DNA of 49,426 nt from NCBI GenBank assembly GCA_016867495.1, contig VGJL01000007.1:1-49426 (forward strand), given 5' to 3'. The notes under the pieces were generated by a model, which was given only the letters and a program-made list of their open reading frames with translations, made no database searches and was not told the origin of the DNA. This DNA comes from Candidatus Eisenbacteria bacterium. Its GTDB lineage: Bacteria; Eisenbacteria; RBG-16-71-46; CAIMUX01; VGJL01. The position numbers were made by a program, and so were the translations under genes. Shown one piece after another: positions 1 to 49,426 of the stretch; within the stretch, counting starts at the first letter, position 1; each line of letters begins with the position of its first letter.

Positions 1-17
1 GATTCGGTCCGATGCGC

Positions 18-1055
18 CTAGAAGCTCTTGAGAAGCGCCTCGTTCGTAGGGAACTTCTGCAGCAACGTCAGCAACCCCTGCATCGCCTCATCGGGCTTCT
101 TCCCCGCGAGGACGCGGCGGAGCATCTGAAGACGCGGAAGAAGGTCCGGCGGGACCAGTTTCTCCTCCTTGCGGCTCCCGCTCTTCGCGATGTCGATGCA
201 GGGAAAGATCCTCTTCTCGAAGAGGTCGCGGGATAGGACGAGCTCGGTGTTTCCCGTGCCCTTGAACTCCTGGAAGATCACCTCGTCCATGCGCGATCCG
301 GTATCGACGAGGGCCGTGCCGACGATCGTGAGGCTTCCCCCTTCCTCGATCTTCCTTGCCGCGCCGAAGATCTGCCGCGGGGCCTGCATGGTCGAGGCAT
401 CCAGCCCGCCGGTCAAGGTCCTGCCCGTCCCCGAGAGGACATTGTTGTAGGCCCGCGCGACGCGCGTGATCGAGTCCAGGAGAAGGAGCACGTCCTCGCC
501 GGCGAGCACCTTCTGCAGGACCTCGGCCATCGCCTCCTCGGTGCGCTCCACATGCTCGGTCGCGGAGAGATCGGACGACGCGGCATGGACCTTGGCCCTG
601 ACCCCTCGCCGGAAGTGCGTGACTTCCTCGGGACGCTCATCGACCAGCAGCACATGGACCGCCATCTCGGGGTGATTGCGCTCGACGGCGTGGGCGATCT
701 CGATCAGGAGGGTGGTCTTGCCGGCCTTCGGAGGGGAGACGACCAGGCAGCGCTGTCCCCTGCCGATGGGGGCGATCAGGTCCCAGGCCCGCGTCGAGAG
801 GTCCCGCGGATCCCCCTCGAGCCTGATTCTCTCGAACGGATCGATGCTCGTTCCCCGCTGGAGCATCGCGAGGAGGCCCTGGAGATCCGCTCCCCTCTGT
901 CGAGGGGCGGCCTGAGGAGGACGGGCATGAGGGAACCTCCGCTCGCTCCCCCGCGATCCCGCTCTCGGGCGGCGACGGTCGCCGCGTCCACTCGACCCGA
1001 CGTTTCTTGCTGGCACTCGTTCTCCTGAACTGGTGACGCCACGCCCCCGCCTCAC
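18..1055 (-). CDS. rho: Rho-type transcription termination ATPase lacking the N-terminal RNA-binding domain
   Basis: This is a RecA-type hexameric helicase/translocase of the Rho family, which normally ends transcription by pulling on nascent RNA. The motor domain is complete: Walker A PPKAGKT around residues 108-114, DERPEE around 139-144, Walker B LLLLD ending at D194, the Q-loop stretch TGGLDAS, the EEGGSLT segment, and the KSGSRKEE arginine-finger region (R295). The protein is 345 aa against roughly 420 for E. coli Rho. The missing part is the helical and cold-shock RNA-binding domain; residues 1-60 are instead arginine- and glycine-rich low complexity. An in-frame stop at 1068-1070 just upstream of the GTG start prevents extension. 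Family membership is clear. Whether it is the main Rho or a divergent paralogue cannot be decided here. Confidence 0.9.
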   Translation of the reverse strand: MRRGRGVTSSGERVPARNVGSSGRGDRRRPRAGSRGSERRFPHARPPQAAPRQRGADLQGLLAMLQRGTSIDPFERIRLEGDPRDLSTRAWDLIAPIGRGQRCLVVSPPKAGKTTLLIEIAHAVERNHPEMAVHVLLVDERPEEVTHFRRGVRAKVHAASSDLSATEHVERTEEAMAEVLQKVLAGEDVLLLLDSITRVARAYNNVLSGTGRTLTGGLDASTMQAPRQIFGAARKIEEGGSLTIVGTALVDTGSRMDEVIFQEFKGTGNTELVLSRDLFEKRIFPCIDIAKSGSRKEEKLVPPDLLPRLQMLRRVLAGKKPDEAMQGLLTLLQKFPTNEALLKSF

Positions 1056-1158
1056 TCCCCGGCGAGCCTAGCCCTTCCCGCGCCCGGATGACAGCGCGAG
1101 ATGCCCGCCGGGAGGCCAGGTCCGGGCTGGCGGCCGACTCTACCCGGTCCTAAGCTCG

Positions 1159-2325
1159 GTGCTCATGAGGGGCATCTGTCTCACGCTCGGCTGTCTCGCG
1201 CTCGGCTGTCTCGCGGCCTGGGCCGCCCTATCCCCGCCCGCTGGGGCGAATGAGGCAAGCGTGCTGGAGACATCCTTCGTCGGGCCTTCGGCCGGCGAAC
1301 GGCTTGACCTCTATTTCGAATCGAAGGTCCCCCTGGGCTTCTCCGGCGTCGTTCTGGTCTACAAGGACGGACTGATCGTCCTCCACGAGGCGTACGGCTC
1401 GGCGGACCGCTCGACCGGCGCCCCCAACACGGTCCAGACCCTCTTCCCGATCGGAGGAATGTCGAGGCAGTTCGCTCTCGCGGCCGTCCTTCGTCTCGCG
1501 CACGAGGGGAAGCTCGACCTCAGCCGGCGGGTCGACGCGTTGCTGCCCGGGGATATCGTGGACGGCGCGGATCGAACCATCGCCGAGTTGATCGCGAGGG
1601 CGGATGTCGAATCGGGCCGCCTGCTCGAGGCTATCGTCGAGACCGCCTCCGGCACGAGCTATGAGGAGTACCTGCGCGAGAGGATCTTCCGCAAGGCGGG
1701 CATGACCAGCACGACCTTCGCGCACCGCCTCGCGCGAGATGGAGAAGGGATCGCGCGCGGCCACGAGGGGCCCCACGCCCTCCTCGAGGCGATGGGTCGC
1801 TCCTCGACCCTGCGCCCCTTCCTCTCGATGCTGGACTCGAGCCTGAGGCGAGCGGCGATCCGGCTTCGGCCGGCGGAGGCCTCTGCCGCCGGCGCCGATG
1901 GCCTCGGAATGCGCGAGATCGCGACGACAGCCGCGGATCTCTTCCGATGGGAGCTTGCCTTGCGCGGCGGGGAGATCCTGCCGGCGGAATCGAAGCATCT
2001 CCTGTTCGGGGTCCCGCGCGGAGCCGAGAGCCGCTGGTTTCTGCCGTTTCAGATCTCTGGCGACTCCCCCGGGTACCAGACCGGGCTTCTGCGCCGCGGC
2101 GACCGTGACGTCGTGATCGTGATCCTCCAGAACACCGATATCGGATGGCGGCGCGCTCTCGAGGCGGGAGTGGAAGGAGCTCTCTTCGGCGGAACCGAGA
2201 CGGGATTGAACCTGGTCATCGCGCTGATCGCGGTGGCCGTCTCGATCTGGCTCTTTCTGGCCACGCTGCGGACGAGACGCTCGAGGCGCCGGAGGCGGCC
2301 CCGTCTCGGTCCCCTTCTCCCTTGA
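1159..2325 (+). CDS. Beta-lactamase/PBP-fold membrane protein, probably catalytically inactive
   Basis: The 388-aa protein has an N-terminal signal peptide (about residues 1-30), a serine beta-lactamase/class C PBP-like fold, and one C-terminal membrane span (about 345-366) followed by an arginine-rich tail. The fold shows in the GKLDL segment after the active-site helix (about 117-121) and in the SGTSYEEYLRERIF...GMTSTTF stretch (about 164-187). Active enzymes have S-x-x-K where this protein reads G-M-S-R (about 100-103), so both the nucleophile and the lysine are missing. The region that normally carries the Y-x-N motif is shortened to a few residues. It is therefore likely a binding or scaffold protein rather than a hydrolase. 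Start is GTG at 1159 or ATG at 1165. Confidence 0.8.
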   Translation: MLMRGICLTLGCLALGCLAAWAALSPPAGANEASVLETSFVGPSAGERLDLYFESKVPLGFSGVVLVYKDGLIVLHEAYGSADRSTGAPNTVQTLFPIGGMSRQFALAAVLRLAHEGKLDLSRRVDALLPGDIVDGADRTIAELIARADVESGRLLEAIVETASGTSYEEYLRERIFRKAGMTSTTFAHRLARDGEGIARGHEGPHALLEAMGRSSTLRPFLSMLDSSLRRAAIRLRPAEASAAGADGLGMREIATTAADLFRWELALRGGEILPAESKHLLFGVPRGAESRWFLPFQISGDSPGYQTGLLRRGDRDVVIVILQNTDIGWRRALEAGVEGALFGGTETGLNLVIALIAVAVSIWLFLATLRTRRSRRRRRPRLGPLLP

Positions 2326-2395
2326 TCGGAAAGGGCCTAATATGCCGGCGGAGTTGGGTGTCGGAGTCTGTCGTCCCACAAGAAGGAGGTTCGCC

Positions 2396-3658
2396 ATGAA
2401 CCGTAGCCGTTCGTCGAGAGGAGCAATCGTCGGCTGTATGGTCCTCGGAGCCATCTCCCTGTGCGCCGCGCCCGCGCCCGCGACCACCACGCGGTGGAGC
2501 AGCATGCAAGTCCCGGTCGGCCTCGGCCGGGATGACGCGAGCGTGGAGTACTTCCCGACCCTTGCCGACGAGATCTCGAGCGGCATCTATGCCGACCCGG
2601 GTCTGGACCGAGGCTGTCCCTGTCCCCCTGGGATCTGCCGAGAGGAATCGGCCAACCTCGCGCCGTCATCGAGAGTCCCAAGGGTCCTGTGGATTCCCCC
2701 TCTTCGATCCCCTCGCCTCTTCCTGGCCGCGCGAGGATCAGAGGAAGTCCGCATCGGAGCGACGGGATGGCGGCCGGGCGGAGTCATGATCGGGATTGCC
2801 GGGCTCTACAGCCACAGGTTCGATCAAGCGACGGAGGAGTACCGCCTGGTGACGCAGTCCGGGCCGGAACTGCGTCATGGGGACCGGTCTACGAAGAGAG
2901 ATCTCTACTACGGGATCCTCGGGTGGCGCGCGGGGGATCCGGGCGGAACCTGTCTCGACGGAGCGCTCGGATTCGGATTCGATCGGCGCTCGATCGAACG
3001 GCGCCAGATCGATAGCCCGCGCGAGGAGATCCTGCGGACCGATCCGATCGACCGGCCGAGCTGGCAGGCCACCGGTCTCTTCACACAGCCACTCCGGGGA
3101 GGAAACCTGCGCGCCCTGTTGGGAGGCGGATGGGAGCGAGGCGAGCAGGACGTGAAGAAGTACAGCATCGACGGGCTCGATGTCGCTCCCGGACATCGCG
3201 CAGCCGGACCGCGCACGAGCAGCGTCTATGGAGATCTGGCCTGGATGGGGCAACTCGGACAGGTTCGCCTCTTCTGCTGCGGCCTCTCCCTCACCCGGAC
3301 CCAGATGCGCGACACAGATTTCCCCGGCCCGGTTGTCTCGATCCGTCAAACGACGGCGCGCCGGTTCCAGGCGACCGCTTTCGCCGGAGCCGAGGTCATC
3401 CCGCTTCCGTGGCTCGCCCTCCGCGCCGGAGCTTCGAAGTGCTACGAGGATGTTCGTTCGAGCAGCGAGCTGGAGCGGAGCTGGCCGCACGCCTCCGTTT
3501 CAGTGAATGAGACAGACACCAGCCGCGGCTTTCGCGCCCCGGCGGTCACGACAGGGATCGGGCTTCGCCACAAGAAGCTCCGCGCCGACCTTCAGCTCGA
3601 CCTGGGGACCGCGCTCTCCTACATGTTCAACAGGGCGTCCGTGAGCTACGAGTTCTAG
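2396..3658 (+). CDS. Predicted outer-membrane beta-barrel protein, function unknown
   Basis: A 420-aa secreted protein. The ATG at 2396 follows the strong ribosome binding site AGAAGGAGG, so the longer reading frame from 2342 is not the likely start. Residues 1-29 form a signal peptide ending near AAPAPA. The mature part begins with a cysteine-containing segment (CPCPPGIC, about 75-82) and continues with alternating polar/hydrophobic stretches typical of a beta barrel. The last residues are VSYEF, with the terminal phenylalanine expected for insertion by the Bam machinery. I recognise no named family. It stands alone, downstream of the beta-lactamase-like gene by about 70 bases. Confidence 0.65.
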   Translation: MNRSRSSRGAIVGCMVLGAISLCAAPAPATTTRWSSMQVPVGLGRDDASVEYFPTLADEISSGIYADPGLDRGCPCPPGICREESANLAPSSRVPRVLWIPPLRSPRLFLAARGSEEVRIGATGWRPGGVMIGIAGLYSHRFDQATEEYRLVTQSGPELRHGDRSTKRDLYYGILGWRAGDPGGTCLDGALGFGFDRRSIERRQIDSPREEILRTDPIDRPSWQATGLFTQPLRGGNLRALLGGGWERGEQDVKKYSIDGLDVAPGHRAAGPRTSSVYGDLAWMGQLGQVRLFCCGLSLTRTQMRDTDFPGPVVSIRQTTARRFQATAFAGAEVIPLPWLALRAGASKCYEDVRSSSELERSWPHASVSVNETDTSRGFRAPAVTTGIGLRHKKLRADLQLDLGTALSYMFNRASVSYEF

Positions 3659-3734
3659 AGTGGGTTGAGGGCATCTGGTTCAAACTGGCGGCTACACATC
3701 GGGCCGCATCCCTCCGATAGATAGGCGGGGCGGC

Positions 3735-3767
3735 GGCCGGGGGCGGGGAGAACTCCCCGATCCGGCC
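3735..3767 (+). terminator. Strong GC hairpin after the barrel gene
   Basis: An inner stem CGGGGAG (3744-3750) pairs with CTCCCCG (3753-3759), and an outer stem GGCCGG (3735-3740) pairs with CCGGCC (3762-3767). It lies between the stop at 3658 and the next ribosome binding site. A CTTT follows about 12 bases on, but there is no real U-tract, so it could instead be a leader structure of the SPFH gene. Confidence 0.4.
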
Positions 3768-3800
3768 GGGGCTCCGCCCTTTCACGGAGGGATCCACAGC

Positions 3801-4967
3801 ATGGCCACGCAGAGCGTCCTGTTCCTTGAAGTCATCGAGTGGTTCGACCCGAGCGGCAAGGAGATCGTTCACCGGGTTCCCGAGCAGGGGTCGGCCGAGA
3901 TCAAGTGGGGCGCGCAGCTCACCGTCAGGGAGAGCCAGGCCGCGGTCCTCTTCTATCAAGGCCGGGCCTACGACGCCTTCGGACCGGGGCGCCACACCCT
4001 GAAGACCGCCAACGTGCCGATCCTGACCAAGATCCTGAGCATCCCCTGGGGGATGACCAGCCCTTTGCGGGCCGAGGTCGTCTTCGCGAACATGAAGCTC
4101 TTCACGAATCTCAAGTGGGGGACGCGCGAGCCGGTCGCCTTCAAGGACGCGGAGCTGGGGCTCGTGCGCCTGCGCGCCTTCGGCATCGGCAACATCCGCG
4201 TGGCGCAACCTGTCCTCTTCATCAACACCGTCGTCGGGACGCAAGGGATCTACTCGACGGCCGACCTCGAGGAGTACCTGAGCCGCGTGATCGTCTCGCG
4301 CCTGAACGACCACCTCGGCGAGGAGCTCGACACTCTTCTGAATCTGCCGGGGCGTTACGAGACCCTCTCGCAGGGCCTGATCGCCCGCCTCAGGGACGAC
4401 TTCGACCGTCTGGGGCTCGCCCTGGCCGACCTCTACATCGATTCGATCACTCCCCCCGAGGAGGTCCAGCGGGCGATCGATGACAAGAGCCGCCTCTCCC
4501 TCTTCGAGGACCTCAACAAGCTGCTTCGGATGAAGGCTGCGATGGCCGTCGAGAAGGCTGCCGCCGCCGAGGGGGCGGCCGGGACGGGCCTGGGCATGGG
4601 GATGGGGATGATGATGCCCGCCTTCTTCGCCCCTCATCTCGCTCACGGAATGCGGGAGGAGATCGGTCCGGCCGGCAAGGACGCGATGACCCAGGAGGGA
4701 CAGGCATGGGGGGCCGTCTCGACGTGCTCCGCCTGCACGCATCCGATCCAGGCGAGCGCGCGGTTCTGCCAGCATTGCGGCCAGCAACAGATCATCCACG
4801 CCCGGTGCGCTTCCTGCGGCGTGGAGTTGCCCCCGGACGCCAGGTACTGCCCGGGCTGCGGAGTCGCGGCATCGGAGAAGCCTCGCCCCAGGACGTGCCC
4901 GCATTGCGGGACCGAGAACATGCATCATGCGACCCACTGCAACCAGTGCGGCGAGAAGCTCGACTAG
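3801..4967 (+). CDS. SPFH-domain protein with C-terminal zinc ribbons (YdjI/'virion core protein' type)
   Basis: A 388-aa protein of the COG4260-type SPFH group. Residues about 20-230 are the SPFH (band 7/stomatin-like) region, including FGPGRHTL near 61-68 and a long helical stretch that follows. A Gly/Met-rich linker (GMGMGMMMP) leads to three CxxC...CxxC zinc ribbons between about 309 and 383. In Bacillus the related YdjI belongs to a PspA-linked membrane-stress operon and is thought to act as a membrane-associated scaffold. No PspA is seen here. The next gene overlaps the end of this one and also encodes zinc ribbons, so the two probably work together. A GGAGG motif precedes the ATG. Family assignment is firm; the role is inferred. 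Confidence 0.88.
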   Translation: MATQSVLFLEVIEWFDPSGKEIVHRVPEQGSAEIKWGAQLTVRESQAAVLFYQGRAYDAFGPGRHTLKTANVPILTKILSIPWGMTSPLRAEVVFANMKLFTNLKWGTREPVAFKDAELGLVRLRAFGIGNIRVAQPVLFINTVVGTQGIYSTADLEEYLSRVIVSRLNDHLGEELDTLLNLPGRYETLSQGLIARLRDDFDRLGLALADLYIDSITPPEEVQRAIDDKSRLSLFEDLNKLLRMKAAMAVEKAAAAEGAAGTGLGMGMGMMMPAFFAPHLAHGMREEIGPAGKDAMTQEGQAWGAVSTCSACTHPIQASARFCQHCGQQQIIHARCASCGVELPPDARYCPGCGVAASEKPRPRTCPHCGTENMHHATHCNQCGEKLD

Positions 4968-6255
4968 CCCGTCCCTGCGGATCCTGCATGAGTGCCCGCA
5001 GTGCGGGGGCCCGGTCGATCTCGAGGAGACCGATCGGCTCCTGACTTGCGGCTATTGCCGCGTCCGGCTCCAGATCGCGGGACCGGGCCCGCGCCGCCTC
5101 TTGCTCCCGCCGAAGGATCCGTTCGATCCCGACCTGTTCTACATCCCCTACTGGCGGATCAAGGGGCAGGTCCTGACCTGCACCTCATCCGGGCTCGTCC
5201 ACTCGATCGTCGATCGCACCTTCAGGGCGATCGAGGACGACGCCCTCCCCTTGACCCTCGGCTTCCGGCCCCAGGCGATGAGACTTCGCTTCGCGACGCC
5301 CGAGACGCAGGGCCGCTTCCTCGCTCCGAGCGTCACGCTCGAGACTGCGGTGGCGGCCACCCTGAGATCGCTCCGCAGTCCCCTAGAGGAATCGAGGATC
5401 TTCGAGACCCTCCTTGGCGAGACGATGAGCGTCGTCCACCTTCCGGTGATCCTGCGCGACGGCATTCTTGACGCGGTCGTGGGGGCGCCGCTCACCTCGG
5501 CGGACAGGCTCCTCGCCGCGCGGCGCGGGCCGCTCGCGGCCGCGGGCCGGCGGGTCTCCGCGGGGGGCGGCCGCCCGCTGGATGCCGCGAATCAGATCGA
5601 CAGAGAGAATCTCGGCGTGCAGTTCCTGCCGACCCTCTGTCCGGAGTGCGGATGGAGCCTGATCGGCGAGCGGGACAGCCTCGTTCTCGTTTGCCCCACC
5701 TGCCGGACCGCTTGGGAGGCCGACGACCGCCGCTGGAGCAAAGTTGCCCTGGCCAGCCTTCCCGGCGTATCGGAGAGCGCCCGCCTCCTCCCCTTCTGGC
5801 GCATCCGGGCGAGCATCGAGGGCCTGTCTCTGAGGACGCGGGTCGATCTGGTCCGCCTGGGGAATCTGCCGGAGACTCCCGGCGTCGGTCGCGAGGACGG
5901 GCCCCTCCACTTCTGGAGTCCCGCCTTCAAGCTCCACCCCGAACACTACCTCCGGATCGCCGCCACGATGACCCTCGCCCGCCCGGAGCCGTCAGCCGAG
6001 GCGAATCTGGAGAGCCTCCCGATCCACCCAGTCACCCTCGCGCGAAACGAAGCGATCGACGCCGTCAGGGTGATCGTCGCGCGCATGGCCCGTCCCGCCC
6101 GCCCGGTCATGTCTCGCCTTGCCGGGGCGCGCATCGATGTCGAGGAGGCGACCCTGGTCTGTGTCCCGTTCGAGTCGCATGGATCCGATCTCATCCAACA
6201 CGCGATCCCCCTCTGCGTGAACCGGAACCTCCTCGAGCACGGCAGGCACATCTGA
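4927..6255 (+). CDS. Zinc-ribbon protein coupled to the SPFH gene, function unknown
   Basis: Up to 442 aa, with two CxxC...CxxC zinc ribbons. The first starts CPQCGG and closes CGYC (about 23-45); the second starts CPEC and closes CPTC (about 239-263). Each is followed by a similar short motif (IPYWRIKG and LPFWRIRA), suggesting an internal duplication of ribbon plus beta domain. No membrane span or signal peptide is evident. The only canonical start is the ATG at 4927, which overlaps the SPFH gene by 41 bases and has no clear ribosome binding site. Similarity really begins near HECPQC, so a CTG at 4975 or 4984 is possible. The overlap indicates translational coupling with the SPFH partner. 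Confidence 0.72.
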   Translation: MRPTATSAARSSTSPSLRILHECPQCGGPVDLEETDRLLTCGYCRVRLQIAGPGPRRLLLPPKDPFDPDLFYIPYWRIKGQVLTCTSSGLVHSIVDRTFRAIEDDALPLTLGFRPQAMRLRFATPETQGRFLAPSVTLETAVAATLRSLRSPLEESRIFETLLGETMSVVHLPVILRDGILDAVVGAPLTSADRLLAARRGPLAAAGRRVSAGGGRPLDAANQIDRENLGVQFLPTLCPECGWSLIGERDSLVLVCPTCRTAWEADDRRWSKVALASLPGVSESARLLPFWRIRASIEGLSLRTRVDLVRLGNLPETPGVGREDGPLHFWSPAFKLHPEHYLRIAATMTLARPEPSAEANLESLPIHPVTLARNEAIDAVRVIVARMARPARPVMSRLAGARIDVEEATLVCVPFESHGSDLIQHAIPLCVNRNLLEHGRHI

Positions 6256-6350
6256 CCGGCGGCGCGACCGCTCGCCTCTCGGATCCGGTCGAAGACGTCC
6301 AGCGCCCTGCCCTCCGAGCCACGCGCGGCGCCGTGCTATCCTCCATCCTT

Positions 6351-8003
6351 GTGAAGCGCAGACGGCATCTCGGGCTCCTTTCGCCGATCGCGGCGCTCGC
6401 GCTCCTCTGTTCGCCGCACCAGGCCGCGCGGCCGCAGTCCTCCGTCGACGCTCCGCGCGTCGGCCTGATCGAGATCGAGCGCCTCCCGATCTTCCCGAAC
6501 AACGCCGAGGCCGGGCTTCCTTGGTTCATGCGGGCGACCAATCGCCTCCACGCGATGACGCGCGAAACGGTGATCCGGCGCGAGCTCCTCTTTCGCGAGG
6601 GGGATCCCATCGACACGCTTCGCCTGCGGGAGTCGGAGTACCTCCTGCGGCAGCGCGGGCTATTCGAGTGGGCCGCGATCGATCATCAGGTGCGCGACAG
6701 CATGGCCGTCGTTCGCGTTCGAACACAGGATCTCTGGACCCTGGGGATCATCCTCTCCTACGAGAAGCAGGCGGAGATCTCCTCCCTGACATTCGGCATG
6801 CGCGACCGCAACTTCCTCGGAAGCGGCAACACGCTCTACTGGTCGCAGATGCTCTCGACCGACCAGGACGCCTTCATCGGGATGGTCGAGCTGCCCCGCC
6901 TGGCTGCGACCCGCGGGAGCCTGTCGTTGCAGTTCTCGGAGCAGGGCGAGGCTGCCACGCGCTCCATCGGTCTCGGGCGGCTGCCCGAGACTCCGCTCGA
7001 TGAGTGGGGATGGGGCATCGGCGGGCATCTGACCCGCGGAGAGAAGCGGTTCTTTCAGTCCGGCGAAGAGGTCGGCTCGTCGGGCTTCGAGAGACAGAGC
7101 GCGGGCGTCCACCTGGGGCGCTACCCGTCCGGAGCGCTTCAGGTCGGCTACGGCGCCGGATGGGTGGAGCGACGGATCGATCCGCACGGTGAGGCGAAGA
7201 GCCTCCTCGAGGAGGCGCCCCCCCCGCCGGCCTTCGAGAAGCGAAGGCACGGCGGGCCCCTCGCCTTCGCATGCGCGACGAGCCGCCGCTTCGTCCCCGC
7301 GATGAACCTCGAGCGCTATGGCGTGGTCGAGGACTATCCGGTGGGCTTCATGGGCCACCTCACCGCCCTGCCCAACAGGAGATGGCGAGAGGATCGAGAC
7401 CATGCGTTCCTGCTCCAGTCGACTCTGGCCGGCGCCTTGATCCCCCTGCCTCATCTCAGCATCGGTATCGAGGCCTACGGCGATCTCTTCCTCCGCTCGG
7501 ACCGCCGCGCGGGAGATCGGCTCCTTCGCGGCGCGATGACGGCGATGTGGCAACCCTCTCCCAGGCTTCTCACGATCGCCCAGGGATTTCTCCTCCGAGG
7601 CAAGGAGCGCCCCGCGACTTCGGTCCACTACCTTGGGGGCGCCTCGGGCCTGCGCGGCTTCACCACGCGGGAGTTCGAGGCGAGAGACTATCTTCTGGCG
7701 ACGCTCGAGCAGAGGATCTGGAGCGGAATCGAAGTGGCGTGGGTCGGAATCGGCGCCAACCTCTTTGTCGATGCCGGGCTCCCCTCTCCCCGGGAGGGAT
7801 TCCGCGGCGTCTCCTGGCGCGGCGGTTTGGGCGGAGGGCTCCTTCTCGGCCTGCGCAAGTCATCCCAGAAGCCGATCCGCGTGGAGATCGCCTGGAGAAC
7901 CGACCGAGAGGCAGATCCGACCGTGTCGATCGCGACCAGCACGGTCTTGCGTCTGATTCCCAAGCTCGCGATCCCGACGCCGATCTTCGACCCGCCCCGC
8001 TAG
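6351..8003 (+). CDS. Omp85/BamA-TamA family outer-membrane protein with a single POTRA-like domain
   Basis: A 550-aa protein with a signal peptide (about 1-30), one POTRA-like module (about 35-135, including RRELLFREGDP and the DLWTLG segment that ends it) and a 16-strand-type Omp85 barrel. Barrel hallmarks are GGASGLRGF (the conserved RGF of the L6 loop, near 430) and ANLFVDAG near the end. BamA has five POTRA domains, so this is a small member, possibly a substrate-specific translocase. The barrel ends in IFDPPR rather than the usual terminal aromatic residue. The start is taken as GTG 6351, just before the signal peptide; GTG 6333 is in frame but sits inside a possible -10 box (TGCTATCCT, 6334-6342). 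Confidence 0.82.
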   Translation: MKRRRHLGLLSPIAALALLCSPHQAARPQSSVDAPRVGLIEIERLPIFPNNAEAGLPWFMRATNRLHAMTRETVIRRELLFREGDPIDTLRLRESEYLLRQRGLFEWAAIDHQVRDSMAVVRVRTQDLWTLGIILSYEKQAEISSLTFGMRDRNFLGSGNTLYWSQMLSTDQDAFIGMVELPRLAATRGSLSLQFSEQGEAATRSIGLGRLPETPLDEWGWGIGGHLTRGEKRFFQSGEEVGSSGFERQSAGVHLGRYPSGALQVGYGAGWVERRIDPHGEAKSLLEEAPPPPAFEKRRHGGPLAFACATSRRFVPAMNLERYGVVEDYPVGFMGHLTALPNRRWREDRDHAFLLQSTLAGALIPLPHLSIGIEAYGDLFLRSDRRAGDRLLRGAMTAMWQPSPRLLTIAQGFLLRGKERPATSVHYLGGASGLRGFTTREFEARDYLLATLEQRIWSGIEVAWVGIGANLFVDAGLPSPREGFRGVSWRGGLGGGLLLGLRKSSQKPIRVEIAWRTDREADPTVSIATSTVLRLIPKLAIPTPIFDPPR

Positions 8004-8043
8004 GGGAACTCGACCGGATCTGAGGGGCGGCCGGACGGCGGCA

Positions 8044-8073
8044 GGCCCGACCGGGAGTCGGGGCCGGGGCTTT
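8044..8073 (+). terminator. Possible terminator after the Omp85-family gene
   Basis: GGCCCGAC (8044-8051) pairs with GTCGGGGCC (8057-8065, one bulged G) across a 5-base loop, followed by GGGGCTTT. It starts 41 bases after the stop at 8003. The U-tract is short. Confidence 0.4.
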
Positions 8074-8088
8074 CGTGAACTAGGAGGG

Positions 8089-8343
8089 CTATTGGGGGGC
8101 TTTCTCCGCCCGGGAGGTCTCCGGATTCAGGAAGTCGTAGAGTGCCTTCACCTCGGCGTATCCCCGGCTCTGGCGTCCGGAGGAGCTTGTCCCCATCCAT
8201 CGACTGAGCTGTCGCTTGACCACTCCTCTTCTTGCGCCGCCGACAAAGAACGCCTCGTAGATCATCTCCTCGATGTTCTCGATCCTCTCTCGATCGGTGA
8301 CGCTTGCAAACGAAGCGAGCAGCTCCTTTCGATGACACGCCAA
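8089..8343 (-). CDS. Small hypothetical protein or gene remnant
   Basis: A reading frame of up to 84 aa with a plausible coding bias (third positions mostly G or C). It is charged and probably helical at first (RIENIEEMIYEAF), then basic with RGVVKRQLSRW, and ends ALYDFLNPETSRAEKAPQ. The only canonical start is TTG 8343. An AAGGAG sits a few codons inside the frame, so the true start is unclear. I recognise no family, although the basic middle could bind nucleic acid. It occupies half of the 500-base gap between the Omp85 gene and the dockerin gene and is transcribed away from the latter. Confidence 0.35.
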   Translation of the reverse strand: MACHRKELLASFASVTDRERIENIEEMIYEAFFVGGARRGVVKRQLSRWMGTSSSGRQSRGYAEVKALYDFLNPETSRAEKAPQ

Positions 8344-8366
8344 TCAAGGCCGTCCGACTGGCGGTG

Positions 8367-8446
8367 TCCTGTCGAGCCATCTCCCTTCGATCTCCTGTCG
8401 AATCCCCTGTCGAGTCTCCTATCGAGCCATGTCCTATCGAGCCATT
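8367..8446. repeat. Degenerate 12-15 bp tandem repeats containing TCGA
   Basis: The core CCTRTCGA occurs at 8368, 8394, 8406, 8418 and 8433, with a weaker copy (CCCTTCGA) at 8383. The last two copies form a 15-bp tandem, TCCTATCGAGCCAT plus one base, repeated directly, and a third close copy starts at 8367. The cluster lies between two divergent reading frames and about 60 bases upstream of the dockerin gene start. Its role is unknown; repeated operator sites or slipped-strand expansion are both possible. Confidence 0.6.
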
Positions 8447-8503
8447 GCGAAGCCAACGGCCAAGCCGTATGCTGGTTGCGCTCGGCAAAGCAGGAGGAGC
8501 GCC

Positions 8504-10483
8504 ATGAAAGCCCTCGCAGTCCGAATCCTCTTGCCGGCGATCGCGCTCGCCGGCATCGCCAACCTCGGTTTCGGAGCGATCCCCTATCTCACCTGGGATG
8601 ATGCGGAGGTGGTGGATTCGCCGGTCACGATCCTCCCGTCCTCCTCCGGAGCATCGGCCATCTACTGGGAAGGCCAGTGGCGCGTCGTGTACGAGAAAGA
8701 GGGCGACATCTACCTCTGCACCAAGGATGCCGCGGGATGGGCCACGCCGTTTCCCGTTGCGGACGGTGCCTCCGACTCACGCAACCCGCACTTGGCGGAC
8801 ATGATGGGGAACCTCTGCGTCGTGTGGGAGGACGATCGGTCAGGCCATACTGAGATCTGGTCCCGCAGACTTCATGCCGGGCAGTGGACGCAGGAGGAAT
8901 GTCTCACCTGTGACGACGTCTCCTCCAGGGCTCCGGCCGTCGCCGCGACCTACTACGCCGGTATGGTCGCATGGGAGGACAGCACAGCGAGCTCCTTTCG
9001 CCTGTGGGCAAGAACGTGGTCCGGCACAACATGGGGACCGCCATCCAGCGTCTCGACGAATCCGGCCAACGCCCGCGATCCGTCTCTGGCTTGTTCCTGG
9101 ATGCAGACGATCTTCGTATCTTGGGCCGATTGGCGCCACGGACTCCCTCAGATCTACGTGAGAGAGTGGGAGTCCGGGTGGGGAACCCAGGAACGAACAC
9201 CGCCGGTCTCATCGCCGTGCCGCCATCCATCGATCCAATCCTCCGTCTGCTGCGGCGACGCTCTTGTTAATGACATCTCAGTCGCATACGAGGTAACCGA
9301 ACCGGACGGCATCACGGAGGTCTGGCGCACGGACCGGCGCTTCTACGACTGGACTGTGGAGCGTGTCTCGACCGACGATCAGATCCCGTCAATCTGTCCC
9401 AGCACCGCCGGTCTCGACTACAGCGTCGGTGAGTGTGGGGATGGGGGTTACGTACCCAAGTACTATGAAACCTTCACTGAGGTCCTGCTTGGCGGTCTCC
9501 GACGACATACGGCGGTCGAGCATCCCGGGGTTGGAGCGGATCAGTTCGACGTTCTTACCGAGAGCGGGCTCGACAAGTCTTCGATCGCCCTGACCACGGA
9601 CGAGCAGTTCGCCGACATCTTGGTCTTCTACATCGAGATGAGGGACGGCGTTCCCACGCTTCTCGTGCGCCACGGGGTTGCGCCGCGTTACGACAGCGTA
9701 GTCTACGAGACCCCGCGCGCGTTGCTGATCTCGCCAGCCGGCCTCCCCGGGACCGCTGTCCGCGCCTACAACCGCTGCCCAATCATACCCCCGCCTGTCG
9801 GCCACGCTCTCGAGATCGAGTTCTCCGCCCCGCTCGATGCCGCCCTCACGTGGGACGCCGGGCAGGAACACCCGTTCGTCCATGCGGTCACCGACAGCGG
9901 GGGCGTGGCTCTTTTCTCTATCTCCGGCGGCGGTTGTTCCCAAGCGGGGTCCGCGGACCTCAGTTGCGACGGATTCCAAATGCCCCTGCGAGTATGGCCC
10001 GGCGCCAAGTCCCCTGACGTGAACGGCGACTGCGTCGTCCTCGAGGACGACGTCGCTTACGTCAAGGCCCGGCTGGGTTCCAATGACTTCTGCGCTGATC
10101 TCGACGGATCAGGGCTCGTGAATGAAACCGACCTGGCGCTCGTAGAGGCCACCCTGGGAGATATCTGCCCATCACTTGCGGCGATCGAAGATACCCGCGA
10201 GGGGCGCACCATGAGTCTCACCTCCAGCCCCAATCCGGCGAGCAGGAGCGTTGTCCTTCGCCTCTGGCTTCCGGTCGGCGGCGAGCGCGCTCAACTGCGC
10301 ATCGTTGACGCGGGCGGCCGGCTTGTCCGCTCTTGGAACCGTGGTTCCTGGTCCGCCGGCACAAACACGGTCCTGTGGGATCTGCGCGACATCTCCGGCC
10401 GGTCGGTCTGTCCGGGGATCTATTTCGCCACCGCCGCCTCAGGCAAGGACCGATCCTCCCGAATGATCGCTGTCGTCAAGTAG
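8504..10483 (+). CDS. Secreted dockerin-domain protein with repeated beta blades and FlgD-like C-terminal domain
   Basis: A 659-aa extracellular protein. The ATG at 8504 follows AGGAGGAGC and starts a signal peptide (about 1-25). Residues about 30-270 carry repeats of the type VVWEDDRSGHTEIW and VSWADWRHGLPQIY, as in beta-propeller or sialidase-like proteins. A type I dockerin follows (about 504-560), with two calcium loops reading DVNGDCVVLEDD and DLDGSGLVNETD. The end (about 570-659) is a FlgD-like/Por-secretion-type Ig domain with SSPNPASRSVVLRLWLP and a C-terminal SRMIAVVK. Cysteine pairs suggest disulfides outside the cytoplasm. The substrate and a cohesin partner are unknown; no cohesin lies nearby. 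A TATGCT at 8468-8473 could be the -10 box. Confidence 0.8.
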   Translation: MKALAVRILLPAIALAGIANLGFGAIPYLTWDDAEVVDSPVTILPSSSGASAIYWEGQWRVVYEKEGDIYLCTKDAAGWATPFPVADGASDSRNPHLADMMGNLCVVWEDDRSGHTEIWSRRLHAGQWTQEECLTCDDVSSRAPAVAATYYAGMVAWEDSTASSFRLWARTWSGTTWGPPSSVSTNPANARDPSLACSWMQTIFVSWADWRHGLPQIYVREWESGWGTQERTPPVSSPCRHPSIQSSVCCGDALVNDISVAYEVTEPDGITEVWRTDRRFYDWTVERVSTDDQIPSICPSTAGLDYSVGECGDGGYVPKYYETFTEVLLGGLRRHTAVEHPGVGADQFDVLTESGLDKSSIALTTDEQFADILVFYIEMRDGVPTLLVRHGVAPRYDSVVYETPRALLISPAGLPGTAVRAYNRCPIIPPPVGHALEIEFSAPLDAALTWDAGQEHPFVHAVTDSGGVALFSISGGGCSQAGSADLSCDGFQMPLRVWPGAKSPDVNGDCVVLEDDVAYVKARLGSNDFCADLDGSGLVNETDLALVEATLGDICPSLAAIEDTREGRTMSLTSSPNPASRSVVLRLWLPVGGERAQLRIVDAGGRLVRSWNRGSWSAGTNTVLWDLRDISGRSVCPGIYFATAASGKDRSSRMIAVVK

Positions 10484-10635
10484 ACCGTCGCACCCCCTTG
10501 ACTCTCCTTCCGCGCGCGGAGGATCATCCTTCACGATCGAGGCCGCCGGAACTCTCCGGGGAAGGCGATCGCGTTCGCTCCCCGCGAGCAGGCGGCGGCC
10601 GGGCCGCGGACCGGAACTCCCTGGAGGGGCCAGTG

Positions 10636-11709
10636 ATGAAACCTGCAGTCCTTCTCTTATCGTTCCTGCTGATGATCGGCGCGCCGGCGCGAGGGCCGGC
10701 GATGAATGACCCGCAGGCCGCCGCCGCGCTCGACAGGTTCATCGAGGCGACGGGAGGGCTGGAGGCGCTGCGAGGACTGAAGAACATCTCCCTCCACGCG
10801 ACCGCTGAGGCATATGGCAACCAGTACGACTTGAAGCTCCTCTCCGACGGGCGCTTCCGCATGGAGGCGCGGGATCGCATCACCGTCTTCGACGGCGAGA
10901 AGTACTGGCAGTCCTACTACGGAATGTCGCGGGAGCTCACGGGGGAAGCGATCGAGGGGCTCCGGGAGGTCGGCTTCAGGGAGGGCTTCCTCCATGGCCT
11001 CCTCGACCGGGAGCTCAAGCCGATCCCCCTTGCCCACGCGGGCCGCGAAGCCAAGCGCGGACGCTCGTGGGATCTGCTGTTGTCAGCGCGGGAAGACGGC
11101 GCGCGCAGGACCTTCTACTTCGACGGCGAGACGGGCCTGCTGGACAGGATCGTCGAGATCGTGCCCGACTCGACTCTCCGGGAGAGAAAGAACCTCTACA
11201 CTTTCTCCGACTACCTGGATGTCGGCGGACTCAAGCTTCCGACTTCGATGCACGGCACCTGCGTCACCAACGGGAACGAGTTCCAGCCGCTCACGCGCTT
11301 CACGGATCTCGCGCTCAACGCGGAGATGGAAGAGTCCTCGTTCTCGAGGCCCGAGACGACGGCGCCCGCCGCCGTCGCCGCGGACGGAGCGCTCTCGGGG
11401 GTGGTGCTCGGCGTCTCAGGCCGGGGCAGCCTGATCACCAACATCACGAACGCCGACCTTGAGAAGCTGCAGGCCGAGGATCGGTCGACGCTCGAGGTGG
11501 AGATCAGGGGCATGCGGACCCGCCACCTCCTCCTCAGGGATCCGCAGGGGCTCTCGGATGTCTCATCCGGCGACTATGTGGCGACCTTCAATCAGACCCC
11601 GGCGCTCTGGCTCGTCAAGGCCTACGTCGGGATGACAAGCGACCAGCCCTATGAGGTGGGTGACGCGCTGCGACTGAGCGTCGCTCGGACTCCCGAGAAG
11701 GAGGAATGA
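10636..11709 (+). CDS. LolA-like periplasmic protein with extra C-terminal domain resembling SAM hydrolase (DUF62) C-domain
   Basis: A 357-aa protein. The ATG at 10636 follows a GGAGGGG site and opens a signal peptide (about 1-22). Residues about 25-235 resemble outer-membrane lipoprotein-sorting (LolA/LolB-fold) proteins: a helix with AALDRFIEATGGLEALRGL, then beta strands, FDGETGLLDRI and YLDVGGLKLPTSM. Residues about 250-350 are different and match the C-terminal beta domain of SAM hydroxide adenosyltransferases (DUF62) in GVVLGVSGRGSLITNI and the VGDALRL end. The catalytic DUF62 N-domain is absent. It is the first gene of a coupled operon; its stop overlaps the next start as ATGA. The LolA-like call is reasonable; the C-terminal match is from motif recognition. 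Confidence 0.72.
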   Translation: MKPAVLLLSFLLMIGAPARGPAMNDPQAAAALDRFIEATGGLEALRGLKNISLHATAEAYGNQYDLKLLSDGRFRMEARDRITVFDGEKYWQSYYGMSRELTGEAIEGLREVGFREGFLHGLLDRELKPIPLAHAGREAKRGRSWDLLLSAREDGARRTFYFDGETGLLDRIVEIVPDSTLRERKNLYTFSDYLDVGGLKLPTSMHGTCVTNGNEFQPLTRFTDLALNAEMEESSFSRPETTAPAAVAADGALSGVVLGVSGRGSLITNITNADLEKLQAEDRSTLEVEIRGMRTRHLLLRDPQGLSDVSSGDYVATFNQTPALWLVKAYVGMTSDQPYEVGDALRLSVARTPEKEE

Positions 11710-12635
11710 CCATGAAGGGCTCCATCGTCACGCGGCCATCCGGTAGGACAGGAATCGGAGGGGAGGCGCTGTCGGTGCGCAGGCGGCTTTTCGGGCTCCC
11801 GCTCGCCATCGCCCTCTCGATGGCGGCCGGCGCGGCCCCGGCGGCCGATCCGCCCGCGCAGACCACCCCGTCGGCGGACCAGGGCCGAATCCGGCATTAC
11901 AACACCCTCGGCAAGACGGGGCTCAAGGTCTCGGACATCGGCTTCGGCGCGGGGACGGTCACGGAGGCCGCGCTCGTCGAGTATGCGCTGGATCTGGGCA
12001 TCAACTACTTCGACGCGGCCGAGAGTTACGCCCGCGGGGGGTGCGAGAGGGCGATCGGGGAAGTCGCGGCCCGGCGGCGGGGCGAGATGGTCATCTGCAC
12101 GAAGCTCGATCTCGACGGCAACGCCACGAAGGAAAGCATCATCACGAGGCTCGACGGCTGCCTGGAGAGGCTGAAGACCAGCTATGTCGACATCCTGATG
12201 ATCCACGGCGGGAACCCCGATGCGGTTGCGAATCCGGCCGTCTACGTTGCGTTCGACGAGCTCAAGAAGCAGGGGAAGATCCGCTTCACGGGCATCTCCC
12301 ATCACGGCCCCAACCTCGCCGCCGAGCTCAGGCCCGTGATCGACGCGGGCAGGATGGACGTGATTCTCTGCAGCTACGATCCTTACGGCGATCCCGACAT
12401 CCCGGCGATGCTCGAGGAGGCGCGCAAGAAAGAGATCGGCCTCGTGGCCATGAAGATCCTGACCTCGGCGCGCGCCGACAGTCTCGCCGAGTTCAAGTCC
12501 GGCAAGCATCCGTTCCACATCGCCGCTCTGCGGTGGGCTCTCAAGGAATCGGGAATGGACACCGCGCTGATCAGCTTCACGATGATGGATCAGATCGACG
12601 AGTTCATCCAGGCATCCGGAGCGGCGCTGGATTGA
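11706..12635 (+). CDS. Aldo/keto reductase with Tat-type signal peptide
   Basis: A 309-aa NAD(P)-linked oxidoreductase with a TIM-barrel AKR fold. The expected catalytic tetrad is visible: Asp and Tyr in FDAAESYARGG (about residues 101-106), Lys in VICTKLD (about 133-139) and His in LMIHGG (about 163-168). An N-terminal stretch SVRRRLFGL followed by a hydrophobic core and AAGAAPAA looks like a twin-arginine signal, so the folded, cofactor-loaded enzyme is probably exported to the periplasm. Its ATG overlaps the stop of the LolA-like gene by 4 bases and its stop overlaps the next TTG start, so the three are translated together. The natural substrate is unknown. Confidence 0.87.
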   Translation: MTMKGSIVTRPSGRTGIGGEALSVRRRLFGLPLAIALSMAAGAAPAADPPAQTTPSADQGRIRHYNTLGKTGLKVSDIGFGAGTVTEAALVEYALDLGINYFDAAESYARGGCERAIGEVAARRRGEMVICTKLDLDGNATKESIITRLDGCLERLKTSYVDILMIHGGNPDAVANPAVYVAFDELKKQGKIRFTGISHHGPNLAAELRPVIDAGRMDVILCSYDPYGDPDIPAMLEEARKKEIGLVAMKILTSARADSLAEFKSGKHPFHIAALRWALKESGMDTALISFTMMDQIDEFIQASGAALD

Positions 12636-13591
12636 TCCGCGCGGCGAGTTTTCCCTTCCTATGCGTCTCGATGCTGGTCGCGGCTCCTGGGCCGGCGGTC
12701 GCCGCTCCTGAGCCGGCAGTCGCGGCGGAAAAGGCGGCCGCGGCGCACGAGGTCGAACAGGCGATCTCGGCGGCCGTCCTCCCTCCCGCGAACATCCTTC
12801 CGGGATGGTCGCTCGCGGAGGCGTGGCGTCGCTTCGAGGCGGAGGATCTCTGGCGGCACATCGACGGCGCCGCCGACCAGTACCTGAGCTTCGGCTGCAG
12901 GTCCCTCGATGCGGCCTACTACCGGGAAGAGGGAACGGATGCCGAGATCGCGGTCGAGATCTACACGATGGCCGATGCGCTCGGCAGCTTCGGCCTCTAC
13001 ATGCTCGAGCGCTCCTCCACCGGTCCCCGGCTTCCTCTCGGGGGGCAAGGCTACCGGAGCGGGGGCGATCTCGCCTTCTTCGGCGGAACCTCCTACGTGA
13101 AGCTCCGGGCCTATCCGGACGATGAGCCTCGGCGGACCGCGTCGCTGCGAGTCGCCGATTGGATCGCGGCCAACGCCCTTGCCGCAAGGGCCTTTCCCCC
13201 GGAGCTGCAGGCCTTCCCCCGAGAGCGGCTCATCGAGGACTCCTTCGGCTTCGTCCCGCGGGGCGCGCTCGGCCTCGCGGGCCTGGAGCGCGCCCTGACC
13301 GCCCGCTACCGCAAGGACGACGCGGAGCTGACCCTCCACTGGACGCGCGGGACCGACGCGGACAGCGCCCAGGTCCTCTTCGCCAGGCTCGGGTCGTCGA
13401 TCGAGAGGCGAGGCGTCGGGCGGCTCCGGCCGATCAGGATCGCCGATGCCGACGGCTGGACGGCCGAGATGAAATATCAAGGCCCCGTCATGGTCGCCCA
13501 TCGAGGGAGGGACATCATCCTCGCCTCAGGCAGCGCGGACACTGTCTGGATGGCGATCTCGATCGAGCGCCTGCTCTCGAATCTGCGCTAG
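12632..13591 (+). CDS. DUF6599-type secreted protein
   Basis: A 319-aa protein with a signal peptide and the features of DUF6599: LPPANILPGW, then DLWRHIDGAADQYLSFG (about 81-97), EIYTMADALGSFGLY, and GQGYRSGGDLAFFGGTSYVKL. No catalytic motif is known to me for this family. The TTG at 12632 shares bases with the preceding stop (TTGA), which fits termination-reinitiation; the ATG at 12671 would cut the signal peptide short. It is the last gene of the LolA-like/AKR/DUF6599 operon. Its TAG overlaps the TAG of the convergent alcohol dehydrogenase within one CTAG. Confidence 0.75.
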   Translation: MIRAASFPFLCVSMLVAAPGPAVAAPEPAVAAEKAAAAHEVEQAISAAVLPPANILPGWSLAEAWRRFEAEDLWRHIDGAADQYLSFGCRSLDAAYYREEGTDAEIAVEIYTMADALGSFGLYMLERSSTGPRLPLGGQGYRSGGDLAFFGGTSYVKLRAYPDDEPRRTASLRVADWIAANALAARAFPPELQAFPRERLIEDSFGFVPRGALGLAGLERALTARYRKDDAELTLHWTRGTDADSAQVLFARLGSSIERRGVGRLRPIRIADADGWTAEMKYQGPVMVAHRGRDIILASGSADTVWMAISIERLLSNLR

Positions 13592-14595
13592 CCCACCCGC
13601 AGCACGGCGGCCTGCGCCGAGAGGCGATCCTCCTTCAGACGGATGAGCGCCTCGTTGGCCTCCTCGAGCGGGAAGACCTCGATGTCCGTCCGGATCCCGA
13701 TCCTCGCGGCCAGATCGAGCAGCTCCCTCGCGTCCCGCCGCGTGTTGGCCGTGACGCTCACCAGCTCTCGCTCCTGGAACAGGTGAGCGTCGTAGTCGAG
13801 CTCGGGGATCCGATCGAGGTAGATCCCCGCGATGGCGAGCCTGCCCCCCCTTCTCAGGGAGCGGAGGGCCCCGGGAATGACGCTGCCCGCGGGCGCGAAG
13901 GTGACGGCGCAATCGACGGGCCGCGGGGGTGTCTCGCCCGGCCCGCCGCTCCAGGCCGCTCCCATCCGGCGCGCCCGCTCTTCGGCCTCCTTTCCGCGCG
14001 TGACGACGAAGACCTCGCAACCCCACGCCCGAGCGATCTGGATCGCGATGTGGGCGGCGGCGCCGAATCCGTAGAGGGCGATCCGCATCCCCGGCTCGAG
14101 GCCGCTTCGCTTGAGGGCGCGATACCCGATGATCCCCGCGCAGAGCAGCGGGGCCACCTGCGCGTCGTCTCCCATCTCTGCCGGGATCGGGTGGGCATAC
14201 GAAGCTGGGACGGCGACCTTCTCCGCGAAGCCCCCATCGCGATGAAGCCCCGTGAAGACCGGCGCCTCGCAGAGGTTCTCGCGCCCCTCGATGCAGGGAT
14301 CGCAGCATCCGCAGAGGCGGTTGACCCAGGCGACGCCCACCCGGTCGCCCGGGCGAAACCGGGTGACCGCGGAGCCGAGCGCCACGATCCTCCCCACGGC
14401 CTGGTGGCCGGGAATGATCGGAAGTCGCACCGCTGCCAGCTCCCCTTCGACAACGTGGAGATCGGTCCGGCAGACCCCGCAGGCGGAGACGCTGACGATC
14501 ACCTCGTCGGGACGCGGCTCCGGATCGGGCACCGACTCGAGCGAGAGCGGGCGCGTCGGCGCCATGGCCGGCCTCGCAAGCAGCATCGCGTGCAT
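13588..14595 (-). CDS. Zinc-dependent alcohol dehydrogenase (medium-chain, AdhA/AdhP-like)
   Basis: A 335-aa cytosolic MDR enzyme that should interconvert alcohols and aldehydes with NAD(P). Catalytic zinc ligands are Cys in ACGVCRTDLH (about 38-47), His in IPGHQAVG (about 60-67) and Cys in PLLCAGI. The structural zinc site is CGCCDPCIEGRENLC (about 94-108). The nucleotide-binding loop reads YGFGAAAH rather than the usual GxGxxG, a small deviation. An ATG preceded by GGAGG fixes the start. It lies 35 bases downstream of the secreted hydrolase gene on the same strand, so it may be the last gene of an SDR/hydrolase/ADH operon. Confidence 0.92.
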   Translation of the reverse strand: MHAMLLARPAMAPTRPLSLESVPDPEPRPDEVIVSVSACGVCRTDLHVVEGELAAVRLPIIPGHQAVGRIVALGSAVTRFRPGDRVGVAWVNRLCGCCDPCIEGRENLCEAPVFTGLHRDGGFAEKVAVPASYAHPIPAEMGDDAQVAPLLCAGIIGYRALKRSGLEPGMRIALYGFGAAAHIAIQIARAWGCEVFVVTRGKEAEERARRMGAAWSGGPGETPPRPVDCAVTFAPAGSVIPGALRSLRRGGRLAIAGIYLDRIPELDYDAHLFQERELVSVTANTRRDARELLDLAARIGIRTDIEVFPLEEANEALIRLKEDRLSAQAAVLRVG

Positions 14596-14630
14596 CTCAT
14601 CCTCCGCGACTCAGGAAGCGACGGCTTCCA

Positions 14631-17348
14631 TCAACGAAAGTAGGCTTCCCCCGCAACCGATGGGAGGCGGCCGTCGATGTCGAAGTAGCCCGCGGCCCTA
14701 AACCCCGCCCATCCGTCCCGCCTCACCTGCGCGTCGTAGATCAGAAAGTCGGGATATCCCGATCCCGAGGAGCAGGGATTCGAGAGCAGGGCGAGATCGA
14801 AGCCGGCCAGATCGGTCCCGGCGATGACCTCGACCAGTCGATCCGGCGCAAGCGGGTTTGCCGCAACGAAGCGGGCCGCCAGCCCCTTCCCCTGATAGAA
14901 GCGTCCGTCGCCGGGATCGGGAGGCTCTCTGCGCGCCTCGGCGAAGTCGTGCCTCCCGATGGTGGCTTTCCTGTCCCGTCCGCGAAGCTCGACTCCGAAG
15001 GGTTCGACCGCGATCGGGAGCGACGACTCGATCTTCGCGAGAACAGCGTTGGCGCCGGGAATCGCGTAGAGGATCAGATTTCTCGTCGCGATCAACTTCT
15101 CGGTCACCGCCGTGTCCGCGACAACGGGCGCGAAGCCATCGGCGCGAAGATACCAGGCCTGGGCATCGAGGACGGCCGCCCTCCGCATCGCTCGATTCTG
15201 CGCTTCGTCCCCCCCCGTCCCGTAGACCAGAACGAACGGATCGAAGAATGCGGCCTTCAGCGGTCCGCGGAAGCGCCGCGACCGCTCCGCCCCGGAGAAC
15301 TCCCAGCGCCCGCCCTCCAGGCGGAAGAACACCGATCCCTCGCGCCACTCGGTCCTCAGCAGACCGCCGTCCGCGCGGAAGGAGAGCGGACCCGGCGCGG
15401 CGACGCCTGATGGGTCGATCGAGAATGCGCGCACGCCCGCGGTGCGAATCTCGAAGCCGGTCTCCTCCCCGCGCAGAACGCGGGCCTCCACCTCGATTCG
15501 ATCCAGGGGGCGCATCGCCTCCTCCACAGTCAGCCAGTGGGCGCGGGAGCAGACGCCCAGATCCGCACTCACGAGATGGACCGTATCGGGATCGCTCCTG
15601 CGACGCTGCGTCGAGAGAAAGGCCATCATCTCGGAGTCGTCGACGCAGTCGACTCCGGGCGTCTCCGGACGATCCCACCAGTGTCCCATCCCCGGCGCCT
15701 CGCGGTAGATCACCCTCGCCCCCGCCTCGCGCGCCCTCTGGCTCAGCATCCGTCCGTGAAAGACCGGCACGTTGTCGTCGGCTCCGCCGTGCAGGACGAA
15801 GACCGGCATTCCGCGCGCGTTCCCCATCAGGGGAAGCGGATTGTCCGGAGCCATCGCCCGCTCCCAGAGGACCCGAAGGCGCGGATCTGCCGCCGCCGCG
15901 TCGCGCCGGAGCGTGAAGGGGACATAGAGTGCGAAGCTCGCCCAGCCGGCGCTCGGCGCCAGGGCGGCGAAGCGGTCGGCGTGCGCGAGCCCCACGTGCC
16001 AGGTGCCGTGCCCCCCCATCGAATGCCCCGTCAGGATCACCCGATCCTGATCGATCGGGAAGCGCTCGAGAATGTTGTCCAGCGTCTCCATCGCGTTGCG
16101 CCTGCCCCAATCCTGCCAGTCGAAGCCGAAGGGGCGCGTGTTCGTCGGGGCCGCGACGTAGGCCCAGTCCTTGGGCGCGTAGGAGCCCGCCTGAGGATCC
16201 GGGCGGACGCCGGCCCCGTGGAGAGAGAGGATCAGCGCGAATGGCCCGCGACTGTCGCTTGATGGCGGCAGGAGGGCACAGTGCTGGACCGATCCGTCCT
16301 GCCTCGATCGAAAAGTCAGGATCCGCGAGGCGGACTTCTCCCGCACGCGAAGGGAACAGGGGTAGGCCCGATCGACTCCCTCCGCCGAGACGACGATCTT
16401 CCCACGCCAGAACGCCCCGCCCGGCGCGGACGACCGCGCCCACACCGGAAATGGGAGCTTCAAGATCCCCTCCGGAGGAAGGCACGGGATCGGGATCTCG
16501 ACCGTCTCCTCCTCGACCATGCCCTCATCCCCGAACCGCAACAGGGCGCCGCGGATCTCGCGTCCGCTCGTATTGACGATCGGAGCGGCCCCCCAGCCCT
16601 CGAGCGCCTCACCCTCGACAAGGTCGGGGAGCGTCAGGTCGCCCGCCAGCAACTCGAGCGGACCTCTCGATCGCACGAGACGCAGCGAGACTTCGCGGGG
16701 ACCGAATCCGGAAACGCGGACGACCACCGAATGCCGCCCCGCCTCCAGATCGATCGGCGCGCGAAACTCCCCGATTCCGTACGGATTCCCCACATAGCGC
16801 GCCCCGTCGATGTAGAGCGTGCCGATCCCCGAGGTCTCGATCCCGTAGCTCCCCGGCGAGTCGAGGTCGATCGTTCCATGGGCCAGCGCGGCGCCGACGA
16901 TCCCCGCGACCCCCCATTGATCGCTCAGCGCATCCCAGTCGACCCCCTGGTGCTCGAGCTTGAGCATCCCGCCGTCCGACGAGACGCGGGTCCAGCGCGC
17001 CCACCCTCCCGGCGCCATCAGGCTCGGGACGGAGTCGCCCTCGACGGGCTCGACACGCGCGGGATCGATCGGCCAGGCCGGATCGACGAGCCCTTCGCGT
17101 GATCCCACGGGGAATGGCCCGATCACCAGCCACTGGGCGACATGGAGGGTATCCCCCGCGCCTGATATGGCCGGAGCGAGCGTCGCGCCCAAGGAATCCG
17201 CCGCGCCCGCGGGCGATCGGATGGGCGCGCCAAGGGCGAGGACAATCACGAACGCCCCGCATGCGCGCGATAGCGCGGCCGGCGAAGCGGGAATGCCCCG
17301 GCGCGCTCGCGTCGCGTCTGCTCGCCTCTCAGACTCCGTCAAGCCCAT
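14631..17348 (-). CDS. Large secreted alpha/beta-hydrolase (prolyl-oligopeptidase/esterase type)
   Basis: A 905-aa exported enzyme. The ATG at 17348, 22 bases after the SDR stop, begins a signal peptide that ends near SPAGAADS (about 50). Residues about 60-300 are beta-rich, with IGPFPVGS and a carbohydrate-binding-like GTLYIDGARYVG. The hydrolase core (about 355-590) has HGAG as a likely oxyanion segment, the nucleophile elbow GHSMGGHGTW, Asp in HGGADDNVP and His in GMGHWWD. About 300 residues follow, with no motif I recognise except a GSGYPDFLIYD stretch. It resembles PHB-depolymerase/S9-like esterases acting on polymers or sugar esters. The substrate is unknown. Confidence 0.82.
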   Translation of the reverse strand: MGLTESERRADATRARRGIPASPAALSRACGAFVIVLALGAPIRSPAGAADSLGATLAPAISGAGDTLHVAQWLVIGPFPVGSREGLVDPAWPIDPARVEPVEGDSVPSLMAPGGWARWTRVSSDGGMLKLEHQGVDWDALSDQWGVAGIVGAALAHGTIDLDSPGSYGIETSGIGTLYIDGARYVGNPYGIGEFRAPIDLEAGRHSVVVRVSGFGPREVSLRLVRSRGPLELLAGDLTLPDLVEGEALEGWGAAPIVNTSGREIRGALLRFGDEGMVEEETVEIPIPCLPPEGILKLPFPVWARSSAPGGAFWRGKIVVSAEGVDRAYPCSLRVREKSASRILTFRSRQDGSVQHCALLPPSSDSRGPFALILSLHGAGVRPDPQAGSYAPKDWAYVAAPTNTRPFGFDWQDWGRRNAMETLDNILERFPIDQDRVILTGHSMGGHGTWHVGLAHADRFAALAPSAGWASFALYVPFTLRRDAAAADPRLRVLWERAMAPDNPLPLMGNARGMPVFVLHGGADDNVPVFHGRMLSQRAREAGARVIYREAPGMGHWWDRPETPGVDCVDDSEMMAFLSTQRRRSDPDTVHLVSADLGVCSRAHWLTVEEAMRPLDRIEVEARVLRGEETGFEIRTAGVRAFSIDPSGVAAPGPLSFRADGGLLRTEWREGSVFFRLEGGRWEFSGAERSRRFRGPLKAAFFDPFVLVYGTGGDEAQNRAMRRAAVLDAQAWYLRADGFAPVVADTAVTEKLIATRNLILYAIPGANAVLAKIESSLPIAVEPFGVELRGRDRKATIGRHDFAEARREPPDPGDGRFYQGKGLAARFVAANPLAPDRLVEVIAGTDLAGFDLALLSNPCSSGSGYPDFLIYDAQVRRDGWAGFRAAGYFDIDGRLPSVAGEAYFR

Positions 17349-17370
17349 CTGGGCCGCCGGGCCGCGGCAT

Positions 17371-18153
17371 CTATCGTTCAGCCTCCGGCCTCCTGTGCAC
17401 CAGGGTCGCCGACGCCTGGGCGGTCGGCAGCAAGAGGACCTCCGCCACATCGACATGCGCGGGGCGCGTCGCGCAGAAGAGAACAACCTCCGCGACGTCG
17501 TCGGGCGTGAGCGGCTCAAGCCCCTGGTAGACGCGTCGCGCCCGCGCCTCGTCCCCGTGGAAGCGGACGAGACTGAACTCGGTCTCGACCAGACCGGGAT
17601 CGACGGTCGTCACTCTGATCGGCGTGTCGACGAGGTCCATCCGAAGCCCCGCGGAGAGCGCGCGGACCGCCGCTTTTGTGGCGCAGTAGACATTCCCTCC
17701 GGGATACGACTCGTGGCCCGCGATCGAGCCGATGTTGATGATCTGTCCCCTTCCCCGCCGCAGCATCCCCGGCAGGACGGCGCGGGTGACATGAAGAAGC
17801 CCCTTGATGTTCGTGTCGATCATCTCCGCCCAGTCGTCCGGGCGCCCGTCCTGCAGCTTGTCGAGCCCGCGGCTCAGTCCCGCGTTGTTCACGAGGAGAT
17901 CGATCGAGGACCATGCATCGGGAAGAGCGGCGATCGTCTTCTCGACGGCCAGCTCGTCACGCACGTCGAGGACGAGCAGATGGATCTCCGTCCGGAGTCG
18001 ATCCGCGATCCCCCGCGCCGCTTCCGCGAGCCTCTCGCTCCGGCGCGCGGCGAGCAGGATACGCGCCCCTTCCCGCGCGAACGCTTCGGCGCAGGATCGG
18101 CCGATCCCGCTGCTTGCCCCGGTGATGAAGACCGTCGAGCCTCGGAGCGTCAT
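17371..18153 (-). CDS. Short-chain dehydrogenase (YdfG-type NADP-dependent 3-hydroxy acid dehydrogenase)
   Basis: A 260-aa classical SDR. The nucleotide-binding motif is TGASSGIG (residues 11-18), the NNAG motif is near 88-91, and the active site has Ser in NIGSIAG and YCATK (Tyr and Lys). The AARRSERL stretch fits NADP preference. Best resemblance is to YdfG, which oxidises serine, 3-hydroxyisobutyrate and similar 3-hydroxy acids. It is the first gene of a probable operon with the secreted hydrolase (22-base gap). Confidence 0.9.
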   Translation of the reverse strand: MTLRGSTVFITGASSGIGRSCAEAFAREGARILLAARRSERLAEAARGIADRLRTEIHLLVLDVRDELAVEKTIAALPDAWSSIDLLVNNAGLSRGLDKLQDGRPDDWAEMIDTNIKGLLHVTRAVLPGMLRRGRGQIINIGSIAGHESYPGGNVYCATKAAVRALSAGLRMDLVDTPIRVTTVDPGLVETEFSLVRFHGDEARARRVYQGLEPLTPDDVAEVVLFCATRPAHVDVAEVLLLPTAQASATLVHRRPEAER

Positions 18154-18459
18154 GGCAACCGACTCTAGGTGCCGCCCCCGAAGGGGTCAAGCCGGCAGGA
18201 TGGCCGGCAGAACAGCGCTCCCCGGCTCTCGCAGCGGCGGCGCCATCGCCCCTGGACAGATCGCGGGCGAAGCCCGCCGCGCGGCTTCGCCTCTTCCCGC
18301 CCCGCCTCCCGGCTGCTAAGATCTCCTACTGGATTCCCGAAGGGGAGGCGCGGCCGCCCAAGAGGGCGGGCGGGGCGGAGGGAGCCGTCTGGGCCTGCAG
18401 GGCCCCGCGGCGCGACTGCTCGCTTCTCAGTGGCCGCCAAACCGGTCTAGGAGGGGAAC
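18154..18459. other. Divergent intergenic region with a candidate extended -10 box
   Basis: This 306-base gap separates the SDR (-) and a secreted protein (+). It is very GC-rich. A TGCTAAGAT at 18314-18322 resembles an extended -10 for the + gene, and AGGAGGGG at 18451-18458 is its ribosome binding site. I see no reading frame worth calling. Confidence 0.4.
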
Positions 18460-19068
18460 GTGAACCACAGTATCCATCGAATCTCTGCGTTGTTTCTGGC
18501 CGCCTCGACTCTCATTGTCCCGCTCGCCCTCGCCGAGGAGACGGGAGGACCCGCGGGATCGCTCGCAACACGCACCGTCAACACCATCCCGACCGCCGAC
18601 GGCGCGGTGCAGATCACGATCCCCCCGGGATGGGAGATCAACACCCGCCTCGCCGAGGACTATGTCGTCTTCGCGTTCCTGCATCCAAGCGGCCCGAAGC
18701 TCGGCGATGAGATCCCGGTATGGCTGATCGTCGATCGGTGCCAGCGATACCTCGCCGAGGACTTCGAGAAGCTGCTCAAGCGGGTCCTGCTGCAAGGAGC
18801 CGAGCAAGGATATGTCCTGCGCGAGAGCGCGAGCATACCCACGGCCGACGGCCGCCTCGTCACCAACTGCGCCTTCGAGCCGACCGAGGACGGGACCGAG
18901 CGCGGCCTCGCTCTTCTTCCCTCCGCGAGCGGCGCGATCACCTTCCGCTATCAGTGCGCGTCCGCAGAGGAGTGGAAGGCCCGACGGCCGGAGATCGAGG
19001 GAGTCCTCCGCGGCCTGCGCTTCTTTCCGATGCAGGCGACCAAGGAGGCTCCGGCCCCGGAGAAGTGA
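18460..19068 (+). CDS. Secreted protein of unknown function
   Basis: A 202-aa protein. A GTG start at 18460 follows AGGAGGGGAAC. The signal peptide (about 1-25) ends at ALAEE. The mature part is a compact alpha/beta domain with ITIPPGWEIN near 53-62, a pattern seen in PsbP-like or DUF1795-like exported proteins, then WLIVDRC, and a last helix EEWKARRPEIEGVLRGLRFF. Two cysteines near the middle and one near 170 could form a disulfide. The family hint is weak. Confidence 0.65.
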   Translation: MNHSIHRISALFLAASTLIVPLALAEETGGPAGSLATRTVNTIPTADGAVQITIPPGWEINTRLAEDYVVFAFLHPSGPKLGDEIPVWLIVDRCQRYLAEDFEKLLKRVLLQGAEQGYVLRESASIPTADGRLVTNCAFEPTEDGTERGLALLPSASGAITFRYQCASAEEWKARRPEIEGVLRGLRFFPMQATKEAPAPEK

Positions 19069-19102
19069 AGCTCCGCGCCGGCTGTGGAGGCGCGCCGCCA
19101 GG

Positions 19103-19120
19103 TCCCCCGGAGGCGGGGGA
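19103..19120. terminator. Bidirectional hairpin between convergent genes
   Basis: TCCCCC (19103-19108) pairs with GGGGGA (19115-19120) across a 6-base loop. It lies immediately after the stop of the Wzi-like gene (-) and 35 bases after the stop of the secreted protein gene (+). There is no U-tract on either strand. Confidence 0.35.
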
Positions 19121-19121
19121 G

Positions 19122-20759
19122 CTAGAGTCTGATGGAGGCGAGGAGCGAGAAGCCGATCGTCTTGGCGCGCCCTCCGCCGGGGCGGTTCCCCGGATGGCGC
19201 ACGAGGCTTCCCCGCGTGAGCAAGCTCACGCTCACGTTGTCGCGAGGATCCCAACTCCACCGGAGCGACGCTCCCCGCTCCCGCTCGACAGGCCCGCTGA
19301 CCGTGAGCGCCCGCCTCGTCGGACTCGTCACTGCCGCCAGGCTCTCCGACCAGGCCTCTCCCAGATCTCCGGCGCCCCGGTTGGCGTAGAGGAGCCCGAT
19401 CTCGATTCTCAGGTCTCTCCCCGCGTAACGCCCCAAGCGAAGGCGAATCGCTTCCTGATCGGGCCCGTCCCGTTCGCCGATTCCTCTGCCTTGGTGGATC
19501 CAGCCGAGATCCCCATCGTGTCCGTAGTAGACGCCGTAGGCATACCGCGAGATCTTCGCGGCCTCGAGGCCGACATCGATGGGCGCGCCTCCGACGGACG
19601 GCATGAAGGCGACGCCGATCCGAAATCCGACGCGGGCGGGCGCCTTGCCGCTCGCGGCCGGCAAGTCGTCGACGAGAAGCTCCGCATAGGCCAGGCTCCG
19701 CGCGGCCGGCCTCCAGCAGACGTCGGCGCCGGCGAGGACATTGTTGCGCTGGCGCATCCTGAGCGAATCGACCGCCGAGTCCTGCCAGTCGAGCCTCTGG
19801 ACGAGCGTATAGGGAAGCAGACCGAGCAGGTAGAGAGGGTGATCGAAGCCTCCATAGAAGCGGACCCCCTCGAAGATCGCGACGCGCAGGTCGGGGCCGA
19901 GGGGAACCTCCAGTCTGTGGGCGGCGATCCCGCGCTCCTCGGCAACATTGAGGCTGCCGGAGAAGGATCGAAAACGGATTCCCGCCGGGAGCGAGAGATC
20001 GTACTCCAGGAAGTTGATCGGGGCCGACGCGCCGTCGAGGAGGAGAGCGGAGCCCCAGCCGGGCCCCCAGCGGTGTCTGCCTCGGGCGAGACGCGCCCAG
20101 AATCCGTCCGCCGCGACCGCTGCGCTCGCTTCATCGAGGAAGTACAGGATGTCCGTTCCCGCGACGAGCGGGTCGCCGAAGGAGCGTCCCTCGCGGATCT
20201 TGCCGACAAAGATCTCCCCCTGCAGGGCGACCGTCCGTCCAAGCAGGAAGACGCCGTAGATTCCGGCGCGCGTCGAGTCGCCGATTGTCTGCAGGCCGTC
20301 CCTGCTCCTGCCGTGCAGAGAAAAGGCGCCTCCCAACCTCAACTCGCTGGAGGCTCCATCGAGGGCGAGGCTGTTCTGAGGATGCGGCCGCTCCGCGAGC
20401 AGGATCGCGGGTGGAGTCTCCCTGTGCCGAGGCCTCTCTCCAAGCCTTCGCAGCTCCCTCGAGAACCGCCGGTCGAGACGAGCGAAAGGAATCTCAGAGG
20501 CGGCGGAAGCGACCGGTCCGGCGCGCGAGGCGCCGGCGATCCATCGCGCGGCTTCTCCCCGGGGGATCGGCCGCATGGAGGAGATCCCCGCCGGCATAGC
20601 GCCGGAGAGCTCGAGCAGGTAGAGATCTTCCCAAGCCGCGTCGCCGGCGTTCAGGATCTCGGGGGCGAGGCGATCGCCCCGCGCTCCGGCGGCGAGCAGG
20701 CCGAACAGAGCCGCAAGGAAACCTGCCGATAAGGCGCTTCTTCGAGAGGCCAACGCCAT
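19122..20759 (-). CDS. Capsule-assembly Wzi-family outer-membrane protein
   Basis: A 545-aa exported protein that should form an outer-membrane beta barrel. Signal peptide about 1-28. An N-terminal helical part carries ISSMRPIPRGEAARW. The barrel shows the Wzi-type signatures RHRWGPGWGSALLLD, AAHRLEVPLGP, FYGGFDHPLYLLGLLPYTL, NNVLAGADVCWRP and YAELLVDD. In E. coli Wzi binds group 1 capsule at the surface; no capsule synthesis genes are next to this one, so here it may serve another surface polysaccharide. The ATG at 20759 is chosen because it starts the signal peptide; the frame extends upstream without function. Confidence 0.8.
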   Translation of the reverse strand: MALASRRSALSAGFLAALFGLLAAGARGDRLAPEILNAGDAAWEDLYLLELSGAMPAGISSMRPIPRGEAARWIAGASRAGPVASAASEIPFARLDRRFSRELRRLGERPRHRETPPAILLAERPHPQNSLALDGASSELRLGGAFSLHGRSRDGLQTIGDSTRAGIYGVFLLGRTVALQGEIFVGKIREGRSFGDPLVAGTDILYFLDEASAAVAADGFWARLARGRHRWGPGWGSALLLDGASAPINFLEYDLSLPAGIRFRSFSGSLNVAEERGIAAHRLEVPLGPDLRVAIFEGVRFYGGFDHPLYLLGLLPYTLVQRLDWQDSAVDSLRMRQRNNVLAGADVCWRPAARSLAYAELLVDDLPAASGKAPARVGFRIGVAFMPSVGGAPIDVGLEAAKISRYAYGVYYGHDGDLGWIHQGRGIGERDGPDQEAIRLRLGRYAGRDLRIEIGLLYANRGAGDLGEAWSESLAAVTSPTRRALTVSGPVERERGASLRWSWDPRDNVSVSLLTRGSLVRHPGNRPGGGRAKTIGFSLLASIRL

Positions 20760-20864
20760 CACGACGGCAGTCTCGGTCCGATGCGCCCCGTTTGGAAGGG
20801 GAATCTCGCCCACGACCGCTCGATCCTCCTTGCTCCGCCCGCGTTCGCCCGCAAGAATCGCCCC

Positions 20865-21650
20865 ATGGTTGCCGCGCTGCCATGGGTCCTGCTCGCCACG
20901 ACGCTCCTGCAGAGCGCCGCCGGCAGGCAGGTCCCGCCGGAGGCAGTCCCTCCGGCGCCGGGAGTGCGCGATCCCGTCTTCGCCTACCTGATAGGCATGA
21001 TCGATATGCGCCTCCATGGGACGATCGATTCCGAGACGCTCGCGGGGGCCATCGGGCGCTCCGGGAATCCAAGCGTTCTCCCCTACGATCGTCTGGCGAC
21101 CCTGAGCCGACTCCCGGAGGAGGAAGCGCGGACCAACCGGATCGATCTCTCCTTTCGCAAGCCGCTGCGCATCCCCGTTCCGTACCGGATCCTCGGGTAC
21201 GCGCCCGGCAGCTTCCGCGCGTCGCGGCGCGTCGAGCTGCGGGAGTGGGATCTGGGCGGGATCGTCCTGCGCCACGACGATCCCTCGGGTCCGGTCGATC
21301 TCCACCTCTCCGACGTCCATCTCTTCGGCATCCTCGAGGGAGAAGTCCTCGTGGACGTGGATGGCTGGCTCGACTCGCTCCTCGGCGGGCGCCTCGACGA
21401 CACGCGCATCACGGGCCTCGTCCTCTTCCGCCACGCGGGCGAGCTCTGGGGGATGGCGGTCGGTTACAACCGCGCATGGAAGGGGCGGTCGGGGCTCTTC
21501 AGCTTCAAGGAGGACCGGATCCGCTTCCCCAGCCCGCCGCAGATGAAGACGACGGCCTGGAAGATGCGCCAGATCCTCGAGGGGCTCGAGCCGTCCCTGC
21601 GCCCGGACAGTCTCCGCGCCTCGACTCTCCGCGACGCCTCGCGGGGCTGA
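20865..21650 (+). CDS. Secreted hypothetical protein
   Basis: A 261-aa protein that I do not recognise. The ATG at 20865 starts a short signal peptide (MVAALPWVLLATTLLQSAAG), which favours it over the upstream start at 20781. The mature part is soluble and mixed alpha/beta, with repeated LxxWDLGGIVLRH and VDLHLSDVHLFGILEG segments around 150-180 that suggest a beta sheet. No cysteines or known catalytic motifs are evident. It diverges from the Wzi-like gene (105-base gap) and ends just before a strong terminator. Confidence 0.65.
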   Translation: MVAALPWVLLATTLLQSAAGRQVPPEAVPPAPGVRDPVFAYLIGMIDMRLHGTIDSETLAGAIGRSGNPSVLPYDRLATLSRLPEEEARTNRIDLSFRKPLRIPVPYRILGYAPGSFRASRRVELREWDLGGIVLRHDDPSGPVDLHLSDVHLFGILEGEVLVDVDGWLDSLLGGRLDDTRITGLVLFRHAGELWGMAVGYNRAWKGRSGLFSFKEDRIRFPSPPQMKTTAWKMRQILEGLEPSLRPDSLRASTLRDASRG

Positions 21651-21656
21651 AATTAA

Positions 21657-21685
21657 GAGATCCGGGGCGCGAGGCCCCGGATCTC
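21657..21685. terminator. Perfect 12-bp stem terminator between convergent genes
   Basis: GAGATCCGGGGC (21657-21668) pairs perfectly with GCCCCGGATCTC (21674-21685) around a 5-base loop. On the minus strand the stem is followed by TTAATTT, so it best serves the gene at 21713-22603; it can also block read-through from the + strand gene ending at 21650. Confidence 0.8.
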
Positions 21686-21712
21686 AGGCATGACCAGACT
21701 GAGCGGTTCGGC

Positions 21713-22603
21713 TTACCTGTAGTTCGCCTTGATCTTGCCCCAAGTGGTCGACTCGGTCGCGATCGGCGGCTCACCCCAGTAGATGACCCACGCCGAATCC
21801 CAAGTCGCCCAGCCGGGCACGATGATCGAGACACCGGTCCAGTTCGTGGCCGGATCGTTCCAGGTGTCCCACCAACTGGCCTCGCACACACTGATCCCGA
21901 GGCCCGGATACATCCGGTGGAACCACTGGGTTACGCCGGTGTCTACCGCAGGCGTGCCCGGATCGTCATAGAGATCGAAGTCGAAGTCGGCCGTGACGCT
22001 TGTCCAGTACCACTTGTCGAGGACCGGGAAGAACGCCGGGTGCAGGTAGATGCACGCGCCCTCATGCCGAGCCATACCAGTGGTGATATCGACCGTGGTG
22101 AACTGGCCCGTGGGAACGTACTCGTTGTAAACGATCGTTCCGATGGCGCCCTCGCCGGCGATCGTACCATCCGGACACCAAGGATACATCCCGCCCATGT
22201 CGACCGCCTCATAGAACTTCACGCAGAAGCCATGGAGGCCGCCGACATTGTGGCGGTATGCCCAACCGGAGAGGTTGTAGCGCGCCCACAGCTTGATGGC
22301 CGTGATCGGACGCTCCTCGTAGCAGATCCAGTCGTCGGCGCCCCGGCGGCCGTCAGCGGGGAAATCCCCGGCATTGATGGCGTTCACGAAGCAGCCGCCG
22401 CTGTACGCGGTGGAGCTGGGGGGGGTGTACTCGTCGTACATTCCCGTGTCCCAGTAGACAGTGATGTCGCCAGCGCAATCGAAGCGCCCACCGGTACCGC
22501 CAGCGGGGATACCGTCGTTCACATCGAATGTCGCGACGTCTGCAAACGCGGGAAGGGTCAGGGCTAGGAGACCCACAGCCGCAATAGCAAAGACCTTACG
22601 CAT
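21713..22603 (-). CDS. Secreted protein with C-terminal TWGKIKANYR tag, function unknown
   Basis: A 296-aa exported protein with signal peptide MRKVFAIAAVGLLALTLPAFA. The mature part is rich in aromatic residues, glycine and aspartate with scattered cysteines, and looks like a beta-sandwich surface protein. I know no matching family. The last ten residues, TWGKIKANYR, match the ends of the two cysteine-rich proteins at 31373 and 31941. The gene has the best promoter in the window (TTGACA, 16 bases, TATTAT), a leader of about 150 bases, a GGGAGGAG ribosome binding site and a perfect terminator, so it is probably well expressed as a single gene. Confidence 0.75.
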   Translation of the reverse strand: MRKVFAIAAVGLLALTLPAFADVATFDVNDGIPAGGTGGRFDCAGDITVYWDTGMYDEYTPPSSTAYSGGCFVNAINAGDFPADGRRGADDWICYEERPITAIKLWARYNLSGWAYRHNVGGLHGFCVKFYEAVDMGGMYPWCPDGTIAGEGAIGTIVYNEYVPTGQFTTVDITTGMARHEGACIYLHPAFFPVLDKWYWTSVTADFDFDLYDDPGTPAVDTGVTQWFHRMYPGLGISVCEASWWDTWNDPATNWTGVSIIVPGWATWDSAWVIYWGEPPIATESTTWGKIKANYR

Positions 22604-22907
22604 TGGCTCCTCCCTACGCGGGGTAAGTATTGAACAACTAGAAAGTCCATGGACTCAACGAGCCGCGCCCGGAACCCGCCGTGATCCCACGGACCTGCTC
22701 TTCCGACCCGAGAAAGGGACGTGCAATCCCGAGCCGCGTTGCAGGTCTTGGCTTGGCTACGGAATATAATACCACGTTTCCCCCTTCTGTCAATGGGCTT
22801 ATCGGTGCGGGAGAGCGCCTTCTTTAGGAAACTTGACCCTTGGCGGCCCCGAGTCTAGCCTCCTTTGCAGGGATGGAATCGACTCACTCCAGGGAGGTTC
22901 TAGGATC
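22604..22907. other. Divergent intergenic region with AT-rich promoter island
   Basis: A 304-base gap between the tagged secreted protein (-) and the YtxH gene (+). It is clearly less GC-rich than its surroundings around 22757-22800, where the promoter lies. The part from 22604 to about 22760 would be the leader of the minus gene. No reading frame stands out. Confidence 0.6.
22766..22793 (-). promoter_or_regulatory. Sigma-70-type promoter for the tagged secreted protein gene
   Basis: On the minus strand TTGACA (22793-22788) is followed after 16 bases by TATTAT (22771-22766). This is a perfect -35 and a one-mismatch -10. Transcription would start near 22760, giving a leader of about 155 bases. 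A TATAAT on the + strand at 22765-22770 has no matching -35. Confidence 0.75.
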
Positions 22908-23210
22908 ATGTCCGACAGAAGTTCGAGCGGCGACAAGCTGGCCTATCTGCTTATAGGAGCTGGAATTGGAGCGACGCTAGCCCTGTTGTTCGCTCCCAAG
23001 TCCGGCCGGGAGCTCCGGCGGGACATCGCCGGCGTGACGCGCAAGACCTACCACAAGGGGGAGGAGCTCGCGCATAGCGTCGGCGACAAGGTCTCGGAAG
23101 GATTGGGGCGCGTCCGGGAGACGGCGGAAAAGGAGAAGGGCAAAATCGCCGCCGCCATCGAGGCCGGCAAGCAGGCCTACCGTGAGGAGCGCCAGAGGGG
23201 CGATTCCTAG
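22908..23210 (+). CDS. YtxH-domain membrane-anchored protein
   Basis: A 100-aa protein of the YtxH (gas-vesicle-protein-like) family. A single N-terminal membrane segment (about 10-30: LAYLLIGAGIGATLALLFAP) is followed by the family signature KSGRELR, then a long amphipathic charged helix. Such proteins are often stress-induced and may shape or stabilise membranes. The ATG follows an AGGGAGG site. It begins an operon with a DUF948-like gene and a DUF2058 gene. Confidence 0.88.
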   Translation: MSDRSSSGDKLAYLLIGAGIGATLALLFAPKSGRELRRDIAGVTRKTYHKGEELAHSVGDKVSEGLGRVRETAEKEKGKIAAAIEAGKQAYREERQRGDS

Positions 23211-23294
23211 AGCCTGTCTCCACCGGGCCTTTGAGGCCAGCGGTGGCCATCGGCAGGGTTCTCCGGGCGGGAGCCGGCCGAGCAGGAGGTTCCC

Positions 23295-23822
23295 ATGTCG
23301 GCCTTCGAGATCGTTCTCGCCTCTGCGATCATCATCGCCGCGGCTCTTCAGGTCGTCGTCCTCTTCTTCCTCTATCGGGTCGTCGCGCGACTCGCCGAGC
23401 GAACGGAGAAGCTCCTGTCGACTCTCGAGCCCGAGCTGGATGACTTGGCGGTCGGCATCCGCGCCATCCGGCGGGCGGTCGAGTTCTCGACGACCGAGAT
23501 CCAGTCGACCCTCGCGGCCGTCCGCGCGACCACCGACGAGCTGACGGCCATCGCGACGGAGCAGGGGCAGGAGATCGCCCGCGTGGTCGGGAAGGCCTCC
23601 GCCGCGGCCGAACGGCAGGTCGCCGAAGTCGACCAGGCCCTGGACCGCGCGCGGGAGCATGTCGCCGAGATCGGCGATCAGTTCGACCGGGTCATCCTTG
23701 AGCCGGCCCGCAACATCCTCGCCGTCGCTTACGGCGTCCGTCGCGCCGTCGGGTATCTCATCGCGCCGCGTCGCGGGCGCGAGGAGCCTCATGGGGAAGG
23801 ACCGGATGTCGGATCTCCGTGA
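23295..23822 (+). CDS. DUF948-like membrane-anchored coiled-coil protein
   Basis: A 175-aa protein with an N-terminal transmembrane helix (about 5-27) and a long alpha-helical coiled coil of heptads such as LAERTEKLLSTLEPELDDL and VRATTDELTAIATEQGQEI. This architecture matches DUF948 general-stress-type proteins, which commonly sit beside YtxH genes. The C-terminus is basic. The ATG follows AGGAGGT with ideal spacing. It overlaps the next gene by 17 bases. Confidence 0.75.
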   Translation: MSAFEIVLASAIIIAAALQVVVLFFLYRVVARLAERTEKLLSTLEPELDDLAVGIRAIRRAVEFSTTEIQSTLAAVRATTDELTAIATEQGQEIARVVGKASAAAERQVAEVDQALDRAREHVAEIGDQFDRVILEPARNILAVAYGVRRAVGYLIAPRRGREEPHGEGPDVGSP

Positions 23823-24330
23823 GCAGCTCCGCAAAGCGGGCCTCGTCTCCGGCAAACAGGTCAAGCAAGCGAAGCACCAGGATCGACTCCATGCGAGCGA
23901 GGTCGGACACGCCGGGCTGCAGGCCGAGCGCGAGGAGCGCGAGCGGAGGCAGCGCGAAGAGGTCGCGGCGCAGAGACAGGCCGACCGCGCGCGGGGGGAG
24001 GAGCGCCGCAGCCGAGAGCGCGAGGAGGCCGGCCGCCAGAGAGTCGCGCAGCTGATCCGCGGCGGATGGCTGCGGGAGGCGACGGCCGGGGCGCGCAGGT
24101 TCTTCTTCGTGACTCCGGCCGGGAAGATCAGCTTCCTCGATCTGACGGAAGTCGCCCTGCGCCGGCTCGCGAGCGGATCGGCCGCGATCGTCGCCACGCG
24201 GGGGCATGTGCGCGGGGACTTCTGCGTCGTCGCCGACCGGGCGGCGGAGGATCTGGCCGGACTCGAGCCCGGGATCGTCTGCTTCTGGAACCGCGGCTCA
24301 GACAGATCGGCTCCCGCCGCCGGGGAGTAG
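23806..24330 (+). CDS. DUF2058 (YaiL-like) protein
   Basis: A 174-aa cytosolic protein. It starts MSDLREQLRKAGLVS, the DUF2058 opening, continues with a very charged helix of Glu/Arg/Gln (about 30-85), and ends with a small domain (RRFFFVTPAGKISFLDLT...AAIVATRG). E. coli YaiL is about the same length and is a nucleoprotein/polynucleotide-associated protein by annotation only. ATG 23806 gives the family start; ATG 23791, after GAGGAG, is also possible. It is the third gene of the YtxH/DUF948-like/DUF2058 operon and ends 14 bases from the convergent pnp stop. Confidence 0.8.
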   Translation: MSDLREQLRKAGLVSGKQVKQAKHQDRLHASEVGHAGLQAEREERERRQREEVAAQRQADRARGEERRSREREEAGRQRVAQLIRGGWLREATAGARRFFFVTPAGKISFLDLTEVALRRLASGSAAIVATRGHVRGDFCVVADRAAEDLAGLEPGIVCFWNRGSDRSAPAAGE

Positions 24331-24344
24331 TACGGCCGGGAGCG

Positions 24345-26456
24345 CTACGTGTTGGCGATCTCGCTCGCGGGGGCGTTCATGGCCTGCTTGCGCGAGAGCC
24401 TGATCTTCCCCTGCCCGTCCACGCCTAGGACCTTCACGACCATCTCATCCCCCACGCTCGCCAGCCTCGCGACGTCGCGCACCTCTCCCGGAGCGAGCTC
24501 CGTCACGTGAACCAGCCCCTCGATCCCCTCGAAGAGCCGCACGAAGACGCCGAACTCCTTCACTCCGGTCACGGTTCCCCTGTAGATGCAGCCGACCTCC
24601 GGCTCGCCGGTCAGATCGCGCACGCGCGCGAGGGCCGCATCCAGCGAGGCCGCGTCCCTCGCGTAGATCCGGACCGTACCGTCGTCGGCGACATCCAGAC
24701 GGGATCCGGTGTCGGACTGGAGGGCCTGGATGACGCGTCCGCCGGGACCGATCAGATCGCGGATCCGATGCGTCCCGATCTTCACGAGGCGCACCCGGGG
24801 CGCGCGCGGCGAGAGGTCCGACCGTGGCTTCGAGAGCGTCCTGCCCATCTCGCGCAGGATCCGTAGCCGTCCCTCCCGCGCCTGCTCCAGGGCTCCGCAG
24901 AGGACGCGGAGCGGGAGCGCCCCGAGCTTGTTGTCGAGCTGGACCGCGGTGATCCCGACATCGCTCCCCGCGACCTTGAAGTCCATGTCTCCGAGGTGGT
25001 CCTCCTCCCCCAGGATGTCGGACAGGATGACGAGCCGCTCCCCTTCGCGCATGAGACCCATCGCGATCCCGGCCACGGGGCGCCGGATGGGAACGCCGGC
25101 GTCCATCAGGGCGAGGCAGCCCCCGCAGACGCTCGCCATGCTCGAGGAGCCGTTCGAGGAAGTGATCTCCGACTCGAGCTTGATCGTGTAGGGGAAGCGC
25201 GCGGGATCCGGCAGCACGGCCTCGAGGGCGCGCCTGGCGAGCGCTCCGTGGCCGATCTCGCGCCGGCCGGGAGCCCGCAGAGGGCGGACCTCCCCGACGG
25301 AATAGGACGGGAAGCGGTAGTAGAGCTGAAACGCCTCCCTCGTCACGCCCTGCAGTCCCTCGACCTCCTGCTCGTCCTGTCCCGTTCCGAGAGTGCAAAC
25401 GACCAGAGCCTGCGTCTCCCCGCGGGTGAAGAGAGCCGAGCCGTGGACTCTGGGAAGCAGCCCGACCTCCGAGGCGATCGGCCGGATCTCCGCGGGCGCC
25501 CGGCCGTCCGCGCGGACTCCGCCATCGAGGATCGCCTTGCGAAAGACCCTCTGCACGAGATCGTCGAAGGCATCGCTGAGCGCGCCTGCCGAGCCGTCGA
25601 ACCGCTCGGCGAGCGACGCGAGGATCGACTCGCGCGCGCTTTGCAGCAGCTCGCGCCGCGCCTGCTTCTCCGCCGTCGCCGCGGCGGCGGACACCTGGGC
25701 CTCCGCCTGCTCGGCGACCATCTCGGCCGGCGACGCCTCGCGCTCCTCCCGCTCCGGCCTGCGCTTCTGCTTCCCCTCGCCTCGAAGCGAGTCGATGGCC
25801 TGCAGGAGCGGCTGCGCCCGCGTCGCCGCGATCTCCACTGCCCTCGCCAGCTCGTCTTCCGGAAGCTCGGTCGCGCCGGCCTCGAGCATCACGAGACCAT
25901 CGCGATGGAAGGTCGCGATCAGATCGAGATCCGACTCCTCGCGCTCGATCGATCTCGGATTCGGAAGGACCCCCCCCTCGGGGGAGCGGCCGATCCGCAA
26001 AGCGGCGATGGGACCGTCCCAGGGGATGTCCGACAGATGCAGCGCGGCGGCCGCGCCCAGGATTCCGAGGATCGCCGGATCTCCATCCGGGTCGATGGTG
26101 AGGACCGTCGCCAGAATCTGCGTCTCGCAGCGGAACCACTCCGGGAAGAGGGGGCGGATCGACCGGTCGATCAGCCGGCTCGTCAAGGTCTCCGCGGTGG
26201 TGGCTCCCCCCTCGCGCTTCCTGTACCCGCCGGGGAACTTCCCGGCGGCCGAGAAGCGCTCCCGGTACTCGACCGTCAGGGGAAAGAAGTCCGTCCCCTC
26301 CCGCGGCTCCGGGGCTGCGACCGCGGCGACCATGACCACGGTCTCGTTCTCGCGAACGAGGACGGCTCCTGCCGCCTGGGGAGCGAGCTTCCCCCACTCG
26401 ATCGCGAACGTTCGGTCCAGAACGCGCGCTTCGACCCGACCCACGATCCCCTCCAT
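24345..26456 (-). CDS. pnp: Polyribonucleotide nucleotidyltransferase (PNPase)
   Basis: A 703-aa 3'-5' phosphorolytic exoribonuclease and RNA-degradosome component. In order: first RNase PH domain (about 10-215), helical linker (about 235-315), second RNase PH domain (about 325-545), KH domain with LIGPGGRVIQ, and S1 domain with YRGTVTGVKEFGVFVRLFEGIEGLVHV. The active-site region of the second PH domain is intact: FTRGETQALV, SSNGSSSMASVCG and LGDMDFKVAG. The usual FFRR loop of the first PH domain reads YRKREGG, a small deviation. pnp usually follows rpsO; here it is last in a lipoprotein/DinB/pnp gene string. Confidence 0.97.
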   Translation of the reverse strand: MEGIVGRVEARVLDRTFAIEWGKLAPQAAGAVLVRENETVVMVAAVAAPEPREGTDFFPLTVEYRERFSAAGKFPGGYRKREGGATTAETLTSRLIDRSIRPLFPEWFRCETQILATVLTIDPDGDPAILGILGAAAALHLSDIPWDGPIAALRIGRSPEGGVLPNPRSIEREESDLDLIATFHRDGLVMLEAGATELPEDELARAVEIAATRAQPLLQAIDSLRGEGKQKRRPEREEREASPAEMVAEQAEAQVSAAAATAEKQARRELLQSARESILASLAERFDGSAGALSDAFDDLVQRVFRKAILDGGVRADGRAPAEIRPIASEVGLLPRVHGSALFTRGETQALVVCTLGTGQDEQEVEGLQGVTREAFQLYYRFPSYSVGEVRPLRAPGRREIGHGALARRALEAVLPDPARFPYTIKLESEITSSNGSSSMASVCGGCLALMDAGVPIRRPVAGIAMGLMREGERLVILSDILGEEDHLGDMDFKVAGSDVGITAVQLDNKLGALPLRVLCGALEQAREGRLRILREMGRTLSKPRSDLSPRAPRVRLVKIGTHRIRDLIGPGGRVIQALQSDTGSRLDVADDGTVRIYARDAASLDAALARVRDLTGEPEVGCIYRGTVTGVKEFGVFVRLFEGIEGLVHVTELAPGEVRDVARLASVGDEMVVKVLGVDGQGKIRLSRKQAMNAPASEIANT

Positions 26457-26484
26457 CCCGCGATGCGCCGGCGCGAAGCGACTC

Positions 26485-26991
26485 TCACCAATCGCGCGGC
26501 GGAACGCGGCCGAGGAGTTCGAGGTAGGTCCAGAGCTGGCCGCGGTGCTGCGCGTGGTGCATGAAGGTGAAGGTCAGAAGGGTCATGAGGGAGTTCTGAT
26601 CCCCCGGCGACGGCTTGCCCTGGAGGGCTTCCGCGGGCCAGTCGAGAATCGACGCTACACCCTTCCAGCTTCGTTCCAGGGCGATGCGAATCCCCACGCT
26701 GTCCCGATCACCCTCGGTCACGGCCGCCAGGCGCGAGACCGACTCGTCGCAGATCAGCTCCGGCCGCGGGTAGGCCGTCTCGCCAACCGCGCCCTCGACG
26801 AACTTCTTGTCAGCATCGACGATGTGCATCAGGATCTCTCTGACACTCAGGAGATGAGATCCCTCGGGCGCCGGCGGGCGGTAGTCCATCTCGTCGTCAC
26901 GAAAAGAGTCGAGCGTCGCCGCCAGCAGGGCGCGCTCGCGCACCAGCGCAGGGCAAACCATCCCGATGGTCGCCTTCCGCGTTCTCTTCAT
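26485..26991 (-). CDS. DinB-family four-helix protein
   Basis: A 168-aa protein with the DinB/YfiT four-helix bundle. Likely metal ligands are His in ILMHIVDADKKFVEG (about 55) and the two His in MHHAQHRGQLWTYLELLG (about 145-149). Members often act as metal-dependent thiol transferases with bacillithiol, mycothiol or glutathione, but the substrate is not predictable. An ATG after GGAAGGGGA sets the start. It lies 21 bases after the lipoprotein gene and 28 bases before pnp. Confidence 0.88.
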   Translation of the reverse strand: MKRTRKATIGMVCPALVRERALLAATLDSFRDDEMDYRPPAPEGSHLLSVREILMHIVDADKKFVEGAVGETAYPRPELICDESVSRLAAVTEGDRDSVGIRIALERSWKGVASILDWPAEALQGKPSPGDQNSLMTLLTFTFMHHAQHRGQLWTYLELLGRVPPRDW

Positions 26992-27012
26992 GTCCCCTTC
27001 CTTCCGAGGCGA

Positions 27013-28389
27013 CTACTCCGCGACCCCAAACACCACCGGGGCTGTGACGATCGGTCCCGGCCCTTGCGGCGGACCGGGAAGCGGGAGGCTCCCGCGCGCC
27101 TGGTAGCGTCCCGGACCAACGATCTCTCCTCCATCTGCGCGGCCGTCCCACGACTCTTCCCACACAATCCGTCCTCGCGCGGGAATCGTGACTTCCGTGA
27201 GGACGGTCGCGAATCCCTTGCCGGAGGACCACCGCCAGAGCGGCAGGGGACGCATCATCCTGGGATCGTCGATCGCGAAGTCGTACGTCTGGGTGGATGG
27301 GAAAGTCAGGATGACCGGAACCGCCGAGCGATTGGCCACGATGAGCCGGAGCGTTCGAGGAGAGCCCGGCGGCGCGACGGTCGGCTCCAATGTGAGGCGA
27401 ACGGCGAGAGATGAATCAGGCGGCGGGGACTCCGGGGCGACGCCGATCCGCCGCGGCCTCACCGGCACCGGCCGATGCGCCGGAACGATCGCGGTCGCCT
27501 CATAGCGTCCCTCCTCCGCGACGCCGCCGTCGTTGTGAACTCCAGGCCATTCGACCTCGAAGGAGAGGCTGTCTCTGGGGCCGAGGATCAGTTCCGTCGG
27601 CACGTCGTTGAAGGGTCTTCCATAGGCCCAGTTCCAGACGAGCGAGAGCGGATCGCCCGGGTGTCCGCCGCCGGGATGGTCGCCGCCCCGTCCACGCCCT
27701 CCGCCGCCGCCTCCGCGGCCATGGCCGTTCCCCATTCCCTGCGGATCCCCGTCGCAACCACCGGAGTCCCTCCCCGCACCTCCGGGAAGCGAGTCCGGGC
27801 CGAGGATCATCGGTCCCTTCACCAGGGCATCGAACGTCTGCGACGTGCGGAACCGGAGGGTCTCGGGTCTATCGGCTCTGTTCAGCAGGCGAAGTCGGAT
27901 GGTGCGCGTCGTTCCCTCGATGGCGACTCGCGGCACGACATCGACACGCCCGACGATCGCTCTGCGCGGATGGATCCGAATGGGGTACTCGATCTCGCCC
28001 GAGCCTCCGCGGATCCGGACGACGCACTCCCCCGCCGCCGGCGCGGTGACCGTCGCGATGCCTCTGAAGCCTCTTTCGCCTGCCGGCTCTCCGGCGCGCG
28101 CCCCGACGGGGGTAACTGTGATCAGGCGCCCCTCTCGGAGAACATCGAAGCCGGAGAAACGCCAGGACCGATCGGGAGCGCTTCCCCAGATCTCGACCTC
28201 GAACATCTCTCCTTCCTCTGCCGCCTCGGGGACGATCGCGCCGTCGACATCGGGGAGAATCTCCTCGATCCTGGTTGGGGTCTCATCGCCGCAGCCGGCG
28301 ACCACGGCAAGGGCAAGGAAGACGGGCAGGATGGCCGCGAGACGCGGAAGGATGGAAACGCGGCGAAGCGCAGGGGATCTGGCATCCAT
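27013..28389 (-). CDS. Lipoprotein with two BsuPI-type domains and a glycine-rich insertion
   Basis: A 458-aa predicted lipoprotein. ATG 28389 follows GGAGGAA; the lipobox is VAGC (Cys about 33). Two C-terminal domains match the intracellular proteinase inhibitor BsuPI fold: the first (about 155-295) with FRTSQTFDALV, the second (about 320-450) with LTFPSTQTYDFAI, LPLWRWSSGKGFATVL and SWDGRADGGEIVGPGRYQA. The first domain is interrupted by about 40 residues rich in Gly, Asp, His and Arg (near 205-245). BsuPI domains are found in cell-envelope proteins and their general role is unclear. First gene of the string leading to pnp. Confidence 0.8.
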   Translation of the reverse strand: MDARSPALRRVSILPRLAAILPVFLALAVVAGCGDETPTRIEEILPDVDGAIVPEAAEEGEMFEVEIWGSAPDRSWRFSGFDVLREGRLITVTPVGARAGEPAGERGFRGIATVTAPAAGECVVRIRGGSGEIEYPIRIHPRRAIVGRVDVVPRVAIEGTTRTIRLRLLNRADRPETLRFRTSQTFDALVKGPMILGPDSLPGGAGRDSGGCDGDPQGMGNGHGRGGGGGGRGRGGDHPGGGHPGDPLSLVWNWAYGRPFNDVPTELILGPRDSLSFEVEWPGVHNDGGVAEEGRYEATAIVPAHRPVPVRPRRIGVAPESPPPDSSLAVRLTLEPTVAPPGSPRTLRLIVANRSAVPVILTFPSTQTYDFAIDDPRMMRPLPLWRWSSGKGFATVLTEVTIPARGRIVWEESWDGRADGGEIVGPGRYQARGSLPLPGPPQGPGPIVTAPVVFGVAE

Positions 28390-28646
28390 GGGTTCCTCCG
28401 TGCTGGAAGGCGGCCCCGTACCGGGGATCGTACTCCTTTCGATGGCGCCTGAGAACCGCCTTCGCTCCCGTCCCCAGACCGGCGCGATCGCCCGCCCCTC
28501 GGGGCTGGACCGTCCCGCGCTCATCTGAGACACTCGCATGGTGCATCTGCCCCGCGCCGCGAATGAGAAGATGGCGGGGCGAAGAAAGTCGGCGGAGGCG
28601 TCCTGGCCTCACGGTGTCGCGCGAGGCCAGGCCACAGGGGGTCGCC

Positions 28647-29105
28647 ATGCAAGAGCGAGCGTCGAAGCCCGAGCTGATCGCCGCGCTCGAGGAGCACCAC
28701 CGGCTTCTCGATCTGCAATGCAGGCTCGCCCGTCGTTTCGCCCAGTCGGTGCCGTGCGGGTTCGAATCCTGGATCGTCGACATTCGTGCCGAGTTGAGGC
28801 AGATGAGGGACCTCCTCGTCGACCACTTCAAGCAGGAGGAGGCCGGGAGGCTCCACGAGGAGATCGCGGAGGCTCTGCCAAACGCCACGCTCCGCCTCCG
28901 GCTCCTCATCGATCAGCACGCGGAGATCCTCGGTTGCATCGAAGGTCTCCTCGATTGTGCCGTCTCGTGCGCCACGGCTGTGGAGGGCCCCCCGCTCTGC
29001 GTGACCGCGAGCGAGTTCTTCGCCCTTCTGGATCAGCACGAGAGAGCGGAACGCGAGCTGTTTCTCCTCGCCATCGAGGGGGAAGGAGGGGCGCCGGACG
29101 CATGA
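28647..29105 (+). CDS. Hemerythrin-like HHE-domain protein
   Basis: A 152-aa all-alpha protein with the spacing of hemerythrin iron ligands: HH in LEEHHRLLD (about 17-18), VDHFKQEEAGRLHEE (about 60-71), DQHAEIL (about 91) and LLDQHERAERELF (about 135-140). It probably binds a di-iron centre for oxygen, nitric oxide or redox sensing. ATG 28647 follows a weak purine-rich site. The stop overlaps the next start as ATGA. Confidence 0.8.
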   Translation: MQERASKPELIAALEEHHRLLDLQCRLARRFAQSVPCGFESWIVDIRAELRQMRDLLVDHFKQEEAGRLHEEIAEALPNATLRLRLLIDQHAEILGCIEGLLDCAVSCATAVEGPPLCVTASEFFALLDQHERAERELFLLAIEGEGGAPDA

Positions 29106-29707
29106 TGAAGGCAGGGATGACGGCGTTGATTGCGCTGCTCCTCTCGACTCTCGGGGGGTGGCCGCAGGCAGAGGCGCAAGGTCGCGCGCAACCCAGACCG
29201 CACGGGACTCGGATCGAGGTTCCCGCCGACCGGATCGAGGTTGATGACGGCGACACGGTGACGATCGATTGGCCGGACGGCGATCGCGAGATCGTGCGGA
29301 TCCTGGGGATCGACACGCCCGAGACGCAGCACATCGCCCACGATCTGCCGTTTGATCAGTCATTCGGGCGGGAAGCCCTCGGTTTCGCGCGGGGCGCCTT
29401 CGCGACGGCGACGAAGGTGGAGATGGTCCGCGCGTCGACGAAGGACACCTACGGCAGGACGCTCGGCTATCTGTTCCTCAACGGCCGGAACTACTCGGCC
29501 ATGATTCTCGGGGCCGGGTTGGCGGAGGAGTCGGTCAGCAGATATGGCGACAACGGCCTGCCCGCGGAAGCGGAGGCCTGCCTCGCGGCATCGAGGGAAG
29601 CGGGGCCGCTCCCCTTCGAGAGCCCCGGCGAGTTCCGCAAGAGGATGCGGGAAGTTGCGCGCTGGATGCGCGACCGCGGCCTTCTGCCGAAGAAGGAGAG
29701 CGACTAG
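29102..29707 (+). CDS. Secreted thermonuclease (SNase-like)
   Basis: A 201-aa exported nuclease with signal peptide (about 1-25). SNase motifs are present: DDGDTVTIDW (metal Asp), VRILGIDTPET (Arg, Asp and Glu of the catalytic set, about 68-78), and KDTYGRTLGYLF (second catalytic Arg, about 118). It should hydrolyse DNA and RNA outside the cytoplasm with calcium. Translationally coupled to the hemerythrin-like gene by a 4-base overlap; a functional link is not obvious. Its stop is 9 bases from the convergent nucleotidase stop. Confidence 0.9.
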   Translation: MMKAGMTALIALLLSTLGGWPQAEAQGRAQPRPHGTRIEVPADRIEVDDGDTVTIDWPDGDREIVRILGIDTPETQHIAHDLPFDQSFGREALGFARGAFATATKVEMVRASTKDTYGRTLGYLFLNGRNYSAMILGAGLAEESVSRYGDNGLPAEAEACLAASREAGPLPFESPGEFRKRMREVARWMRDRGLLPKKESD

Positions 29708-29716
29708 CCCGCGGAA

Positions 29717-31225
29717 CTAGCCGATCACGACCCTCCTGCCATCATAGGCCGGGCGGACGACCTGCTTGCTGCGGATGTAGTCCGTCAGGACCTGGAGCCT
29801 CGACCTTCCGGTGTCGGCGACCGGCACCTCCTTGAGGGCGAAGCCGGCGAAGTAGGAGTTCGTCGCTCCCGTGTAGATGGCGTCCTCCGCGATCGGCTCG
29901 CCCGCCACCGTCGCCTCGACCAGCTCCCCGTACTCGATCCGATACCGGATTCCGGAGACCGCGGGGGCGTGACGGAGCAGGAGCCTCTTCAGGTCGCGCC
30001 CCGCGATCTGGAAGGTCACGACCGTGTTGCCGAAGGGCTCGAGAGTGACCAGGTCGGCCAGGGTGATCTCCCCCTTGATCAAGGGGGACCGCACGCCTCC
30101 CAGGTTCTCGAGCTCGAACTGCGTCCCGAAGGTCTCGCGAACGGCGTCGGCGACCAGGTTGTACTCGGCGCGATCGTCTCCCCGTCCGCAGAAATCGGCG
30201 CTCGCGCGGCCGATCACCTCCCCGTAGCGGGCGGCGATCGGATCCCAGTACTTGCGCACGACGGCCTCGACCACGGAGTCGGGCCGGATGTCGGCCGTCA
30301 CGGGGATCAGCCGCGCCCTGTAGCGGTCCACCCGCCAAGTTCCTCCCTGCCCCTTGGAGAAGAGAAGATCGAGCCGCCCCAGCTCTCCTCCCCACTGATG
30401 CGCCTGGACGATCACGGTCCCGTTCTGGTCATCGGCGATGAGGTCCTCGGACCGCCAGACGACTTCCCCCGAAGGAAGCCTCGAGTGCGAGTGCGCGCCA
30501 ACGATCACGTCGACCCCGGGCACCTCGGAAGCGAGCCGCTCGTCCTGCTCCCGGCCGATGTGAGAGAGGACGACAACGATGTCGGCCCTCCTCCTGGCGT
30601 CCTCCACCAACTTCCTGGCGGCTTCGATCTCGTCTATGACCTCGATTCCCTCCTTGGCCGCGGGGTAGCCGGCGGCCTCTCGCGTCACGAGCCCGATGAG
30701 AGCGACGCGGACCGGTCCGACCTTCTCGATCACATACGGCTCGGCGAGCGGCCTGCCCGTGCTCCTTTCCGTGGCATTGGCGCAGAGAACGGTGTATTCG
30801 GCGGCCTGAATGAGCTTCTTCAGCCGGGCGAGGGTGTTGTTGAACTCGTGGTTGCCGAGCACCGCGTAGTCGTATCCCGCCGCGCTCATCGCAGCCACAT
30901 CCGCCTCGCCGCGGTATTCGGTCGAGAAGGGAGTCCCGTCACAGATGTCGCCGGCGTCCACCAGCCAGACTTCCGTCCCTCTTTTCCGGAGATCCTCCCG
31001 GATCTCCCTCGCCAGGGTCGCCCGGCGCGCGATGCCGCCGATGTCGCTCCGCACATCAGGGTCTTCGTCTCCCGCCGAGAGAGTCGGATAGCTGAATGGG
31101 AGCAGATGGCCGTGCGTGTCGTTGGTGTGGAGGATGGTGAGCGCCGCCGTCTCCGCCAGAACGGAAGTGGACGGAGACAGGAAGGCGACGGCCGCAGCCG
31201 CCAGGAATGGAGCGAACGACTTCAC
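29717..31225 (-). CDS. Secreted 5'-nucleotidase/2',3'-cyclic phosphodiesterase family protein
   Basis: A 502-aa periplasmic metallophosphoesterase with signal peptide (about 1-24). Metal-binding motifs in order: LHTNDTHGH (about 33-41), VDAGDICDGTPFS (about 90-102), LGNHEFN (about 123-129), VLSHIGRE and GAHSHSRL. The C-terminal substrate domain has ENLGGVRSPLIKGEIT and LEPFGNTVV. It probably works with the adjacent thermonuclease to recover phosphate and nucleosides from nucleic acids. The start is GTG 31225, after the ideal site AAGGAGGT. Confidence 0.93.
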   Translation of the reverse strand: MKSFAPFLAAAAVAFLSPSTSVLAETAALTILHTNDTHGHLLPFSYPTLSAGDEDPDVRSDIGGIARRATLAREIREDLRKRGTEVWLVDAGDICDGTPFSTEYRGEADVAAMSAAGYDYAVLGNHEFNNTLARLKKLIQAAEYTVLCANATERSTGRPLAEPYVIEKVGPVRVALIGLVTREAAGYPAAKEGIEVIDEIEAARKLVEDARRRADIVVVLSHIGREQDERLASEVPGVDVIVGAHSHSRLPSGEVVWRSEDLIADDQNGTVIVQAHQWGGELGRLDLLFSKGQGGTWRVDRYRARLIPVTADIRPDSVVEAVVRKYWDPIAARYGEVIGRASADFCGRGDDRAEYNLVADAVRETFGTQFELENLGGVRSPLIKGEITLADLVTLEPFGNTVVTFQIAGRDLKRLLLRHAPAVSGIRYRIEYGELVEATVAGEPIAEDAIYTGATNSYFAGFALKEVPVADTGRSRLQVLTDYIRSKQVVRPAYDGRRVVIG

Positions 31226-31372
31226 GGTTGACCTCCTTGTGTCGACCCTGGACCAGGGGAGCGCACGGCGCGCCCTACGGGCGCGGACCTCCGCCGCGGC
31301 GACCGATCGGCGCGGCGGAGACTGGGCGCGTAAATGGGAAGATAGCGGCGGCGACTCAGTCGGGCAACGCCC

Positions 31373-31846
31373 TTACCTGTGGAGCGAGCGAAGCGCGCCC
31401 CACGATTGCCTCACCACCGACGGGGCGATGATCGCCGTCGGCAGACGGCATTCCCCCTGGTCGATCCCGACAACTGCGGGCGCAGACCCGGGGCCTTCCA
31501 CATCCACCTCCACCTGCCCGCACAAGCCAGCCCCGCGCCAGACACGGACGAGGTAGCGGCCAGGAGGAATGCCCGCTGCCGCATAACCTATGTTGAAGCA
31601 GCAGACGCAATCACAGTGGGGGCCGACATCGCCTTCGCTGAAGTCGAGGATCTGCCCATCGATCCGGAGGTCGACAGTCAGGTCCAGGCAGCAGTTCATC
31701 TCCGCGTTCAGATGCTGCACGGAAACCGTGTCTCCCCTGGACGCGGCCAGGATGACATCGTCTCCGCAGTGCCCCCCGGCGCAGGCGGCGGGCGACACGA
31801 AGGAGCACAAGAACATGATGACGAGAACCCCGCGGGACGCTCTCAT
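31373..31846 (-). CDS. Cysteine-rich secreted protein with C-terminal SWGALRSLHR tag
   Basis: A 157-aa exported protein, paralogous to the product of 31941-32435. Signal peptide about 1-23. Shared landmarks are a first Cys after the signal, GDTVSVQHL, NCC (about 51-53), the dense motif CDCVCCFN (about 77-84), GIPPGRYLVRVW and IDQGECRLP. The protein ends SWGALRSLHR, matching the tag at 21713. Cysteines probably form disulfides or bind metal outside the cytoplasm. ATG 31846 is preferred to GTG 31855 because it begins the signal peptide. No named family is known to me. Confidence 0.78.
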   Translation of the reverse strand: MRASRGVLVIMFLCSFVSPAACAGGHCGDDVILAASRGDTVSVQHLNAEMNCCLDLTVDLRIDGQILDFSEGDVGPHCDCVCCFNIGYAAAGIPPGRYLVRVWRGAGLCGQVEVDVEGPGSAPAVVGIDQGECRLPTAIIAPSVVRQSWGALRSLHR

Positions 31847-31940
31847 GTGAGACACCTACTTCGCGGACGCCGGCCGATCCGGCCACTGGATCCCCGACGC
31901 CTCTATCCCCGGCGGTCTTTCCTCACAACGCCCCAGAGCC

Positions 31941-32435
31941 CTACCAGTAGAGGGTCCTGAGCTTCCCCCAGCTCGTCAGGCGCCGCTCGGATCCGGGGGG
32001 ATCGTCGACGACACCCGGTTCGAGGCACTCGCCTTTGTCCACTCCGCCGGCGAAGGGCTGCGTCCCGGATCCGAGGACATCCACCTCGGTCTCGCCGATG
32101 AGGTTCCCGAATCCGTCCCAGACCCTGACGATGTAGTGGCCGGGCGCGAACCCCGCCCCGTAGTAGCGCAGGTTGAAGCAGCAGGTGCAGGTGCAGAACG
32201 GCTCGAACTCGGTCTCGTAGAAGTTGGCGATGAACCCTTCCGTCTCGAGATCGATGACAAGGATGGAGCAGCAGTTCTTCGGCGCCTGGATGTGGTGGAC
32301 ATAGATCGTGTCGGCCCTCGAGGAGGCCTGGATGGCCTCTCCCGTGCACCACTGCGCCAGCGCCGGGGCGGGCGCAAGGGGTGCGAGCAGCAGAAGAGCG
32401 ACCAGCGGTAGAAGGGCGATTCGGCCGCGCATCAT
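31941..32435 (-). CDS. Cysteine-rich secreted protein with C-terminal SWGKLRTLYW tag
   Basis: A 164-aa exported protein, paralogue of 31373-31846. Signal peptide about 1-28 (ends APALAQ). It shares the order Cys, ADTIYVHHI, NCC, CTCTCCFN, GFAPGHYIVRVW, EVDVLGSG, VDKGECLEP, then the end SWGKLRTLYW. The start MM at 32435/32432 follows GGAGGG. The two copies are separated by about 95 bases and face the same way, so they arose by tandem duplication. They diverge from the ABC exporter; a role as exporter cargo is possible but unsupported. Confidence 0.8.
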   Translation of the reverse strand: MMRGRIALLPLVALLLLAPLAPAPALAQWCTGEAIQASSRADTIYVHHIQAPKNCCSILVIDLETEGFIANFYETEFEPFCTCTCCFNLRYYGAGFAPGHYIVRVWDGFGNLIGETEVDVLGSGTQPFAGGVDKGECLEPGVVDDPPGSERRLTSWGKLRTLYW

Positions 32436-32577
32436 GGCACGGTCCCTCCTTTCCCCCGGCAAGAGGATAGCCCTTCGACGTCCTCGCATCAAGGAGTCCC
32501 TCGGCGCCGGGGTGAAGCCCGGGGGTGAAGCCCGGAGATTGCTCCCGCGGGCCGGAGGGAGTAGCCTTGGCGGACTT

Positions 32578-34377
32578 ATGTGGTGGTTCGAGGATGAGGA
32601 GCTGCCCGAGGACATCCGCTATGTCCGGCACCTTCCGTTCCGCGAGATGCTCGGTCGGATCGTCCCGCTCTTTCGGCCGCAGATCGGCCCGCTTCTGCTC
32701 GGCACGTTCCTGCTTCTGATCTCCGTGGGCGCGGAGCTGGCGGGACCCCTCGTCCTCCGCCGGCTCATCGACCAGAACATCGCGGCGCAATCGAGATCGG
32801 GCATCCTGCAGAGCGCCACGCTCTATGCCTGCCTCTTCGCCGCGGCGACCGCCGCCAGCTACTTCCAGGTCGTCATCCTCACGAAGATGGGCCTGGCGAT
32901 CGTCACCTCGCTGAAGCAGAGCGTCTTCCATCACCTGCTCGGGCTCTCCCTCGCCTACTTCGACAAGAACCCCTCGGGAAAGCTTCTCGCGAGGGTCGAG
33001 TCGGACACCGAGAGGCTTCAGGGCCTCTTCTCGGAGGTGGCCCTTTCGCTGCTGCGGACGCTCATCCTGATGCTCGGGATCCTGGGGATCATGTTCGCCG
33101 CGAACTGGCGCATCACGGTCTCGATTCTCGTCCTGGCGGCGCCGGTCGTGGCCGGCACGATCATCTTCTTCCGCTGGATGCGCGGCCTCTACCGTCGGGT
33201 CCGCGGGTTCTACGCGCGGATCTCGGCCTTCGTGTCGGAGTACCTCCAAGGAATCCCCGTCCTCCAGGTCTTCGGATACGAGCGCAGGGCGGCCGAGCGC
33301 CTCTCGGCCCTCAACAAGGACAAACTCGTGGCCGAGCGGAACGCCTCGATCTTCGAGTACGGCTTCTGGGGATTCCTGACGGGGCTCGAGGTGGTCGCGG
33401 TCATCGTGATCCTCTACCTCGGGTCGGGACGGCTCATCGGCGCGACGATGACGGTGGGAACGCTGGTTCTCTTCATCGAGTACACGCGGCGCGCCTTCTG
33501 GCCCCTGGCGATGTTCTCCGAGCAGGTGAACTTCATCCAGCGCTCCTTCGCGTCCGCCGACCGGGTCTTCGGCGTCCTCGACACCCCGTCGCGGACGCCC
33601 GATCGGCCCGACGCCCTGGAGCGGATCCCGGAGGACTGGCGGGAAGTGGCTTTCGAGGATGTCTCGTTCGAGTACGACGGGGGCGCCAAGGCCCTCGATC
33701 GCGTCTCCTTCCGCGTGCGGCGCGGCGAGAAGATCGCAGTCGTGGGCCTCTCGGGGGGCGGGAAGACGACGATCACGAACCTCCTGCTTCGCTACTACGA
33801 GCCCACTTCGGGGAGCGTCACGCTCGACGGCGTCGACATCCGTTCCTTCGCGCAGAAGGCCTGGCGGGCTCGGATCGGGCTCGTGCTTCAGGAGATCCAT
33901 CTCTTCCCGGGAACCGTGGCCGAGAATCTCCAGGCGCTCGCGGAGGAGATCCCGCGCGAAGACCTCGAGAGGGCCGTGCGGGTCGTCGGGGCGGAGGAGG
34001 TGATCGCCCGCCTTCCGAAGGGATACGACGAGCCGCTCGCCGAGGGGGGAGGCAACCTCTCGATGGGCGAGCGCCAGCTCCTGAGCTTCGCGCGGGCGGT
34101 CGTGCGCGACCCCGACCTGCTGGTCCTGGACGAGGCGACATCCTCGATCGATCCGGGGACGGAGCGCAGGCTCCAGAGGTCGGTCGATCGCCTGCTCGCC
34201 GGGCGGACGTCGCTCGTCATCGCGCATCGCCTGGCCACGATCATCTCCGCAGACAGGATCCTGGTCCTGCACCACGGGCGTCTGATCGAGGAGGGGACGC
34301 ACGAGGAGCTGTACGCCCGGGACGGGATCTACCGGGATCTCTTCGATCTGCAATTCAAGAGCGGGGCGGCGGCATGA
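32578..34377 (+). CDS. ABC exporter half-transporter, consensus ATPase subunit
   Basis: A 599-aa type IV ABC exporter half with six membrane spans (about 38-320) and a C-terminal ATPase. Walker A is GLSGGGKTT, Walker B LLVLDEATSSID with the catalytic Glu, and the H-loop IAHRLATI. Its signature motif is NLSMGERQ instead of LSGGQ. The next gene, overlapping by ATGA, encodes the partner with the complementary pattern, so the pair is a heterodimer like TM287/288 or BmrCD. The substrate could be a drug, lipid or peptide. ATG 32578 gives the usual start; no good ribosome binding site is near, although a TAGCCT at 32562-32567 may be a -10. Confidence 0.92.
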   Translation: MWWFEDEELPEDIRYVRHLPFREMLGRIVPLFRPQIGPLLLGTFLLLISVGAELAGPLVLRRLIDQNIAAQSRSGILQSATLYACLFAAATAASYFQVVILTKMGLAIVTSLKQSVFHHLLGLSLAYFDKNPSGKLLARVESDTERLQGLFSEVALSLLRTLILMLGILGIMFAANWRITVSILVLAAPVVAGTIIFFRWMRGLYRRVRGFYARISAFVSEYLQGIPVLQVFGYERRAAERLSALNKDKLVAERNASIFEYGFWGFLTGLEVVAVIVILYLGSGRLIGATMTVGTLVLFIEYTRRAFWPLAMFSEQVNFIQRSFASADRVFGVLDTPSRTPDRPDALERIPEDWREVAFEDVSFEYDGGAKALDRVSFRVRRGEKIAVVGLSGGGKTTITNLLLRYYEPTSGSVTLDGVDIRSFAQKAWRARIGLVLQEIHLFPGTVAENLQALAEEIPREDLERAVRVVGAEEVIARLPKGYDEPLAEGGGNLSMGERQLLSFARAVVRDPDLLVLDEATSSIDPGTERRLQRSVDRLLAGRTSLVIAHRLATIISADRILVLHHGRLIEEGTHEELYARDGIYRDLFDLQFKSGAAA

Positions 34378-36200
34378 CCGGCGGCGCGCCGCCGCGCCCC
34401 TCGGCCGAGGGCGCCGTCCGCCTGACGACCAGGGAGCACATCGCTTGGCTCGCCGCCTTCTGGAAGCCCCACCGGCGGTTCCTGGCCTTCCTGCTCTTCT
34501 TCACGCTGGTGTCGAGCGCGGTCGTCATCGCCTATCCGCTCGTCTTCCGCAAGGTGATCGACGGGGTCTATGGGGCGCTCGAGACGGCCTATCCCGAGAA
34601 GACGACGCTCCATCGCCTCCTCGGCATCCTCGTCCTGATCGCCGTGGGCCGTACGATCGCCGGCTTCTATCCGGCCTTTCGGGCCTGGATGAACCTGAAG
34701 CTCGAGAAGGACGTGCGCGAGCGGGTGTTCGGCTCGATCCTCTCGAAGGACTACACGTTTCTGGGCAGGTTCAGGACGGGCGACCTCGTCACCCGCCTCA
34801 CCGACGACATCGCCGAGTATCCGCGCATCGCCTGGTTCGGCTGCTCCGGCGTCTTCCGCTTCGTCGACTCAGCGTCGAAGTTCCTCTTCTGCGTGGGGGC
34901 CATGCTCTTCCTCGACACGAAGCTGGCCCTTCTGTCGATGATCCCCGTCCCCTTCATGCTCTATGTCTTCTATCTGGCCCGCCAGGAGCTGGGAAACACC
35001 TACAGGAAGCAGCAGGAGGCGGTCTCCCGCACAAACAACACGATCGAGGCGGCCTTCTCCGGCATCCGGATCGTGAAGGCTTTCAACGCCCAGACGGGTC
35101 AGCAGAATCGACTCGCGTCCATCCTGCGCGAGCGGATCGCCATGCAACTGAAGCTCGCCAAGCTCGTCGTCCTCGTTCACGAGATGGACAACATCGCCAG
35201 CCGCCTGGGCCAGGTCGTCGTTCTCTCGCTGGGCGGGCTCGCCGTCATCGAGGGGAGGCTCTCGGTGGGCACGCTGTACGCTCTCTATGTCTACCTGGAC
35301 ATGTTGATCTTCCCGATGATGGACATCCCGAACCTCTTCGTCAGCGCGCGCCAGGCATTCGTCTCGATCGATCGCGAGGAGGAAGTCCTGAGACATCCGG
35401 TCGTCGTCCGGCATGACTGCTCCGGCGACCCGCCCGGACCGATCCAGGAGATCGCCCTGGAGGGTGTGGGGTTCCGCTTCCGAGACGATCTCCCCGCCGC
35501 GCTGCGCGAAATCACGTTCCGCGCGGCGCGTGGCCGGAGGATCGCCATCGTGGGGCCGGTCGCGAGCGGCAAGTCGACCTTGCTGCGGCTGCTCGCCGGC
35601 CTGCTGCCGGCGCAGAGCGGGACATACTCCGTGAACGGACGGCCGTTCGAGGAATGGGACTGGAGCTCCCTGCGCCAGAGGATCGGCTACGTCCCTCAGG
35701 AGTCGGCGCTCTTCTCGGAGACGATCGACGAGAATGTCTCCTTCGGCCGCGCCTGCGATCCGGAGTGGACCCTGCGCTGTCTGGAAGTGGCGCAGATGGG
35801 GCCCGATCTGGAGCAGATGAAGGAGGGGATCCGGACCCAGCTCGGCCAGCGCGGGACGCTCGTCTCAGGCGGACAGAAGCAGAGGATCGCGATCGCGCGC
35901 GCCCTGGCGGGGCGGCCCGACGTGCTCCTGCTGGACGACTGCACCGCCTCTCTCGACGCGAGGAACGAGGACCTCTTCTGGACGGGACTCGACGCGCTCT
36001 TCCCCGACGCCACGAGCTTCATCGTCTCGCACAGGCTGGCCACCATCAAGCGAGCGGACGCGGTCCTCGTCCTCGACCGCGGGAGGATCGTCGATCAGGG
36101 CACGCACGAGGAGCTGGCCGCCCGGTGCGACATCTACCGGGACTTCCTCCAGACGGAGGAGCGGAAGAGCCATCTGGAGGTCGCCCCGGTGGACGCGTAG
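34374..36200 (+). CDS. ABC exporter half-transporter, degenerate ATPase subunit
   Basis: A 608-aa partner of the preceding half-transporter. Six membrane spans occupy about 35-330. Walker A is GPVASGKST, the signature is VSGGQKQ, Walker B is LLLDDCTASLD, where Asp replaces the catalytic Glu, and the H-loop is VSHRLATI. In heterodimeric exporters the Asp-containing half forms the non-hydrolytic site, and the consensus site pairs the partner's Walker motifs with this half's signature; the residues seen here fit that scheme. Start overlaps the upstream stop (ATGA). Confidence 0.92.
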   Translation: MTGGAPPRPSAEGAVRLTTREHIAWLAAFWKPHRRFLAFLLFFTLVSSAVVIAYPLVFRKVIDGVYGALETAYPEKTTLHRLLGILVLIAVGRTIAGFYPAFRAWMNLKLEKDVRERVFGSILSKDYTFLGRFRTGDLVTRLTDDIAEYPRIAWFGCSGVFRFVDSASKFLFCVGAMLFLDTKLALLSMIPVPFMLYVFYLARQELGNTYRKQQEAVSRTNNTIEAAFSGIRIVKAFNAQTGQQNRLASILRERIAMQLKLAKLVVLVHEMDNIASRLGQVVVLSLGGLAVIEGRLSVGTLYALYVYLDMLIFPMMDIPNLFVSARQAFVSIDREEEVLRHPVVVRHDCSGDPPGPIQEIALEGVGFRFRDDLPAALREITFRAARGRRIAIVGPVASGKSTLLRLLAGLLPAQSGTYSVNGRPFEEWDWSSLRQRIGYVPQESALFSETIDENVSFGRACDPEWTLRCLEVAQMGPDLEQMKEGIRTQLGQRGTLVSGGQKQRIAIARALAGRPDVLLLDDCTASLDARNEDLFWTGLDALFPDATSFIVSHRLATIKRADAVLVLDRGRIVDQGTHEELAARCDIYRDFLQTEERKSHLEVAPVDA

Positions 36201-36215
36201 TGCGCTTCGGGCGCG

Positions 36216-36240
36216 GGCGGGGCGATCAGCGCGCCCCGCC
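36216..36240 (+). terminator. GC-rich hairpin after the ABC exporter
   Basis: GGCGGGGCG (36216-36224) pairs perfectly with CGCCCCGCC (36232-36240) across a 7-base loop, 15 bases after the exporter stop. No U-tract follows, so termination may be partial. Confidence 0.4.
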
Positions 36241-36274
36241 CCATCCGAGTCCGAGTCCGACAAGGGAGGGCCGA

Positions 36275-36625
36275 GTGGAATCATGCGCTTGGGCCGCGGA
36301 GTTCCCGGCGGCGATCACCGTGTGCGATCGCGACGGGATCATCGTGGCGATGAACGAAGGATCGGTCGCGACATTCGAGGCCGACGGCGGCCGGGGGCTC
36401 GTCGGGAGGAACCTGCTCGATTGCCACCCGGAGCGGGCGCGGAGCAAGCTGCGCGCGCTGCTGGCCGCGGGGGGAACGAACACCTATACGATCGAGAGGG
36501 GGAAGGTCCGCAAGCTCATCCACCAGGCCCCCTGGTACCGGGGCGGCGAGGTCGCCGGTCTGGTGGAGATCTCCTTCGTCATTCCCGAGACTCTCCCCCA
36601 CTTCGTGCGCGACGCCGCTCCTTGA
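36275..36625 (+). CDS. Small single-domain PAS protein
   Basis: A 116-aa cytosolic protein made of one PAS domain: FPAAITVCDRDGIIVAMNE, LVGRNLLDCHPERARSKL and AGLVEISFVIP. The CHPE segment is typical of PAS_10-type domains found with DUF438 and in small one-domain sensors. The GTG start at 36275 follows AGGGAGGG. No output domain is present, so it must signal through a partner or act as a ligand binder. It lies downstream of the ABC exporter behind a hairpin. Confidence 0.72.
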   Translation: MESCAWAAEFPAAITVCDRDGIIVAMNEGSVATFEADGGRGLVGRNLLDCHPERARSKLRALLAAGGTNTYTIERGKVRKLIHQAPWYRGGEVAGLVEISFVIPETLPHFVRDAAP

Positions 36626-36688
36626 CGCCGCGTCTCGCGGATGGACGCGAGCCCGCCACCCCGTCCCCGTCGCGGGAGGTCGGCGCGC

Positions 36689-38275
36689 TCATCGCGCTCG
36701 GTCCCCCAGCGGAGGCAGGTCCTTGCGGACGTGGATGCCCCAGCATGGGCCTCCGAGCCGGACCTGCTCGTAGCGGTAGTCCGACCTGAGTCGTGGATCG
36801 CGGACGATCGCCTTGTTGAACTCCCCCCAGACCATGCGAGCGGCGGTCTCCTCCGGCACCGCGGCGGGCAGCGGGAGATTCAGCAGAAGAAGGTAGGAGG
36901 GACGCTCGGAGAGGATGTAGTCGACATCGAACTTCTCATGCCCCGGATACCCGAGCCCCAGCGTCTTCTCGCGCCGTCCGATCTCCCGATTGACCAGGCC
37001 ATGGGGATCGATGACCCGCAGATCGGAGTAGTAGCCGATCGCTCCGATCGCGGCCGTGCTCAGGGAGGCCCCCTCCGGCGCCCGATCCCTCAGATGCTTG
37101 CCCATCGTCGACCAGCTCTGCGCATAGCTCGCCTCCCGCCTGAACCGCTCGAGATGGGAGACTTGATACTCCTTGTACTCCACGCCGGCCAGAGTGAAAC
37201 AGGACGCGAGGAGGACCGCGGGGCCGATCGCGCCGATCGCCTCACGGGCGACCGGAGGCAGCCGGTTTGCGCGAGCGAGCCTGCTCCAGAAGTGAAGCGC
37301 GAGGAGGGATAGCAGGGGGAGGATCGGAACCATGAAGCGAAACAGCGCGAAGTGATCGCCTCCCTCGTAGACGACGGTCAGGATGTGGATCCCCGCGAGC
37401 AGCAGGAATCCCCGCACCCACGCGAGACGCCCTCTCAGGAAGATGGGCGCCGCCGCGCTCAGGGCGAGGAGCGGGGCCGCGATCGCGAACGACCCGACGT
37501 AGCGCAGGCCCCGCAGCGCCAGATGCTGGTTGCCGTAGTCCAGCTTGGCGTAGAACGTGTTGGGGAAGAGCGATTCGAAGTGGAGCGCGCGCAGCAGGAA
37601 GTAGACCCCGTAGGCGATGGCGAACGAGACTGCGAGTCGCCCCGCCCCTCGCCGCGTGCCGCCTCCCGCCACATGCAGGAAGAGGAGAGCAGGGAGCAGG
37701 ACGACTCCCTCGGGGCGAGTCATGGCCGCTAGGGCGAGCAGGCCAGCGACCAGAAGCGGGTTCGCGCCGCCCCCCGCTCCGAGAACGCTCGTCGCCAGGA
37801 GGAAGAGCAGGAGCGCGTAGATGGGCGTCTCCATGCCCGAGAGGGTCCAGCCCAGGACGGCCGGGTTCAGAGTGACGAGGAGCCCGGCGAGGGCGGCGAG
37901 GACGGGCCGCGTAGGATAGAGAAGGCGCCCCGCCCAGAAGGCGATCGTCCCCGCGAGCGCTCCCAGGGCGGCCCAACCGACTCCCTTCATGGCGGTCAGC
38001 GGATCGATGCCCAGGCGGATCGCCGCCGCCTCCAGGAGGACGAGAAGGAAGTTCGTGTACCCTTCGACCCGCTCGCCGGGATTGAAGACGAGCCCCATCC
38101 CCCCGGCCCAGTTCCTCGCGTAGCGGAGAGAGATGAAGCCGTCGTCGACGGGTCCAAAGCGGAGCAGATCGGCCAGGACGGATCCGAGCAGCACGGCGAT
38201 TCCGCCCGCGGCAACGAAGGTGAGCCAGTCCTGCCTTCGGGCGGGGCCCAGCCGATCGCCCGGGATCTCGGTCAA
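36689..38275 (-). CDS. Polytopic GT-C-type glycosyltransferase (AftB-like)
   Basis: A 528-aa membrane protein with about ten spans and a soluble C-terminal part (about 390-528). The N-terminal loop has VDDGFISLRYARNW followed by NPGERVEGYTNF (about 43-75), the Asp-containing first-loop signature of lipid-phospho-sugar-using GT-C enzymes such as AftB. It probably transfers a sugar from a polyprenyl carrier outside the membrane. The start is TTG 38275 after GGAGGGAG. It follows the AmpG-like gene by 48 bases. Confidence 0.78.
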   Translation of the reverse strand: MTEIPGDRLGPARRQDWLTFVAAGGIAVLLGSVLADLLRFGPVDDGFISLRYARNWAGGMGLVFNPGERVEGYTNFLLVLLEAAAIRLGIDPLTAMKGVGWAALGALAGTIAFWAGRLLYPTRPVLAALAGLLVTLNPAVLGWTLSGMETPIYALLLFLLATSVLGAGGGANPLLVAGLLALAAMTRPEGVVLLPALLFLHVAGGGTRRGAGRLAVSFAIAYGVYFLLRALHFESLFPNTFYAKLDYGNQHLALRGLRYVGSFAIAAPLLALSAAAPIFLRGRLAWVRGFLLLAGIHILTVVYEGGDHFALFRFMVPILPLLSLLALHFWSRLARANRLPPVAREAIGAIGPAVLLASCFTLAGVEYKEYQVSHLERFRREASYAQSWSTMGKHLRDRAPEGASLSTAAIGAIGYYSDLRVIDPHGLVNREIGRREKTLGLGYPGHEKFDVDYILSERPSYLLLLNLPLPAAVPEETAARMVWGEFNKAIVRDPRLRSDYRYEQVRLGGPCWGIHVRKDLPPLGDRAR

Positions 38276-38323
38276 GAGTCTCCCTCCTGTCCGCCTGCCG
38301 CCTCGCGGCCGGTCGACCGCGGT

Positions 38324-39541
38324 TCAGCTCTCCACGATAGCACGGCCGTCGGACGACGCCCGCAGGTACCGGGCGACCGCGGGGAGCAACGCGAAGGCCG
38401 GCAGCGCGAGCAGGAACGTGAAGGCGAAGTAGGGGGCGTATCCGAGCCGCTCGACGCCCCAGCCGCTCGCCGCTCCCGCTATCGATCGCCCGAGGCCGAA
38501 GAGGGCCGTCAGGAGCGCGTACTGGGTGGCCGCATGCTCCTTCTGACAGATCGACATGAGGAACGCCAGGAAGGCCGCCGTGCCCAGGCCCGCCGTGAAC
38601 GACTCGACGAGAGAGGCCGCGTAGATCGCCGCTGCGGCCGAGGAGGTCGCCGCCACGCCCGCGTAGACGAGATTCGACGCCGCCTGAGCGAGACCGAGTA
38701 TGATGAGCCCCGCCAGGATCCCTCGCCTCGATGTGAACCAGCCGCCGAGGAGCGCCCCCGCGATCGTCGCTCCGACACCGAGCGTCGTCGAGATCATCCC
38801 GATCTCGAGGAGGCTCATTCCGCGATCGACCCAGAACGGCTTCACCATCGGCGCCATCGCGGCGTCGCCGAGCTTGTAGACAAGGATGAAGAGGAAGACC
38901 CACCCCGTGGCGGGCCTCCGAACCCAGGCGAGCAGCGGAGGGAAGATGCGTCGCCTCTCCCGCTCATCGCGCGCGATCGGGGTCGAGAGCAGGACCGCGC
39001 CCGCGATGAGCGCGAGCAGAGCGGCCGTCAGCGCGAAGAGGCTCGACCACGGCCGCGTCTCCGCGAGCGCGACGATGCCCCCTCCTCCCAGAATCAGGGC
39101 GATCCTATAGGAAGTGACCCGGATGCCGTTTGCCGTCCCCACCTGTCGCGGCTTGAGGAGTCCGATGGTGTAGGCGTCGATGGCGATGTCCTGAGTCGCT
39201 GAGGCGAGCGTGAAGAGCGCGAGGAGCGGGATCAGGTATTGCGTCGGGCGGCCGGCGTCCACTCCACCGAGAAGAAGGAGCGCGATCGCCATGGCCGCGA
39301 GAGCGGTCGAGATCCAGGCCTGAGGCTTTCCGAATCGATCGACCAGAGGAGCCCAGAGAACCTTGAGGGTCCACGGAAGGCCGAGAAGAGTGAGGAGCCC
39401 GATCTCCTGCAGGCCCGCCCCGTGAACCCTCAGGTAGACGGGGACGCACTCGGTGAATACCCCGAAGGGCAGGCCCTGCGCGAGATAGAGGATCGCGACC
39501 CAGCCCAAAGCGCCCCCGGTGCCCTTCCGCGGCGCGTTCAT
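38324..39541 (-). CDS. ampG: AmpG-like MFS permease
   Basis: A 405-aa MFS transporter with about twelve spans. The start region LAQGLPFGVFTECVPVYLR and TLKVLWAPLVDRFG (about 60-75), and ATQDIAIDAYTIGLL (about 115-129) match AmpG, which imports anhydro-muropeptides for cell-wall recycling. TTG 39544 is three bases upstream of the chosen ATG. First gene of an operon with the GT-C glycosyltransferase. Whether muropeptides or another substrate is carried cannot be shown. Confidence 0.85.
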   Translation of the reverse strand: MNAPRKGTGGALGWVAILYLAQGLPFGVFTECVPVYLRVHGAGLQEIGLLTLLGLPWTLKVLWAPLVDRFGKPQAWISTALAAMAIALLLLGGVDAGRPTQYLIPLLALFTLASATQDIAIDAYTIGLLKPRQVGTANGIRVTSYRIALILGGGGIVALAETRPWSSLFALTAALLALIAGAVLLSTPIARDERERRRIFPPLLAWVRRPATGWVFLFILVYKLGDAAMAPMVKPFWVDRGMSLLEIGMISTTLGVGATIAGALLGGWFTSRRGILAGLIILGLAQAASNLVYAGVAATSSAAAAIYAASLVESFTAGLGTAAFLAFLMSICQKEHAATQYALLTALFGLGRSIAGAASGWGVERLGYAPYFAFTFLLALPAFALLPAVARYLRASSDGRAIVES

Positions 39542-39544
39542 CAA

Positions 39545-40063
39545 GTGTCCGGCGAGGAATGGGTAGCCACAGCCACGCTCCGGAGAGTGTTGTCCCTTAC
39601 CGCCAACTCAAGCGACTATACGACATTTCAGTTGACCAGCCCTGATGCGCGCTCCTAGACTGCGTCGGAGTCAAAGAGGGGGGGGCGCGGAATGGCTTCG
39701 TTCCAGTGGAGTCCCCTGGTTTTCTCGGAATCCATGGGAGCACTTGCCTGATCCCCCCTTCGGGAGGCCGCGCAGATACCGGATTGCACCCGCGGCAACT
39801 CCCGCGCTGGACGATGTGGCGGGAGTTGGCGGGTTCCTTGACAGGCGATCCGAATGGCGACTTTGGTCTGGCGACTTCGAGTCGTGGGCCGCCTTGAGAA
39901 GGGAGATCAGGGGCCGCAAGCGGAGTGACCGCTTCGCCTACCCGAGATTCCCCCCGCAGCGAACCATAGCCCGTTCAGGATCTTCGCGCTAGCATCTTTC
40001 GGCTGGGCGGCCGTCGGCTCGCGCAGGGCGAAGCCGGTCCAGGCGCCCGAAAAGGAGGTCCCG
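39545..40063. other. Intergenic region without a convincing gene
   Basis: This 519-base gap separates the AmpG-like gene (-) from the carboxymuconolactone-decarboxylase-like gene (+). It is less GC-rich near 39600-39760. It contains an imperfect inverted repeat reading CCAGTGGAGTCCCCTGG (about 39697-39713), a weak TTGACC/TAGACT promoter pair (about 39632-39661), and a TAGCAT at 39990-39995 that could be the -10 of the + gene. Two overlapping frames there have biased composition and no family resemblance. Confidence 0.4.
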
Positions 40064-40414
40064 ATGTCCGGCGCGACAGATCCGAAGGGGAGGCTCCCGG
40101 AGGCCCCCAAGGCGTTTCGCAAGTTCCAGGACGCGCACCCCGAGGTCTCGGCGGCCTACGAGGCTCTCGGGGAGGCCGTGAGGAGGGCCGGTCCGCTCAC
40201 GGGGCGTGAGGTCGCCCTCGTGAAGCTGGCGATCTCGATCGGCGCCCGACTGGAGGGCGCGGCTCACGCGCACTCCCGCAAGGCGCTGGCGGCAGGAATA
40301 GAGCCGGAGGCCCTGAGGCAAGTCGCGATTCTCGCGGCGCCGACCATCGGCTTCCCTCCGATGATGGCGGGGCTGGGCTGGGTGGAGGAAACGATCGAGA
40401 AGCGGGCTACTTGA
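40064..40414 (+). CDS. Carboxymuconolactone-decarboxylase/AhpD-like protein without CxxC
   Basis: A 116-aa all-alpha protein of the CMD/AhpD superfamily: [37 protein letters not shown] and [35 protein letters not shown]. AhpD-type enzymes use a CxxC plus His; this protein has no cysteine there but keeps two histidines, as in the non-redox branch. The ATG follows AAAAGGAGG. Its end overlaps the convergent infA gene by 8 bases. Confidence 0.87.
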
Positions 40415-40697
40415 AGCGGTAGGTGATCCGTCCCCGGCTCACGTCGTAGGGGGAGAGCTCGACCAGAACCTTGTCCCCGACGAGGATCCTGATGAAGTGC
40501 TTGCGCATCTTCCCCGAGATGTGGGCCAGGACAATGTGCCCGCCCGTGACCTCGACGCGGAACTGGGTGTTCGGGAGGGTTTCTAGGACCATTCCCTCCA
40601 TGACGATGGCGTTTTCTTTGGTCGGCGGTCCCGGCTCCGGGTCCTGCCTCGCGGGCCGGCTCGACTTCTTCGGATAGAAAACCCTCTTCTTCCTCAA
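40407..40697 (-). CDS. infA: Translation initiation factor IF-1 with basic N-terminal extension
   Basis: The OB-fold of IF-1 is complete: [38 protein letters not shown] and [20 protein letters not shown]-1 binds the 30S A site during initiation. Typical IF-1 is about 72 aa; here the best start is TTG 40697, after AAGGAG at 5-base spacing, giving 96 aa with an extra basic N-terminus ([17 protein letters not shown]). Starting at ATG 40601 would remove the first strand. The extension could touch rRNA or be unstructured. Downstream the gene overlaps a convergent gene by 8 bases. Confidence 0.92.
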
Positions 40698-40871
40698 ACA
40701 ATCTCCTTCGGTATACGCGGGAATCGCGCGGGAGGACGATCCATCCCGCATGCTACGGACAGTGGGCGGAAGGCCGGCGCCACAGCCATGAGCCACCGGG
40801 AATGTTCGGCTAGAGCCCCCCTCTGGTCAAGCGGAATCAGGCATCCGCCCCCGCGTCGCGGCGCCTGCCGC

Positions 40872-42773
40872 TCACCGGTGCGCGCCGGAACCCGCGAGCC
40901 AAAGACCGTTCGCGTCTCGCTCGAACCTCCGGAGCAGCACGGCCCGGAAGTCCGGCCACCTCTCCGGAGAGATGACGGGCTCGGCGACGACCAGCTTGCG
41001 CCGGATGCGGACGCTTTTGGGCTCCGCATCCACTTCCGTCTCGACCAGGCATCCCCCACCCTCGAATCGCCCCGCCGCGGGAAGGATCGTCGGCCGCGTC
41101 GCCGGCGGAAGGTCAACTCTCAGGTCGATCTCCTCCTCGATGAGGAAGGGGAGCCGAAGGGGCGTGTCGCGCTCGGTCCGCGAGAGCGATACGCCCTCGG
41201 GCAGAATCGCTTCGGGCATCCCCGGCAGCGACGGGATGGGAAGCATGCGCGCTCGGGGCCCGATCGAATCGCCGAGGCTCCCTCCCGTGAAGGAGAAGAG
41301 GAGGGACAGGGTGTCGGGGCCGAGAGCATCGACGCGGTAGCCGGCGACCTCCGCTCCCTCGGCGAGTCCCGACGCGAACCCGTCGAGGAATCCTTTCAGA
41401 TCCTCGTGGGAAGCGAACCGGCAGATCGCGCCCTTCATGTCGAGCACGGCCTCTCCGGCGACTCCCCCGTCCTCATCCTGTCGCAGCCTCAACGAGAGGC
41501 GTCCTCGGCTTCGTCTATCACCCAGATTCCGGAACGTCGCCGCTTCGCCCGCGCATGCCAGGACCTCTTCCGCGGCGCCGGGATCGATCGCCGGGCCCGA
41601 GATTCCCTCACGCACCGCGAGACGATGCGCTCCGCGCTCTAGCCAGATCTCGTCGAACTGCAGGAGTGCGGGAACCTCCCGGATGACGCGCGGAACTGCC
41701 GGTCGCAACACGAGGTCGGTCTTGAGGCCGAGGGCCTGCAACGCGGCAACGGCCAGCGCGGCTCGATCGAGCATGTTGCCGCAGGAGGTCGCGAACGTGC
41801 GGGAGGCCGGCCGCGCGGGAAGCTGCCAGTCAAGAGTCGGATCGTCCGCCGCGTTCATCCGCTCTCGCAGGAGCCACGACGCCGTGGCGAGGCGGTCCTT
41901 GTCTCCGAGGGGCGGCCTTCCGCTCGGCATCGGCCCGCGCGTCCAGCTCTCGATCGCCTCATCCGGAATCGCCGCATCCATGACGCGGCCGCGGATCCAT
42001 CCCGCAAGGGAACCCCATCCCTGGCAGGTGGAGTAGAGCAAGTGAGGCCGCCTCTCCAGGTCGGAAAGGCCGCCCTCGTAGGGGTATGCGGGAATCTCCG
42101 TGAAGCGCCAGCTCCGCCGATTCCCCTCGATCCGCGGAGCGGTCCCCGCATCGACTCCGCCGCCCGCGGCCGCCCAGTGGAAGGTCGCCCCGGAGGGAAC
42201 GGTGATCCCCACCTCGCAGGCCATGACCGGAGCCTCGTCGCCAATCCCCTCGGCCCCCTCGAGCCAGGGCAGCCAGGATGCGCGATCCTTGATCGCGTAG
42301 TCGAGTTCGACCAGGCAGCCCCGCTCGACGCCAAGGAAACTGATCACGATCTCCTGCAGACCGGCCCGATCGGGACAGCGCGACACGCGATCGGGCGTCG
42401 TGCGGTTGAATGCCCGGGGAAGGGCGGGCACCTCGGTGCCGTCTTGCATGAACGCCCTGCATACGCTGACGGCGAGCTCTTGCCTGGTCGTGTCGAACGC
42501 CACCCGCCTGTCGCCCCTGTGGGCGATCGCCGCGTCGGTCAGCAGGCGCTCGACCTGGCGGATCCGCCGGCTCACCCGCCCATCCGGATCCAGGACGACC
42601 TCGACCCCGCGGAAGAGAATGACGCAGTCGTCGCTGTGATGCGTCCTCGCCGTCGCCTCGATCGCGAGAAGATCCTGCGTCGGCGGACCGAGGGGCGTCT
42701 CGGCAGAGACCCCGACTCCCGGCAGGGTCGACGCGCAGATGAAGCAGAACAGGAAGCGCCTCGTGATCGACAT
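40872..42773 (-). CDS. DUF3857 transglutaminase-like protein, degenerate active site
   Basis: A 633-aa exported protein with signal peptide (about 1-24), an N-terminal DUF3857 domain (about 40-260) and a central transglutaminase-like region (about 290-420). Where the upstream paralogue has GVCKDIAG, this protein has GNMLDRAA, so the catalytic Cys is Met; the His position reads FDEIWL instead of FNHCVV; only the Asp (AIDPGAA) is kept. It is probably not an active peptidase. The start overlaps the stop of the paralogue (TGATG), so they are translationally coupled. The C-terminal 200 residues are beta-rich. Confidence 0.8.
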   Translation of the reverse strand: MSITRRFLFCFICASTLPGVGVSAETPLGPPTQDLLAIEATARTHHSDDCVILFRGVEVVLDPDGRVSRRIRQVERLLTDAAIAHRGDRRVAFDTTRQELAVSVCRAFMQDGTEVPALPRAFNRTTPDRVSRCPDRAGLQEIVISFLGVERGCLVELDYAIKDRASWLPWLEGAEGIGDEAPVMACEVGITVPSGATFHWAAAGGGVDAGTAPRIEGNRRSWRFTEIPAYPYEGGLSDLERRPHLLYSTCQGWGSLAGWIRGRVMDAAIPDEAIESWTRGPMPSGRPPLGDKDRLATASWLLRERMNAADDPTLDWQLPARPASRTFATSCGNMLDRAALAVAALQALGLKTDLVLRPAVPRVIREVPALLQFDEIWLERGAHRLAVREGISGPAIDPGAAEEVLACAGEAATFRNLGDRRSRGRLSLRLRQDEDGGVAGEAVLDMKGAICRFASHEDLKGFLDGFASGLAEGAEVAGYRVDALGPDTLSLLFSFTGGSLGDSIGPRARMLPIPSLPGMPEAILPEGVSLSRTERDTPLRLPFLIEEEIDLRVDLPPATRPTILPAAGRFEGGGCLVETEVDAEPKSVRIRRKLVVAEPVISPERWPDFRAVLLRRFERDANGLWLAGSGAHR

Positions 42774-44824
42774 CACTTTCTCCTCGCCCAGCGCTGTCTG
42801 GTCCCGAAGGCCCGCAGCGAGTCGGCCGCCTCGACGCCGCCGGCCCACTCTCTTGCCGGAACCGTGCGCCGCTTGCTCACGGCTGTCATGGTTGTCCGGA
42901 CCTCGCCGCCCGAAGGCGTGTAGTGCCCGCGGACCGACGCGGCGTCCCGCTCGACGGAGACGGAGTCGACGCCTGCGGCCGACCGGAATCCCGGGGGAAG
43001 CGTGACCCGCTCGCTCACCTCGACCCGCTGGCTGAACCAGAGAAGCGCCTCGTAGGCGCGCTCCTTCTCCCCTGCGAAGGCCAGCAGCCGGGTCAACCGA
43101 GCGGTCTGGGACGCCACCCGAAGAGCGGGCGGGACGAATGTGAGGATCGTCTCCGCGACCGCGGCATAGCGCGGAACGCGATAGCCGATCCGGATCGAAG
43201 TGTCTTGCGAGAAGTCGCGGGGATCGAGGTAGCGGGCGTCGGTCAGCTCGGCCGACGGACCCAGGGAGGAGAGCAGACCGATCAGCGCCTCCGCTCGCTC
43301 CGGGCTCGGGGTCTCGCCGATCAGTCCCCTCAGACGCGCGTCCGATGCGCCGGTTCCCACGATCGTCATCTCCCCGGAGAGAGTTCCGTCAGGCTCGAGC
43401 CTCGCCCGGCCCTCGATCGTCATGCGGCTCTCCTCGGGCGAGAACGAGCGGATCCGCTCGCGCCCCTCGCCCCTGGGCGATCCGATCACGTAGTGCTGCT
43501 CCCCCTCGTAGCGGGACCAGACGCTCCGGTTGAAGGGCGCCCACGTGGGGTCGAGCATCGTGAAGCTTCCATCCGGCCGCTCGACGGCCACGACGCAGTG
43601 ATTGAACTGGTCGGCCGGAATCGCCTCCACGCGCGCTCCGGCCTGCGTCATCGCCGGGTAGGTCGTGAAGCCCGCCGCCCTGAGCATCGTCACCAGCATC
43701 CCGGCGATGTCCTTGCAGACCCCGCAACGGTCGGCGAATGTCATGATCCCCGGATGCAGAGTGTATCCCTCTCCCTTCCCCATCGAGAGACCCGAGTAGC
43801 GGATCTCCTGAGCGACCCAATGCAGAAGCGCCGCCATCTTCTCGTCGTCGTCCTTCAGTCCCGCCGTCAGTTCCGCCACCTTGCGGCGAATCCCGTCGTC
43901 GGCCTCGAAGACCGGCTCGTTGACCTCGAAGAACCAGCGCGACTTCTGCGGCCAGCTCTCGACCGTCGCCAGAACAACCTTGGGAAGATAGTCGGGCGGA
44001 TCCGGCGCGCGGTCTTCCTCCTCGTACGCCTGGACGTCCCTCGCCTGCCATGTGTAGACGAGGAAAGAGTCGGCGAAGACCAGGGATGACCGCAGGGCGC
44101 CGCTGTAGATCGCGTACTGGACCGGCTTGTCCCGCGCGACACGCAGGCGGTAGGTCTTCTCCTTCATCGGGTGCTGTTCCTGGAAGAGAACGACATCGTA
44201 GAAGTGGCCGCGCATCGGGGGAATGTATCTCTCGTCGTCCTCCGGCCGATCGGCGCCGTCCCCGAGATAGGCGATCTGGAATCCCTTCTTGTAGGTCCGC
44301 ACCTCGACGGCGTCGCCGACGTTGAGCCTCGGCAGGGAGAGGATCTTCATCCTCGCTCCCCAGTAGATCATGTCGGCCGGCGCGAAGAGATCGACGGCGT
44401 CGGCGGCGTCGACAGGCAGGACGGCGCCTCCCTCGCGGTGGATCCTCACATCGTCGATACGGATCATGTTCGAGGCGGGGTCATAGTCGAAGCGCAGCGT
44501 CGCCAGCGACTTCGCCCCTTCCTCCGTCAGGACTTTCGTCAGCGTCCGCCGGCGGACATGTCCCAGTCCGCTCTCCTCGACCTCGACTTCCGACCGATCG
44601 AAGACGGCAACGAGAGCGGCGTCGGGCCAGTCGGTCGAATCGCCCGCGGCGGCGATCCAGTGCGCGATCGAGTCGGCCGCCTCGATGGATCCGAGCGACG
44701 AGCTTCCGCGAGCCAGGCCCGCGGAGAGCGATCCGGCCCTCGCCCCCTCGGGATGGGGGATGGGCCAGGCCGCGGCGATGAAAAGAGACAAACAGATGCT
44801 GCCCGCGCGGATCGATCGATCCAT
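42773..44824 (-). CDS. DUF3857 transglutaminase-like protein, active-type triad
   Basis: A 683-aa exported protein with signal peptide (about 1-32), a DUF3857 domain (about 65-270) and a transglutaminase-like core (about 290-440). The triad is present: Cys in RCGVCKDIAGML, His in FNHCVVAV and Asp in MLDPTW. Related envelope proteins are often paired or clustered in Bacteroidetes and allied phyla; their substrate is not established. ATG 44824 follows GGGGAGGATTC. It is coupled to the degenerate paralogue downstream. Confidence 0.85.
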   Translation of the reverse strand: MDRSIRAGSICLSLFIAAAWPIPHPEGARAGSLSAGLARGSSSLGSIEAADSIAHWIAAAGDSTDWPDAALVAVFDRSEVEVEESGLGHVRRRTLTKVLTEEGAKSLATLRFDYDPASNMIRIDDVRIHREGGAVLPVDAADAVDLFAPADMIYWGARMKILSLPRLNVGDAVEVRTYKKGFQIAYLGDGADRPEDDERYIPPMRGHFYDVVLFQEQHPMKEKTYRLRVARDKPVQYAIYSGALRSSLVFADSFLVYTWQARDVQAYEEEDRAPDPPDYLPKVVLATVESWPQKSRWFFEVNEPVFEADDGIRRKVAELTAGLKDDDEKMAALLHWVAQEIRYSGLSMGKGEGYTLHPGIMTFADRCGVCKDIAGMLVTMLRAAGFTTYPAMTQAGARVEAIPADQFNHCVVAVERPDGSFTMLDPTWAPFNRSVWSRYEGEQHYVIGSPRGEGRERIRSFSPEESRMTIEGRARLEPDGTLSGEMTIVGTGASDARLRGLIGETPSPERAEALIGLLSSLGPSAELTDARYLDPRDFSQDTSIRIGYRVPRYAAVAETILTFVPPALRVASQTARLTRLLAFAGEKERAYEALLWFSQRVEVSERVTLPPGFRSAAGVDSVSVERDAASVRGHYTPSGGEVRTTMTAVSKRRTVPAREWAGGVEAADSLRAFGTRQRWARRK

Positions 44825-45013
44825 GAATCCTCCCCAGAGAGTCTGCCGAGAATCGGCCGGCGCCGACAGGCCAGAACGCGCTGAACGATAGGGACATCGC
44901 CGGCCACTGTCCACCTCCCGGCGGGGCGACGGCGGGGACGGGCGGCTCCTTGCGGGCGGCGGAGACCGGGCGGGACGCTCCCCCATACCTCTCTTCACCC
45001 AGAGGGACCGACC

Positions 45014-45022
45014 TGATAGGCT
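45014..45022 (+). promoter_or_regulatory. Candidate extended -10 box for the S1-domain gene
   Basis: TGATAGGCT (45014-45022) has the TGn plus TAnnnT form of an extended -10. A transcript starting near 45030 would have a short leader before the ribosome binding site GGAGG and the ATG at 45052. No clear -35 is present. Confidence 0.35.
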
Positions 45023-45051
45023 CACTTGCGGGCCAACGGTCTGGAGGATGA

Positions 45052-46527
45052 ATGAGCCACGACACTGAATCGAACCAGATGCCCGATGAGGCAGGGAGCC
45101 CCGCCGAGAAGAAGAGAGGCGAGGACAAGGCCGACTTCCTGGAGGTGCTGCGCGACCTCGACACCGTCCTGCCGATTCCCGATGTCGGGCAGCGCGTCCA
45201 TGCCAAGATCCTGAGCCTTGGCGACGATACGGCCTTCCTCGACTACGGAGGCAGGAGCGAGGCCACGATGGAGACGCGACATCTGCGGAAGCCCGACGGC
45301 TCTCTGCAGGCCAAGATCGGCGACACGATCGACGCTTATGTCGTGGCGAACGAGGACACGGTCGTCCTCTCCCCCGCCTTCATCCCGTCCCACGACGACG
45401 GCCTGGAGATTCTGCGGGAAGCCCTGCGCAGCGGCGCTCCCGTCAGCGGGAAGGTCTCCGGGGTCAACGCGGGCGGTCTCGAGATCGACCTTGGAGGGCG
45501 CCGCGCCTTCTGTCCGGTTTCGCAGATCGATCTGGGCTACTGCCCCGACGCGTCCGTCTATGTGGGGCAGACCCTGGAGTTCAAGATCCTCGACCTCGGC
45601 GACAAGGGGCGGAGGATCGTCGTCACCCGCCGCGCCCTCCTGCAGGCGCAGCGCGACGAGGCCGCCGTCAAGCTCCGCGCCAGCCTCTTCGTGGGGATGG
45701 AGCGGGAAGGGACTGTCGCGCGCCTCGAGCCTTTCGGCGCCTTTGTCGATCTCGGGGGGATCGACGGGATGGTCCATGTCTCCGAGATCTCGCACGACCG
45801 CGTAGCCCATCCCTCCGAGAGCCTGAAGGCCGGAGACCGCGTCCGAGTGAGGATCCTCGAGCTGGGCAAGGATGCGAAGGGCCGCGACAGGATCTCTCTC
45901 TCCATCAAGGCCGCGCAGCAGGATCCGTGGCACGAGTTGCCGGAGGAGATCAGGGCGAACGCCAAGCTCTCGGGCGAGGTCGTGCGCATGGCCGACTTCG
46001 GAGCCTTCGTCCGCCTCCGCCCCGGGATCGAGGGACTCCTTCACATCTCCGAGATCGGCGACGACACGCTGGCGCACCCGCGCGACGCGCTCCGCGAGGG
46101 ACAGGTCATCGACGTGAAGGTGCTCTCGGTCGATCCTTCGAAGCGGAGAATCTCCCTCTCGATGCGCGAGAATGTCGAGAAGTCCCCCCTGGCGCACATC
46201 GGGAAGACCCTGGAGGGAGTCGTCCGGGCTCACAAGCCCTACGGCGCGTTCATTGATCTGCCATCCCTCGGCAGCCGCGTCAGCGGACTCCTCCCGCTGG
46301 AGGAAGCCGGCGTCGGACGAGGCCCGGGGCTCGCCAAGAGACTCCCTCTGGGCGACAGGGTCGAGGTGACGGTCCTGCAGATCGACGAGAAGGGGCGGAT
46401 TCGCCTGGGCATTCCCCAGACCGGCGGGGCTCAAGCCGCAGGGCCGGCCGCCAGCCGCGGCGTGCCCAGCGCGATGGCGGAGGCGCTACGGCGAGCCTTG
46501 CAGCAGAAGGACCAACCGGCCGGCTAG
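45052..46527 (+). CDS. rpsA: S1 RNA-binding-domain protein (ribosomal protein S1 homologue)
   Basis: A 491-aa protein with five S1 OB-fold repeats: about 45-110, 128-200, 218-290 (GTVARLEPFGAFVDLGGIDGMVHVSEI), 303-375 (GEVVRMADFGAFVRLRPGIEGLLHISEI) and 390-460 (GVVRAHKPYGAFIDL). Repeats 3 and 4 are the best-conserved RNA-binding ones. E. coli S1 has six repeats in 557 aa and brings mRNA to the 30S subunit; shorter S1 proteins are common in other phyla. The N-terminus is charged and unlike the ribosome-binding part of E. coli S1, so a regulator of RNA metabolism is an alternative. GGAGG precedes the ATG. Confidence 0.82.
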   Translation: MSHDTESNQMPDEAGSPAEKKRGEDKADFLEVLRDLDTVLPIPDVGQRVHAKILSLGDDTAFLDYGGRSEATMETRHLRKPDGSLQAKIGDTIDAYVVANEDTVVLSPAFIPSHDDGLEILREALRSGAPVSGKVSGVNAGGLEIDLGGRRAFCPVSQIDLGYCPDASVYVGQTLEFKILDLGDKGRRIVVTRRALLQAQRDEAAVKLRASLFVGMEREGTVARLEPFGAFVDLGGIDGMVHVSEISHDRVAHPSESLKAGDRVRVRILELGKDAKGRDRISLSIKAAQQDPWHELPEEIRANAKLSGEVVRMADFGAFVRLRPGIEGLLHISEIGDDTLAHPRDALREGQVIDVKVLSVDPSKRRISLSMRENVEKSPLAHIGKTLEGVVRAHKPYGAFIDLPSLGSRVSGLLPLEEAGVGRGPGLAKRLPLGDRVEVTVLQIDEKGRIRLGIPQTGGAQAAGPAASRGVPSAMAEALRRALQQKDQPAG

Positions 46528-46612
46528 GACATCTCTTGACCGCCGCCGAGACGCACGGATTGCGCATCGCCTCGTGTCTCGGGTGCGGCCGAGCCTGTCC
46601 GGAACCCCGTCC

Positions 46613-47788
46613 ATGATCCCTGACAGCCGCGGAGGCGAGAGGCAGCTCGGTCCCGAGGAGCTGCGCCGGTACGCCCGTCAGATCGTTCTGCCCGAGGTCG
46701 GGGAAGCGGGCCAGGAGCGACTCAAGAAGGCGCGGGTTCTCTGCGTAGGCGCGGGCGGGCTCGGCTCACCCCTGGCGATCTATCTGGCGGCGGCCGGCAT
46801 CGGCAGGATCGGGCTCATCGATTTCGATCGGGTCGATCTCTCCAACATCCACCGCCAGATCCTCTACTCGGCTTCCGACGTGGGAGCGCCGAAGGTCGCC
46901 GCGGCGGCCGTTCGACTGAGGGACATCAATCCTCACGTCGAGATCGATGCGCATGAGGAGCGACTCACCGGCGCCAACGCCATGGAGATCGTCGCGCGGT
47001 ACGACATCGTGGCCGATGGAGCCGACAACTTCGCCACGCGCTATCTGGTCAACGATGTCTGCGTCCTCTCGGGCAAGCCGAACGTCCAGGCGAGCATCTT
47101 CCGCTTCGAGGGACAGATCTCCACGTTCGGCGCGCGGCGGGGTCCTTGCTACCGGTGCCTCTATCCCGAGCCGCCCGCGCCGGGGACCGTGCCGGCCTGC
47201 GCCGATGCGGGCGTGCTCGGCGTCCTGCCGGGGATCCTGGGGACGCTCCAGGCGCTCGAGGTCCTGAAGCTGATCCTGGACCGCGGCGAGACCCTGACCG
47301 GGAGGCTCCTTCTTGTCGATGCGCTCGCGATGCGTTTCCGGGAGATCTCCTTTCGCAAGGACCCGGCTTGCCCGGTCTGCGGCCCGAATCCGACGATCCG
47401 CGCTCCGATCGACTACGAGGAGTTCTGCGGAACCAGGCATGGCGGCGCGGACGAAGAGAAGGAGGCGGGCGCAGGCGCGATCAGCGTCGAGGAGCTGGCC
47501 GCGCGGCTCCGCGAGGGAGAGTCGATCGTCCTGATAGATGTGCGCGAGCCTTTCGAGCAGAGGATCGCGACGATCCCGGGAGCGAGGCTGATCTCCCTCG
47601 CGGATCTCTGGACAGAGCTTCCACGCCTCGATCGGAGCGCGAAGCATGTCGTCTTCTGCCACACGGGAGTCCGCAGCGCGCATGCCGTGGCGATGATGAA
47701 GAGGGGGGGGATCCCCCGCGTGCTGAATCTGACCGGCGGGATCGACGCCTGGTCTGTGCGCGTCGACCCCTCGGTCCCCCGCTATTAG
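46613..47788 (+). CDS. moeB: MoeB/ThiF-type adenylyltransferase fused to a rhodanese domain
   Basis: A 391-aa protein. The E1-like domain (about 10-260) has the ATP-binding GAGGLGSPLAIYLAAAGIG, LIDFDRVDLSNIHRQILY, zinc cysteines in CYRC and CPVC, and the ACADAGVLGVLPG segment that carries the reactive Cys region. The rhodanese domain (about 285-388) has the active Cys in VFCHTGVRSAHA. The fusion activates a ubiquitin-like sulfur carrier (MoaD or ThiS type) and supplies sulfur in molybdopterin, thiamine or thiolated-tRNA synthesis. ATG 46613 is preferred; GTG 46574 is in frame upstream. Neighbouring genes do not tell which pathway it serves. Confidence 0.92.
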   Translation: MIPDSRGGERQLGPEELRRYARQIVLPEVGEAGQERLKKARVLCVGAGGLGSPLAIYLAAAGIGRIGLIDFDRVDLSNIHRQILYSASDVGAPKVAAAAVRLRDINPHVEIDAHEERLTGANAMEIVARYDIVADGADNFATRYLVNDVCVLSGKPNVQASIFRFEGQISTFGARRGPCYRCLYPEPPAPGTVPACADAGVLGVLPGILGTLQALEVLKLILDRGETLTGRLLLVDALAMRFREISFRKDPACPVCGPNPTIRAPIDYEEFCGTRHGGADEEKEAGAGAISVEELAARLREGESIVLIDVREPFEQRIATIPGARLISLADLWTELPRLDRSAKHVVFCHTGVRSAHAVAMMKRGGIPRVLNLTGGIDAWSVRVDPSVPRY

Positions 47789-47892
47789 CGCTGTCGGGCC
47801 GCCGCGGATCCGTGGTACGGTCTCGCGATGGCCACCGAATGGTCGGAGCGCGCCCAGAGCCTGGGGCGCTCCGCAGGCGGAAGGAGGATGCG

Positions 47893-48099
47893 ATGACCGG
47901 AGGGGTCTACAAGTACATCGATCTGGTGGGTATCAGCGGCGTCTCGATCGAGGACGCGATCAAGAACGCCGTGGCGAAGGCAGCGCAAACCGTGCACGAG
48001 ATCCGATGGTTCGAGGTCACGGAAACGCGCGGACGGGTCGAAAAGGGAGCCATCGTCGAGTATCAGGTCGGCATGAGACTGGGATTCAAGCTCGACTGA
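47893..48099 (+). CDS. Dodecin-family flavin/CoA-binding protein
   Basis: A 68-aa protein with the dodecin pattern: VYKYIDLVGISGVSIEDAI, then KAAQTVHEIRWFEVTETRG (the conserved Trp that stacks on flavin, about 39) and EYQVGMRLGFKLD. Twelve subunits form a hollow shell that stores riboflavin or FMN. The ATG follows AAGGAGG. A TGGTACGGT at 47813-47821 could be its extended -10. Confidence 0.94.
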   Translation: MTGGVYKYIDLVGISGVSIEDAIKNAVAKAAQTVHEIRWFEVTETRGRVEKGAIVEYQVGMRLGFKLD

Positions 48100-48160
48100 G
48101 GCGACCCGGGCGGCGCGGCTGATTCCTTCCTTCGATCCCGCTTCACGCCCGACGGCTTCC

Positions 48161-49426
48161 GTGCAGCTTCGAGTCGCTTACGCCCTGTTGTGGGCCGTGC
48201 TGGCTCTGCGAGCCGGGGCGACCCTCTTTCCCTCCTCCTGGCTCTGGGGGCTCGATTCCCTGGCCGACCGCGGTCCGGCCCTGAAGGCCATCGGGCTCCT
48301 GCTCTTCGCGGCCTCCGCAATCCCTGCCGTGGGGAGGGCTCTCCTCCGCCCGCTCTCTCCCCCTCCCGCGCGGGCGGCAACCATGCTTTCGGCCGGGGCG
48401 GGGATCGGGATCTTCCTGGGAGTCCTGATACTCCTGCGTTCAGGCAATCCGCTTCTCGGCGACGCGCAGACCTACCTCTCGGCGATCGACAAGGGGGTGC
48501 GCTCCGCGGGCGCGGCGCACCGGGAACCGCTTTCGCAGGCGGTCGTCATCGGATTCCATCGGCTCGTCTCCGCTCCTCTCGGCTGGAGCAGCCATGCGAG
48601 CTTCGTCGTTCTGGAGGCCGCGCTCGGCGTCGGCTTCCTGCTGCTCGCGCACAGGCTGTCGGTCGCGCTGGCGGACTCGCCCGCTGCCCGTGCGCTTGCG
48701 TTCGGCGTGATCGCGCTCGGGGGAGGCCTGCATCTCTTCGCCGGCTACCCGGAGTTCTACGGCTTCGGACTGACCGCGTTTCTCCTCTTCGCGTGGCTCG
48801 GCGCGCGGTCCCTGGCCGGCGACTCCCCCGTCGCCCTGGCCGCGCTTGCCTTCGTCCTTGCGGCTCTCTGCCACGCGCAGGCGCTCTTCGCGGCCCCCGC
48901 GATCGGGTATCTCCTGATCAAGGGATGGCTCGACGGCAGACGCCGCGACGCGCTGCTCGGGATCGTCTCGATTCCGGCGGTCGGTCTGCTCGCGCTGATC
49001 CTCCTGCGCTATCCCTTCGGCGACCTGGCGGGCGAGGCGGCGAGAGAAGGCGCCTTCCTTCCCCCTCTCGGCCGCTGGACGGCGCGCACAGCATACGGCC
49101 TCTACTCCCCGGTCCATCTCGCGGATCTTGCAAATGCGCTTCTTCTCGCGGCGCCCGGGCTTCCCGTGGCCCTTGCGCTCGCCTGGAGGGCGAAGGCCGG
49201 GACGGACGCGATCGCGCGCCGCCGCGCGGTCTTCCTCGCATGCCTCGCCGTGGGGCCGGCTCTCTTCGCGCTCGTCGCAAACCCCCAGCTCGGAATGGCG
49301 CGGGACTGGGACATCTTCGTTCTGCCCGCGGTCGCGATCGCGATCTGGTCGGCGGCGACCGCGGCGGGCGGGTTCGCGCGCCCGTCGCCGGGCCACCGGG
49401 GTCTGGCGGGAGCGTTGCTCCTCACA
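48161..49426 (+). CDS. Polytopic membrane protein, possible GT-C-type glycosyltransferase (3' end outside window)
   Basis: At least 422 aa, still open at the right edge. It starts at GTG 48161, 61 bases after dodecin. About ten hydrophobic spans alternate with short loops. Landmarks are a periplasmic loop with GDAQTYLSAIDKG (about 108-120) and a late PQLGMARDWDIFVLP (about 387-401) that recurs in uncharacterised membrane proteins of this kind. The Asp-containing first loop would fit a lipid-linked-sugar transferase, but this is inference. The opposite-strand frame at 48440-49396 is a composition shadow. Confidence 0.7.
   Translation, partial: MQLRVAYALLWAVLALRAGATLFPSSWLWGLDSLADRGPALKAIGLLLFAASAIPAVGRALLRPLSPPPARAATMLSAGAGIGIFLGVLILLRSGNPLLGDAQTYLSAIDKGVRSAGAAHREPLSQAVVIGFHRLVSAPLGWSSHASFVVLEAALGVGFLLLAHRLSVALADSPAARALAFGVIALGGGLHLFAGYPEFYGFGLTAFLLFAWLGARSLAGDSPVALAALAFVLAALCHAQALFAAPAIGYLLIKGWLDGRRRDALLGIVSIPAVGLLALILLRYPFGDLAGEAAREGAFLPPLGRWTARTAYGLYSPVHLADLANALLLAAPGLPVALALAWRAKAGTDAIARRRAVFLACLAVGPALFALVANPQLGMARDWDIFVLPAVAIAIWSAATAAGGFARPSPGHRGLAGALLLT

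Follow-up and report, generated by a model that had tools for sequence, protein, structure and literature searches.

The locus and its two genes

Two small genes lie in tandem on the minus strand of the window, a stretch of 49,426 nucleotides spanning contig C7 of a Candidatus Eisenbacteria genome (3.35 Mb) from end to end. The original prediction had described them as a pair of secreted paralogues, and this description was borne out: both genes were found exactly at the predicted coordinates, on the minus strand, both products begin with a predicted signal peptide, and A and B are 45% identical over B residues 11-163 (E 8.6e-37). The pair is made up of the following features.

31941-32435, minus strand: protein B, predicted secreted cysteine-domain protein with a WG tail, 164 aa, ATG at 32435
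32355-32435, minus strand: predicted signal peptide of B, residues 1-27, MMRGRIALLPLVALLLLAPLAPAPALA, recognized by eye, with n-, h- and c-regions typical of Sec/SPase I
32025-32348, minus strand: cysteine domain of B, C30 to C137 (C, H48, NCC, E74, CxCxCC, C137), from the invariant columns of alignment A1
31944-31976, minus strand: C-terminal tag of B, T-S-W-G-K-L-R-T-L-Y-W, from the tail family
31373-31855, minus strand: protein A, paralogue of B, 160 aa, from alignment and pairwise comparison
31778-31855, minus strand: predicted signal peptide of A, about residues 1-26, recognized by eye
31448-31768, minus strand: cysteine domain of A, C30 to C136, from alignment A1
31376-31405, minus strand: C-terminal tag of A, S-W-G-A-L-R-S-L-H-R, from the tail family

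The start codon of A is the GTG at 31855, an ATG three codons further in also being possible. The cysteines of B (C30, C55, C56, C81, C83, C85, C86 and C137) are all present in A, which has one extra, and their common order is C, NCC, CxCxCCFN and GEC, in agreement with the shared spacing originally proposed. The most informative feature of the pair is nevertheless one that the original prediction overlooked, the C-terminal tail shared by A and B.

Near the pair lie a 5'-nucleotidase (29717-31225; PF00149 and PF02872) and, divergent from A and B, two ABC half-exporters (about 32572-34377 and 34374-36200) with Pfam matches to ABC_membrane and ABC_tran, among which peptidase C39 was not found. 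These positions are as first described. The functional link that they might suggest found no support in eight other loci, none of which keeps the exporter and nucleotidase linkage: they have no neighbour in common with the window, save an ABC ATPase at one locus whose 30% identity is no more than a general family resemblance. Because the neighbourhood is not conserved, the exporter and the nucleotidase are probably bystanders. That A and B would be cargo of the adjacent exporter pair, for instance as bacteriocin-like peptides, is highly improbable. The genes are indeed adjacent and divergent, but the leader is by eye of the Sec type, and the two-gene exporter is kept at none of the eight other loci. 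Unlike ABC-exported double-glycine peptides, A and B have neither a double-glycine leader nor a conserved linkage to a peptidase-containing exporter. Elsewhere in the window, a secreted-looking protein (27013-28539, minus strand) shows a match to the BsuPI (intracellular proteinase inhibitor) domain in three stretches, and a protein that by eye resembles a secreted thermonuclease (about 29120-29707, plus strand, DGDTVTIDWPDGDREIVRILGIDTPET) adjoins the nucleotidase.

An unnamed family of cysteine domains

No Pfam or NCBIfam model matched A or B at permissive thresholds, and sequence searches of the PDB with A1, A2 and the lipoprotein L017 (see below) gave nothing above chance, in keeping with the original view that the two proteins belong to no named family. 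A contig search with B alone returned no relative, and a phage search with the Bacteroidales relative returned no match. A protein search of 47 genomes of the phylum gave matches in seven, the window's own included. The proposed cysteine cluster withstood comparison with these homologues, the arrangement C..H..NCC..CxCxCC..C being kept by all 11 close members of the family that were compared, including one from outside the phylum. The invariant columns of alignment A1 are C30, H48, N54, C55, C56, E74, C81, C83, C85, C86, G99, V120 and C137, and the mature part holds eight cysteines in seven of the 11 close members and nine in the rest. L149, from outside the phylum, is related to A and B over the full length, shares the same set of eight cysteines and ends in the tag.

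The family extends further. A profile search added a protein from another Eisenbacteria genome, L017 (L024:5903-6850), that resembles a lipoprotein and contains the cysteine domain twice in tandem. Searching with L017 returned only itself and a Bacteroidales lipoprotein, L025, and a profile built from the three domains of these two proteins matched eight further Bacteroidota genomes. The Bacteroidota matches that were read comprise four lipoprotein-like proteins and one with a sorting domain of the type IX secretion system (T9SS). Over the 18 sequences compared, only N-C-C and C-x-C-x-C are invariant: the most remote branch has lost the His and the Glu while retaining NCC and CxCxC, and in the L017/L025 branch the fourth cysteine of CxCxCC is absent and another is present upstream, so that the total stays at eight. 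The cysteine domain is an unnamed family whose members include both Bacteroidota lipoproteins and proteins of Eisenbacteria.

Modelled with AlphaFold, B and the Bacteroidales relative reached a mean pLDDT of 56 and displayed, at this low confidence, only an all-beta core. Foldseek searches with these weak models gave no significant match, the top match of the B model being the NigD-like structure 3qwn at a non-significant E of 0.56. A NigD identity was rejected: A, B and their relatives have no Pfam NigD_C match at permissive thresholds, and the cysteine motif of A and B is absent from the NigD_C proteins that were fetched.

The cluster had been proposed to bind metal or to form a disulfide knot, and the second half of this proposal fared better than the first. 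A metal-binding site would be suggested by the dense CxCxCC and by His48 and Glu74, both invariant in the close family, but the proteins are predicted to be exported, their mature cysteines number eight in most close members, and the remote branch drops the His and the Glu and yet keeps NCC and CxCxC. One cysteine position is moreover exchanged for another in a remote branch. The exported location, the even number of conserved cysteines and this exchange together favour disulfides, and a disulfide-bonded domain appears more likely than a metal site, which we consider improbable.

A C-terminal tag on exported proteins

A version of W-G-x-I-K-x-L-Y-R ends all close relatives of A and B but L008. 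Genomes were searched at the DNA level with a strict pattern, W-G-x-[ILV]-K-x-[LIV]-[YF]-[RK]-stop, the reversed pattern serving as a control. In the genome of the window, the strict tag closes 11 further genes (reversed control 0); all these matches are ends of open frames, and the translations are mostly unrelated secreted proteins, with a signal peptide in nearly all. Across the phylum, 571 matches (summed from the table of counts) are spread over 41 of the 47 Eisenbacteria genomes, again with none for the control, and the nine genomes of family f11 (G038-G046) hold six tags in total. Each of the 70 stretches fetched contains an open frame with the tag at its end. With signal peptides scored by a home-made rule rather than by SignalP, a signal-peptide-like start was found in 60 of 64 complete tag frames versus 25 of 110 neighbouring frames.

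The conservation exceeds what the search imposed. Outside the pattern, the residue at position -10, just ahead of the W, is S or T in 73 of 76 tails and P occupies -15 in 56; the profile of these tails also shows P-[TVS]-P-[TAV], lying five to eight residues N-terminal to the W. Within the pattern, the K at -5 is near-fixed. The carriers are diverse: Pfam matches of 64 tail proteins include beta-helix, lamin-tail, laminin-G-like, spondin, SdrD_B and other domains in a few, most having none, and 102 tail proteins stripped of their last 30 residues fall into 43 single-linkage clusters. A TM-like stretch occurs within the last 45 residues in two of 104 tails, upstream of the motif, and is absent from the other 102. 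The tags of A and B themselves are atypical and fall outside the strict pattern, with R for K at -5 or the equivalent position and with the endings H-R and Y-W. Many tail proteins (L044, L055, L057, L059, L061-L063, L068 and L072-L074) contain repeat modules, one to five in number, of the form GACCFxDGxCxxxxxxxCxxxGGxxxGxxxxCxPxPC, which have no Pfam match.

Mere paralogy or chance is a very improbable source of the shared tail. Some tail proteins are paralogous, the largest of the 43 clusters having 33 members, but the clusters have no detectable similarity to one another upstream of the tail, the reversed pattern gives zero matches in the phylum and positions outside the pattern are conserved. 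At the sequence level, these observations show a conserved, phylum-wide and multi-copy C-terminal tag on predicted exported proteins, slightly atypical in A and B.

The tag is also found beyond the phylum. Among the other bacteria sampled, 11 genomes from seven families (f36, f77, f80, f110, f146, f170 and f225) hold 13-57 tags each, the remaining non-phylum genomes of that spread having 0 to 3, mostly none. Twenty stretches from five tag-rich non-phylum genomes yielded 25 tag proteins, with a signal peptide in 22. Of 118 Bacteroidota genomes, about 41 contain the pattern, each about once. The four Bacteroidota tag proteins that were read (L109-L112, from G120, G107, G082 and G099) are of one kind, ending in [RS][TS]WG[STM]IK; they are secreted, roughly 150 aa long, fibronectin-like by eye and single-copy, with neighbours that differ.

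Possible sorting or attachment, and alternative readings

The cysteine domain is not bound to one kind of tail. In L008 it is followed by FlgD_ig and not by the WG tag, in L036 it carries the T9SS sorting domain PF18962 (Por_Secre_tail), and the cysteine-domain proteins L025, L029, L030, L033 and L034 have, by eye, a lipobox. In L068, a choice_anch_E domain (NCBIfam, E 4.1e-43) precedes the WG tag. This choice-of-anchor E domain (NF033208) is, unlike the tag, a cargo domain, and the tag of L068 sits where other anchors sit. The sequences thus show a common tag at the very C-terminus of many unrelated proteins with predicted signal peptides, which lacks a transmembrane segment and is exchanged with sorting domains.

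The diversity of the exported carriers, the exchange with known localization signals and the choice-of-anchor E domain in a tag protein all point to a new short C-terminal sorting or attachment tag. A and B would then be two-part exported proteins whose tag is read by a putative envelope machine, a reading to which we assign a probability of roughly 60%. The first part would be a small all-beta domain with about four disulfides (C / NCC / CxCxCC / C), and the second, after a linker often rich in Pro and Thr, the tag [ST]-W-G-x-[ILV]-K-x-[LIV]-[YF]-[RK]-COOH. After Sec export and removal of the signal peptide, the tag would most likely be recognized by the envelope machine and the protein moved to, or held at, the outer membrane or cell surface, by analogy with the T9SS C-terminal domain or the CTERM tags of other bacteria. 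We infer surface delivery, a dedicated receptor and disulfide pairing. As for the role of the cysteine domain outside the cell, our guess is a structural or ligand-binding one at the surface. Against the sorting reading, the tag could instead serve folding, oligomerization or membrane binding, the tags of A and B are themselves atypical and SprA, the T9SS translocon, does not track the tag, being present in the tag-poor family f11 as well.

The nearest known counterparts are the PEP-CTERM, GlyGly-CTERM and MYXO-CTERM tags, handled by exosortase, rhombosortase and myxosortase, respectively. Like the WG tag, they are short C-terminal homologies shared by many otherwise unrelated signal-peptide proteins of a genome, in families that swap tails (PMC1569441, PMC3237569, PMC11980579), and tail exchange between sorting systems was described for GlyGly-CTERM (PMC3237569). 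The CTERM tags are, however, tripartite, with a motif, a transmembrane helix and a basic cluster (PMC1569441, PMC3237569, PMC11980579), whereas the WG tag lacks the transmembrane segment and ends with the motif itself; it is therefore not a CTERM tag of a known kind. The open-access literature searched makes no mention of an Eisenbacteria sorting tag or of the motif string, an absence that does not prove that neither has been published.

The tag might also be a minimal substrate signal of the T9SS, with one translocon reading both it and the FlgD_ig-type C-terminal domains. SprA is encoded in 46 of the 47 genomes of the phylum (38 over the curated cut-off), the window's own included (G000:C3), and FlgD_ig domains are plentiful in every one of them. 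T9SS C-terminal domains (Por_Secre_tail, PF18962 / TIGR04183; FlgD_ig, PF13860) resemble the tag in being C-terminal on Sec-exported proteins and in occupying the same place on the cysteine domain (L008 and L036). On the other hand, they are folded beta domains of about 75-80 residues, compared with about 10-18 for the tag. TIGR04183, PF18962, PF13585 and FlgD_ig have no C-terminal match in A, B or their tail-bearing relatives, nor are they among the families listed for the 64 tail proteins. SprA was also tried as a separator of tag-rich from tag-poor genomes, and it fails, as f11 possesses it. Since both SprA and FlgD_ig occur in f11, which has almost no tags, the T9SS may handle the tag or have no part in it, and we regard its identity as a T9SS signal as possible but doubtful. 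Somewhat less probable still is an amphipathic C-terminal helix that binds the membrane or a neighbouring protein unaided, with no dedicated machine. The hydrophobic W, I, L and Y do alternate with K and R, and the helical moment of the last 11 residues averages 0.44, versus 0.33 in shuffles (maximum 0.37). Nonetheless, the near-fixed K at -5 and the S/T at -10 are stricter than amphipathicity requires, and the W and G, although imposed by the pattern, are kept in all but one or two of the cysteine-family relatives found without it.

Going beyond sorting or attachment as such, we tentatively consider that the WG tag could be the recognition signal for a sorting or attachment route at the outer membrane that is as yet undescribed and distinct from both the T9SS and sortase-like systems. 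In Eisenbacteria and in several bacterial families beyond them, a genome would route dozens of its proteins in this way, and many Bacteroidota would have a single-copy version on one small secreted fibronectin-like protein.

The interest of the finding lies in the tag rather than in the cysteine cluster. C-terminal sorting tags reveal the destination of surface proteins and point to the enzymes that handle them. If the sorting reading is true, a tag that mostly uncultured lineages place on about 10 to 57 proteins per genome would allow hundreds of hypothetical proteins to be assigned together to one localization class. The search for the partner machine would also become computable, by setting the presence or absence of candidates against tag counts, with the Eisenbacteria family f11, which has SprA and FlgD_ig and almost no WG tags, as a natural and useful negative set.
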